In this document: positions 1 to 64,000 of the stretch, in pieces | Numbering within the stretch: the stretch's first letter is position 1 | Layout of the letters: every line of letters starts with the position of its first letter | Source: Macrolepiota albuminosa | Taxonomy: Eukaryota > Basidiomycota > Agaricomycetes > Agaricales > Agaricaceae | DNA length: 64,000 bases | Assembly: GCA_027475525.1 (NCBI GenBank) | Contig: JAMWFC010000111.1 | Coordinates: 372,001 to 436,000, forward strand | Direction: 5' to 3' | Position numbers and translations under genes: made by a program | Notes under the pieces: model-generated | Seen by the model: only the letters and a program-made list of their open reading frames with translations | What the model was told of the DNA's origin: nothing | The model's database searches: none

Positions 1-287
1 CCCCTGGTGTGTTGCAATGCTTCATTGTACTTGCTGTATTATTGAAATTTTGTATGGCTCTAGGTTTGACTGTCGTCGAGGTTGACAAGCCCAAGAAGAA
101 ATAGATTAAGGCTTATGGTTTCTGGCTATGGACTCTTGATGCAGTCAACTGCATACTTGTCGAGGAGACGCTGATAGAGTGGTCATATTTTATGCACACA
201 TGGTCGTTGGTCAAAATTATGCATGTGTTATCACACATTCCCATGATATCTACGCACACAACCGCCGTCCACTAACGTTCAATGGTT
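1..287. other. Intergenic, no gene recognised
   Basis: Downstream flank of the site-2 protease gene, which ends at 288 on the minus strand. I see no coding segment with recognisable motifs here. Confidence 0.4.
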
Positions 288-2321
288 TCAGTGCCAGTAT
301 ACATTCAATACCCCAAGAAGAGTGCAAACTGCTAAAAGTCCTAGTGTGAGTTCTGGAATAAGCCAAACCAACAATTCCTTCCACCACACACTTCGCCTCG
401 GCCGCCTGCGTTCTTCGACTGCCTCCAATTCAAAGTCGTCTGGGTGTACGACTCCAGAGTCTTTCAAGCTTGCTTCTAGAATTGCATTGAGGAATTGTGA
501 ACCATCGAGGTATGGTAATGGTAAGAGATTGAAGAAAAATAATGACAGGCTTCTAGAATTGCATTGAGGAATTGTGAACCATCGAGGTATGGTAATGGTA
601 AGAGATTGAAGAAAAATAATGACAGCGATGCCATCAAGAGGTATCTAGATGGCAACGATGAGTGACGAGAGAATTGAAATATCGTGATAACCTACTCCCA
701 GAAAAGCTCGACAGAATGAGGTAATGAACAGGTAAAAGAGGAATCCGCGGTAACAGATTGCCTACTTGAACTGTGATATGTTCAGAAGAGAATCCCAGGA
801 AAACCTGACAGACATGAATATACATACCTTCTTCCCAAATTTCTTCAGCTGGACCTCGCCACAGAATGACTTGAGAACTCTCCAACGACGCGCCCTGCAC
901 CATCATCCTCAGCAACTGCTCAGAGATATCCGGTTTGATGCATCGATGAGTCATTGAACACTGAGTATCAGCCATACACCTCCCGACAGAATCGACGTGG
1001 CTCAATATTGGTATGGGATCTAAGCATCCTCTTGTTGAGGGTGACTCTAAAGATACAAAACACGCGAGTTCTGGGATTCTGTCGCCAGAACAGCAGCTAT
1101 CATTTTTTTCTAAAAGGATGCATTAGTTGGACGAATGGGGGCGAATGAGGGACCAACCAGGTAAGGCTGCACACCACCCTAAAGACTGGTCGTGGCGGGA
1201 TTGATTAAGGTACGTGGACCACCCATCATAAGAAGCATTTTGCGAACCGAGCATAGTGTCGTCTAGTGCAGTTATCACAGATCCCACGGGTAGATATTGA
1301 TAGAGGGGAGATTTCTGTGATGCACTTTAGTTCGTACATAGGCTGAAAAACGTATTGAAAGTCACCGTATCGACACGAACTACCACTCTTCCGAGAGGGG
1401 ATACATCGCGATACCCAACGGACCAAAAGATACTTCCGACATGTGTGTACCCAACAGCGACGAGTATGCCCCAGAGGAGAAGGTTATGGAACGGACCTGC
1501 GGCTACAACTCGGGCTCGAGCACGGGGAACGAGGTTGTCCAGTGCGGCAGTGGAGAAATTAACAAATGCTGAAGGGAAGAACACTGTGTAGGAGGCGCCT
1601 ACGGATAGAATCGGAAGAGATTCTCTGGATACAGTGGTAAAAAGGAACGAAAAAATGAACCAATATTGAACTTACATGGCGGCTGCAAACGCGTGTCCTA
1701 TCTCATGGACTAACTGGGTTAGGAAAACAACTGCGAGTATCACGGGGAGGTGGCTGAGGGGTACGGTCACACCTGGGATCTGGAGCACGGTCGGCTGGAT
1801 GCGTAAGAGAGATACGGAGTACGCACGATTGGCTTGATAAAGGTGTCACTACTCTGGGCTTCGGTGCTTGTGAAGGGATCGACACTCCGCTTGGTCAGGA
1901 CATCACGAGCCGCGAAGGGGTCAGGGGGTGACACCCACAGCTTACGCGCGAGGGACACGGCAGACGTGCCACCAGTTGTGACAAGAAAGCCAAGTGCGAC
2001 GAGCATCCCCATCAGACAGACGACGGAGCCAAGGTCATAAAACTGCTTCAGGACGCGACGGAGGCGTGCTTTTTGGCTGGAACCCAGGGAAGCGCAGAGA
2101 ATATCATGAGTGAGATTCCATGCTGTGGTTTGAATGCGGAAGTGGAGGCCTTTGAGGACTACGGTGGTTGTGGACTGGGTCCAAATACTGCGATGGGTGT
2201 GACAATTTGTAGTGGTCGAGGGAAGGAGTGAATAGTTCCTAGATGATTTCAGACAATAGTTGAGTGCGTATATAACTACCCAGACCAGCGTCAAGACGAG
2301 AACTACGCTGGCCAGCGACAT
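288..2321 (-). CDS. Site-2 protease (S2P-type intramembrane zinc metalloprotease)
   Basis: Polytopic membrane protease of the MBTPS2/S2P family (M50), expected in Golgi/ER membranes, where the family cuts membrane-bound SREBP-type transcription factors. Seven exons fit in phase: 2321-1827, 1779-1676, 1624-1366, 1314-1158, 1109-828, 770-692 and 644-288, with introns of 47-57 nt. Visible hallmarks are a hydrophobic N-terminus, the zinc motif HEIGH (codons at 1707-1693) after an IPGVTVPL segment, a PSAFVNF stretch followed by VAAGPFHN, a central PDZ-like Cys-rich region with DSCCSG, and the second active-site motif NLLPLPYLDG in the last exon, followed by two hydrophobic segments. The last exon contains a perfect 77-bp tandem duplication (472-625) that breaks the frame. 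Collapsing it restores an open frame to the TGA at 288-290, so I treat the break as an assembly error. Family call is firm; exact exon ends are inferred. Confidence 0.88.
472..625. repeat. 77-bp exact tandem duplication no. 1
   Basis: Copies 472-548 and 549-625 are identical and the flanking bases differ. It lies in the last exon of the site-2 protease and shifts its frame. Part of the series of period-77 duplications; probable assembly artefact. Confidence 0.95.
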
Positions 2322-2564
2322 ATATTAATAAAGGGCATCGACAGCAAGCTTAAAGACTATGAGCTCGTGACCGTAACACCTTCCCATATATGGATATGTA
2401 TATACCACATTACCTCCAGGTAATCCCCTTCCTACCAAAGGTATGTATACAATAATTATCTCTGTATCCAAGGACGCATGGCTACAGAGTCCCTTAGCCA
2501 CGTCTGCACCAGGCAGACGGGCTCAACACGTCAAACCCCTTCTTCTGGACGACATTCATTCTCG
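2322..2564. promoter_or_regulatory. Upstream region of the site-2 protease
   Basis: 243 bp between the site-2 protease start and the stop of the next minus-strand gene. It must hold the protease promoter. No distinct TATA box or other element stands out. Confidence 0.4.
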
Positions 2565-3552
2565 TTACACCACGCTGTTATTCCCCCGTTGCACGCCGTA
2601 CGATTGCTTGGCTTGCGAGAACGCATAGGTCGAGCCTGGTGGCGCCTGTGGCGCGGGGTAAGAGGCATATGCAGGGACGGCTATCGCTTGCGGTCGACTG
2701 ATTGAGTTGATCATCTGCCTGCTTTCCTTCACAGACATCTCGTCGTCTAGCTGCTCGACATAGTTGTCGACTATCACATATGCATCTGCAGAATCTGTTT
2801 AGGAAACACATACAATGCACGAGAGCGCGAGGGAAAGACGTACATATCATCAGCAGCCAGATTATAATGTAGACAGCGACAGTAAGGCCTTTGTAGACGT
2901 TGATTCCGTTCTTGCAGACCGACCCGGATAGCCAATCGACATCACCATTCAGGCAATTGGATATGACTGTCTCTGAATTCTCGTGGAAGAGAGCCCAAAG
3001 AGAGTACGATCCAGAAGCAATACTCAGGAGCAGTGTGATCAAAATTCCAACGCTGTAAGCGTGCACAGAGTTCCTGCTTTTGATCAAACAGCCAATAAAA
3101 CTGGAGACAGGCTCATTCTATTTATGACCGGAGATTGGCATAATGGCTGTCTTACCCAAATAGCGATAGTAGCGTCAGGATGGTGAAAAGGGTGGCGTGC
3201 ATCCATAAGCCGATGGTGTCAGGCGTTGGAAGTGGATATTTCCCTGACTGATGGTCAGATGAGACAAAACCATTGTGAGCAGAAGACGCACAGAACTGGG
3301 AAACAACGATCCAGCCAGCAATACAGACTAAAATGCCGCCAAGGAAACCAAGGACGGACAAAATCTTATACGGCTAAATTCAGGACTTTCCTTCATTTCA
3401 AACTTGCTTCGATTACTCACGAAGACACCGAAGCGGACGGGAAGACAAGATGTAAACCATGATTCAGAGAAATGACGGTGAAGGCAAAAAAGGGCACAAA
3501 AAATCACAAAAGAGCAGGAAGGGGATTCGGGCACAGCCTCGATGAGGCCCAT
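2565..3552 (-). CDS. Four-span (tetraspan) membrane protein, function unknown
   Basis: Four phase-consistent exons (3552-3421, 3364-3156, 3100-2844, 2794-2565) with introns of 56, 55 and 49 nt give 275 aa. Four hydrophobic stretches can be seen: one begun in exon 1-2 (GFLGGILVCIAGWIVVSQF), one ending exon 2 and crossing into exon 3, one starting VGILITLLLSI, and one with LTVAVYIIIWLLM. A loop between spans 3 and 4 carries two cysteines (CLNGDVDWLSGSVC) that could form a disulphide. The C-terminus is a soluble Pro/Tyr/Gln-rich tail. The topology resembles small fungal tetraspan/MARVEL-like proteins, but the CCG motif of true tetraspanins is absent, so no function is assigned. The ATG at 3552-3550 is chosen because it opens the only frame that splices into the hydrophobic core. 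Confidence 0.7.
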
Positions 3553-4534
3553 CGTTCGGGCGCTTCGTTTTATATGGACTATGGGTGACAACCTTGATCT
3601 TTTTGATCTCGCGTTTTGTATGTTTTGATTGGGGTAATTAACGTTGTTGCTAGGATATCGGTACATGTATGCCCGAAAGCTATGTCGCAAAGGTGGAACT
3701 GTGTTTGATCAGATCTCAGCTGGACATCGAATAGACTTAGACGGGGAGCGACAGTAGTGAGTTTGTGACTGAAATCATTCACTATCGTTTTCGTGACACT
3801 GGAAGGATGGATACATTCGACGAAACCCAGAAAAATTGAATAGCCCAGAGCGGAGGCTAGGTAGGCAGTATGATAAAACAGGTGGGTGAGAGCATGAGCA
3901 GGTATGACGGCAGCCTTAATACCAGATAGACCAAAAACCCAGACGTATCGTCGCGGATACGAGGCCGATATACATTGAAGTTTCAGAATGTACGCAACAG
4001 CTATCCTTTGACTTGGTAATTGTCCAAGCTTGCCTCGTCGTCAGCATCATGGACGTTGCTTTGGCTGTAGATGATGACTGAGAACTTATATGCGGACGGG
4101 TCAGCTCGAAGGGGAGATCGAATGGAACCGTGCCCATTAAATATCTTTCTTTTTGCAATCCGAGTTATTCTGAGTTTTGAAAGCAGATGAGGCACCAGTT
4201 GTCATTAATCACAGCATTTCATGATGCTCTATCACTGTTTCACGGTGAGAATTGTGGCCGCGTGAGAAACTTATGAGCTCGCAAATCAATGTTTGATTTC
4301 GTGATCCCGATGGGCACAAGGGGGCGCCGCCCGGATCATGTCTGACCAGACAGCCTCATAACTATTGAAACTTGAGGGGACGTGTAGAAATAACCAAAAT
4401 CATGTCTCTTGACCTGCAGAGAGTGGGATAGTTAGAGCTTAGAGTGATAAGTTTACAGGTAACCTCAGAGCACCTACCATAGCGTGCCAAGTTATGTCAC
4501 GAATATGTGACACTGCATCTCCTGCCTTACCACA
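3553..4534. other. Divergent intergenic region
   Basis: 982 bp between two divergently transcribed genes (tetraspan protein to the left, YKT6 to the right). Only short frames without recognisable motifs occur. It should contain both promoters. Confidence 0.4.
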
Positions 4535-5302
4535 ATGAAGATCTTTTCGATTTCTATCATTCTCTCCCCTCCTTCCGGTGCTTCGGCAGTCCTTGCCAGT
4601 GCTAGCGACCTGTCATCCTTCTCCTTCTATCAGAAGGGTTCTGTTGGAGAATTCATGACTTTCTTCTCAAAGACAGTAGCTGAACGAACTCCACAAGGCC
4701 AGAGGCAGAGCGTTCAGGAGAATAATTATACCGCCCATGCTTATAATCGAGGTGGAGCAGAACAATTGGCTGGTATGTTCAGGATGTCTCCGCTACATTA
4801 GGCTCTGTTTACAATCCAACGATAGCGGTCATCATCACCGACCAGGAGTACCCTGTAAGGCCAGCATTCTCTTTATTAACCAAGTTGCTCGACGAATTCA
4901 CCGCTCAAATCCCACAATCCTCATTTGCCAACCCCGCTACTATAAACTTCCCCAGCATCAATACCTACATTCAAAAATATCAGGATCCTAGGCAGGCGGA
5001 CACCATCATGCGAGTACAGCAAGAGTTGGACGAGACGAAGATCGTTCTGGTGCGTTCAGATCCTTGATGTTCCTTTCGTCTCAGCCTGAAATTGGTGACC
5101 TTACAGCACAAAACTATCGAATCTGTTCTCCAACGCGGGGAGAAATTGGATAATCTGGTTGATAGGTCGAATGCTCTATCAGCACAAAGCAAGATGTTCT
5201 ACAAGACAGCCAAGAAGGTGGGTTTACTTTTATGGCATCGGCTTCTCCCGTATTCTTAGACTGCAATAATTCTAGCAAAATTCCTGCTGTGTCGTTATGT
5301 GA
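4535..5302 (+). CDS. YKT6: R-SNARE YKT6 (longin SNARE)
   Basis: Prenylated vesicle SNARE acting in ER-Golgi, endosomal-vacuolar and autophagosome fusion. Four exons (4535-4772, 4826-5049, 5107-5217, 5276-5302) with introns of 53, 57 and 58 nt give exactly 199 aa, the usual YKT6 length. The N-terminal longin domain contains [17 protein letters not shown] and [12 protein letters not shown]. The SNARE helix follows ([19 protein letters not shown], with the zero-layer Arg in LQRGEKLD). The tiny last exon encodes QNSCCVVM, i.e. the palmitoylated Cys followed by a CAAX box for farnesylation. A 77-bp duplication (5251-5404) starts in the last intron and copies this exon, but the first copy carries the stop, so the coding sequence is unharmed. 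Confidence 0.95.
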
Positions 5303-5404
5303 GGCAGCGGCATTGAATTTCCGTTATTATTCTTAGACTGCAATAATTCTAGCAAAATTCCTGCTGTGTCGTTATGTGAGGCAGCGGCATTGAATTTCCG
5401 TTAT
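5251..5404. repeat. 77-bp exact tandem duplication no. 2
   Basis: Copies 5251-5327 and 5328-5404 are identical, with differing flanks. It duplicates the end of the last YKT6 intron plus the terminal exon. Same period as the others; probable assembly artefact. Confidence 0.95.
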
Positions 5405-6110
5405 CCCACAATCTACCTTCGTCGCGTTTCATACTTCGTTTCACTATGCCTTGATTATCAGCGCAATCCTTTTCGGCATTCGCGTTTGCATTTGCATCAC
5501 AATCATACCCCGGACTATTTTCTACTAATATACGTCTTCGCGATTAGCCTGAATCCGAGCAGATAGTACTCTACTACAATCCAATGGAAACATATTTCGA
5601 TCGATTTATCCTGCTCACATAGGGCTTGAAGGCGGGTTGCAGTGACGCTTAGTTGTTCTCGGTCCCGTCCCTTAGAGTTCCTCAGACACAGAAATTTGTG
5701 CACCCTTTGCTGTGAAACTCGTCTTCAGGCCCCGCATCATCGTGGCCCCGAATGGGATTCTCTCCTTGATAATGATGAAATCCTTAACGTTATAGGTTTG
5801 TACCGCATTGCCAAAGTGGATTATTACATCTTCGATCAATTTCAATCTGCCTTTCTCAGAAAGATGTATCAGAACGCTACGTAAGACCATTTCATCCCGC
5901 ATGGTACAAAGTCCTGCTTCCTCCGAGTGTCAGGATCTCTTCATCAGCGCAATTCAAACAGGAGCTTCACACCGTCAATGATTTGTTACAAAGGTGATGG
6001 TGTAGATGGTGTATCAAACCTGTGTTCATGTGTGACTATTGACTGCTTTATATAAAGAAACCATCTTCGCATTGTTTGTCACTTCATTTCCCTGTCTTTG
6101 TTCTACCACT
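5405..6110. other. Intergenic between YKT6 and the Ppo gene
   Basis: About 700 bp. Frames of 60-80 codons exist on both strands between 5500 and 5900 (for example a minus-strand frame ending near 5672), but none has a recognisable domain or a convincing splice partner. It should hold the YKT6 3' end and the promoter of the oxygenase gene. Confidence 0.35.
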
Positions 6111-9100
6111 ATGCCCCCCTTCGTCCACATCTTTAGATCTGTTCTTCATAGACTTGCATCGACGGCAGATTTCATACAATCTGTTCAGGCGCCTCTTGAC
6201 ACCGATGGCGCGACCTTTACTCCTCGCCCATGGGACCAGAGGGCAACTGAACTGATTCAAGCTCTCGCAAAACCGGCAGCCTCTGTAGAAGACATAGTAT
6301 ATATCAGCGTCCATTTGCTAGTATCTCAGTTTGCTCATCAATTTTATACTCCAGCCTGCTGTCCTTGACGCCATAGAGAACGCCAAGGGTGTCGGCCTTG
6401 ACGATCGACTGCTTCTGGTGAGATTTTGCGTTATCCACTCCGGATCCTTTACTCAAGGAACGAAATACTCCGCTAGCTAGAGGATGCTATAGTCTTGATG
6501 TCCCGACTACCGTCAAACTCTTCATTATCTGCAAAGGTCCAGCAATATGTCATCTCTCTACGTGAGTGATCCGATCGACTGTTTGCCGAGACGGAAGCTA
6601 AACATTGTATGTACATCAGCAATATGTCATCTCTCTACGTGAGTGATCCGATCGACTGTTTGCCGAGACGGAAGCTAAACATTGTATGTACATGCATAGT
6701 CTACAACGATCTTCCTCATCCGCCCAATGGATACGCGGCCGAATTTAATGCCTCCAATTGTCCATCACCACAGCTCCAGCAACGAGAGGTGGTCTTCCTG
6801 TAGCATATTCATATCGCTCTGCCGACGGCTCCAACTACAACCCCTTAGCACCATCGCTCGGCAAAGCCAGGACTCCATATGCTCGTTCAGTTCCACCAAT
6901 CCATGTTTTGCCGAATCACGAACTTCCTGATCCGAATCTTGTATTTGACCAGATTCTTCGGAGGAGAGAATATGTTCCTCACCCTGGTGGAATCTCGAGC
7001 CTGTTCTTCGCGTTTGCTGATTTGATCATCCATTGCATCTTCGACACGGATCATGATAATCCCACCCAGAACAACGCCAGCAGCTATTTGGACCTTAGTA
7101 TCCTTTATGGTAGCTCAGATAGCGATATTGATCAAGTGCGGAGGAAAGATGGGACTGGCAAGCTTTGGGACGATGTCTTTTCAGATGCTCGGCTGCTTCT
7201 CATGCCCCCTGCCACCTGTGCACTTCTTGTGCTGTTTAATCGTAATCATAACGTATGTTATGATTGTCCACGTATTATGATCTGCTTGTTAATGCGGATG
7301 TATCCCAGTTCATCGCGGAAAAATTGTTGAACATCAACGAAAATGGCACTTATGCTTGGCCACCTAGTTCGGACGAAGACCTTCGGATCCAGGATGACGA
7401 GATCTTCCAAAGAACTCGCTTGATAAATTGCGGCTTTTTCATGAATGTTATTCTGGGCGGTACGTCCTGAACTCAACTTGTTTCTCAATCAGGAGAAATG
7501 AATACTCTGTACAGATTACGTTGGTGCCATCCTAGGTCTTGTCGTTGATGGTTCTGGCTGGCGGCTGGATCCTCTCATGGTAACGTCGGATTTCACACTT
7601 CTGGACGAACTCTTGTGCTCATCGATGATCAGGAAATGCGAGAAGCAGACAATTCTGTTTCGCCGCGTGGCAAGGGAAATGCTGTATCGATTGAATTTAA
7701 TCTTATGTACCGATGGCATGCTACTCTGTCCCAACAAGACGCAGAATGGACAGAACAGGAGTTCAAGCGCTTCTTTGGAGACAGAGACCTTGCCCAGGTT
7801 TGATAATTATAGGGCTTTAGGTGGACGCATCGTTGATCTTCTTTCAGGTTACGACCACAGACTTCATCAATACGGCACACAAAGCCTTGATCCCAGAACC
7901 AGACGTCAGGAAGAGGACTTTTGGAGGGTGTGTAGTCGAATTCATCTCAATGGAATACTCACTTACGTGAAACTTCAGCCTTCAAAGGCAGCCGGATGGA
8001 CGATTCAACGACGACGATCTGGCACGGATAATTCAGGATGCCACTGAGTGGCGTGCTGCTGCATACAGCTCCGGATGCCCGGAGGCACTACGCCTCATTG
8101 AAGTCCTCGGCATTAAACAAGCTCGGACCTGGGGCACTTGTTCGGTTAGTCTGACATTCTATCTCTATCGTATTCGTGTGACTTATCAATTCCTTGTCTT
8201 AGCTGAACGAGTTTAGAAAGTTCCTCGGCCTGAAACGTGAGCTCCTTTCTTCAGCCGTTCAGAGTCTATCAACTGAAATACTACTAGCATATAGCACTTT
8301 CTCTGAATGGAATCCCGACCCTCGGATCCACGTGAGTCAAAAAGAATGGCATTGTCCCATGACCTCATATTGTCTTTCAGACTGCGGCTGAAGGCCTTTA
8401 CGGCAAGATTGACAATCTGGAATTACATGTGAGTCATGTTGCCTTTCGTGCCTCCCTCAGCTTAACTTTGCATCCAGGTTGGGCTTCAAGCAGAAGAATG
8501 CAAGAAACCAGGCCCTGGAGCAGGTCTATGCCCAGGATACACCATTTCCAGAGCTATTTTATCCGACGCCGTTGCTCTCACTCGTGGCGACCCCTACCTC
8601 ACTACTGAATTCAATAGTTCGTCTGGTTATCATTGAAACCTTTCGAAAGCTAACCAGTCGGATTTTCAGCGAGAAATTGTACTCAGTGGGGCTATAAAGA
8701 CGTCCAGTATGACAAGAGTGACGGTTCATATGGTGGAATACTCACAAAGCTGCTTTTCCGTACACTCCCCAACAACTACCCAGTTGGATCGGCATATGCC
8801 CACTTCCCCTTCCTGGTGTCTGACTACATTCGAGAGAAGAACCCTGAAATTGGGAACAATCCGTATTACATCTGGGAGCGTCCAGCTGTGCCTTCTTCAA
8901 ATACCGTTAATTTCAACACATATGCAGGAGTGGAACAAGTTGTCAATGACCGTTTGCTCAAGATAAGACCAGAGGAGTTGCAGGTACACTAATGATATAC
9001 TACTTTGATGAGTGCATTTAATTGACGGAAATACTCAGGACATGACCGAGACTGCTTTAATTGACGGATGCATGAGGGTTGAGAATCTCATCTCTAACCC

Positions 9101-10336
9101 TAATTCCATCGTTGCTTGGGTCGAGTATCTCCAGAAGGAAACCGGAAAATTAATCCGCGATAAATCTATCAAAAATTTCGACAATTCGAATACGGTAGAC
9201 ATTGTTCGCGATGTCATCAATCTTCTGCCTGTCCACTGGATTGGAGATAAGATTGTGCGTTAACTTGATTTTCTTTAATTCTACAACCTGATGGACTTGA
9301 TCAGCTCGGCCTTCCCCTCAAAACAAGAAGCAATCCAAGAGGTGCCATCTCTGAGAGAAATGAATATCATGAATTTGCAGCCCTGGCACGGTTCGTACAT
9401 CTTCATGTTTTTTTTTTTCATTCTCTGATTGCCTCTAACCTTCTAGCTATGTGTTCTCGAATGTGGATCCTGCCGATGACTGGCATCTGCGTGTGGACTC
9501 GGGAAAGGTATTTCAGGACCTACTATGCTATGCCAAGGGGCGCCTTAACACAATCAATAACCCAGTAAGTGTTACATTTCCCGTAGAAACTAATGGCTTA
9601 ACTGTTCTCAGGTTTCAACCTCTGGATTGGGTCAAAGTCTAACCGATATCTTTACGGCCCAAAGTACCGAAGATAGCGTTAGTTTCGTGACTCAGGTCAT
9701 TGCGAAGTTCGAGGAGCCAAGACCGACAAATGCTGAGTTAGCGGCATATATCGTTTCTGCCCTCGTTCCCACAGCAGCATACTTCTCCCAGGCAATCGCG
9801 CATGTTGTAGATTTCTATCTCACCGATGAAAAGAAGAAACAACGGGATGAGATTGTCCAGTTATTCACCTTGATTAACGAGGAAAACGCAAAGAATATTA
9901 TGACTTACGTCTATGAAGCTTTGCATAATGTTCCATTCGGGATTAAATCCGGGTACGCTCTCATTAGTTTTTGACAAGGAATGTATTTATCCAACATCTT
10001 TAGCTTGCTATCGCGTCCATTCTTTGAATCTGTGAGCATTCTGACGTCCTTTAAACTTGGAGCACATCCCCGTTGCTGACGAGCAATTAAAGACTGTACC
10101 CGTAATTGTCGGGACTATCCTTGGACTCAAAAACATAAGGCGTACAACTGGCAACCCTGGAAGACTCTCGCAATTCAAGGAAGAATGGAATGGAGTTACG
10201 AGGCAGCTATATATTGATGGGGAAGGCAATGTTACGCCTCTCCCGCCTTCTTTGAAAATCAATGTGAGTGTTTCTTCCCCGATTTATATACCGCGTTTTG
10301 ACCTTCTGGTAGTTTGATGACCCAGCGTCATCTTGA
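6111..10336 (+). CDS. Ppo-type fatty-acid oxygenase (haem dioxygenase/peroxidase fused to a P450-like domain)
   Basis: Homologue of linoleate diol synthases / psi-producing oxygenases, which oxidise linoleic or oleic acid to hydroperoxides and rearrange them to oxylipin signals. Many short introns. Early exons 6111-6296, 6355-6417 and 6477-6561 lead to a segment with YNDLPHPP. A weak-donor intron (GTCCAT, 6760-6803) then joins to YSYRSADGSNYNPL. Dioxygenase marks are a probable distal-haem His in FADLIIHCIF (near 7015-7045) followed by SSYLDLSILYG, and the catalytic Tyr/proximal His motif YRWH at 7708-7719. The second half has YVFSNVDPADDWHLR and, at the end, LGLKNIRRTTGNPGRLSQF, typical of the Ppo C-terminus. 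The last exon is 10313-10336 after a 49-nt intron. The region that should carry the P450 haem-Cys loop is very short (see findings). A 77-bp duplication at 6540-6693 repeats an exon end and breaks the gene on paper. The ATG at 6111 is preferred; an in-frame ATG at 6039 is possible. Confidence 0.85.
6540..6693. repeat. 77-bp exact tandem duplication no. 3
   Basis: Copies 6540-6616 and 6617-6693 are identical. They duplicate the end of an exon and most of the following intron of the Ppo-type gene. With one copy removed the intron is of ordinary length and ends at CATAG (6699). Confidence 0.95.
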
Positions 10337-10788
10337 GATTTTTGGACTTGCATAGATTAAATCGTGTGTTGCGATAGCATGATGTAACCACGCTGTAAAT
10401 ACCCTTTGAATCGCTTAGCTCCAAGAATTCGAGTTTAGTTCACGCAGCATAAAGACTGAAGAAATGTCAGGAGAAATTCATAATATATATAGCGAATGAA
10501 TAAAAAATGAAACCTGTTTTGCGCTGTCAAGCTATATTGCTGAGTAACTATGTACTCTAGGCCTAATGCATAATTGCTGGTCGGGTATTTCCTCGCAGAG
10601 GTACGTGGCATCTTTAAATGTAGCGGTGACGTCGCAGTATGCATAAGCGCAGTGTTGTGTCGGGTTGTGTGGGATTCGTGTTTTAACGTCGACTGGGTGA
10701 GGGAATGTCTGCGAGTCGGAGCGGAAACATCCGGAATCGGCGCGTGATGACTGGACCAAAAAGTTGACCTCACATTCCCTCTTCCACC
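10337..10788. other. Intergenic between the Ppo gene and ATP19
   Basis: About 450 bp, AT-rich in its left half. Minus-strand frames here are not supported by motifs. Contains the 3' end of the oxygenase gene and the ATP19 promoter. Confidence 0.4.
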
Positions 10789-11209
10789 ATGTCCTAGTGC
10801 GTTGTTTCCTTGACTGATATTCTCCGAACGCGCTCAAAAAATGACACCATAGCGTCATCTTCGGCCGCGCTATCAAGAACGAGTATCTCGCACTCGGTGT
10901 TCTCACCACCGTCTTTGGTGGAGCTTCCCTCGCGATGAGGGGCGGCAAGAAGGAGAATGCTGCTGGTCAATCACTTCAAAAGGCCAGGGATTCTGTTCCT
11001 ATTAACGCTGGATCGAGGTACGTCCATGCAGTCAGTGGATAATATGATTTTTGCTAACACCAAATCCATTGTTACAGTGAAGAAGAACAATTGTACGTTG
11101 GCCAAACGCGGCTCATTATTTATCTTGTCTGAAGCTGACTTTGTGATGTGGCAGTATTCAAAATTTCATTGCCGAGGCAGAGAAGGAGGATGCAAAAGCG
11201 AAACACTAG
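10789..11209 (+). CDS. ATP19: Mitochondrial F1Fo-ATP synthase subunit k
   Basis: Small membrane-anchored accessory subunit of the mitochondrial ATP synthase (dimer-associated subunit k). Four exons (10789-10796, 10853-11017, 11078-11092, 11155-11209) with introns of 56, 60 and 62 nt give 80 aa. The start is split: the first exon holds only ATG, one codon and two bases, and it joins to give MSYVIFGRAIKNEYLALG. A single membrane segment (LALGVLTTVFGGASLAM) follows, then a charged, soluble C-terminus ending EAEKEDAKAKH. The IFGRAIKNEYLALG core is the conserved part of the family. The gene is compact and lies close to the neighbouring oxygenase gene on the same strand. Confidence 0.85.
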
Positions 11210-11956
11210 ATTTTCTGGAAGTGATGTACCTGCTTCCACAATACACGCCACGGCACACTGAAGTCGAAATTGAATACATTATCCACCAGGCTTGTCAGTG
11301 TTGCGCGGGTTCTCCAGTCTTGCGTCTTATGGTGGACGATTTAGACATCCTTGTATATACTCGGAGCAAACGACGAGCGTCTTGAATACTTCAACACTTT
11401 CTGCACTCGACATTCATGCCATTTGTACTGATACAGATGATATTTCCCTTCTACTTCTGCTGTGGAATGCAATCTCCGGATAGCGAGGAAAGCGACATGT
11501 GCTTTGTGCCTGGTTTATTTGAAGCACAGGTACTTGTTGCGAGTGATGCTCCAGCTGAAACATAGAATCTATCCGTGTTTTCATTGGTGCCATGTTTGAC
11601 GGTGCTTACACGAATTTTCGTGAGGCCCAATAACGGAAAATTCGATTGAACTCCATAATTCATGGTCAAGTGGAGTATCGTTCGCCACTAAAAGCATTTG
11701 AGCAGGCCATCCGCGGTTGCCAACTGAAATCCTTGAGACCGGGACACTGATGATGTTTCCGGATGTACTTGAATCATTACAAAAGTCTAGTTGTAATAAC
11801 CAGGTACTTGAAGGAAGTAATTTCATGGGATTTCCATGAAAGCGATAAAACTAATAAGCCCACGGAGATGCAAGTATTTGGACTCCCGAAATCTTTATAT
11901 TTCTACGAAGTAAACCTCGAGCTCACAAATCCATAAACAATTTTCCTCAAGACACT
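11210..11956. other. Intergenic between ATP19 and RPS30
   Basis: About 750 bp. Two overlapping minus-strand frames of 70-80 codons (11451-11826) look only weakly protein-like and have no recognised domain. I do not call a gene. The right end must contain the ribosomal-protein promoter. Confidence 0.35.
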
Positions 11957-12448
11957 ATGGGCAAAGGTGTGCCCGCGTGTGGCTTGCCTACTCTAATATC
12001 GTCTAACCTAATTTAGTTCACGGATCCTCGCTCGTGCTGGTAAAGTCAAGTCGCAGACTCCAAAGGTAGAGAAACAGGAAAAGAAAAAGACACCAAAGGG
12101 CCGTGCCAAGAAGAGGATTTTGTACAATCGCCGGTGAGTACAGGTGTTATATCTCATGGGAGCACCCTCTTATCACTGCTGTCAGCTTCGTTAATGTTAC
12201 TACTCTACCTGGTGGCAAGCGCAGGATGTGAGCGAGTTTTCTCTATTTTTTTTTCGACCTGGGGCAATCATCGTCTTTGGGTTCTGCCACGATGATACCC
12301 ATAATCAAAACATAGTTCACACTGAATTACGACATGTTGATACACAATCATCCAAGTCTTTCGCTCCTATCTGATTTATTTGTTGTCTTCTTTTGTTTCT
12401 TGATGCTGACCCTTTTACTCTCGTAGGAACGCCAACCCCGAGAAGTAA
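11957..12448 (+). CDS. RPS30: 40S ribosomal protein eS30
   Basis: Small basic ribosomal protein. Four exons: 11957-11966 (MGK plus one base), 12017-12133, 12186-12227 and 12427-12448, with introns of 50, 52 and 199 nt. The family sequence is plain: [20 protein letters not shown], then [20 protein letters not shown] and the end GGKRRMNANPEK. In exon 2 the conserved VHGS is read in one frame and LARAGK in another. One base is missing at about 12026-12027 (TCC CTC expected, TCCTC present), so as written the frame breaks right after VHGS. Because eS30 is essential, a sequencing/assembly base deletion is more likely than a pseudogene. The last intron is four times longer than is typical here. Confidence 0.88.
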
Positions 12449-13021
12449 TTCTGTTCTACGCCTTGAAGATAGCAGAAGGGAGTCTATTGTTGGATATGGT
12501 ACCAGGTCCCTCGATGATTATCCTTCCTTCCATCTATTACTCGACGTTCGCCGTCCCACATGCTAGATTATGCGCAATCCAGCATATACTCCAGTGATCC
12601 TCGATCTTGCACCAGTTGGGCTTGATTACGTCAATGTCCAGCTCCCATAGAGTTAATTTGACTCGTTGGGCTGCGTTCTGAGTCACCTTGATATGCTGTT
12701 GAGATTACAACGTACGCGGCTATTAGAGCACCCCGTATCGTGTAGTTCTGTGTCATGTGTTGGTAATTTGATGCGTCTTGCTTTAATATGATGATTTGCA
12801 ACATTTGATATGGAGACACCAAAATGGGACGTTGGTTGATATTGCTCGGTCACGGGGTCTTGCACGCGAGCGAGTTGCCTTTTGTCATTATACGCGTCTT
12901 GTGCTGGCTTTCCAGTCTCCTTCAAGGATTATACCACGTTCTCTTGATTCCCTACACTCTGCCTCGTCATTTGTTTTAATACCTTAGGCACACCACGCCG
13001 TCATAGCGACGGGCTTCACGT
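12449..13021. other. Intergenic between RPS30 and the myosin gene
   Basis: About 570 bp, with no convincing gene. Short minus-strand frames (12631-12925) lack motifs. It should contain the RPS30 3' UTR and the myosin promoter. Confidence 0.4.
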
Positions 13022-16000
13022 ATGCCCGTACCTCGACTATCACAGAGCGCAGAAGCTGCTCGCGCAGCTGCTGCACAGGCAGAGTTCAACGAGAAGAAAT
13101 GGGTTTGGGTTCCAGATGCTAGAGAAGGGTACCTTGCAGGATGGGTAAACAGAGAAGAAGAAGATGCTGCTGAAGTCGTAATGGCTGCTGGAGGAGAGGT
13201 CTGACTTCTCAGTCTTTCGATCTGCTTTGCGGATAGCTCAATGAAGTCGTATGTCTTCTAGTTTCGACGGGTACCTTTTGAGTCGCTATTCAAGATGAAC
13301 CCTCCCAAGTTCGATCGCGTCGAGGATATCGCAGACCTGACGTTTCTAAACGAAGCAAGTGTTGTACACAACCTTAGACTAAGGTATGGTTCTGGAGCAA
13401 TCTATGTAAGTGCTGGATGTCTTGACTCCAAGAAGGTCGATTGATCTTTCATTGTAGACCTACTCAGGCTTATTTCTTGTAGCCATCAACCCATACCAGA
13501 ACCTCCCACTTTATACGGATACAATAATTCAACAATACCGCAATAAACGTAGAGACGAAAATCCTCCACATATTTTTGCCGTGGCCGAACGTGCTTGGAT
13601 CAACATGGGGGAGGAACGAGAGAATCAGAGTATATTGATCACGTAGGTATTGAAGGCATTACCTTTCCCTTGAGCCTAACTCCATTTTAGTGGAGAATCT
13701 GGCGCAGGAAAGACGGAAAGCACGAAGAAGGTCATTCAGTATCTTGCGGCTATCGCCACCGACGCTCATTTGCCAACTACTCCATCTCATTCCCGCTCCC
13801 CTACTCTCGGCAGTGTACCGTCCTTTGTTTCTATGCCTACCGCCGGTCTCCCCAGAAGCGACTCTCTTCGTCGCGGCTTCACAATTTCTCAAACTCCTAC
13901 TGGAAGCAGCCTGAATTCGAAAGGTCGCCTCGGCCTCCTTGAACGCCAGATCCTGCAAGCCAACCCGATTTTGGAGGCTTTCGGAAATGCTCAAACGCAA
14001 CGTAACAATAACTCCAGTCGTTTTGGAAAGTTTGTCCGTATTACCTTTGCTCCAGACGGCAGCATTGCTGGTGCAAACATTGATTGGTATCTCTTGGAGA
14101 AGAGTCGAGTTGTAGTGAGGAGCGAAGCGGAGAGAAATTTCCATGTGTTTTATCAATTGCTCTCTGGTGGTGAGGCATTGAAAGGTGAGAAAGCTTGATA
14201 CCATTGATGACGGATGTCACTCAGAGATTTTCAGAACAGCTTTTGTTAAATGGAAGTGTTGAGGATTACGATTATCTCAATAAATCACGACGAGAAGTGG
14301 ACGGCGTGGACGATCGCGAAGAATGGAACGCTTTAAAGGTGTGAGTCATCATCTAGAGCCCCCGTCAGTCGACGAGCCTTTTTGCTTTCAGACCGCTTTA
14401 GATGTTGTGGGATTCTCCCTCACCGAACAGCTCGACTTGTTTCGTATTGTGGCAGCTATTCTCCATATTGGCAACATCACCATTACTTCATCCCGATCCG
14501 ACGATGCCATATTACCTGATCCATCCCAGGCTGAGCGCGTTTGCCATCTGCTTGGCATACCCATCGCTGAATTCACTCGTGCTGTCCTTCGTCCGCAAGT
14601 CTTGGCTGGCAGAGAATGGGTTTCGCAAGCGAGGACGCGTCAACAGGCTATTGATGAATTGTCTGCCTTATGCAAGACTCTTTACGAGAAATCTTTTGGA
14701 TCTCTGGTGGACCGTATTAACCGCGCTCTCGATCGACCCTCGTCCAAGTCCACTTTCATTGGTGTTCTTGATATCGCCGGATTCGAAATTTTCGATATCA
14801 ATGGCTACGAGCAATTGCTTATCAATTACACCAACGAGAAGCTACAGCAGTTCTTCAATCACCATATGTTCGTCTTGGAGCAGGAGGAGTATGCTCGCGA
14901 AGGTATCAATTGGGATTATGTGAACTTTGGGCTTGACCTCCAGCCCACCATTGATCTCATTGAATCGAGTGGGAACGCGATTGGAATTCTCACCTGTCTC
15001 GATGAAGAATGTATTATGCCTAAGGCTACAGATTTGACGTTCACCAACAAGTTGAATTGGATGTGGGCTGGTGACAATGGAGAGGTGGAGGAGGCGCAAC
15101 ATCCGGGCCGTGGGAAATATGAACCGTCCAGGTTTGAGCAGGGCTTCATTATCCAGCATTATGCGGCGAAGGTGGAATATAGGACAGACGGTTGGTTGGA
15201 GAAGAATAAAGATCCTTTGAACGATAACCTTACACGAGTTCTCGCTTCATCTTCCGAACGTTATGTCGCGTCACTTTTTGCGGAGTATGTGGATCCACCC
15301 TCCGGGCCTGGTGGTGCTGGCAATATATTCACCCAGGGCAAGAAGCGCACTTTAAAGAAGGGTGCCTTCAGAACTGTTGGCCAGCGACACAAGGAGCAGC
15401 TGTCAAGTCTGATGCTCCAGTTGAAGGGCACCCAACCTCACTTTGTGAGATGTATCGTGCCAAACCCTAACAAGAAGCCTGGTCGTGTCGATGTCCCATT
15501 AGTTCTGGATCAATTACGCTGCAACGGTGTCCTGGAAGGTATTCGCATTGCCCGGCTTGGCTATCCTAACCGTCTACCATTCGTTGAATTCCGTCAGCGA
15601 TACGAAATCCTTACACCTGGTGTCATTCCCCGTGGCTACATGGACGGGCGTGAAGCTTCAAGACGGATGGTGAACGCGTTGGAACTTGACGAAGCCATTT
15701 ACAAGATCGGAACTTCGAAGGTCTTTTTCAAGGCCGGTGTCCTAGCTGAGCTCGAAGAACGTCGCGACCTTCTGTTGTATGACTTGTTCTCGAGGCTCCA
15801 GGCTGCCGCGCGAATGTCGACGGCTCGAAGGCAGATTAAGAAGGTGTTGAATCGTGCTATTGCAATTCAGACCATTCAACGAAATGCAAGGATATATGGA
15901 GATCTGAGAGAATGGCCCTGGTGGCAGTTGTATACCAAGGTATGGTTTTTTGAAAATTTTTTGGTGCTTAAATTGATCGTTGAGTCAGGTTCGGCCACTG

Positions 16001-19000
16001 CTTGCGGCTACTCGGAACGACGATGAGCTTCGAAAGAAGGAGGCTGAACTAGCACTCATTAAAGAACGCGCTGAACGAGATCAGAAGGAAAAAGAGGCTT
16101 TGGAAACACTTAAAATGTCTCTCGAGGCTGAGAAGAGGAAGGTAGAGGACAAGCTAGAAGCCGAGCGAGCACTTGCCTTAGACAAGGATGGGCTTCTTGA
16201 AAGAAGCAAGAAACGTGAAAGCGACTTGGAAGATGAAGTGGCTGCTCTGCAATCAGATTTAGATGAGCTGGATTCACAACTCGATCGTGTGATGAAGCAA
16301 AAAAAGGAGGCTGAGGAAAAGTATGCGTCTCTTATGCAGGCATTTGACGAGGCGGCAGAGCATCTGGTCCGTCTTGAGGCTGAAGGAAAGGAATCTGCCA
16401 CTCGGGAAGCTGAGCTCAATGGTTTATTGGATGTGGCTCGGGAGGAGATTAATACCATGCGTGGACAGCATGATGAACTTAAGAAGATGCGTGAAGAGTC
16501 GAAGAGCTTGGTTTTACAACGCGAGGAGGATTTGGCGCGTGCAAAAGAGAGGATGGATGTGGCTGTCAAGGAACTGGAGGGCAAGCTTTTACTAGAACAG
16601 CGACAAAGGTACGACATACATCCAACCACCATCTTAGTGATTAGCGATCAGTTAATTGATATGTGGTTAGGGATTCTATCAAGGGCAAGAACGATGACTT
16701 GGAAGCAGATACGCGGAAGGCTAAAGAACAGCTTGCTGAGATGGCGCGTACGGCCACAGAGTATTCGACGATGATTCAGAAGAAAGAGGAACAGATCACT
16801 AAACTCTCAGCGCAGCTTGATTCCTCAAAGGCCACTAATAGCAAGGCATTGAAGGAGATTATTGAACTCCAAAGTGATATTGATACTTTGGTCGCAGAAC
16901 TCGAAGCTGAGAAAGGAGCACGAGAACAGGAAGTAACTGCTCGAAAAAAGCTTCAAGAGGAAGTTGATGAATTACGATCCCTGATGGAAGCGAAAACGAG
17001 CGAGGAAAGTCGTCGTAATGAGGTGGAGAAACGAAAGGAAGAGGAACTTGCGACTTTACGCGCCGAGGTTTCCACCCTTCAACAAGACCTTGCTGACATT
17101 CGCCGTGTAGGCTTAGAAGCGCAGAGCAAGCTCAAGCTAGAGTTGGAGTACTCTGTGCGGGAGCACAACAATTTGCTCCAGAGCCATAAATCACTTTCAG
17201 ACCGCGATAATGCCACTCAATCTCAGTTAATGAAAACCAAAGCGGCTCTGTCTGACCTGGAGAAAGCCAAGCGATCAGTTGACTCTGAGCTCCAGGCACT
17301 TCGTTCTCGTCAACACGATTACGAGAATCAACTGGCAGAGGCCATTAAAACGAAAGAGGTAGGAAAATAACTTGCACTGGTTGGATCATAATGACTGGTA
17401 ATTGCTTTCAGGCCCTTGAACGCCAGCTTGTTTCAGCTCAGGCGAAATACCAAGATTTTGAAGACGTAGTCCTTGAATTTCAACGTACACAGGAATCTCA
17501 TACTCGCCAGTTGGAGACGACGCGGAAGCAGCTGGAAGAAGAGTCAGCCAAACGTGCTAAGCTTGAAAAGATTACATCCAATCAGAAAGTCGAACTGGCC
17601 AGACTTAAAGATCTCAATATCAAGATGGATCGCGAGTTGAACAAAGCTTTGGATGATCTCAAAGCACGTGAGTGGGAGATCAAGCAGCTTGTCTCGAAGC
17701 AGGACAAGACGATTGTGGAACACGTGCATGTTTTGGAGGAAGCCAAACGTGTCACGGATAATCAACTCAGGGAGGCACGGTTGGAGTTAGAGAAAAACGC
17801 GGCATATATTCGATCTCTTGTGCAGGCCAAGACACGATTAGCTGGTGAAGCCGAGGACCTGGTTCGGGTGACGGAGAGAGAACGTGTAGAGCTGCAAAAG
17901 AAGGAGAAAAATGCGAAGGCTCAAGAGGAGAGGACGGTGAAAGCACTAGCCGAACTTGACAAGGAACGACGAGGTAAAGAGGAAGCAGAGCTGCGATCAC
18001 TCCGGTTACAGACAGACCTCCAAGCTGCCAAGCAGCAGATTGTGGAGCTTACGGAGCAATTCACGCTTGTACAACAGTCAAAGGACAAGCTGGAGGCGGA
18101 GCTCGATCGAATTGCGGACGAGACTGAGACTTCACATTCAGTCGCAAAGTTCCAACGTCAATATGAGGCTCGCATCGCGGAACTTGAAAGCCAGCTAGAG
18201 GAAGCAGAGACCGCTCATGTCACAAGCGCAAAGATCAAAGATCGTGTGGAAAAGCAGCATGCAGAGATTCGGCAGCTTATTATGAGCAATGGTTCGTCCG
18301 ACGGTGACTTCCATACGAAATTGCTCTTCGAGTTACAGCTCGCCGATGACGCCTTGGCAAAGGAGATGTCTGCTCGAGCTAAAGGCATGCGTTCAAGTGG
18401 GGCTCATGAGCTACAAACAATGTCCAGTCTCACACCAACTAAACGAGCATTGAACGCGAACTCAGATCGTGCAAAAAACGCTGCGTCGCCTTCAACCCAC
18501 TCTTCGGATAAGCAAGTCAAGGCACTCAAGCAGCAGGTGCAAGTTCTGGAAATACAAATGGTAGCGTCGGAACGTGTCCGTCAACACCTAGAAACATCCA
18601 TACGTGAAATGACATCAGATTTGGAGAACAGTGACGGCTCGAAGCAATTCCTACAGCAGTATCGTGCAAGACTATCGAAAGAAAATGCGAGGTTAGCAGA
18701 GCTTTTAGAACAAGAAGCAGAGGCGCGCCGGGTGGCTGAGGCTGCACAGATCGATGGTGTTCAGGCGATGTGGATCAAGTTCCAGAACACGATAGATTCT
18801 GAGCGAGACAGTTATGCTCGTCTTGAAGAATCTAGGAAAGCACTTGTAAGCGCAAGGATCTTTCGACAAGTCGTCAGTACTCAACCTTTCTGAATTCCTA
18901 GCTTGTACAGCAGCGTACTGCACAAGCAGAGGTCGAAGCTCAGCGCGCTCAAAATCGCGAAGCTAATCAGGCGAAGAAACAATTGCAGTCGGAGGTGTCT

Positions 19001-20946
19001 CAGCTCAGTGAGCAGCTTGAGATCGTAAAGAACGAGGTTTTAGGTTCGGATATCGCGAATCTTATATATTTACGATTATGTACTAACTAAAATGCCCAGA
19101 TGCTAAACGCCAGCTAGCAAAGCGACGACAAGAAGATGAAGTGAATGCACATTCCTCCTCTGCAGCAATCTCAGGTACTGTTTATCGTACCCATAATACC
19201 CAAATTAGCTTCATATGTTCAATAGAGTTGCGCGCTGTGGTTGAAAGCTATAAGGCTAAGGAACAATCATATCAGGAGCGCTTGGAAGCTACAGAAATTG
19301 CCCGTGCCAAGGCAGCTCGCGGCGAAGCGTTTGGTATGTCACTTCAATCAGATGGGTAAGCACTTCCTTCTGATTCTATCCTCAATAGCTCGTCGTACCC
19401 TCGCCGAGACGGAAAAACTACAGTCCGAGAATGCAACTTCTCGTACGCTTGCAGAAGACCGATTAAAGGCTGCCCAGTCACGTATCAAAGAAATGGAGGC
19501 GAAACTGGAGGAAGAAGGGCAGGAGTCGTCTGGTGTTGCGATAGCGAAGAAGCGCTTGCAGGATGAGTTGGATGATGAGCGAGAGCAGCATAAGAAGGAT
19601 CTTGCAGAGCGCGATTTTTCCGCAGATCAAACGAGAAAGAAATATCAGGGTACGTGTTTTAGTATGAGTGTGGCTTTCTGTTCTTCATTTTCTGCCCAAC
19701 CGTAGCCGAACTTGCTCAACTGAGTGAAGGTAAGGCGACCAAGAGTTTGTTGAACATCTGCTGAGTCCTTTTTTGTCCTCAAGAACTACAATCTCAGCGG
19801 GACTCTATCAGCCGGCTTCGTGACGATAATAGGAAAATTCGTTCGGATTATGACGAACTACAATTGCGCCATGACGACGAGATTTATAACAGCGGTGGGT
19901 GGAAGAAAGAAAAGGAGCGGATGGAGACCAAGATCAGCGACATCAACAAGGCATACGAGGCTTCTATCACTGCACAGGCTGAACAGCAAACACAAATAGT
20001 GGCATTACATTCCCAAGTCAGAGAACTGCGCGGCGTGCTTGACGATGCTGAGGCGGATAGGGCTCTCTTACAAAAGGCTCGCCGGGCTCTTCAGGCAGAG
20101 CTTGAGACGATTAAGCTTGACCATGTCGACACGAACAAGATGTCCTCTGATAGAGAGTTCCAGAGGCTCCAGCTGAAGAAGCAGGATCTGGAGCGATCAT
20201 TGGAGGAGCAGGAAGACCGGGTGGCTTCTGCCTTTGAGAGGATGAAGAAAGCAGAAGCATATACAAATGAGTGTCAGATAGAGCTTGGTAAAGTGAGAGC
20301 AGAGAACTCAGAGCTGGATCGACTCAATGTATGTGACGCTTCTTTCCATTTACTATGATCTTGGTTATTCACCGAATTGGGTCAGGCGAACTTGGAAAAG
20401 CAGGTTAAAGAGTTGAATGTACGCATTATAGACCTTGAAACGAGATCGTACTCAAATTCACCGCGCCCGCCCACAATCTCGCGGAGGACGGACAGCCGCA
20501 ATGATGAGCTTAACAGCCAGCTTATCAAGGATAGAGAAGGCTCACGCATACAGCGCTCTGCTGACAAGGTTGCACGAGACCCCAAAGTCCAGCTCGTGGA
20601 AAGCGACAGGGCACGTATGAAATTAGAGGAGGAACGTAGAACTTATGAGGCACAACTGCAAAGTCTCCGACATGCGATGGACACCATGGTACGTTTTGTA
20701 GTCTGGCCCTGATTTGAGTAATTGGATTGACCAAATCCAGCAAACGGAGGAAAGTAATTTGACAGCCGCCAAACGAAGGGCTGAACGAGAGGCCGCCGAT
20801 TACAAGCAGAAATTCCTCAAGTATGTTACCAATTCTTCGACCGCTGGCTTTGACTAATCTTTCAATTTGGAAGCTTGGAGCGAGAGCTTGAACGACTGCA
20901 TAATCGCCTCGAACGACCTGCTGGTGCTGGGTCTCCGAGGAAGTAG
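13022..20946 (+). CDS. Class II (conventional) myosin heavy chain
   Basis: Actin motor of the cytokinetic ring/septum. Eighteen exons can be placed in phase: 13022-13198, 13262-13405, 13458-13642, 13691-14184, 14235-14338, 14392-15939, 15989-16608, 16671-17358, 17412-18845, 18902-19043, 19100-19174, 19226-19333, 19389-19649, 19706-19729, 19784-20328, 20386-20688, 20741-20820, 20874-20946. Their sum is 7005 nt, i.e. 2334 aa. Motor marks are an SH3-like N-terminus, KMNPPKF, the P-loop GESGAGKT across the exon 3/4 junction, switch [11 protein letters not shown], switch II DIAGFE, and the SH1/SH2 region [19 protein letters not shown]. One IQ-like helix ([14 protein letters not shown]) precedes the head-tail junction [14 protein letters not shown]. 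The rest is a long heptad-rich coiled coil. A Ser/Pro-rich insertion of about 60 residues sits after the P-loop (loop 1). There are no frame breaks and no 77-bp duplications. Confidence 0.96.
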
Positions 20947-21421
20947 AATATTTGATCCATGGACAGTATCGTACTGACTTCTGCATCCCCATATTGTGTA
21001 TCTTATCCATGTCTGTATCTTTACGAGTCGCTATGTAACAAATTTAGAGAGTACCATGCATGGCTTCGATGGACGGACCACCCGTGACAGATCATATATA
21101 ACAGTAAGTCTTTCGGGAAAAGAGTACTACGATTCTACGCCGTGAAAGAGGCGAAAGTAGGTCGCTCGTTGAAGACATTGGAAAACACCCCACTCAGTTT
21201 CCAGAAGACGACACACGGGACATACCTTAGCAGGCTGAGGTTGACAGTGTTACAACCTGCGTGCGTAGTTACAGAATCAAGCAAAGATCGAGAACCAGCG
21301 ATCAATATTTATATAAGCATAGAATTGCACGAGTGACTATATCAGACCACCAACACCCGTCCAGGAAGAAAGAAAAGATATGTTGAATAAAACAACTTTA
21401 GCATGTGAGGTCTATCGAAGT
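20947..21421. other. Convergent intergenic region
   Basis: About 475 bp between the myosin stop and the stop of the convergent priA-like gene. Nothing recognised beyond short random frames. Confidence 0.4.
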
Positions 21422-22604
21422 TTAAAATGGGACATGCTCAAGGCCGTACTGTGCTGCGAGAATAAAGGGATCTCGATCCTCGACATAGACGCACGAGGAA
21501 CCTGACTCGGTGGGTTCCAACTGGTAACCAGGCATGCAACGATGGACTGAGCATCTGCCTCCAATGCAGGAGACGTCCGCCACCCCTTGTATCGCAGTAC
21601 AGTCCACGCCCTCTGGAGCGGTATCGTCACTACCGTAGAGGGATAGAGCACATCCTCCACCTGCGGAGAAGTCATCAGCATGAGTGATGTTTCGATTGCA
21701 GGAGTCGACAAACAGCTCTCAAGCTCCGTTTGAACATCTAAGCACTCCCAGGAGTTAGGACCTCGCGCAGGAATTGCGCACGCGGTGTACCCTGACGGGC
21801 AGCGTTTTCCACGTAAAACATCACGCTTGGCCAAGTGTCCGCTTGGACAATTGTTGAACACCCCGCACTTCCCATTGCATACTGTGTGAGGAGGATTGCA
21901 AACACACTGAGTAGGTTTATTGGCGGGGTAGGGGACGTATCTATAGGCAGGACCCAGTTATTTTATTTAAAGTCGCAAAAGGCAGGACAAATGGGTAAGC
22001 GCACCCATCTTTACAGGTGAAGCCACAAGGATTACCGTTCTGACACTCCGGAACAGCGTGCGTGGGATAATGGCAGGTCTGTCCAGGACAGTTCTTGACC
22101 TGAAAATTGAAAAGTTCTGACACTCCGGAACAGCGTGCGTGGGATAATGGCAGGTCTGTCCAGGACAGTTCTTGACCTGAAAATTGAAAACAAAAAACAA
22201 AATTTAAGAGTCTGCAATTACATGGGAGTATGCTTAAAGACTAGGGCTTACAAGGTCAGTTAATGCCTGCGTGGTTACATCCTTCCAACAAGTGCCACCG
22301 ACGCGACTGCAGATGATTGCGTGGCCATGTAAGATGGGATAGAGGATAAACAAAGACAATCCTCTGTGACCAGAATGGATAGGCAAAGAGAGAATTTCTA
22401 CCTTGGAGATAAACGTACTGATGTGTCCGAGATTTACGTGCTTCCCTTGGTTTTGGACAGTCAAATCAGCATCGACCTCGCCACACATGTCGGTAGCAAG
22501 GGTTAAATCATCCCGTCTAGTGACATTATCTTGTTTCCAATGACGATGGTAGGTAAGGATACAGTGATTGCAAGTGCAGCAGTCACTACTTGATAAATGC
22601 GCAT
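21422..22604 (-). CDS. priA: priA-like secreted cysteine-rich protein
   Basis: Homologue of PriA, first described from Lentinula edodes primordia; the molecular role is unknown. Reading leftwards: a hydrophobic start (MRIYQVVTAALAITVSLPT, ATG at 22604-22602) suitable as a signal peptide; then TRRDDLTLATDMCGEVDADL; CLCLSSIPSYMATQSSAVAS; TTQALTDL; then Cys-rich modules NCPGQTCHYPTHAVPECQN, CVCNPPHTVCNGKCGV, KRCPSGYTACAIPARGPNSW and ELESCGGC; and the end VADVSCIGGRCSVHRCMPGY with stop at 21422-21424. Splice joins at LGHI/KDCLC (55-nt intron) and at the ESC/GGC junction are phase-consistent. Two single-base frame slips (near 22535 and near 22283) remain unexplained by introns. A 77-bp duplication (22037-22190) also repeats an exon start. 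Either sequence errors or an early pseudogene. Confidence 0.78.
22037..22190. repeat. 77-bp exact tandem duplication no. 4
   Basis: Copies 22037-22113 and 22114-22190 are identical. They cover an intron end and the following exon start of the priA-like gene. Probable assembly artefact. Confidence 0.95.
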
Positions 22605-24486
22605 TTTGTGTATGCGGGTTTACTGCTGAATAAGACGGGGAAGGGAAGGAGGGGAAGGAAGGGTGAGACAACACAAATCTATCTTGAGGATTTATGAACC
22701 ACGTTAGGACTTACATATTCTAGGACGGGTAACATAACGACCTGAGATCAGGGGTACAAAGTCACGTATCAGACAGGACCAAGAAGACAACGATATGCAA
22801 ATAGGCGTTGGTCACAACAATCGCTAGGACGCCTGTACTGAGCTTCAGGTCACCTCCTGGAATGTCGGATTAAGACAAAAAGTCATCCGATAATCAATGC
22901 CATTTAAATGCTCTATTCGATGAGTGAGTTGCTTCATGTGTATAATGTCGGTAGTGGGGATAAGTACCTCATTTACGTTGATACTAGGCGCTGAAGAAGG
23001 CCTGAAGAATCTTCCATGTGTACGAAATGGGATTGGAATGCACCGCGGCAGTTGATCATCGACGTTTGATCCCGACCTCGGTTGATGAATAACGTGAAGT
23101 ACTGCTAATTTGTCGAGGTCCTAATGATAAGCACAAGCAAGAGGCCCACAGCATTTGAGACGGTGTTATCAGCTATATTGTGGTGTTTTTGCGATTAACA
23201 ATGTTGCTTGTAGTAGAAAGCGATGGATGACTCAGTACCAGGACACAGGAAAGCGAATATTCATCGTAAAATCCAGATCAGCTCCATATGCGTTGTTACA
23301 GTGATCAATCCGAGGTTGTCGGGCGGCGTTTCAGGGTGTCGAGGACAACAGATCATTGGATTAATTGAAGAGATCGAATTTTCAATCCGAGGTTGTCGGG
23401 CGGCGTTTCAGGGTGTCGAGGACAACAGATCATTGGATTAATTGAAGAGATCGAATTTAACTCAAGTTGGATTGATCGATTTAACCCAGGTCAAACTCCG
23501 ACTGGCTCGGTGAAAGTTGGGAGAATCGTGTTGGGCACGCATACGCGTTCTCGAGCATAAAAGTACGGATTAATGATAGTGCTTAAGGACGATTTACATG
23601 TCGAATTAATGCTTTGAAACCCATCAAATGTGTTTCACTAGGCTGACTTGACTTGCAGATATGAACAAGCTAAACACCAGAGGCTCGTGGGCAGAGGCTT
23701 GAGTGTCAGACAATGAGGACAGTTGTTGCGCAGCCACTTCGTTTCATCAAGCACAATGAAGTGACCGCTCCTGAGTGGTACAGTGCAGTGTCTCTTCAAC
23801 GTGTGAAAGACATAGTAACAATAACTTTCGACTGGGTTAGACTGGAACTCTTGCCTAGGGTGCTTGACGTAAAAAAACGCCAATTCCGCGAAGGGCAGGA
23901 GACGCACCGGGCGATCAAGGAAATTAATTTTGAATTCTCAATGGAGAACAGGAACCGGTACCTTGAGCGCGCTCACTCGAAGAACCATATGCAGGACAGA
24001 TTAAGCTTCGTATGCATGACTGAACTAGAACTCCACTAAGGTCGATTCCTTGACCATATACTGAAACAAGCGGCTCCTGAAAGTACAAGAGAGATCCAGT
24101 AGGTGAGATTGAGCGAACGACTGAGCTTTCCATTCTTGTTACAAACCTGAGGTTATGTTGGTGTGTTTCCATAGGAACCTCCTGGTTGATTCACATGACA
24201 GGGATCGGTGATCTCCGGCTGACACCTGGGGCAACGAAGTCCTTCTACCGTGAAGATTCCTTAAGCCTATGTAACCCGTTGAATTGGGAGAGATATAAGA
24301 CATGTTTCTGCAAAAATATTGATTGGTCCCGAATATGATGTGATACGCGGCGTCCGGATAAAAGAGAATTTCTCCTTTTCAATTCGCTGAGGTAAGGCGG
24401 CCCAGTAACAAAAATACCGCATCGACTTTCAAGCGGATCGCAATATTTTGTTCAGTACATGGCTCAACTTGAGCGGTACCCCTATC
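22605..24486. other. Intergenic, 1.9 kb, no gene recognised
   Basis: Between the priA-like gene and the divergent SPX-RING gene. Frames of about 90-108 codons overlap each other on opposite strands at 23638-24039 with no recognisable domain, so neither is called. A 77-bp duplication lies at 23305-23458. Both promoters must be here. Confidence 0.35.
23305..23458. repeat. 77-bp exact tandem duplication no. 5
   Basis: Copies 23305-23381 and 23382-23458 are identical, in intergenic DNA. Same period as the others. Confidence 0.95.
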
Positions 24487-26360
24487 ATGCATTTTTCGAA
24501 GACTTACGCCCAACTTCTCCTCAGTCTGCCTCCTGGAATTCGTGAAAATGCAATACAATATCGTCAGGTCAGTACTATCTATGTTAGCTTTTTGGCTTCT
24601 TTAACCCTTTTTATGTAGCTAAAGAAGCTTATTCATGACGTCGTTCGTGAACTTGCAGCACTCGGACTTACCCCGTCCATTCTCCATGAGTTACTGGGAA
24701 GCAACAAAGGACTCTCTGATGCGATGGGAGGTAGTGGGAGACTCCGACAAGAAAACCATTATCAGCTAACAAAGGCCGTTTATGAGGTCACGGACGAATC
24801 GGGACCACATTTGCGCCTGTGGGTTGATGCGCCCACTCCCGACATTATACCCATATCTGCATTGTCTCCTTCAGAGGATAACTCCGAGGTTATAACAGAC
24901 GCGGAATGTGACGCGCGAGAAGATTGTGATTACTTGCCTGAAGCATCACAAAGACAGACGAGCTTGCTTTGGAGACTTCAACGATTGCCAGAGGATGAAC
25001 CTTTGCGAACCACAGAGTGCTTAGATCAGTAAGCGTACCTTGATTTCGTCTTTCTATCTCGCTACTGATACATGCATAGTCTCTCAATATCTGGTAGCGA
25101 TCCACCTTTGTCTTCAGAGAATGAGACACCCCCCTCACTATGTAGCATTTCTGTCTGCGATCATGAACCCGAACTGCTATCACATGGCGAAAATAGGAAC
25201 GAGGTCGTCATTCCTTTAGCATCAGACATGGTCTTCTTCCGCACGCTCTCGAATTCCATCAATGGCCTTTCTGCGCATCTACTCACAATGCAGAGTAATT
25301 TCGTCGAAACACTTTATAATCTATCAAGTACCATTGCTAATTCGGCCCGACCCAATTCATGGACTATGTCAGGGATCCATTTTGCTTCAAACCTCCTATT
25401 GAAGCCTTGGAGTGTCGCGAATTCTTCCGGGTTGAAGGTGTGTTCCTTTGCAAGATCCCTATACGTGACCAACTAGTGACCATAACCTTTGTTTATCACC
25501 TGACAGAGCGACTTGTATTCATGGCGCGAAATATTCCAATTATATGTCGAGGCTGAGGTTTTTGAGAGCGTACACGAGCTAGATCGAGGAGAGCGATCGG
25601 TGGAAGAGAGTGAGAAGAGGTTGAAGCAATTTGCGGAACGTGTCACAATCAGGGGACTTGGAGATGAGAGAAAGTTGAAGAGTAAATCAAGCCGACAGGC
25701 GCTCGAGACGTTTTTGGAACTCAATGTATTTATACTGAATATTAAAAAGGTACGCCTTATATTACATGATCCAAGTCTGAGTCCCAATGCGAAATCTTCA
25801 GTTCCAATACGCCAACGCCGAAGCCACGCGCAAGATCCTGAAGAAGCACACCAAACGCACGTCACTTCCTTTGTTTACCGACAAACTTTCCTCCCACTCC
25901 CAGGCGGTAGTGCTTGCAAATCAACACACTCTAACGCTCCCGCGTACCCTTGTGCAGGCTATTGGAGAGACCCTACTCCCAATAATACCACAGATTGATG
26001 ATTACTCTTGCCTCATCTGCACTTCTTTAGCGTTCAAGCCCATCCGGTTGAGCTGTGGGCACTTATTCTGCGTGAGGTGTTTGGTAAAGATGCAGAAACG
26101 GGGTAGCGGGAACTGTCCAATGTGCAGAGCGCCGTGTGTACTGACGGCAGATCGAAGTAGGTTTTTCTTACTTCGTCATACCTTCAATCGTTGAGTTAGC
26201 TAATTCTTCAGCCAACGTCGACTGGGCGCTGCTCAATTTCATGCAAGACTGGTTCCCAATTGAGGCACATGAGAAGCTGATGCAGAACCAGAAGGAGGCA
26301 ACGAAGGAGCAGTTTGAGGAGCTAGGGTTGGATCCGGACCAAACTTGCACGGTGATGTAG
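24487..26360 (+). CDS. SPX-domain RING E3 ubiquitin ligase
   Basis: Six exons (24487-24567, 24619-25028, 25080-25437, 25507-25749, 25802-26156, 26212-26360) sum to 1596 nt, 531 aa. The N-terminus MHFSKTYAQLLLSLP...IQYRQLKKLIHDVV is an SPX start, the domain that senses inositol pyrophosphates/phosphate status. The SPX core continues with SDLYSWREIFQLYVEAEVFE. The C-terminal third has a C3HC4 RING finger: CLIC, then LSCGHLFCVRCL, then CPMCRAP (about 26010-26135). After the RING comes NVDWALLNFMQDWFP, as in fungal SPX-RING proteins, and the protein ends in TCTVM, a CAAX-like tail worth noting. It is presumed to link phosphate sensing to ubiquitination, by analogy with plant NLA and fungal relatives. 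The target is unknown. Confidence 0.9.
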
Positions 26361-26562
26361 ACCTTTCTTTTTTGTCATTGGGGATCCTTGAGGCGTATGT
26401 TATGTAATGAGTTTTTTTTAAATGTAACTTTACAGCACAACTAATATACCTATGCACCGATCAGGCGCATGAATAATTTGATGATATGTACGGACTGGGG
26501 GATGATCTGGAGATATTGTATTGTTAGATTTCAGCATTGAGGTACAATGCATGCCTTCAGCG
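26361..26562. other. 3' region of the SPX-RING gene
   Basis: Short AT-rich region downstream of the stop, with no gene. It leads into CpG-free sequence at 26563. Confidence 0.4.
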
Positions 26563-27241
26563 CATATCTTGCATCTTGTTGAGGCAAAGCCCTCAAATCT
26601 CCTATACACAGCATCCACTCCCAGTAACTCACATAAATATCCATATGTTCAATATCTTCTCTTTTGTCTTTCAAAAGGAGATACTGAGCAAAAAAGATAT
26701 CAACTAGTTATAAATGCAGAGTTCAAAATACTATGCTAACTTTGTTATTATTGTCATTATTTCTAATTTTATGCTTGATACTTTTAGTAAACTTTTTTTC
26801 ATTGTAGAATGATTTTTAACTTGTTTGATATTGATTCACTCTTAAGCTCTCCATTGGTACTTCATTGAGCAGTCCCTACTATAAATTCATATAATTGTCA
26901 TGACCCCTCTCCAGGAACCACCCCTGGGACCTTCCTGGAGCCACCACTGGACCTCAGCATCCACCTCCTCAACCATGCACCTTGACCAACTCCTGCCATC
27001 ATGCATGTCACCCCACCACTACATGCATCACCACCCTACTTAGCAACCTTGGATCACTCCTACCATCATACACATTCCCAACCAGCCATCACTTAGCACT
27101 TTCAACCTGCTGATTGTGTGTCCCATAGGCATGATTCCTCCATATACAGCTGCTTCCCTGACCTGCCACCACACATAGAATCCCTGAGAGCCATTGCAGA
27201 CACTTCAGAAACCCTTCAGATATCCAGTGTACATATCCATT
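26563..27241. other. CpG-free tract, left half
   Basis: 679 bp in which I find no CG dinucleotide, although parts (26900-27240) are C-rich. No gene is visible. It ends at the copia insertion (TSD CCATT at 27237-27241) and continues beyond the element at 57104. It looks like an old, heavily deaminated repeat. Confidence 0.7.
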
Positions 27242-27582
27242 TGTAGAAGTACGGTAGTAAGTCCTCAGTCACTCCAAATATATGTTGTTGACTGATTCTA
27301 TTACCTGTAGAAGTACGGTAGTAAGTCTACAGGATGTGGTAAGTCAATCTATAGTACGTGTAGGCAGAAAGAGCTCACCCTCAGTCACTCCAAATATATG
27401 TTGTTGACTGAGGGGTCACGCTTTGTGTATCTAGGTAATCTATCTGAAAATAATTAAGGTTTGCCTGTAAAGCTAGACAAATACCGATCGTGCACCACAC
27501 AGTGGTGCACTGTGAAAAGTGTAATAATAAAATAATAGATAAAATAAAAAACCTTATGTCTCGCTCAAGTCGTTCCTCAACA
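27242..27582 (-). repeat. Copia 3' LTR
   Basis: 341 bp, TG...CA. It contains an internal duplication: the word TGTAGAAGTACGGTAGTAAG occurs at its left end and again about 65 bp on, and a block starting CTCAGTCACTCC and ending TTGTTGACTGA also occurs twice. Confidence 0.95.
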
Positions 27583-27954
27583 CTCCCCCTGACTTGGGTG
27601 AGCGTCAGCTCTCTTCAATCCCATAAGTCCTACGAGATAATTGTGTGTGGCGCGTGGTAGGGGTTTGGTGCAGATGTCCGCTATGTTCTCAGTAGAGGGT
27701 ATATGAATAACTTCAATGTCGCCCTTGGAGACACGTTCACGGATATAGTGATGTCGTATGTTGATATGTTTTGCGCAGGCATGTCCCTTCGTTGATTTTG
27801 CCAAAGCGATCGAGGAGTTGTTGTCAACATGGAGGGTGGCGGGGAGTGGTTGCTCAAAATTGATTTCCGAAAGGAAATTGTGCATCCAGAGGGCCTGTTG
27901 AGATCCCCAGATCATAGACATATACTCGGCTTTGGTGGTTGACAGAGCTACCGT
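27577..27954 (-). pseudogene. Copia RNase H, C-terminal part (split by G1)
   Basis: Encodes the end of the copia polyprotein: VALSTTKAEYM, then HVDNNSSIALAKS, HINIRHHYIRERV and HIPSTENIADICTKPLPR, the classic copia RNase H/C-terminal motifs. The stop overlaps the LTR edge. Its upstream half lies 24.8 kb away at 52743. Joining across one CCGT target copy keeps the frame open (SSKRQQT followed by VALSTT), which shows exactly where G1 inserted. Confidence 0.92.
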
Positions 27955-29074
27955 TGATGACGCCAACTGTGGTTGGGTGCGCTAGACGTATACACAGTAC
28001 AACGCCGTCTCCAGCGCCTGGCGTACGGGTTTGTGAGGAGTCCCAGCAGGGTCCCGGTGTGCTCGAGCAGAGGTGATAGGGCGATGCGCTAGGTGATAGC
28101 GCCTCGGGTGCTACCTAGCAAGTGGTAAGCGTCATAGTTTAGGAGAAGTTATAGAGAATAAAACGAATAGCGCAGCGTAGCGTGCCCGTAGGTGGCACCG
28201 TAAACAACAAAGATGAGATAGATGAAGCTAGCGCCGAACTTGGTGACAAAGTCAGGCAATGCTAGCGTGATTTGAACGCTAAGTGTAACTGGGTGCTCAA
28301 GAGGTTACGATTCGTTGTTATATACATGGCAAGTAGCTAGTTTTTATACTATGCGCTACGGTATTTCCAAAATAAGTCCATTGACAGCGCTACCAATTAG
28401 CGCCTCTCTTCGTGACTGTAGCTAACAGCGACCTGTCAATGGCTACCTGCAGCACATGGGTGACGGCGACCAACGGCGACTCTAAAACTACTTAGAAGTG
28501 GTATGAGTTTGCTCACTTTTTGATGTAATTTAATTGGCCATGCCATCCCGGGGTACGGTCAGGGAATCCTCGACAGACGCCGTGAGCGCTAATTCCGGCG
28601 CTAAACATTGTACCATCTTTTGATAGATTTAAATGTTGGGTCTGCATGGACAGACGCCGTGAGCGCTAATTCCGGCGCTAAACATTGTACCATCTTTTGA
28701 TAGATTTAAATGTTGGGTCTGCATGTATCCTGTCTCGTTGTCATTGATTCCTTTAGACTTCTGATTGAGGTGCCTCGGTGATTGACAGCGCCAATTGCTA
28801 ACTCCTTTCAGTACTGATCGGGGTTTGGTCAGAGTCACCTCCCACTGTTGTACTAGTGCTATGAGTTCTGAGCCTTCTTGGTCTTCAAAGTAACTGAGTG
28901 GAGTGCGCTGAGGGGCTGATACTGGTGATTGAGATGAATGAATAAGTCTTGCCATAGAGCGCCCGCGCTAGGGCTGCTCTGTACCCAAGGCTGGTCGCTA
29001 GAGTCTCTAGTGTGTCAAGTGTTGGTCGGCCTATAATGTCCCTTGATGCGCTCAGCCCGAGTAGAAGCCTATCA
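27955..29074 (-). repeat. G1 3' LTR
   Basis: About 24 differences by eye from the other LTR (51623-52742), essentially all transitions and many in CpG. Contains 77-bp duplication no. 6 (28572-28725), which is absent from the partner LTR. Confidence 0.93.
28572..28725. repeat. 77-bp exact tandem duplication no. 6
   Basis: Copies 28572-28648 and 28649-28725 are identical. The sister LTR has only one copy at the matching place (about 52317-52393), which shows the second copy is not ancestral. Confidence 0.95.
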
Positions 29075-29116
29075 TCTCCCCCCAACTGAAAAATTGACTG
29101 TCCTCAGTCAAACACC
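29075..29116 (-). promoter_or_regulatory. G1 polypurine tract and adjacent hairpin
   Basis: Read on the minus strand, TTGGGGGGAGA abuts the 3' LTR and is the likely plus-strand primer. Next to it is the inverted repeat TTGACTG-TCCT-CAGTCAA. The same arrangement occurs beside the 3' LTRs of G2 (41423-41458) and G3 (59404-59439). Confidence 0.75.
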
Positions 29117-29220
29117 GTCATTAATTTGACTGCGCTATGGTCCGTATAATGCCGCCGGCGCCTTATAAAAGTCGTTTTCAGCACTTCACCTTCCCATGTT
29201 TTCCTTCCCATCTTTCCAGC

Positions 29221-30959
29221 ATGTCCACTCCTTTCGATGCCTCTGCTCTTCGCAATTTCCTGGCTAAGGCCTCCTATTTATTCGATCGCGCTAAGTCTGT
29301 CGGTCCTGCCGATGTGCCACAAACCGTCCCTGGCATTATGCAACTCTATTGGCGCTGGCTCATGGTCCGCAGCTCCGACAGTTCCTGGGAGTGGGGTGAC
29401 GAGGTTCGCGAGTGGTGTGTGGCCCGGTACCGTGAGTACAAAGGTGCCGATTGGTTGCGCCCTTTCGTGGACCTTTTCGTAAGTTTCTAAGTTTGATTTT
29501 GGCTTTGTGGCGCTAAGGTTCAGCGCCCATACTAGGCTCCCTCCTTATCCGACAAGATCGACGCGTTGTTGGCTAGTACCGAGGTCAGCAAAGTAAGTCC
29601 TTCCTTTTCTTCCCCCCTTTTTCCACTGTTAATCCTTGAGTAGTCGGTTGCCACGTCTCCCACCGTCGCCAGTCTTCCTACTGCCCCATCGGCCTCTACT
29701 GTCCCTTCTGTTCCTACCGCCCCTCCTTCTTCTCTCCCACCGTCGCCAGTCTTCCTACTGCCCCATCGGCCTCTACTGTCCCTTCTGTTCCTACCGCCCC
29801 TCCTTCTTTGACTTCTGTTCCGCCTCCTTCCGTTCTTGGCAGCCCTTTTCGTGGCGCTGCTTCTTCCACTCGCCCTGCCCCAAGCGCTGCTTCTCCTGTT
29901 CGCACTGCCCCTCCCCATTTGGCCATCAAATGTATTGCCATTTCTCATAGCGAGCCATGACCCGGCCTGGCACGCCCAACTTCCCATGGTCCTCCACGTA
30001 ATTTTGCCATTGTTATTGAACGAGCGCCCCCTGCTCATGCTAGTTCTCCCAAATGTACCGTGCATTCCTCCCCTATCTTCCTTATTCCATTTTTCTGACT
30101 TCTACCCTTCCAGATCAATCTCCCTGCTTGTGTTGCCCCTTTGTATGTTGTAAGTGCTTTGTTCGTTGTCGCTAGACTTTAGCACCTAAATTTTAATGTC
30201 GATAGGCGCCTAACCAGACCATGTTCACCAACGCGGAGCTTCGTGACCTGTTGCGTCTTCACCGTGATACTACCATTATTGATACCGGCATCCTGGCTGG
30301 TGTCCAAGTACTGGGTGCCAAGAAGAAGGTTACCGTTGCGTCCTTGGAACATCGTGCATTTAGGGCAAAGATTGGCACGGTAAGTACTGGTTTGCCCATT
30401 GGTAGGTTGATGCCATCGCTGACTTCTTTCTTAGTGTGACAAGTGTTGGTCTGAGAACAATCCTGAGGGCTGCTGGTTCTCTACCGCCTCTCTGCCTTGC
30501 TATCGGTGCGATGCGTTGAAACAAGGCTGCGCCTTCAACGGGATTCGTACTCGTGAACGTGGTAGGGACGCCATCATGCAAAGGAACTATGAGCGCGCGG
30601 TGTTGGTTCGTAACACCTGGGACTTTGTGTTGCAGCAACGTGATCTGGCAGCTACTCACCAGCCCACATTGATCAGCGCAGCCAGCCTGGCACTGCCGAC
30701 TACCCAGGATGGTACCACCATGGCGGCACCTTTCGCTTGTTCTCCTCGTCGTCCCATTCCTTCAAAACGTAAGCCTGTTGCTGCGTCTCCTGGCAAGAGT
30801 CCTGGTAAGCGCCGCAAGCTAGCGCCTGCTACGCCTGTGGTTTTGTCTTCAACTGAGTCGTCTACGGATGAGGGGGAGGGCACTGAGAGGGATGCCGAGG
30901 GAGAGGATGATGATGAAACTGAGCCTGTCGTTGATTCCGATGCGCTGTTGGCGGTACGC
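29221..30959 (+). pseudogene. G1 antisense accessory gene, 5' part (split by G2)
   Basis: Runs opposite to gag-pol of the same element. A TATAAAA at about 29163 precedes the ATG at 29221. Exons seen: 29221-29478 (86 codons, W-rich: QLYWRWLMVRSS...EVREWCVARY), 29536-29592, a Ser/Pro-rich stretch containing duplication no. 7, 30206-30379 (174 nt) and 30435 onwards. The last one opens with a six-Cys cluster (CDKC, then GC, then PCYRC, then GC: spacing C-x2-C-x8-C-x8-C-x2-C-x6-C), followed by a basic, then acidic low-complexity tail. G2 inserted in this exon at 30959. The remainder is at 42394-43250. Homologous genes with the same exon order lie in G2 and G3. Function unknown; the Cys spacing suggests a Zn2Cys6-like DNA-binding module. 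Confidence 0.8.
29656..29809. repeat. 77-bp tandem duplication no. 7
   Basis: Period 77, with 76 of 77 bases matching (last base C versus T). It lies in a Ser/Pro-rich coding stretch of the G1 accessory gene. Confidence 0.9.
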
Positions 30960-31894
30960 TGATAGGACCCTATACAGGTTAGGCGCATCAACGGCAGGCT
31001 CGGCAACAGCTCCGGAAACCTTGCTGCACTTGTTCCGAACTTGGCGCACGCATTCTACCTATTTTAGGCCATTCCCGACGGCCGGACACGGCAAGAAGCA
31101 GATCCCATCAATGATAGCGCCGACGGCAGCAGGAATGACAACTGACAGATGGCATCAGTCACTGACGACAGCGCTTAGTGAGAAGATTGATGATCTGTCA
31201 AAAACCGACAGACAGCTTGGCGTTTGACCTTGGCGGCTGACATCGCTTAGCGCCACCGATTTGGCGCCTGACACTGCTTAGGTATGTTGATAGACAGAGG
31301 AGGGATGGATTGATGGTTTAGCGTCGCGATCTGCCGCCTGGTGGCGCTAAGGGTCTTGAATGGATGGCAGGGATCTGAAACAGTTGGAGCTACCCCTCAT
31401 AAAATTTTCTAGTTTACCGCTCTTTGGCCACTGGCGACGGCGAACTCTTTGTAGTATAAAAGTACTTACCGACTTGTACAATAGCAACAAGAATCGACCA
31501 GAGTTTCCTGCTCCCACTTCTTTAGTCTCCCTTACGCTCAAAATCTCATTTACGGTCGGCAACGTCGAATTCATCGGCAGTTGCAGACTCTCGCCAATCT
31601 TCGACCTATTTGCGCCTTGCAGCTACGGCAGGCATCAGCGACGCTTAGACTGCGCTAAGCTTACTGTGTCCTTACCGCTTACCTTACCGTGTTTACTTAC
31701 CGCTTCTTCCTAGGCGCTTCGCCTTGGCGCCTTACACTTGCCGACAACCGTTACCGACTTTACACCTTTTTCACAGGTGCGTTCTCTGGGACCTGCCCGG
31801 AACTCCCCCAACACTTATAGCGCGCCCAACGCAAGCCATTGGTACGGTAACACTATAGATATATTTGTTACTGACCAAACTTTGGGCGTCATCA
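30960..31894 (+). repeat. G2 5' LTR
   Basis: 935 bp. A TATA box (TATAAAA, 31455-31461) is a plausible promoter. The primer-binding candidate TTGGAGCCCACCGCGAGG begins two bases after the LTR end. Confidence 0.93.
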
Positions 31895-31920
31895 AATTGG
31901 AGCCCACCGCGAGGGAACTT
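31895..31920 (+). promoter_or_regulatory. G2 primer-binding site
   Basis: TTGGAGCCCACCGCGAGG directly follows the 5' LTR. G1 has the near-identical TTGGAGCCCACCACGAGG at the same place on its minus strand (about 51602-51619). The TGG start fits pairing with a tRNA CCA end. The tRNA is not identified. Confidence 0.7.
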
Positions 31921-31926
31921 TAGGGC

Positions 31927-34653
31927 AGAATTCCGCCAGAAACCCGTCTCCAGCGTAGGCGCCGTCTGCTAGAGCAGTCGGCAGAAGGCTTTGCTCCTTC
32001 CCACCTATCCACTCCACAACCACCTGGGGCCTTACCGGGTCTATCGCTAGCACAGGAACTACAGAACGCCACTGTAGACGAATTCCCTGACCTCTACCCG
32101 CACTCTTTGGATTTTAGCGTGGACGACCTCTTAGCGTCACCGCTTGCCGTACCACAGCCAGTTACTCTGACTACGCCATTAACGCCTCTTTCGCAACTAG
32201 TAATTTCGCTTACCCCGTCGCCAACATCCAGAACCCCTTTCCCACCACCGCTAACCGAACTCAACACTAGAGTCGCCATGGAGCAACCAGTTCAGCGCAT
32301 GCCGCCACGTAACCATTTCTCGGCACCGAAATGGGACGAGTGCAAGCCACGGGAGCTCTCCCAGTATTTCAAGGAATTAGAGTATTTATTCAGAGACTGT
32401 AACGTTACCGACCACACCCAGATGAAAGAATATGCGGCAAGGTACGTGTCCTACGACACGGCAGAAACTTGGACAGGTCTTTCCGAGTTTGCAGCACTCG
32501 TTCCCGCCACACCGACAGCTCCCGCCCGAGGCGCTTCATACGAGGATTGGAAAACGGCAGTGATTCAGTTGTACCCTGGCGCTGAGGAAGCTACCTGCTA
32601 CTCGGTAAACGAGCTGCAGAAGCTTGTGCATGAATCTTTTGACAACGGCACATCGTCTCTTGGCGCCTTCTCCACGTATTACCGCGAATTCCAAAAGATC
32701 GCTAAGTGGTTGGTGCACAACGGCAAGCTCTATATCAACGAAGAACGTCGCCTATTCCAACAAGGCATTCAAAGATCGCTAAGTGGTTGGTGCACAACGG
32801 CAAGCTCTATATCAACGAAGAACGTCGCCTATTCCAACAAGGCATTCCGACCTTGCTTTGGACTCGCATCGCCCGTCGCTTAGAAATAGTCCATCAGGAC
32901 CACCACCCAGACGAGCCATACAACGTTGCCGACGTCTTTGAAGCCGGTAAGTGGGTTCTCAAGGGGACGGACACTGGTGTTGGACTGCAACGCGCTAGGA
33001 CGAGCCCACCCCCTGAGCGCCCTAACGGTATCCTTCCCATCCCGCCTCCCGCTGCCGACTTCGTCAAGAAGGAGGACCTCAACGCTGCCGTTACTGCTGC
33101 CGTCGCCTCCGCTATGACTCGTATCGAAACGATGATTACCACCAACCTCGCTTCTAACCGACCCGCTAACGTACCTGCGCCAGGCCCCTGCCACTTTTGT
33201 GGGGAAATTGGCCACACCATGACTCGAGGACGCTGCGCTACCCTCAAAAACTATATTCGGCAAGGAAGAATTAGAAGGGCTATCGACGGCAAGATCATTC
33301 TTACCTCTGGCGCCACCATCCCCAACTACCTGGACAAGAAGTCCTTCCAGGAGCGAGTTGATGAATGGCACAGGCGCAACCCAGGACAAATCGTTACCGG
33401 CACGCTTTCTGGCAACGCCAACCCCGACCCTGAACAGGCAGCGCAACAGCAGCTGATCCACGAGGTCTTACACTTTGACAGCGTTGGCGACCATCCCACT
33501 TTCTCACGGGAAGAGCGTATCGCCAAGCTACAACAGGAGCTGGATTCGCTTAAGAATCAGGTCTTTGATGGTGTTGAAGTTAAGCAGCCTAAGCAACCTC
33601 TGAAAGGATACAAGCCAATGTCTGCCGCTAACAAACTACCGACTTCTGCTCCAGCCGCCCCGCCAGCCACTACACCAGAACCATCGTCGTCCGCTGCCGC
33701 TCCCGAACCGCCTTTGCCGCCCCTCCATCCCTATTCAGGGATTCCCGACCGCTATCACGCACCCGCACAACGAAATTTTGCCGCTCCCGAGAAGCGTCCT
33801 GAAGGCGGTTACCGACCTACCGCGCCAATTTTCGACATCGAAAAATCAAACCACGTCTTCAGCCGCATTATGAAAACCGCCGTTACCTTGTCGGTAGAAG
33901 AACTTTGTAGTATCGCTCCCGACGTCCGCAACCAAGTCAAGACCGCTGTTACTCCTCGACGTCCCTTGGCGACAACCGTTGCCGAGGTCGGGGACCTCGA
34001 CGACGCCCTACCAGGTTTTTCCGTTACCATCGACTCTCTGGACAATAATGACACTCCTGCCGACACTATCGCTAACGCCACCTCTGTGGACCCAGTGGAG
34101 ACCTATCTTAGGTCAGTCGACCACGGTGAAGACCCCGCCATCCTTACCGTCGCTCAAGAATCGCACGCTATCCGTTCCGTAGCGCTAACCGTCGACAACA
34201 AGCACGAGGTAGAGGCTATAGTGGATAGCGGCTCCCAAATTATCTCTATGGCAGCCGACGTCGCTAACGATTTGGGTCTCATTTATGACCCTACCGTCAT
34301 TCTAAACATGCAGAGCGCTAACGGTACAGTTGACAGATCCTTGGGCCTCGCCAAGAACGTGCCCTGCACCCTTGGCGACATCACTTTCTACTTACAGATC
34401 CACATTTTACGCTCCCCCGCATATGATTTACTACTCGGCAGACCCTTCGATGTCTTGGCGCGATCAGTCATCAAGACCGTTACTGACGACAAGACGACTT
34501 TGACGATTAGCGACCCTAATTCCGGAATCCGACGAACGGTGCCGACGTTCCCTAGGGGACAATAAAAAGGCGCCCGCGCTAAGCCCCCAGAGTTTACCGA
34601 CCAGCACGCTAACGAGCCTCCACACTGGTGTTTTCACAGACCATCGAGGAGGT
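31927..34653 (+). CDS. G2 gag-protease frame
   Basis: One frame opens after a stop conserved in G1 and G2 just behind the primer site. The first conserved ATG is 32278 (MEQ...MPPRNHF). Gag is followed by a zinc knuckle CHFCGEIGHTMTRGRC (near 33190), unusual in its spacing after the His. An aspartic protease follows with VDSGSQIISMAADVA (near 34215) and LLLGRPFDVLARS. Duplication no. 8 (32694-32847) shifts the frame as assembled; with it collapsed, the frame is continuous. A premature TAA (34563, CAA in origin judging by G1) lies just before the end, and the homologous frame ends at a TGA (34653). RT is in the -1 frame (see findings). Confidence 0.85.
32694..32847. repeat. 77-bp exact tandem duplication no. 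8
   Basis: Copies 32694-32770 and 32771-32847 are identical, inside the G2 gag. The homologous gag in G1 has one copy. Confidence 0.95.
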
Positions 34654-34780
34654 GATTGGCGACGATCACGGAGATGTGGCGCTAACGCTGGAATATGACC
34701 ACCGGTGTTTTCACAGACCATCGAGGAGGTGATTGGCGACGATCACGGAGATGTGGCGCTAACGCTGGAATATGACCACC
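34627..34780. repeat. 77-bp exact tandem duplication no. 9
   Basis: Copies 34627-34703 and 34704-34780 are identical, at the protease/RT junction of G2. G1 has one copy at this junction. Confidence 0.95.
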
Positions 34781-37700
34781 ATACTGGTCTTGTAAATATA
34801 ATATCTACCACTTGTTTGGACGATGAAGTTTTACTTTCCTCTACCGCTACCGACGCTGAGCTTTACCAGGAAAACCCAGATATTACCGACTCTGCTCTAG
34901 CGTACTTATACCTTACCGCTTCCGAACCATTTCAAAATTTTGCGTCTACCGATACCTATCTCACCACTCTTCCCGGAGCATTGTCTCCTGTCGTTCTTGG
35001 ACTTGCCGCTCCTCAGGCTACAGTTCCCCTTTCCACCTCTGTATATAACCAGGCTAACGCTCCCAAAAGGAAAGGGGTACAAGTCAAAAAGAAATATAAG
35101 CCAGTTGCGCTTAAAACAAAACCAATTGCTACGCACTCTCCCGAGACGTTTAGGATCGAGTGCCAGATCATTGGCGACCTTCTTGCCAACCTACCTACTT
35201 TGTCACCGAATCCGCCACCCTTTCAGCCCACGGGACGTTTTACCGCAGAGCGCCAACAGCAGTTCGCCAAGGACCACGACACAGGATTTTTGACTAAAGA
35301 TGAGTTAAACGTCCTTACCGATCTCGTCGCTAAGCAGGATAAAGCCTTCGCCTAGGAAGACTCAGAACGCGGCAGTCTACGTACAGATTTCTTCCCACCT
35401 GTCATCATCCCGACCATTCCGCACGTGCCGTGGACTGAGCACAACCGACCGTTACCGCCTGGGATCGAAGCCGAGGTCTGCCAGATTATTAGGACCAAGA
35501 TTAAGGCTGGCGTCTATGAACCCTCCAATAGTTCTTACTGCTCCCGCTGGTTCTGCGTCCTCAAAAAGAATGGCAATCTACGCATAGTTCACAGTCTCGA
35601 GCCGCTAAATAGAGTTACAATACGACACTCTGGCGTGCCGCCTTTCCCTGACCACGTTGCCGAGTCCTTTGCCGGGCGCATTTGTGGCGCCACCCTTGAC
35701 CTTTACGTTGGCTACGATGAGCGCTTGATTCACCCTTCTTCCCGCGACCTCACTACGTTTCAAACTCCGTTTGGCGCACTGCGCCTAGTCACCTTGCCGA
35801 TGGGCTGGACAAACTCAGTCCCTATATTCCATGACAACATCACTTTCATCCTCCAACCCGAGATACCGCATAACGTCCTTAGCTTCATCGACGACGTTGG
35901 CGTCAAAGGCCCCAAAGACTGGCGACTCGTGAACGGCTTACCGGCGACCCATCCCGACAACTCCAACATTCGCTTAGCGCTATGGGACTTTTTCCAGTTG
36001 CTCAACCGAGTGCTCCAGCGTATGAAGTATAGCGGTGGGACTTTTAGCGGTCACAAACTCCTCCTTTGCGCACCAAGGTTCAAAATACTTGGTCACATAT
36101 GCACTCCCGATGGTCGCGTTCCCGACGAATCTCGCCTAGCACTCTTGGAGTGCTGGGGGCCTTGCCGCGACTTATCCGAAGTTCGCGCATTTCTCGGTAC
36201 CGTTGGCGTTCTCAGGATATTTGTCAAGAACTTTGCCCATCGCGCACATGCCCTTAACCGACTCACCCGCGCTAACGAGCCCTTTGAATTTGGGCCAGAC
36301 CAGGTCACTGCGCAGCGAGACTTAGTAAAAGCTCTGCAGGACGCCAAGCCCCTAGTTCCCATCGATTATACCTCTGCCGACCCAGTTATCTTGGCGGTGG
36401 ATACCTCGTACATTGCCGTTGGCTACTTCTTGTGCCAGTGCCTTAGCGACAACAGGAAACAGCGACGCTACAACCGCTTTGGGTCTATCACGCTAAACGA
36501 CAGAGAGTCTCGCTACAGTCAGCCTAAGCTAGAGCTCTATGGACTCTTCAAGGCTTTCCGAGCGCTAAAGATGTATTTGATTGGCGTACGGAACCTTATT
36601 GTTGAAGTCGACGCTAGGTACATCAAAGGCATGCTGCAGAATCCCGACATCCAGCCATCTGCTAGTATGAACCGGTGGGTAGTTGCTATCCTCATGTTTC
36701 ACTTTGAGCTGGTTCATGTCAAGAGCTCTTTCCACGGACCCGATGGACTCTCTAGGTGACCACGGCAGCCTGGCGACCCGGTAGTGGACCCACAGGCGGA
36801 TAGCGATTTCGAGGACTGGATCGACCGCTTACACGGATTTGTGCACCTAATACAACAGCCAATACACCTCCTACGACAGCAACAGCCTACTAGTATTCTT
36901 CTACATCCCATTGTCCCTTACCGTCCCGAGACCTTTAGCGCACCCCTCACATTCTACACGGCAAGCATTTTTGGTCACGACGCACCCCCAGTAAAAATTG
37001 TACAAGAACCTCACCCGCTAAGAGAAGGCAGCAAAAACCTGACCTACGATGCCGTTCCCCAATCCGCCAAGGCCAAGGCAGAAGACAGTCGTCTGTTAAT
37101 AGTTGAACAATGGGTACAAGACCTTAAGCGACCTGCAGGCCTTACCGACGAACAGTTCGCGACTTTCATCCGATACGCTACCCGGTTCTTCTTTACCGAC
37201 AACCGACTTTGGCGACGGAATTGCGATGGCGCTCACAAACTGATTATCAAGCCAGAAAGTCGCTTACGGGTCCTTCACGCCATGCATGATGAGCTAGGGC
37301 ATAGAGGTTTGTACGCTATCCGAGCTTCTCTGTTAGAACGATTCTGGTGGCCACACGCTAGCGCCGACATCGCCTGGTACATCAGGACTTGCCACCTCTG
37401 CCAAATTCAACAAACGCGCCAAGTGCTCATACCGCCAACCGTTGCAACGCCAGCTCCCCTTTTCAGCAAAATCTACGTCGACACCATGCATATGCCAAAG
37501 TCTGGTCGCTACAAGTATATCATTCAAGGTCGTTGCTCGCTAATCCATTGGCCTGAATTTCGAATGCTTCAGAGAGAAAATACCGAAGCGGTCGCCAAGT
37601 GGCTGTTTGAAGACGTCATCTGCCGTTGGGGCGCGCTAAGAGAAATTGTTACAGATAACGGTGCGCCAATTATCAAAGCGCTAACCTATCTCGCCAAGAA

Positions 37701-38454
37701 GTACAATATCCATCACATCCGCATATCGGGCTACAACAAACGCGCCAATGGCCTGGTAGAGAGACCGCACTTTGACGTTCGGCAAGCGCTCTTCAAGGCA
37801 GTCGATGGCGACGAGTCGCGTTGGAGTGAGGCGACATATTCAGTATTCTGGTCAGAAAGAGTTACCATCCATAAGCGCATGGGTTGTTCTCCCTATTACG
37901 CGGCTACTGGCACCCATCCTTTACTCCCTGCCGACATTATAGAAGCGACCTACCTCCAGCCAGCCCCTAATAGTATCTTAGCGACTACTGACCTGATCGC
38001 CAGACGAGCAATTGACCTCCAACGACGGAAAGAAGATTTGGAGCAACTTCATGAAGTAGTCTTTAGCGCCCGTCGCCAAGCAGCCCTACGATTCGAAACC
38101 GAGCATGGCGCTACTATCAAGGACTACAACTTCCCGAGAGGAGCGCTAGTACTTATGCGCAACTCCAAAATCGAGACCTCCTACAACAAGAAAATGCGCC
38201 CGCGCTATCTAGGACCTTTGGTAGTTATCTCTCGTAACCGTGGAGGCGCTTACGTGCTCTGTGAATTAGATGGTTCAGTACTACATCGACCTGTTGCCGC
38301 CTTTTGCCTATTGCCATATCTCGCCAGAGAACACATTGACTTGCCAATGGAAGCGCTAGATATCGACACCGCCAAGTTAAGAGAACTTGAAGAAACAGAA
38401 TTATTGGACGATGATGACTTGCCGACTCTAGTAGAAGAAGAAGAAAACGATTAG
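34705..38454 (+). pseudogene. G2 reverse transcriptase-RNase H-integrase, two premature stops
   Basis: One reading frame with premature stops TAG at 35353 (Trp codon in G1) and TGA at 36757 (Arg codon in G3). RT shows the palm motif FIDD (35884-35895), with F where most gypsy elements have Y, preceded by LVTLPMGWTNSV. RNase H follows (VILAVDTSYIAVGYFL). Integrase has the zinc module HDELGHRG...CHLC, the core residues in KIYVDTMHMP, VTDNGAP and ANGLVERPH, and the C-terminal GPLVVISRNRGGAYVLCELD module. It ends with an acidic tail at 38454. Both stops are C-to-T or G-to-A changes, so the element was recently intact but now needs help for mobility. Confidence 0.9.
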
Positions 38455-38877
38455 AAAAGACTATAAATTGATAAGCCCTTTTTTTCTATTACTTAACTTA
38501 CTTATCTTTCTTGCCGATACTTACTGTACCATATCCAACAGACATTTCCTTACTTAGTCAAGTCGCAGCACTAGCGCGTTGCCAGCGCTTAGCGCATTGC
38601 GCAACTCTCGCCAAGAGTTTTTTGCTATGATGACTTACTGAGCGTTTTCCTTTTTCTCAAAATTTGTCTAAGTCCCTCTCATCCTACTCCTATCGCTAAA
38701 AACTTATCTTAGAATGCTTGCCGCTTGCTCTCTCTTTACTTCACTTTATTGGCTCTCTGCTGTTGCGCTAACTCAGACTAAGGGACTTATCCTTCTGCTC
38801 GGCAAGGGAATGGCAAAAGATATATACGGGTGCTAACAAAAAGTATTAACAAGCGGCCTATCTACGCTAAGGTCCGC
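38455..38877. other. Convergent spacer between G2 pol and its accessory gene
   Basis: About 420 bp between the two converging stops. A short inverted repeat (AACTC...GAGTT around a TCGCCAA loop, about 38613-38629) is visible. The homologous G3 spacer is 61814-62243. It presumably carries 3' ends of both transcripts. Confidence 0.5.
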
Positions 38878-41289
38878 TTAATCGCTGTCGTCGTCCATCG
38901 GCAAGGAGTTGTCCGACCCTGGTAAGGAAGAGTCGCGAAGTGGTAGGAGGTCGCCAGGCTGGATGTCGTTGGCGGTTTGCCAATCCATGGCGGCTTGGCA
39001 ATCGCCTTGGTAATCGTGAAGAACGTGAAGACTGCGACCCAAGTTAGAGTAGCGAAGGCGGAGCGCCATAAGCTGCCCCCGGACTCGCTCCCGTTCTCGC
39101 TCCATTGCCGCCTCCATCGTTGCCGCCCTCCTGGCAAACCTCTCCAGCATCTCCTGCGGGTTGAGGGCCACCACTGGATAAACGAGGTCTTGCCCCAGCC
39201 AGTTGAAGGCGTCGCCAGTGACCGTCGGTTGCGGCTGGGGAGTCCAGGCTGGATTGACCCTGGCGACCACAGGGCGCCGCGGTTCCAGTCCGGCAACGTC
39301 CTCGGGGTCTGAGACCTCCCAAGGGGCGACGTTGCCGTAAGGCGGTAGCCAGCGCCAGGCTGGCTCCTCTCGAGCAACTTCTGCCGCTCCCGGCCCTTCG
39401 CCTGCCACCACCTCGTCGCCTTCCTGTTGCGTCGCCAGGGTCTCTTCTTCACCCTTGGCGTCCTCATCTCCTCCCGCTACGGCTCCCTCTGCCTTCTCCT
39501 TGTCCTCCATCTCCACGTCTGCAGGGGCCTCTTCCCGCTCCTCTTGTGGCACCAAGTCGCCAACTTCCTCCCGCTCTCCCACCTCCTCCTCCTCGCCAAG
39601 GGACCTCGCCGCCAAGTGGATAGGCGATAAGAGGCCACTTGGGCCTGCCTCGGGATCTTGAGGGGGCAGGCGACTCGCCGCTAACGACTTCTCCAAGTCT
39701 TCCATCTCGGTGTCGCGAGGGGCTGGCGAGGGGGAAGGCGAAGAAACCACCCGAGGTCGCTTGGCCTTGCCCTTCCCCTTGCTTGGGGAAGGGGCTGGCC
39801 TTTTCTCTGGGACCGAAGTCCCTTGGCGGTCACCAGCGCCTCGATTGCCGACTGTTTCCGTCCCATCTCCTTGGCGTGTCGGCAACGCCAAGGAGGCACG
39901 TCCAATAACTGCCATACCACCGGCAGCGACCTTCCTCTTTTGCCCCTCCACGAACTCCCTGGCCCTCCTCACCAGAACCGCGCGCGAAAAAGTCTTTTCA
40001 ACCAGGGCATCTGGCGCGCCGCCACGCTCGCGACTTTTTGCCCCGTCAATGGTGCAAGCACGTTTTAGAGCGCCACAACGATAACATGGCTGGGCCCCAG
40101 TCGGGAACCAACAGCCTTCTGGGTCGTTATCTGCCCAGCACTTGTCACACTAGCGCAAAAAGTCAATAAAAGAATGAAGGCAAGAGACAAGTCGCTTACC
40201 GCCCCCCGAGCCTCTTTAAATGCCTGCCGGGTCGCCAAGGAAACGGTTTTCTTCCCCTTCATCTCCTCCATAACAACCCCGGCCTCCTGCCCCTCGTCAA
40301 GGACGGCCTCCTCGCGACGCGGCAAGAGCAGTCCCTTCAGCTCTGTGTCGTCAAAGCTAGACTGCGTGGGTGCCTAGACAAATCACGGTAAATAAAAATA
40401 ATCAGACTTCCAAAAGACCGCTTACCACATACTGGGGAGCTTTTCCCTTGCGAGACTTGGAAACAGTGGTTAGCGCGGCACGGCAGCGGCAAGAATAGGC
40501 CAAAACTCACCTTCTTCAAAGCCTTTCCCGGCTTTAGTGGGGAGCCCTTCCTGCTAGCCGGCAGTGCTGGGCTCTGTGCACTGCCGGCGCGACCACCCTT
40601 GCCGGATCCCTCTGCTACCGCCTGCCTCTCGGCGGCAGGCACCCTCCCTGCGGCAACCTCCTCCATCTCTGCGGCCAACGCGGCAACCCGCTCTCGCTCC
40701 TCTAGCGCCCTGGTGATCTCGCGGGCGTCTTGAGAAGCCTCCTCCTGCCTTGCCGCGATCTCCTCCTCGACCTGCATGCGCGCTAGGGGCGCCAGCACCT
40801 CCTGCTTACTATGGGGTGACAAGTCAGACCAAAGCTAAGTCAAAAGAATGGGTTAGAGATACTTACTCAGGCGCAGGCGCGCTTACCGTCATCGGCAAGG
40901 CACCCGACAAGATATCCTCCAACTCGTCCTCGATGGTAGGGACGGGAGGAGGCGCCTAGGGACCCAATCAGTTGGCGACACGGCAAGGACTTGAAAGCAC
41001 TTACAAAACGAGAAAATGGCGCTAACCACTCCGCGCCACGGTTATCCACATAGCGGGCCCGGCACCACTTCCGCACCTCAATCTCGCAATCCCACCCAAC
41101 ACCAAGGACCCGCATCTCATACCAACGCTCCAGTAATCGCATAACAGCAACAACCAAGTTTGTAGGCGCCTCCGCGCCCACACCCTCGATGCGCTTGATG
41201 AAATTGTTCGCCTTAGCGATGTAGGCGGAGGCAGCGTCTTGAGCCTCGCGGGACGGTACTGGAGGCGGAGTTGGAATTCGAAAAGACAT
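38878..41289 (-). CDS. G2 antisense accessory gene: Zn2Cys6-like protein, intact
   Basis: Six exons, all joins phase 0: 41289-41005, 40955-40887, 40834-40511, 40455-40426, 40373-40200 and 40149-38878, giving 717 aa with no internal stop. N-terminal domain: MSFRIPTPPPVPS, then VVAVMRLLERWYEMRVLG and EVRKWCRARYVDNRGAEWL. Next come an Ala/Glu-rich, probably coiled segment and a basic stretch. The 174-nt exon includes FDDTELKGLLLPRRE. The last exon starts with six cysteines in C-x2-C-x8-C-x8-C-x2-C-x6-C spacing, close to fungal Zn2Cys6 clusters. Then a Lys/Arg-Pro patch (nuclear-signal-like), a long acidic region, WLPPYG, and a C-terminal domain with LMALRLRYSNLGRSL and DWQTANDIQPGDLLPL. Transcribed against pol, towards the pol 3' end. 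Not a known gypsy protein. A regulatory or DNA-binding role is inferred only from the Cys pattern. Confidence 0.85.
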
Positions 41290-41422
41290 ATTTTTTTAAT
41301 GGAGCGCCAGGTAAAGATGTGGAGGAGAGACGAAGTCCAAACTCATGCGCCAGGACTATAAACCAAATCTCAAGAACGCACGGGCCACATGTCACAAAAA
41401 CGGTAACGGTAGCCTTATTTGG

Positions 41423-41458
41423 TGACTGAGGACAGTCAATTTTTCAGTTGGGGGGAGA
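41423..41458 (+). promoter_or_regulatory. G2 hairpin and polypurine tract
   Basis: TGACTG-AGGA-CAGTCA inverted repeat followed by CAGTTGGGGGGAGA immediately before the 3' LTR. Conserved in G1 and G3. Confidence 0.75.
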
Positions 41459-42393
41459 TGATAGGACCCTATACAGGTTAGGCGCATCAACGGCAGGCTC
41501 GGCAACGGCTCCGGAAACCTTGCCGCACTTGTTCCGAACTTGGCGCACGCATTCTACCTATTTTAGGCCATTCCCGATGGCCGGACACGGCAAGAAGCAG
41601 ATCCCATCAATGATAGCGCCGACGGCAGCAGGAATGACAACTGACAGATGGCATCAGTCACTGACGACAGCGCTTAGCGAGAAGATTGATGATCTGTCAA
41701 AAACCGACAGACAGCTTGGCATTTGACCTTGGCGGCTGACATCGCTTAGCACCACCGATTTGGCGCCTGACACTGCTTAGGTATGTTGATAGACAGAGGA
41801 GGGATGGATTGATGGTTTAGCGTCGCGATCTGCCGCCTGGTGGCGCTAAGGGTCTTGAATGGACGGCAGGGATCTGAAACAGTTGGAGCTACCCCTCATA
41901 AAATTTTCTAGTTTACCGCTCTTTGGCCACTGGCGACGGCGAACTCTTTGTAGTATAAAAGTACTTACCGACTTGTACAATAGCAACAAGAATCGACCAG
42001 AGTTTCCTGCTCCCACTTCTTTAGTCTCCCTTACGCTCAAAATCTCATTTACGGTCGGCAACGTCGAATTCATCGGCAGTTGCAGACTCTCGCCAATCTT
42101 CGACCTATTCGCGCCTTGCAGCTACGGCAGGCATCAGCGACGCTTAGACTGCGCTAAGCTTACTGTGTCCTTACCGCTTACCTTACCGTGTTTACTTACC
42201 GCTTCTTCCTAGGCGCTTCGCCTTGGCGCCTTACACTTGCCGACAACCGTTACCGACTTTACACCTTTTTCACAGGCACGTTCTCTGGGACCTGCCCGGA
42301 ACTCCCCCAACACTTATAGCGCGCCCAACGCAAGCCATTGGTACGGTAACACTATAGATATATTTGTTACTGACCAAACTTTGGGCGTCATCA
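41459..42393 (+). repeat. G2 3' LTR
   Basis: 935 bp, the same length as the 5' LTR, with about 10 transitions between the two. TATA box at 41954-41960. The G1 sequence resumes at 42394 with the ACGC target copy. Confidence 0.95.
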
Positions 42394-43250
42394 ACGCGCT
42401 CTCCTGCTTCGCCTTACTCTCCCTATCGCCGCTAACCCTTGTCAGAGTGGCCCCAGTGGTAACCAGTACGCGTTCTCCTATCCTCTTTTTCCTGCGTGCT
42501 AACTTCTTGACTGGTAGGTCCCCCACTCCTGTTCCTGCCATAGTGGCTATCCCTGCTGCCGAAGATGTCATTATGTCTGTCGTTGGCGCTACCCCTGCCC
42601 CTGAGCCGGCTGCGGCTAGTGACACTCCTGTTGCTCTTCCTATTACTCTGTCCCTTACTCCTCCCCACAGCTTCTCCTCTTTTCTTAGTAGTCGCAAGAC
42701 TTCTACGGCGCCGGAGTCTGAAGGAACCCTGGTGCCAGAAGGTGAGCGTCGTCGCCGCTGGAGGTACTTGCCTCCCTATGGCATCCATCTTTCTTCCGCT
42801 AGAGCTATGTCCCCTGGCAACGAGCGCCATGAGTGGACACCCCGTGCGCCTGTAACTGTCCAGGTACGTCCATCTTTGTTCGTGCCCTTTTCTCCCCTTT
42901 TCTAATCTCCCGGTAAGTTCGATCCCTTTTGGACGCCCCCTCCCGCCATGCGAGTTTCTGGCGACGCCTTCCCTTGGCTCGGGGACGAGTTCTCCTATCC
43001 CGTTACTCCCCTCTGTCCCTCTGCCGACCTTCGCCAGCAACTTTGCCATATTGAGGATGCGACCGAAGTTGCTGGTCGCGAACTTGCCAACCTGCGTCCT
43101 TGTGTTTCCACCTTAGCTTGCCGCGAGCGCCTTCTGCTCGGGCTCCATGACAATATTACAGATGCGCTTGAGTGGCAAGCGAGTAATGCGATCCAGGACG
43201 GGGACTTGCTTCCTTTAGGTGATCCCGCCCTTCCCGAGTATGATCCGTAG
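42394..43250 (+). pseudogene. G1 antisense accessory gene, 3' part
   Basis: Continues the gene begun at 29221. After one ACGC copy the frame stays open to a donor at 42466. A 52-nt intron (branch-like GCTAAC, acceptor at 42517) leads to exon 42518-42863 (SPTPVPAIV ... WRYLPPYG), then a 54-nt intron and last exon 42918-43250 (SGDAFPWLGDEFSYPV ... LEWQASNAIQDGDLLPLGD, stop at 43248). The matching of WxYLPPYG, GDAFxWLG and DxxxWQxxNxIQxGDLLPL with G2 and G3 identifies the domain. Confidence 0.82.
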
Positions 43251-43771
43251 TTGCCGACCCGTAGTGCTTTAAACTTTTTATGGACTTTGTTGTTTGATAC
43301 GTACTTTGTAGCTTGCAATACTAAAATAAACACCCCCCCCTTGCTTCAAATCGTCAGTTTGTAAGTAATCAAAAGAAAAATAAGTAAAAGGGAAAACACT
43401 CAGTAGATCATCACAGCGCAAAAACCCCTTTGCCGACGCGGTCCAATAGCCATTACCGTGCCAGCCTAAGTAGAAAATAGGGACTGTCTGGAAATAAATA
43501 AGTGGATCCATGTAAGAAGTAGAGCGTATAAAGAAATAGAAAACCAGTGATCGCTTATGCCCGTTTAGTGCGGTTGTGAGTAAGCGCTAAACATCGAATG
43601 TCGATTCCCTTTTTGGAGGGACCCAGAATAAGTTAAACGCTTCTGATTGGCTAGCGCTCCTATTAGGGTCCTGGCTCCTTGAGAAAAGTCCTCCCACGCT
43701 GTTGCTAATCGAAACACTTCCCGTGTCCTATAAATTACTTATGCATCAACTCGATTCCATCAGTCTTCGCG
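43251..43771. other. G1-specific spacer
   Basis: Downstream of the accessory gene. It includes an eight-C run (43333-43340) and, at its right end, TATAAAT (about 43730) about 40 bp ahead of an ATG at 43772. No counterpart in G2 or G3. Confidence 0.5.
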
Positions 43772-45254
43772 ATGGCCACCCCGTCTGGTTGTGTGTGGAC
43801 TCGAAGCTGTGATCACGCCTATGTCACCATGGACCCTCCCACCTTTCTGGACTGGGCCACCTCGTTCTTTCATCATTACCCTCCTGAGGATATTCCTAAG
43901 TTGGCCAACGAAGTAGTTGAGTTGGGTCGTTGCTGTCGGCTTCTGCGGGCTGCTTGTGAAATTTGGGGAGACGCATCCCCGTTAACACGTTTCGGTATGG
44001 AGGCCACTTGGAGTCAAGCTTTCCATGTGCATGTATTGCTATTCTTAGCGCACTACAGTGCCCTTCTGATAGTCGTCCAAATCCAGGAAATCGCCACCGA
44101 AGACACGACAGATTGTCTTCAGCTTTTGCTGGAGGAAAGCTATTACCTGGTTAGTGACTGAGCTGTCACCTCTCCTTCTTCCGTGTCTAACAGCCCTTTT
44201 CTCCTAGTCCCCTTGCAAGTATACCGGCGCTCGTCTTTTTCATGGTCCCCTCGAGGGGCCGGCGGTTGTGAGCAAGCGTATTTCTTGGTTCGGCCCTTCT
44301 TGACTTGTTGTGTGTTGTTTTTCCTTCCCCCCCCATGTTGTTTGAGTGAGGCGATCCCATCTTCTTTGCAGCGCCACTGGCCTAACATATTCCCAGCTTT
44401 TTGCTTCTCCTGCCATAGATATATGAAATACATCGTTGTTGTTGCATCCTCGTGATGGTGCCGCATAAGTTCTGTTTCCTAAGTCCCTTTGACCCTGCAT
44501 AATGTCGCTAGGTATATATCTGAGATTTCTGGGCCTAGCGTTTTATGTCAGAGTCAGTGCAATGCCTACTCCCTTCGTTCTCATTGAAGATACTTCTCCA
44601 GTCTTCCGTCCCAAGGTGTTAGACCGCCTCGAGATGTTCTTTGCTCGAATGCCCCCAGGTGGTATCAGACACCACAACGGCAACATTCTGACTTTGATTT
44701 GACAGTATCGTTTACTTTTGGCTCTGGCCCAAGAATGGCTTGTCAAGACCGAATTACCTCCAAATGCGGTAAGTTTCTATTCGTGGTGCGGTTGAGTACC
44801 TTTTACGCATCTTCTCAGCCTCCCGTTTCCGGTAGCCAGCGGTGCTTAGAGTTCCTGCTCCTCAAAACGGATAATATTGTTAGCTCCCTTCTCTTCCCTT
44901 CTCTCTAGCTTGCTAAATCCTTTCCTCTCCAGGCACTGAAGTGGTTGCTCTTGCCAGACCTAGTTACCGAGGACGTTTGTGCCGCTACCCTCGAACGCGT
45001 GGTTGTTCCATTCACATCTCTAGCTCCTTGCTTTGGCGCTGGAGTGCCTCCTATCCCCGTCTATGCGTCTCCTCCTCCCGGCTTCTCCACTTTTCCCCCT
45101 GGGACCGCCTCCTCTTCTTCGTCGCCCCTCTTACCACCTGCACCACCTTCTTCGCCCTCTCTACCCCACCGTAGTCAGCATTCTAGGCGCTCCAGTGGAC
45201 ACGTCCGAGGTCCTTGCTGCAGGGCCTAATATAGCCAACTCGTTACTTAGTTAA
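43772..45254 (+). other. Possible second accessory gene of G1, unrecognised
   Basis: Plus-strand coding-like pieces: 43772-44161 (MDPPTFLDWATSFFHHYPPE ... a 129-codon frame), 44502-44700 (FVLIEDTSPVFRPKVLDRLE), 44705-44770 (LLLALAQEWLVKTELPP) and 44939-45229 (KWLLLPDLVTEDVCAATLE, then a Ser/Pro-rich tail). Splice-like GT/AG sites separate several of them, but I could not close a single phase-consistent model. It is absent from G2 and G3, which have only about 420 bp between accessory gene and pol. It could be a diverged second antisense gene or a captured host fragment. Confidence 0.4.
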
Positions 45255-47629
45255 CTGTTCCATAGTCTTGAATATGATGTCTATTTATGTTTGATATTTC
45301 TTTTCATGCATGAAGTGCAAGGCGCTAAGGTCTAGCGCCCTACCACATCGTATCTCGTTACTGATCATCTTCTTCCTCAGGTGCTACTTCATCATTGGAG
45401 TTGCGCATTAGTACGAGGGTGCCAGTTGTAAAGTTGTAGTCTCGAATCGTGGCGCTATGCTCGCTTTCAAACTGTAGCGCAGCTTGTCGTCTAGCCTGAA
45501 ATACTACCTCGTATAAGCGCTCAAGATTCTCCATGTGTCGTTGTAAGTCTATAGCGCATCTAGCAATCATGTTGATAAAGGATAGTATTGAGTTCGGTGG
45601 GGGTTGTAAGTACGTCGCTTCCACCACGTCCACAGGTAGCAAGGGGTGGGTGCCAGTCACTGCATAGTAGGGAGAGCAGCCCATCCTCTTTCGTACGGTA
45701 ACCCGCTCCGACCAGAAGACCGAATAAGTCGCCTCGCTCCAGCGACTTTCGTCACCATCAACCACCTTGAATAGCGCCTGTTGAACATCGAAATGAGGCC
45801 TTTCTATGATTCCATTGGCATGTTTATTGTATCCGGAGACTTGGATGTGTTGTATGTTGTATTTCTTGGCAAGATAAGTGAGCGCCTTGACTATTGGCGC
45901 TCCGTTGTCTGTGACAATCTCGTGAAGGGCTCCCCATCGGCAGATAACGTCCTCAAAGAGCCACTTAGCTATAGCGTCTGTATTTTCTTGCTGGAGCATA
46001 CAAAACTCCGGCCAATGTACCAAGGAACACCTTCCTTGAATGATATACTTGTAGCGCCCTGACTTGGGCATGTGCATGGTGTCGATATATATTTTTCCGA
46101 ATAACGGCGCTGGAGTCGCTACTGTTGGGGGAATTAGAACCTGACGTGTCTGCTGGATTTGACAGAGATGACAAGTGCAAATATACCACGCAATATCGGC
46201 GCTAACTTGCGGCCACCAAAAGCGCTCCAAAAGGTTCGCCCTTGTCGCATAGAGTCCTCGGTGTCCCAAGTCATCATGCATAGCACGTAGAATCCTAACT
46301 CGATTATCCGGTTTAATTACTAGTTTATGGGCACCATCTCTATTTCGTCGCCAAAGTCGGTCTTCCACTATAAAGAAAGTCGTCGCATATCGAATGAAGG
46401 TGGCATATTCCGTATCCGTAAGGTCTGATGGTTGTCGCAAATCCTGTAGCCACTTCCTAACTTGGTCAACTCGCTGATCTTCTGACTTAGCTTTGACGCT
46501 TTGAGGTACCACTGAATATGGCAGGTTCTGACTGTCTTCTCGCAAGGGTCTTGGCTCCTCGACTATCTTTAGATCGTTAGATGGCTTAGCGACGTTATAG
46601 ATACTGGCCGTGTAAAAAGTCGATGATGCTTGATATGGTCGGGGCTGGTACGGAACAATAGGGTGAAGCCAAGTTAAAACTGGCTGGTCTTCGCGAAGCA
46701 CCGGAATAGGCAACTGAATGATATGCATGAAACCATGCAATCAATCAATCCAGTCGTCAAATACATCGTTGTCGCTATTGTCTAGCGCTTCATCTTCCGG
46801 TTGTCTGGGTCGCCTAGATAATCCGTCCAGCCTGTGGAACGCACTTCTGACGTGTACTAACTCGAAGTGAAACATTAATATTGCTACTACCCAGCGGTTC
46901 ATACTGGCCGAAGGTTGAATATCAGGGTTCTGAAGCATTCCTTTGATGTATTGTGCGTCGACCTTGACAATCAGATTTTGTACCTCAATGAGGTACATGC
47001 GCAGTGCCTGAAACAATTGAAACAAGCCATATAACTCTAGCTTGGGCTGACTGTAGCGTGATTCTCAGTCGTTAAGGGTAATCGATCCAAAGCGATTGTA
47101 GCGCCTGATTTTCCGCTTTGCGCCATTATACTGGCATAAAAAGAAGCCAACGGCGATATAGGAAGTGTCAATGGCAAGTATAATGGGATTGGCGGTAGTA
47201 TAGTCGATGGGCACCAATGGTTTCGCTTCCTGTAGTGCCTTTACTAAGTCCTTCTGGGCATTGATTTGATCAGGTCCAAATTCGAAGGGGACCCCTGAAC
47301 AGGTTAGGCGATTAAGGGCGTTTGTGCAATGTAAAAAATGGTGTATGAACATGCGCAGCACCCCTACAGTGCCCAAGAACGCACAAACTTCCGAGAGGTT
47401 ATGACAGACCCCCCATTTCTCCAGCAGCGCTAATTGGCTCTCCTCTGGAATCCTGCCTTCTGGTGTGCAAATGTGCTCCAAAATTTTAAACTGCGGCACA
47501 CAAAGAATGAGCTTGTGCCCTGAAAACATCCCGCCACAATACTTCATGTGCTGAAGTACTCGGTTAACCAGTTGAAAGAAGTCCTATAGCACCATACGGA
47601 TATTAGGATTTTCCGGGTGAACTTCAGGC

Positions 47630-47785
47630 TTGCCATCTACCAATCGCCAATCCTTCGGGCCTTTAACTCCTACGTTGTCTATGAAGCTGAGCACATGGTG
47701 GGGTATTTGCCATCTACCAATCGCCAATCCTTCGGGCCTTTAACTCCTACGTTGTCTATGAAGCTGAGCACATGGTGGGGTATTT
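47630..47785. repeat. 77-bp tandem duplication no. 10
   Basis: Period 77 with 79 matching positions (two chance extra bases). Inside the G1 RT; shifts the frame. Confidence 0.95.
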
Positions 47786-48398
47786 CAGGCTGTAGGATAA
47801 ATGTAATATCGTCATGAAATATCGGTACCGAGTTTGTCCATCCCATAGGAAGTGTGACTAGTCATAGCGCCCCAAACGGTGTTTGAAATGTTGTCAAGTC
47901 GCGAGAGGAAGGATGGATTAAGCGCTTGTCATAGCCAACGTACAAATCCAGGGTAGCGCCACATATTTGTCCTGCGAAAGATTCAGCAACATGATCAGGA
48001 AATGGTGGTACCCCTGAATGACAAATGGTGACTTTGTTTAGCGGTTCTAGGCTGTGAACTATACGTAGCTTCCCGTTTTTCTTCAGTACACAGAACCATC
48101 TCGAGCGGTAGGCCAAATTAGAAGGCTCGTATACACCTGCCGCTATCTTGGAGCGAATAATTTGGCAGACTTCGGCTTTGATGCCCGGGGGTATGGGTCG
48201 GTTATGCTCAGTCCAGGGTACGTGCGGTATTGTCGGTATAACCACTGGTGGAAAGAAGTCAGTTCTAAGTTTACCGCGCTCTGAGTCCTTCCATGCGAAA
48301 GCCTCATTCTGTTTTTGCATGATGTTGACTAATACGTCCATTTTCTCTGTCGAGAGAAAGCCGGTATCGTGGGCGCTAAAAAATAGCGCCTTTTGTTC

Positions 48399-48554
48399 TT
48401 CTGTAAATCGTCCTGTTGGTTTGAAGGGTGGTGGATTTGGGTCGAGTTTTGGCAGGGTAGCCAAAGGGTCGCCTATTCTGTAAATCGTCCTGTTGGTTTG
48501 AAGGGTGGTGGATTTGGGTCGAGTTTTGGCAGGGTAGCCAAAGGGTCGCCTATT
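48399..48554. repeat. 77-bp tandem duplication no. 11
   Basis: Period 77 with 79 matching positions. Inside the G1 pol N-terminal region; shifts the frame. Confidence 0.95.
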
Positions 48555-48945
48555 ATTTTTCTTTCGATGCGAAATTCCTCAGGTATGGCGCTCGCTACCG
48601 GTTTTGTTTTAAGCGCTACGGGTTTATATTTCTTCTTGACCTGAACCCCTTTGCGCTTAGGAGTACTATTGTTAGCAAACATATTATAAATAGAGTCATG
48701 GTTTCTAGCGAAACCTGATATCAAAGGTTCTTTAGAGTTGGGAGTAGAAACAAAATAAGTGTCTGTTGAAAGGTTTTCAGTAATATCTGACGCAGTGAGG
48801 TATAAGTAGGATAACGCTTCGCTAGTAAGCGACGAGGAAGAATTCAAGATTTCATGGGCTAAAGGGGTATGTGATATAAAGTTTACTTGCCCAGTCCGAT
48901 GGTTATAGTCCAAGATAAGCGCTTCATCTCCATGATCCTCATCAC

Positions 48946-51590
48946 TCATCTCCTCGATGGCACCGGAAAACACTCGCAAGGGTCGTCGCTAACATAAGGT
49001 TGCTTTCTCGGTCCTGGCTTCTGGAATTTCCCCTGGGGGAACGTTGGTACCGTTCTCCTGATGCCTGAGTTAGGGTCGCTAATAGTTAGCGCCGTTTCGT
49101 CTTCAGATGTCGTCTTGACTACTGATCGGGCTAAGACATCAAAGGGCCTCCCTAATAATAAGTTGTACGCAGGCGATCTAAGAATATGGATTTGAAGGTA
49201 AAATGTAAGATTGCCAACAGCACATGGCACGTTACGGGCCATTCCCAAGGATCGATCAATAGTGCCGTTAGCACTTTGCATATTAAGAATGATGGTCGGG
49301 TCGTAAATGATGCCAAGCTCGTTAGCAACGTCGGCAGCCATTGAAATAATCTGTGATCCGCTGTCCATGATAGACTCTATCTCGCTTTTTCCATCAACTG
49401 TCAACATAATCGAGCGAATTGTGTAAGAGTCTTGGGCTACAGTGAGGACAGCAGGATTGTCGCTAGATCTTAGCGACTTAAGGTAGGTTTTGACCGGGTC
49501 AATGGACATAGCTTTTTTGGGTGGCGCGGCCTCTTCTTTGATTTCTGGTGCTACCGTCTCTGTTATGTACGTGAATCCAGGTAGCGCATCGTCGCATTCA
49601 TCCACCGCTGTTACATTGTTAGCTACATTTCGTCAAGGGGTAACCGCTGTATGCATCTGATTCCTGACGTCTGGCGCCACACTGCATAGCTCCCCTACCG
49701 ACATCGTGACTTGACTTTTCATAATACGATCGAATACTTGCTTGGATTTTTCTATGTCGTAGATTGGTGCCGTTGGTCGGTAGCCTCCTGCTGGCTTGTC
49801 TGGCGCCCCAAAGTTTTGATTGACAGGCAGAGCGTAGTTACCAGCAAGTCCTGAATACGGGTGTAGTGGCGGTTCCATACTATCTGGCGCTTTGGCGGTG
49901 TCGGGAGCGTTGTCGTTAGTTCTGGTATTCAAGGGCTTTGCTGGTGCTGGGTCTGACGTAGCGCCCAAGGGTCTATAGTCCTTCAACGGTTGTTTGCTCT
50001 TTTTAATTTCGACTCCGTCAAAGACCTGATTCTTTAGCGACTTCAATTCCCTTTCTAACGTCTCGATCCTTTCCTCTCGTGACAAAGTGGGCTGCTCGTT
50101 AACAGCGTTAAGCTGGAGAACCTCATGGATTAGCGCCTGTTGTGGAGTTGCCTCTGCCTCCATCACAGCCGTACTATTGAGGTTGCCCGTCGCTAAGTTC
50201 CCAGGGTTATGTCAGTGCCATTCATCAATTCGTCCCTGGAAAGTTCGGTGCTCGGGATATAGAGGGATGTTAGCGCCAGAGGGTAGGACTATTTTACCGT
50301 TGGCACCTCGGCACGCTCTTCCTTGGCGTAAATATTGTTTGAGGATAGCGCAGCGACCGCAAGTCATCATATGTCCTGCCTCACCACAGAAGTGACAAGG
50401 GCCGGATTGCATATTACCTCGTGGCGCGCTAAGGCTGGACGAGATCAGCGTTTCTAGCTTGCTCATAACATTTGCGACAGCCGTGTTGACTGCGTTTTCC
50501 AGATCCTCTTTCTTGACAAAGCCTCCCTGGTTGTTAGCCGCGCTAGGCGCTGGTGCCACAATGGGCGGCGCCTTTCCTCCATTATCAGTGCTAAAAGGTT
50601 GCTGGAAAGGGATGCCAGTATCCATGCCTTTCAGTATTCATTTACCCGCATCAAAGACGTCCTTGATATCGTAGGGTTCCTCCAGATGGTGATCAGACTT
50701 AAGAATTTCTAAGCGACGAGCTATACAAGTCCATAGTGATGTCGGAATGCCTTGTTGAAACAAGCGCCGTTCCTCGTTCCTGTAGAGTTTGCCGTTCTGT
50801 ACTAGCCATCGTGCAATTTGCTGGAAATCTCGATAATAAGTAGATAGTGTGCCTAACATATAAATGCCCATTGCAAAGGTATCCTGTACCAGTTTCTGGA
50901 TTTCAAGGACTGTATAGCATGTGGATTCTTCAGCGCCAGAGTACAGTTTAATGATCGCCTTTTTCCATTCCTTGTAGGTAAATGACCTTGGCACAGCATC
51001 TTGTGTTAATCCTTGAAACTCGTCCAGTCCCATCCAGGATTCCGCAGTATCGTAGGAAACGTATCTGGCGGCATATTCTTTCATTTGTGTGTTGTCGGTG
51101 ACTCAGCAGTCACGTAATAAATATTTCAATTCTCGGAAATACTGTGTTAGCTCGTGAGGCTTCGTCTTGTCCCATTTTGGCGATGAGAAGTGGTTTTTTG
51201 GCGGCATGCGTGGTGTGTTTGCCTGCTCCATATTAGCTGGCATCGATGTCGTGGTAGGAATAGTAGTGTTAGTAGTAGTTTTGCTTGGCATGGTCGTAGT
51301 CAGTACTGGCTCGGGTAGTTCTGAGTCGCTAGGTTCTGGCGATAATGACCTAGACAGTTCTTCCAAAGGAGTAAGTGGTGTATGGTTTTCATCTGCTAAG
51401 TATTCGAATGGTCGGGAAAATGGGAAGAAGCTTTCAGCCAAGCTATCTGGAGCGGCTTCAAGTTCCTGGTCTAAAGTTTGCCTCGGTAGTGCGCCTGGTA
51501 AGTGTGGTGATTCAGGCAATGTTTGTCCAAACGCGCTCTCCAATAGGAGGCGGTGCTATTGCTGGGCTCGAGTTTCTGGCGGAATTTTGC
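48946..51590 (-). pseudogene. G1 gag-protease relic
   Basis: One frame with premature stops near 51103, 50638 (TGG to TGA), 50212 and 49633 (CGA to TGA). Contains RMPPKNHFSSPKW, the knuckle CHFCGEAGHMMTCGRC, and the protease DSGSQIISMAADVANELG with LLLGRPFDVLARS. It ends at 48946 after the TGTTTTC heptamer where the RT frame (-1) takes over, as in G2. Confidence 0.88.
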
Positions 51591-51622
51591 CTTAATAGAA
51601 CCCCTCGTGGTGGGCTCCAAAA

Positions 51623-52742
51623 TGATGACGCCAACTGTGGTTGGGTGCGCTGGACGTATACGCAGTACAACGCCGTCTCCAGCGCCTGGCATACGGGTTT
51701 GTGAGGAGTCCCAGCAGGGTCCTGGTGTGCTCGAGCAGAGGTGATAGGGCGATGTGCTAGATGATAGCGCCTCAGGTGCTACCTAGCAAGTGGTAAGCGT
51801 CGTAGTTTAGAGCAGAGGTGATAGGGCGATGTGCTAGATGATAGCGCCTCAGGTGCTACCTAGCAAGTGGTAAGCGTCGTAGTTTAGGAGAAGTTATAGA
51901 GAATAAAACGAATAGCGCAGCGTAGCGTGCCCGTAGGTGGCACCGTAAACGACGAAGACGAGATAGACAAAGCTAGCGCCGAACTTGGTGGCAAAGTCAG
52001 GCAACGCTAGCGCGATTTGAACGCTAAGTGTAACTGGGTGCTCAAGAGGTTACGATTCGTTGTTATATACATGGCAAGTAGCTAGTTTTTATACTATGCG
52101 CTACGGTATTTCCAAAATAAATCCATTGACGGCGCTACCAATTAGCGCCTCTCTTCGTGACTGTAGCTAACAGCGACCTGTCAATGGCTACCTGCAGCAC
52201 ATGGGTGACGGTGACCAACGGCGACTCTAAAACTACTTAGAAGTGGTATGAGTTTGCTCACTTTTTGATGTAATTTAATTGGCCATGCCATCCCGGGGTA
52301 CGGTCAGGGAATCCTCGACAGACGCCGTGAGCGCTAATTCCGGTGCTAAACATTGTACCATCTTTTGATAGATTTAAATGTTGGGTCTGCATGTATCCTG
52401 TCTCGTTGTCATTGATTCCTTTAGACTTCTGATTGAGGTGCCTCGGTGATTGACAGCGCCAATTGCTAACTCCTTTCAGTACTGATCGGGGTTTGGTCAG
52501 AGTCACCTCCCACTGTTGTACTAGTGCTATGAGTTCTGAGCCTTCTTGGTCTTCAAAGTAACTGAGTGGAGTGCGCTGAGGGGCTGATACTGGTGATTGA
52601 GATGAATGAATAAGTCTTGCCATAGAGCGCCCACGCTAGGGCTGCTCTGTACCCAAGGCTGGTCACTAGAGTCTCTAGTGTGTCAAGTGTTGGTTGGCCT
52701 ATAATGTCTCTTGATGCGCTCAGCCCGAGTAGAAGCCTATCA
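51623..52742 (-). repeat. G1 5' LTR
   Basis: Partner of 27955-29074. Contains duplication no. 12 (51733-51886), which the other LTR lacks. Confidence 0.93.
51733..51887. repeat. 77-bp tandem duplication no. 12
   Basis: Period 77 with 78 matching positions. The sister LTR has a single copy here (about 28065-28141), so the extra copy is not ancestral. Confidence 0.95.
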
Positions 52743-55700
52743 CCGTCTGTTGTCGCTTTGAACTCCACGACACTGGTCCTCTGGCCATCAAGAAAACATA
52801 CTCTGACGTTGATCTCCTTGTATCCAGATCCCCACTGTAATCCGCATCAACATACCCAAGTGGTTTGGTGGACCCTCCCATACCCCAATCGTACATGATT
52901 TCGTAGTTTAACGTGCCTTTGATGTATGCAAGGACGTGGAGTAAAGCCTTCCAGTGTAATGGTTCTGGGTTTAACTAAAAATGGGCAAGTAGAGTCACGG
53001 CAAATGACAGATCGGGCCTTGTAGCCACCTGAGCCCACATGAGGGCTCCCAACATCTCACGGTATGGTTTATCCGCTATGAATGCGCATTCAGCTTCATT
53101 CTTGGGTGACATGTTGTTCATGAAGACGATGCCGGAAGGTAGGGATGTGTAACGAGGATTGCAGTTCTCCATGTTAAATCTCTCTAGTACCCGGGTGAGG
53201 TATGCCTTCTGCGACAGGGAGATTGATCCTGTACTAGGATTATGGGAGATGGCCATCCCTAGAATAAAAGATGGTTCACCAAGGTCTTTCACCTCATAGA
53301 TGCGTGCGAGTTCTGCTTTAGCTTGAGCTGCGCCACTTTTAGTTGAGGAAAGTCCAAAGATGTTGTCATTAAAAGTGTTTGTAATGGTGGCCTCTTGTCT
53401 GATTAGCCTTGAGCGTACACATGGATCTGCGCGTGATCTTCTATACCCTAGGTCTCTGTAGGCACTGTCGAGCATCCAGTACCAGTCAAAGCCTCCTTGC
53501 ATAAGTCCATAAATGGTTTTCCAGAGTCTGGCAAGTTTTCCCTCCCCTCCCGGAAAGCCAGGTGGGAGCTTCATATACACCTCATGCTCTGGTATGCTAT
53601 TCAAGTAAGCAGAGACGAAGACCCTCCTGTGCCGCTACTGCCATGGACATTCTAAGGGATTCCAACCGGACCACCGCTGCATATGTTTCATCGAAGTCTT
53701 CTCCAGCGACCTGTGAGTACCCTTTTGTGACCAGGCGAGCCTTTCTCTGTGTTACGGTCCCCTCTGCATCGAATTTATTTGCGTAGCAACGGCAACTCAC
53801 TATATTCTTATCCCTTGATACCTGCGATTCCTGCACTAACTCAAAGACCCCCCGATCCTCCATCATCTTTAACTCCTCCTCCATTGCCAGTCTCCATAAG
53901 TCGGGACGTCTCATGGCTTCTGCGTAGGTCTTGGGTACCTTGTAATCGTCACCATCCTTGGAGGCCATGAGTGTCACCAAGTACACGTAAAAGTTCTTGG
54001 CGATCAGTGCTGTCGGTGTCTCCTCATCTTCTGCCCATGCCTCGCTGTCCACCCGGGCCATTTCTTCCTGTTGTATCGTCTCTTGGGCAGCCACTAGTGC
54101 TGGCGATGGCTTTATGAGCCAGGTCGAACGTCGGACAGGGAGGGTCAACATCTGTGTGCGTCTGAGGACAGGGACAGGGGCAGGGATAAGCACACATTGG
54201 TCTCCTGGTGCGTCATCAGGGTCGGGTAGCTGTGGGTGCAATGGTTCACTTTCTGGTCAGATCCTTGGGGCATTTGGCTGGCACATTGTGATCACGCCTT
54301 GAGCAGGGCCTGAAGCGTGGTGGGCTGGCATAGGTGCGGTCTCTTTGTAGTCGTCAAGAATGGTCAGTGATCTGTGTCCTGTCCCTTCCTCAAAAATGAC
54401 GTCCCGCGAGGTTATGATTAATCGGGTGCCCTGATCGTATAGTCGGTAACCACTATTTGCGTATCCCACAAGGCAAGTTTTTACTGAGCGCGGATCCAAC
54501 TTTGACCTGATAAGCTCCTCAGGGATTTTGGCCCACACCAGGCAGCCCCATGATCTGAGGTGATCAACATGTTGTCTCCGACTGGTCCACGCCTCCTTGG
54601 GGATGGTCTCTGGGTGTTGCGAGGTGGGGAGAAGATTTCTTGTGTACACTAGCGCTGCTGCTGCCTCTGCCCATAGTTCCTTCGATAAGCCACTCTCAGC
54701 TAACACGCACCTCACCCCCTCCAGTATTGTTCGGTTCATATGTTTGACTAGGCCATTTTGCACGTGCGCGTATGGAGTAGTGACCTTGAGGATGATGCTG
54801 TGTTTACCTAGGTATGTGGCCCAAGATTCATTGATCCACTCTTGACCTGCGTCCACTCTAGCTTCCCGTAGTTTTTGCCCTGTTTGGCGTTCAGACTCAA
54901 CATGGTAAGCCGTGAAGGCGGTGAGGGTTGTGTCCGCATCCTTTCTGGTCAAGAAGTATACTGATACGTACGATGTGCCGCCATCCACTGTGACCATCAT
55001 ATATATTGCACCTCCCATGGACTGAACGCTGGATGGGCCCCACAGATTGATATGAACGCGGTCATTTGGAAGCCCTTCTGGTATCACGGTAGCGTCATAT
55101 GGTCGGGCTGCGTGCTTCCCATACACACAATCCTTGCACAGTCCTGCCACAGTAAGGTTGCCTCTGATGTCAAGTCCGTCTACTAAGTTCTTAGCCAGGG
55201 CTTCCCTGATCTTTTTGACGCTAGCATGACCGAATCTCCTGTGCCAGACATCTAGAGTGGTAGGTTTGGTCAGGGACCTGGCTGTCATCACTGTTGGGCC
55301 GTCTAGTACCTCCGGTGAGCTGAGCAAGTACATGCCCCCCGCTCCGGTTCCACAAAGCACTTCTCTACTATTTGGGTCTCTGAAGCGCACCTGGCCCCCT
55401 CCAAAGACAACATTGAAGCCTGCTTTGTCGAAACGATTTATTGAGATCAGGTTTGATGATAAGTCAGGGGCGTGGAGTGCATTTTTGAATATCAGTTCTG
55501 AGGTACCGGCTGCTGTCTTACAGATCTTTTTCACCGTTCCATGGCCAATGACCCTGAAAGAAGCTCCCTTGGGTGCTGCACGACCTTTGATGGGGTTCTG
55601 AGTTCCTCATAGTCTGAGAATGCTTTCCTGTTGACGAAGAAATGATCCGTGGCACCGGAGTCTGCATATGTAGAGATGGTCTTGGATCTCGATATGTAAG

Positions 55701-56667
55701 TGCCTATATCCTCGACCAGTTCCCTTGCTCCAACGGTCATAGTTGATAACGTGTAGGTGACTTGTGGCTGGTCCTGGGTTTGTGGCGTATTTGATGCCGC
55801 CACATTAGCTGCTGGAGTAGTTGTCTGGGTAGCTGTCTGCATTGGCATATTGCTTGGCAGTGTCCTGGGTGTCTTCCCTTTGTTTTGGAAGTTTGGGGGA
55901 AAAAGCCCCTCTTTACCTCCCCCTTTCCAGTAACAGTTCTCTATGACGTGACCCGATCTCTGGCAGTTTGGATTTACGCAGACTAATCTCGGTTTTGATT
56001 GGGTTTGTAATGCCGTAGCCAAAATGCCAGACTTTTGTTTTTGTGAGACCAGTCTGTCCCAGTAGGTCATGAGCGCTGCGATAGCGTCCTTGGATTTGGT
56101 CATGGCATATAATCCCACAACAACTGTGTTCCATGATTCTGGTAGTGATGCAATCAGAATAGTCCTAAAGGCCAAGTCGTCTATCTTTGCGCCTTTTTCA
56201 GTTGCTGATTTCCACTTTTCTCTAAGGTCCTCGACATGCTTCAAGAAATCCATCCCGTTCTGGAGTTCTGTGGCACGCAAACGCTTTTCGGCATTCATCG
56301 TGGCTATCTCAGAAAATACTCTGTAGTTTTCAGTCAGGGTCGTCCACGCCTTCGCTTCCATGCCATCCATGTCTATACCGAGCCCCACAGAGTTTTTCGT
56401 GTTATAGATAATCAAGCCTAGTGCCCATGCGTCTCTTTCCTCCCACTCCTTGAGAGAGGGGGTTTTTGACGACTATTCGGTAGGTTTTTCTTCCATTTTC
56501 ATGCCGGATAGGCTGCTAGGTTTAACTATTGTTCTGTCCAGGTAGCCACGAGCACCTTGTGCTTGTGCCGCTATTTGGACCCGGTTTTTAAAGGTTGTGT
56601 AATTTGTGCCGTCGAAGTGTGCTTCTTCGGGGAATGTCAGTGGGTTTGCTGAATTTGTGGAAGTCAT
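52743..56667 (-). pseudogene. Copia gag-pol relic
   Basis: From right to left: gag start MTSTNSANPLTFPEEAHFDG (56667), zinc knuckle CVNPNCQRSGHVIENC, protease YADSGATDHFF, integrase with HRRFGHAS...CKDCVYGK, then RT and part of RNase H (SSKRQQT at the G1 junction). Damage: several in-frame stops (for example 56473, 54257, 52975) and at least two frameshifts. Catalytic positions are also changed. Integrase has NLWGP where copia usually has D, and NGLVKHMNRT where the Glu is usual. RT has FNDN in place of the YxDD box. These are G-to-A type changes. The element is dead. Confidence 0.9.
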
Positions 56668-56762
56668 TTTTGTGGATGTGGATGTAATGTTTAATGTGGT
56701 GAGTCAACTGTGTCTGGAGCAATAGCTCAACCACAGTGGGAGTGCTAACAGGGCTGATAACC

Positions 56763-57103
56763 TGTAGAAGTACAGTAGTAAGTCCTCAGTCACTCCAAAT
56801 ATATGTTGTTGACTAATTCTATTACCTGTAGAAGTACGGTAGTAAGTCTACAGGATGTGGTAAGTCAATATATAGTACGTGTAGGCAGAAAGAGCTCACC
56901 CTCAGTCACTCTAAATATATGTTGTTGACTGAGGGGTCACGCTTTGTATATCTAGGTAATCTATCTGAAAATAATTAAGGTTTGCCTGTAAAGCTAGACA
57001 AATACCGATCGTGCACCACACAGTGGTGCACTGTGAAAAGTGTAATAATAAAATAATAGATAAAATAAAAAACCTTATGTCTTGCTCAAGTTGTTCCTCA
57101 ACA
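56763..57103 (-). repeat. Copia 5' LTR
   Basis: 341 bp, partner of 27242-27582. Compared with that copy it is TA-richer at CpG sites (for example ACGGTA versus ACAGTA, TCGCTC versus TTGCTC). Confidence 0.95.
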
Positions 57104-58434
57104 CCATTGTATAAAGGATCATAGTTATCATTCTTGTACCTTAGTATTGATATTGCTAAATACTATCTCATTTTCTCTGTTCTCTTTGTGTGCCCCATTG
57201 TAAATATTTGTCTGGCATGCATTTTGCAACTTTAAAATACTAACCTCAGTCTCATCTAGGACTCCCTCCTTGACTTGACTTCAACTTACTTACTCAGCCT
57301 GTTCATTCTAACCCTGGAGCAAGTTGTTTAACCTCAGAGCAAGTTGTTCAGCCTCAGAGCAAGTTGTTCAACTCCAGATTTGCCCCTTTCTGCCATCTCA
57401 AGTCCTGTAGTATATCTCAGAGCACCAGACACCTCAAGTACATGTAGTTCAGCACTTGAGTCCACATTGTAAGGGCATTGCTTTATTAGAAAGGCCTCTG
57501 GATCAGTAGAACCTAACAATAATTTTCAATTATAAACATGTATTTGCATTGGTGTTAGTATTTTTTGTAGCTGGTATTAAAATAGAGATTAATATATATG
57601 GAATATTGATGTTCAATTTTAAAAATGTACATAGTCCAATGAGGTATTAGCATTACTATTGCTATTCAAAATACAAAACAGATTAAGCAGGGGCTTTTGT
57701 CTAGTTAGGAGAACTCAGGAGTGTTTTTGAGGGGGTCAGGGCTTGAAAAGAGGTTATGATTAAAAAAAGCCTAATGGAGAAGGAAGTTGATGTGTCCAGT
57801 GATCCAGTGATCAGATGTCCTAGAATGTGATCCAATGATCTGTCATGGCTGTTGGCAGGGCCAAGAGAGTTGGAGCAGTAGAAAAGAGCTGAGAGGACAG
57901 ATAAAGGATAGGTCATTGTAAGGGGACATTCTATTGTGAAAAGCCAAGCAGATGTATCAACCACTCAAGCCCACCACCAAGGGGAGTGAGCATCAAGCAA
58001 GCACAGTAACAAGCAGCTGGCAGACAAGGAGCAAAGCAGGAGAGTGAAGACAGATGGCAAGGTCATCACTGGAGAAGCTCACAGTTATGCTAGTGTGTAG
58101 ACCCAGAAGGCTATTGCCAGGACTGAGGATGTTTCATCCATCAGTCCTACTTATATACTACATCAGACACACTATGACTATGACATATTGACTAATAGGG
58201 CCAGTATGTACTAAGCACTAATAAGTAAGCAACAATCAGCATGAGTAAGCCAGTCAATAGCATAAAGGCCTGCTGGCAAGTAGAGTGGGTCTAAAGACCA
58301 GCTGACCTGTCTGATGTCAATGCCAAGACAGGAATGGAGCAGGATAGAGCTGAGAGGTTCAGATGGTGGCTAGATAGGGGTGCCAACATCAACACAGACT
58401 AAGCAGGGCTAGGGTGGATAATCCAAGAACCTGG
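57104..58434. other. CpG-free tract, right half
   Basis: 1331 bp without a single CG dinucleotide by eye. Continues 26563-27241 across the copia insertion. No open gene. Contains a short tandem repeat (57314-57378) and ends at the G3 LTR (presumed 4-bp target copy CTGG at 58431-58434). Confidence 0.75.
57314..57378. repeat. About 20-bp tandem repeat, three units
   Basis: The word GAGCAAGTTGTT occurs three times at about 20-21 bp spacing, separated by YAACCTCA or CAGCCTCA. Confidence 0.8.
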
Positions 58435-59403
58435 TGATGACGCCCAAAGTTTGGTCAGTAACAAATGTAACAATAGTGTTACCGTACCAAGAGTTTGTGT
58501 TGGGCGCGCTATAAGTGATGAGAGGAGTCCCAGGCAGGTCCCAGAGAACGTGTCTGTAAAAATAGGGTATAGTCGGTAACGAGGTCGGCAAGTGTAAAGC
58601 GCTAAGGTAAAGCGCCTATGGAAAAAGCGGTAAGTGAACACGGCAAAGATAAGCGGCAAGAGCACGATAAGCTTAGCGAAGTCTAAGCGTCAAAAATGCC
58701 TGCCGTAGTTGCAAGGTGCGCGTATGTCGAGTATTGGCGAACGTCTGCAACTGCCGATGAGTTTGACGTTGCCGACCGTAGCGTAAATGAGCTCTTGAGC
58801 GTAAGGGAGACTGAGGAAAGGGGAGTGGTGAACTCTGGTCTATTGTTCTGTTGATTGTCCTCTATGTACAAGTCGGTAAGTACTTTTATACTACAATGAG
58901 TTCGCCGTCGCCAGTGGCTAATGACGCCAGAGTGCGGTAAACTAGAAAATTTCAAAGGGGTAGCTCCAACGGTTTCAGATCCCTACCGTCCATTCAAGAG
59001 CCTTAGCGACGCCAGGCGACAGATCGCGAAGCTAAACCATCACTCCATCACCCTTCTGTCTGTCAGAGTACCTAAGCGATGTCAGGCGCCAAATCAAGAC
59101 GCTAAGCGGTGTCAGACGTCAAGGTCAAACGCCAAGCTGTCCGTCAGTTCTTGATAGATCATCAGGCTTCTCGCTAAGCACTGTCGTTAGTGACTGATGC
59201 CATCTGTCAGTTGTCATTCTGTCTGCCGATCGGCGCTATCACTGATTGGATCTGCTTCTTGCTGTGTCCGGCCATCGGGAATGGCTTAAAATAGGTAGAA
59301 CGCGTGCGCTAAGTTCGGAACGAGTGCGGCAAGATTTCCGGAGCCGGTGCCGAGCCTGCCGTCGCCTGCCGTTGATGCACTGATCCTGTATGGGGTCCTA
59401 TCA
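58435..59403 (-). repeat. G3 3' LTR
   Basis: 969 bp, TGATGA...CTATCA on the plus strand. Recognisably similar to the reverse complement of the G2 LTR, including the TATA region (TTTTATA, about 58880). Confidence 0.9.
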
Positions 59404-59439
59404 TCTCCCCCCAACTGAAAAATTGACTGTCCTCAGTCA
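59404..59439 (-). promoter_or_regulatory. G3 polypurine tract and hairpin
   Basis: TCTCCCCCCAACTG, then TTGACTG-TCCT-CAGTCA on the plus strand; the reverse-strand copy of the G2 arrangement. Confidence 0.75.
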
Positions 59440-59572
59440 CCAAATATGGTTACCGTTACCGCTTTTGTGACAGGTGGTCCGTGCGTTCTTGAGATTTTGT
59501 TTATAGTCCTAGCACGTGAGTTTGGACTTCGTTTCTTCTCCCCATCTTTTTCCTGGCGCTCAAAAATAAAAT

Positions 59573-61813
59573 ATGTCCTTCCGTATTCCAACTCCGCCCC
59601 CCGTTCCATCTCAGGCTGCTCAAGAAGCCGCCTACGCATACATCGCCAAGGCGAACCGTTTTATTTGTCATATCAAGGGTGTTGGCGCCGAGGCGTCCCA
59701 AAATCTTGTGGTTGGCGTGATGAAGTTATTGGAGCGATGGTATGAGGTGAGAGTCCTTGGCGTTGGGTGGGATCACAAAATCAAGGTGCAGGAGTGGTGC
59801 CGTGCCTGGTATGTCGACAATCGTGGCGCTGAGTGGTTGGTGCCTTTTTCCTGCTTCATAAGTTGTCTTTGCTGCCTAGTGTGTCGCTTAGCTGATTGCT
59901 CTCTAGGCGCCTCCCCCAGTCCCTACCATCGAAGATGAGCTGGAGGACATTCTTTCTGGCGCGTTGCTGATGACCGTAAGCGCATCGGCAACCGAGTGAG
60001 TATCTCCTGACCTTTCCTTCTCTAGCTATGGACTGAACTATCCCCCCGTAGCAAGCAAGAGGTACTGGAGCCCCTTGCTCGATTGCAAATCGAGCAAGAA
60101 CAGGAGGAGGCTGCCGCTGCCGCTGCCGCACACTCCTTGGCGGTGGCAAGGGCAGAGCTCGCCAAGGAGCAAAAGAAGGAGTCCGTTGCCGAGGGTTCCA
60201 GCAAGGGGTCTCGCGCCGGCAGTGTACAGAGCCCAACACTGCCGGCTAGCAGGAAGGGCTCCCCAGTAAAGCCGGGTAAGGCTTTGAAGAAAGTGAGTTT
60301 TTAACTTTTCTTGCCGCTGCCGTGCCACGCCAACCACTGTTTCCAAGTCTTGTAAGGGAAAGGCCCCCCAATACGCGGTAAGTGTTCTTTCAGACCTAGG
60401 TGATGTCTACCAACCTATGTCTGCAGGCGCCAACGCAGACTACCTTTACCGATTCTGAATTGAAGAGTCTGCTGGTGCCGCAACGGGAAGACGCCGTTCT
60501 TGACGAGGGGATGGAAGCGGGAGTGGTCTTGCCCGAGATAAAGAATAAGAAGACTGTTGGCCTTGCGGCAAGGCAGGAATTTAAGGATTCCCAGGGGGCG
60601 GTAAGCTTAGCGCCTTTTCTGTTACCGTGTTTGCTGACTTAGGTACTAGTGCGACAAATGCTGGGCTGACAACGATCCAGAGGGGTGCTGGTACCCTACT
60701 GGCGGTCAGCCCTGCTATTGATGCGGAACCCTTAAACGCGCATGTACTCTGGATGGCGCCAAGAGTCGCGAGCGCAGGGGAGCTCCCGACGTGGTAGTGG
60801 AGTGCACCTTTAAGCGTGCCATCTTAGTCAAGAGAGCGTGAGAGTTTGTTGAGGGAGAGAAGAAGAAGAAGGCCGCTGGAGACGCGGCAGCAATCAGCAA
60901 AAGTTTCCTGGCGCTGCCGACGCGTCAAGGGGACGAGAACAAAACAGTCGGCAACTGTGGCGCTGGTAAGCGCCAAGAAAAACGCAAGGCCCCCTCTCCA
61001 GGCAAGGGCAAGGGTAAGGCCAAGCGAGTACGCATCGAGTCGCCCCCCTCCTCTCCAACTGCTGAGGATACGGAGATGAGGGAGCTTGGAGAAGCCCTTG
61101 CCGCCAGCCGCCTCCCTCCCGTTAGCGGTGAGGCTGGTCCCAGTCGCCTATTGTCCCCTCTCATCTTGCCTGAAAACGCGCCCGTCGACGTTTCGACTAC
61201 TGGCGCCCCAGGCAATGAAGGTGACGTTGTGATGGGAGAGCCCGCTGGTGCACAGGAGATAGCTGGGGAGGAGGAGACTCGGGAAGCATCGCCAAGCCGC
61301 AAGGAGGAAGAGGGCGGTAATGAGGATGCCGAGGGGGAATTGGAGGAGACTTTGCGAGACGTTCCTGGCGAGTCCCAGGAATTGCCGACGGTGGAGCCTG
61401 CCGCCCCCTGGATGAGCGAGGGCGACTTAGCGACGCAGCTCTGGACGAGCTCGAGTGGGCCTTCTTCGTGGACCCCCCAGCCTCAGCCAAGAGTCACTGG
61501 TGACTCGTACGAGTGGCTGGGGGAGGACTTGGTTTATCCCGTGGTGGCCCTGTATCCTCCTCAGGTTATCAAGCAGCTGGAAGCACGTGCGGCAAGTATG
61601 CATGCGGTACTGGGTCGCGAGCGCAAATGCGCTCGGCAACAAATCATGGCCTTGCGACTCCGGTACTCCAATCTAACCCGCAGTATGGAGACCCTCGAGG
61701 AATACCAAGCCGACTGTCACGAGGCACTAGAGTGGCAAGCCCTCAACCACGTTCAAGTTGGCGATCTCCTACCCTTTGACGACTCCCTGCCGCTTACCGA
61801 TAGCGAAGATTGA
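59573..61813 (+). pseudogene. G3 antisense accessory gene, decaying copy
   Basis: Same six-exon plan as G2: 59573-59857 (285 nt), 59907-59975 (69 nt), 60026-60292, 60348-60377 (30 nt), 60427-60600 (174 nt) and 60650-61813. Exons 1, 2, 4 and 5 have exactly the G2 lengths. Damage: the first donor reads ATAAGT instead of GTAAGT (59858), and TGA codons replace Arg at 60719 (inside the Cys cluster) and at 60838. All three are G-to-A or C-to-T changes. The six cysteines, the WLGEDLVYPVVAL segment and the C-terminal EWQALNHVQVGDLLPF are kept. Confidence 0.85.
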
Positions 61814-62243
61814 CGGACCTTAGAGTAGATAGGCCGTCGTGTATATATTTTTTCTTTTGTTACCGTCCAATTATATTACTGTCTTGCCACCTCGTTTTTG
61901 AGTGAAAGGATAAGTCCCATAATCTGAGTTAGCGCAGCTGCACAGGGTAAGTCAAGTAAGGCAAAAGGAAGACGAGCGGTAAGTATTCTGAGGTAAGTTT
62001 TAGCAAGAGGAGTAGTAGATGAGGGACTTAGACAAATTTTGAGGAAAAAGGGAAACGCTCAGTAAATCATCATAGCGAAAAACCCTTGGCGAGAGTTGCG
62101 CAGGGCGCTAAGCGTTGGCGACACGCTAGCGCTGCGACTTAACTACGTAAGGAATTGTCTGTTGGATATAGTATGGTAAGCAACGGCAAGAAAGATAAGT
62201 AAAGTAAGTAATAGAAAATGAGAGCTTATCAATATATTCTTTT
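61814..62243. other. Convergent spacer in G3
   Basis: 430 bp between the converging stops of the accessory gene and pol; homologous to 38455-38877 in G2. Confidence 0.5.
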
Positions 62244-64000
62244 CTAATCATTTTCTTGTTCTTCAACTAGAGTCGGCAAGTCATCATCGTCCAATAATTC
62301 GGTTTCTTCAAGTTCTCTAAGCTTGGCGGTGTCGATATCTAGCGCTTCAAGCGGCAAGTCAATGTGTTCTCTGGCGAGATACGGTAATAGGCGAAAAGCG
62401 GCAACAGGTCGATGCAGTACTGAACCATCTAATTCACAGAGCACGTAAGCGCCTCCACGGTTACGAGAGATAACTACCAAAGGTCCTAGATAGCGAGGGC
62501 GCATTTTCTTGTTGTATGAGGTTTCAATTTTGGAGTTGCGCATGAGCACTAGCGCTCCTCTCGGGAAGTTGTAATCTTTGATGGTAGTGCTATGCTTGGT
62601 TTCGAATCGTAATGCTGCTTGGCGACGTGCGCTAAAGACTACCTCGTGGAGTCGCTCTAAATCTTCTTTCCTTTGCTGGAGATCAATAGCTCGTCTGGCG
62701 ATAAGATCGGTAGTTGCTAAGATGCTGTTGGGTGCTGGCTGAAGGTAGGTCGCTTCTATGATGTCGGCAGGGAGTAAAGGATGGGTGCCAGTAGCCACGT
62801 AATAGGGAGAGCAACCCATGCGCTTACGAATGGTAACCCTCTCTGACCAGAACACTGAATATGTCGCTTCGCTCCAGCGATATTCATCGCCATCGACTGC
62901 CTTGAAAAGCGCTTGCCGAATGTCAAAGTGTGGTCTCTCTACCAAGCCATTGGCGTGCTTGTTGTAGCCAGATACTCGAATATGGTGAATGTTGTATTTC
63001 TTGGCGAGATATGTTAGCGCTTTGATGATGGGCGCACCGTTATCCGTGATGATTTCTCTTAGCGCTCCCCAACGGCAGATGACGTCCTCAAATAGCCACT
63101 TGGCAACCGCCTCTGTATTTTCTCTTTGCAGCATTCGAAATTCAGGCCAGTGGATTAGCGAGCAACGACCTTGAATAATGTACTTGTAGCGACCAGATTT
63201 GGGCATGTGCATGGTGTCGACGTAGATTTTGCTGAAAAGGGGAGCTGGCGTTGCAACGGTTGGCGGGATGAGCACTTGGCGTGTCTGTTGAATTTGGCAG
63301 AGGTGGCAAGTCCTGATGTACCAGGCGATGTTGGCACTAGCGTGTGGCCACCAGAATCGTTCTAACAGAGAAGCTCGGGTAGCGTACAGACCTCTATGTC
63401 CTAGCTCGTCATGCATGGCGCGCAAGACTCGTAAGCGACTTTCTGGCTTGATGATCAGCTTGTGAGCGCCATCTCGATGTCGTCGCCAAAGTCGGTTGTC
63501 GGTAAAGAAGAAACGGGTAGCATAGCGGATAAATTTCACGTATTGTTCGTCGGTAAGGTCTGGGGGTCGCTTAAGGTCTCGTATCCATTGTTCAACTACT
63601 AGCAAGCGACTGTCTTCCGCCATTGCCTTGGCGGATCGGGGAACGGCATCGTAGGTCAGGTTTTTGCTGTCTTCTCTTAGCGGATGGGGTTCCTGTACGA
63701 CTTTTACTGGTGGCAAGTTTTGACCGAAAATGCTTGCCGTGTAGAATGTGTGGGGTGCGCTAAAGATCTCGGGGCGGTAAAGGATAATGGGATGTAAAAA
63801 TATGCTGGTAGGCTGTTGCCGTCGTAGTAGGGGAATTGGCTGTTGTATGAGGTGCACAAAACCATGCAATCGGTCGATCCAGTCCTCAAAATCGCTATCA
63901 GCCTGTGGATCCACTGCCGGGTCGCCAGGTTGCCGTGGTCGCCTAGAGAGTCCATCTGGGCCGTGGAAAGAGCTCTTGACATGTACCAACTCAAAGTGAA
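62244..64000 (-). CDS. G3 pol, 3' part (end of RNase H and integrase), open
   Basis: Uninterrupted frame of more than 580 codons running off the window edge. Integrase is complete: HDELGHRGLYATRASLLERF and CHLCQIQQTRQ (zinc module), KIYVDTMHMPKSG, ITDNGAPIIKALTYLAKKYN and NGLVERPH (catalytic core), GPLVVISRNRGGAYVLCEL (C-terminal module) and an acidic tail. It keeps GLSRRPRQPGDP where G2 has a stop, so this copy may have a functional integrase. Confidence 0.92.
   Translation of the reverse strand, partial: HFELVHVKSSFHGPDGLSRRPRQPGDPAVDPQADSDFEDWIDRLHGFVHLIQQPIPLLRRQQPTSIFLHPIILYRPEIFSAPHTFYTASIFGQNLPPVKVVQEPHPLREDSKNLTYDAVPRSAKAMAEDSRLLVVEQWIRDLKRPPDLTDEQYVKFIRYATRFFFTDNRLWRRHRDGAHKLIIKPESRLRVLRAMHDELGHRGLYATRASLLERFWWPHASANIAWYIRTCHLCQIQQTRQVLIPPTVATPAPLFSKIYVDTMHMPKSGRYKYIIQGRCSLIHWPEFRMLQRENTEAVAKWLFEDVICRWGALREIITDNGAPIIKALTYLAKKYNIHHIRVSGYNKHANGLVERPHFDIRQALFKAVDGDEYRWSEATYSVFWSERVTIRKRMGCSPYYVATGTHPLLPADIIEATYLQPAPNSILATTDLIARRAIDLQQRKEDLERLHEVVFSARRQAALRFETKHSTTIKDYNFPRGALVLMRNSKIETSYNKKMRPRYLGPLVVISRNRGGAYVLCELDGSVLHRPVAAFRLLPYLAREHIDLPLEALDIDTAKLRELEETELLDDDDLPTLVEEQEND

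What the first reader, a model, noticed from the sequence alone, without database searches (positions are those of the whole stretch)
38878..41289. Antisense accessory gene with a Zn2Cys6-like cluster carried by gypsy elements
All three gypsy elements carry a spliced gene opposite to gag-pol, between pol and the 3' LTR. Seen: homologous N-terminal W-rich domain, a 174-nt phase-0 exon of identical length in all three, the same six-Cys spacing (C-x2-C-x8-C-x8-C-x2-C-x6-C), basic then acidic low-complexity stretches and a conserved C-terminal domain. Conserved exon lengths in diverged copies argue for selection on the protein. The Cys pattern resembles fungal Zn2Cys6 transcription-factor clusters apart from the wider first spacing. 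I infer an element-encoded regulator, silencing suppressor or targeting factor, possibly also a source of antisense transcript over pol. I do not know it as a described gypsy component.
Basis: partly seen in the sequence, partly recalled or inferred. Interest (0 to 1): 0.88.

Follow-up and report, generated by a model that had tools for sequence, protein, structure and literature searches.

The report
Antisense gene in fungal gypsy retrotransposons
A fungal jumping gene carries, on its opposite strand, a conserved spliced gene for a cysteine-rich, probably nuclear protein that selection protects nearly as strictly as the element's own integrase; antisense genes at this place are known from other retrotransposons, but I found no description of this protein family or of the 43-base signal attached to it.

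Summary
Window 41289..38878 (-) is a six-exon gene antisense to gag-pol, between pol and 3' LTR of gypsy element A; homologues sit in B (split by A's insertion) and C (decayed). In 26 aligned copies, 129 of 130 donors are GT and 130 of 130 acceptors AG. dN/dS is 0.125 overall and 0.022 over the six-Cys module (207 pairs). In 34 shared pairs the gene (0.094) is nearly as constrained as integrase (0.074). Integrase lies on the other strand in 23 of 23 loci tested. It is a real, selected accessory gene of a large gypsy lineage whose only relatives found are Termitomyces proteins. Zn2Cys6 membership is not supported: spacing differs, no Pfam match, no confident fold. Antisense ORFs at this position are known in plant elements and Botrytis Boty. 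Best reading: a nuclear, coiled-coil, nucleic-acid-binding regulator; ligand and function untested.

The parts
38878..41289 (-). Element A antisense accessory gene, six exons (41289-41005, 40955-40867, 40808-40511, 40455-40426, 40373-40200, 40149-38878), 715 aa
40200..40373 (-). 174-nt phase-0 exon 5 (58 aa), same length in 26 of 26 aligned copies
40054..40149 (-). Six-Cys module C-x2-C-x8-C-x8-C-x2-C-x6-C at the start of exon 6; dN/dS 0.022 over codons 293-330
41423..41465 (+). 43-bp block (sense strand): palindrome TGACTG-AGGA-CAGTCA, T-rich stretch, polypurine tract, first bases of 3' LTR; identical in elements A and B
41356..41362 (-). TATA-like TTTATAG beginning 73 bases before the ATG (sequence resemblance only)
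41459..42394 (+). 3' LTR of element A (5' LTR at 30960-31895, about 98.5% identical)
31924..38454 (+). gag-pol of element A (protease, RT, RNase H, integrase zinc-binding domain), interrupted by two in-frame stops and two 77-nt tandem duplications
29221..30946 (+). Element B antisense gene, first part (exon 1 29221-29478, exon 5 30206-30379, exon 6 from 30435)
42395..43250 (+). Element B antisense gene, remainder beyond the insertion of A; C-terminal domain
29095..29110 (+). Element B palindrome, exact
59573..61813 (+). Element C antisense gene, decayed (two in-frame stops, first donor AT)
59424..59439 (+). Element C palindrome, exact

Best explanation
Shown: it is a protein-coding accessory gene that belongs to this gypsy lineage and is kept by selection almost as strictly as integrase. 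Inferred: it is transcribed from its own promoter between the 3' LTR and its ATG. Its introns survive retrotransposition because the genomic RNA is the other strand, on which they are not introns. Inferred mechanism: the protein works in the nucleus as a dimer (63-residue C-terminal helix), binds nucleic acid through the six-Cys module and the basic stretch after it, and acts through its acidic region and N-terminal helical domain to regulate the element, most plausibly at the palindrome fused to the polypurine tract next to its own promoter.
For: Selection: dN/dS 0.125 for the whole gene and 0.022 for the Cys module (207 pairs); integrase 0.074 against accessory 0.094 in the same 34 pairs. 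Splice borders kept. Element linkage: opposite-strand integrase in 20 of 20 A-type and 3 of 3 B-type loci; LTR upstream in 19 of 20 A-type loci, one of these only a 126-base piece. The 250 bases upstream are 91.4% identical against 82.5% for exons and 75.0% for introns (in A, 81 of these 250 bases are LTR). The 43-bp block is identical between A and B. Exact palindrome on the same strand upstream of 20 of 22 listed gene loci, chance about 0.005 per locus. AF2 of a relative: helical N-terminal domain and a 63-residue C-terminal helix at about 90 pLDDT. Precedent: plant Grande GENE23 is reported nuclear with its own promoter (PMC7264820, parts 1-2 of 3 read); Retand TRP28 is said to probably bind DNA (PMC11963269, passages).
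Against: No significant match to any characterised DNA-binding domain. The Cys module is not confidently folded. No RNA or binding data. The palindrome keeps fixed spacing to the polypurine tract and LTR edge, but its distance to the ATG differs between A and B, which also suits a reverse-transcription or cDNA signal. It lies outside the LTR, so it cannot act directly at the 5' LTR promoter.
Confidence: 0.42

Rival explanations
1. Targeting or nuclear-import factor: the protein rides with the cDNA-integrase complex, with the palindrome beside the 3' LTR as its loading site, and the N-terminal helical domain contacts host chromatin.
For: No chromodomain was matched in the integrase reading frame (Pfam; the same scan also missed the integrase core, so its sensitivity is limited). 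The palindrome keeps fixed spacing to polypurine tract and LTR edge. Constraint is near that of integrase.
Against: No demonstrated contact with integrase; production from a separate antisense mRNA does not place it in the particle.
Confidence: 0.22
2. Suppressor of host silencing (RNAi or DNA methylation) that protects the element.
Against: Arms-race proteins usually evolve fast (general knowledge); this one has dN/dS 0.125. The structural match is within the noise that the tool states for helical models.
Confidence: 0.12
3. The functional product is the antisense transcript itself (dsRNA or interference over pol), the ORF being incidental.
For: The gene is antisense to gag-pol; the review PMC7264820 discusses such a role for other elements.
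Against: Synonymous sites diverge about eight times faster than nonsynonymous ones, exon indels mostly keep frame, and introns are less conserved than exons.
Confidence: 0.04
4. Host gene captured recently and merely carried along, or a host gene family unrelated to transposition.
For: Introns and a gene-like upstream region resemble a host gene.
Against: Element integrase lies opposite in 23 of 23 loci tested (the A-type loci were chosen by similarity to this element's gene). Lineages A and B share the gene although their pol DNA is only about 68% identical.
Confidence: 0.05
5. About the 43-bp block only (not exclusive of the above): the palindrome is not the protein's binding site but part of the plus-strand priming signal, a hairpin beside the polypurine tract.
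For: Rigid block with LTR edge, polypurine tract and T-rich stretch; either strand can form a 6-bp hairpin.
Against: The predicted fold is not much more stable than shuffles (z -1.08; 30 of 200 shuffles as good).
Confidence: 0.4

Closest known systems
Antisense accessory ORFs between pol and 3' LTR (aORF-3R): maize Grande GENE23, rice RIRE2, Silene Retand, Phaseolus PvRetro13 (review PMC7264820, parts 1-2 of 3 read)
   Same: Position, orientation, presence in most copies of a family, conservation like other element proteins; Grande GENE23 is reported nuclear with its own promoter
   Different: Plant elements; no six-Cys module or five-intron structure is described in the text I read; their sequences were not compared here beyond Pfam
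Botrytis/Sclerotinia Boty antisense ORF (mentioned in PMC7264820; original paper not seen)
   Same: Fungal element with an antisense ORF at the same place
   Different: Its sequence was not compared; whether it is homologous is open
TRP28 / Transposase_28 proteins of Retand (PMC11963269, passages seen)
   Different: No Pfam match to it in the protein or in 48 family members scanned
Fungal Zn2Cys6 (Gal4-type) transcription factors (pattern recalled)
   Same: Six Cys in two CxxC-led halves; basic stretch, coiled coil and acidic region elsewhere in the protein
   Different: First loop x8 instead of x6, no Pfam match, no confident fold
HTLV antisense gene HBZ (as described in passages of PMC11963269)
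   Same: Antisense regulatory protein of a reverse-transcribing element
   Different: No sequence relation tested; a retrovirus of another host kingdom

Membership tests
aORF-3R class (antisense ORF between pol and 3' LTR) | Lies between pol and 3' LTR, antisense to gag-pol | tested here: met
aORF-3R class (antisense ORF between pol and 3' LTR) | Conservation like that of pol proteins | tested here: met
   dN/dS 0.094 against 0.074 for integrase in 34 pairs
aORF-3R class (antisense ORF between pol and 3' LTR) | Present in most copies of the element family | tested here: inconclusive
   copies were found with this gene as bait; elements lacking it were not looked for
aORF-3R class (antisense ORF between pol and 3' LTR) | Own promoter and nuclear protein (as Grande GENE23) | not testable with these tools
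   only a TATA-like box and a conserved upstream region
Zn2Cys6 (Gal4-type) cluster | Spacing C-x2-C-x6-C-x5-12-C-x2-C-x6-8-C (recalled) | tested here: not met
   first loop x8 in the 23 of 26 copies where the module could be read in frame and in the relatives whose module is complete in the alignments
Zn2Cys6 (Gal4-type) cluster | Match to the Pfam family | tested here: not met
   no Zn-cluster match at E<=10 for the full protein, exon 6, 48 family members or six Cys fragments; HMMER's filters drop most matches above about 0.1
Zn2Cys6 (Gal4-type) cluster | Binuclear zinc fold | tested here: inconclusive
   Cys region pLDDT mostly below 50 in two models
Retand TRP28 (PF04195) | Pfam match | tested here: not met
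Boty antisense ORF | Sequence homology | not tested
   its sequence was not at hand; the protein searches returned only Termitomyces, which does not exclude distant homology

The most novel reading that the evidence does not exclude
A self-contained regulator-operator module inside a retrotransposon: the antisense gene encodes a new zinc-cluster-like dimeric protein that binds the palindrome built into the same 43-bp block as the polypurine tract, so that one site couples antisense expression, cDNA completion and integration of the element.
Probability: 0.2. Interest if true: 0.82.

Novelty: new variant of a known kind. Interest (0 to 1): 0.62.

Why it matters
The review I read (PMC7264820) says that the roles of antisense accessory genes of LTR retrotransposons are undetermined. 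Here is a fungal case with many copies, measured selection at nearly integrase strength, a compact invariant Cys module and a candidate cis-site, which makes the open question (what do these genes do?) directly testable in laboratory yeast or in a mushroom-forming host. The gene also shows how introns can persist in a retroelement: they lie on the strand that is not the genomic RNA.

Tried and rejected

Dropped rows: of 31 fetched A-type loci (L011-L041), 7 were not aligned: L011 is A itself; L016, L017, L024, L027, L028 were taken as near-duplicates by equal search scores; L041 lacks the 5' part. The 26 aligned copies are A, C and the other 24. For dN/dS five more (L013, L020, L021, L022, L040) were left out for deletion, truncation or 77-nt duplication, leaving 21 copies and 210 pairs, of which 207 are at most 97% identical. 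Decayed copies were kept, which raises dN/dS. For the Cys module dN<dS held in 180 of 207 pairs and for the C-terminal domain in 193 of 207; the rest were not looked at one by one and may include pairs with an undefined or zero rate. My A-anchored splicing misread exon 4 in seven copies, which use a 27-nt exon 4; this was corrected for reading frames but not. The integrase comparison used the 9 copies with one uninterrupted 564-residue alignment that were also in the gene alignment; three of these have stops inside.

Full report
Anatomy. The gene at 41289..38878 (-) has six exons with GT..AG borders and encodes 715 residues. It lies opposite to gag-pol of gypsy element A (gag-pol 31924-38454 +; LTRs 30960-31895 and 41459-42394). 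Elements B and C in the same window carry homologues in the same place. A has inserted into B's copy (B resumes at 42395), and B itself lies within a copia element (copia LTRs 27242-27583 and 56763-57104; copia domains). C's copy is decayed.

Genome-wide copies. The window lies in a 100.1-Mb, 129-contig genome. A DNA search with the gene gave 628 first-look candidates, of which 40 were scored; 48 matches were listed. Protein searches with two Termitomyces relatives gave 2370 and 2118 first-look candidates, with 70 and 76 scored. The family is therefore large; the tool calls such counts lower bounds, and unscored candidates may include chance hits. Of 20 A-type loci fetched with flanks, 20 have integrase on the opposite strand downstream of the gene (in several of them in more than one frame) and 19 have the LTR upstream, one of these only a 126-base piece. 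Three B-type loci also have integrase opposite (3 of 3).

Coding status. In 26 aligned copies (A, C and 24 fetched), exon 2 is 89 nt and exon 5 is 174 nt in all 26. Exon 3 comes in six lengths that all leave the same remainder modulo 3. Exon 1 is 285 nt in 22 of 26; the exceptions are one whose 5' part does not match, two longer by exactly 77, and one of 276 nt. Of 130 donors 129 are GT, and of 130 acceptors 130 are AG. The last exon is a multiple of 3 in 23 of 26 in that alignment; the exceptions are C, one copy with a large deletion and one longer by 77. After correcting exon 4, 15 of 26 copies keep an open frame of at least 690 codons; one of these has its end altered by a 77-nt duplication. 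The six-Cys spacing is read in frame in 23 of 26, one of them (C) with a stop inside.

Selection. Over 207 pairs from 21 copies: mean dN 0.093, dS 0.747, ratio 0.125; Cys module 0.022; exon 5 0.086; N-terminal 95 residues 0.102; C-terminal domain 0.100; low-complexity stretch 0.161; linker 0.171. Introns are 75.0% identical, exons 82.5%, and the 250 bases upstream 91.4% (in A, 81 of the 250 are LTR). In 34 of 36 pairs of nine copies where both could be measured, integrase has 0.074 and this gene 0.094. B-type copies (window B against L042) also have dN far below dS in exons 1, 5 and the first part of exon 6. Pairs are not independent, because copies share ancestry.

The 43-bp block. The upstream region contains CCTATCATCTCCCCCCAACTGAAAAATTGACTGTCCTCAGTCA on the gene's strand. 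It is identical in A, B and the B-type copy L042, while the rest of the upstream region aligns only in patches. On the sense strand it reads palindrome, T-rich stretch, polypurine tract, LTR start. Its 17-base core occurs 642 times in the genome, control 0. The palindrome arms with any 4-base spacer occur at 767 sites against 36 for the control. The 20-base polypurine part occurs 544 times, control 0. On contigs C1-C43, where the listing of the core is complete, 20 of 22 gene loci listed have it on the same strand within 1600 bases upstream; about 0.005 per locus would be expected by chance (positions transcribed by hand; the gene listings themselves are capped). In the window the exact palindrome occurs three times, once per gypsy element; one further site, at 3766, matches with one mismatch. 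Among the 26 aligned copies, 24 keep the palindrome exactly and 25 have a TATA-like TTTATAG beginning 72-74 bases before the ATG; B has TTATAAAA upstream of its ATG.

Relatives. Three searches of 5.8 billion proteins returned 22, 54 and 34 hits, all from Termitomyces strains and all named hypothetical protein. Two of these searches were limited to the candidates sharing most words. The host is therefore probably Termitomyces or near it; this is inferred, not shown. The columns invariant or nearly so across 23 sequences centre on the Cys module.

Protein. No significant Pfam, NCBIfam or PDB relation. AF2 of a near full-length relative (P0001, 48 sequences): five helices between residues 6 and 104 and one helix 542-604, mostly at about 90 pLDDT; 338 of 625 residues are below 50, including the Cys region. 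A second model, of a relative's central region (P0062, 55 sequences), gave a confident helix just after the Cys module (122-149) but again no confident Cys fold. Foldseek found no match at E<=0.001 and VIA-align only middling Z. The layout (helical domain, Cys module, basic stretch, acidic stretch, long helix) suits a dimeric nuclear nucleic-acid-binding protein; this is inference.

Mechanism. Shown: gene, splice signals, selection, element linkage, conserved upstream block. Inferred: own promoter, nuclear action, zinc, dimerisation, binding to the palindrome, and regulation of the element. That introns persist because the genomic RNA is the complementary strand follows from how retrotransposition works. 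The palindrome's fixed spacing to the polypurine tract and its differing distance to the ATG in A and B leave open that it is a reverse-transcription signal instead; I give that about 0.4, and it does not exclude the readings of the protein.

Known context. [quoted passage not shown] it says their function is unknown and calls for attention to antisense and spliced transcripts. PMC11963269 (12 passages seen, parts of the abstract among them) finds antisense TRP28 ORFs in 97% of recent Retand clusters. The kind is thus known; this protein family, its Cys module, its five introns and its attached 43-bp block were not described in anything my eight searches listed or the two texts I opened.

Noticed in passing
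window 472, 5251, 6540, 22037, 23305, 28572, 32694, 34627, 47630, 48399, 51733: Eleven exact tandem duplications of exactly 77 nt, none of 60, 75, 76, 78, 79 or 90 nt; also seen as +77 in exons of L020, L022, L040. Looks like an assembly artefact (k-mer overlap not collapsed) that breaks reading frames.
   Followed up: partly
window 27242-57104: Nested insertions: gypsy A within gypsy B's antisense gene, B within a copia element.
   Followed up: partly
window 35353-35355 and 36757-36759: Element A's pol is interrupted by in-frame stops although its antisense gene is open; B's pol is interrupted at another place.
   Followed up: partly
window 59573-61813: Element C's accessory gene has two stops and a lost donor, which might reflect C-to-T decay; not tested.
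   Followed up: no
protein P0057 (Termitomyces J132): A database gene model joins copia-type domains (PF14223, PF22936) to this accessory protein; perhaps an annotation fusion of nested elements.
   Followed up: no
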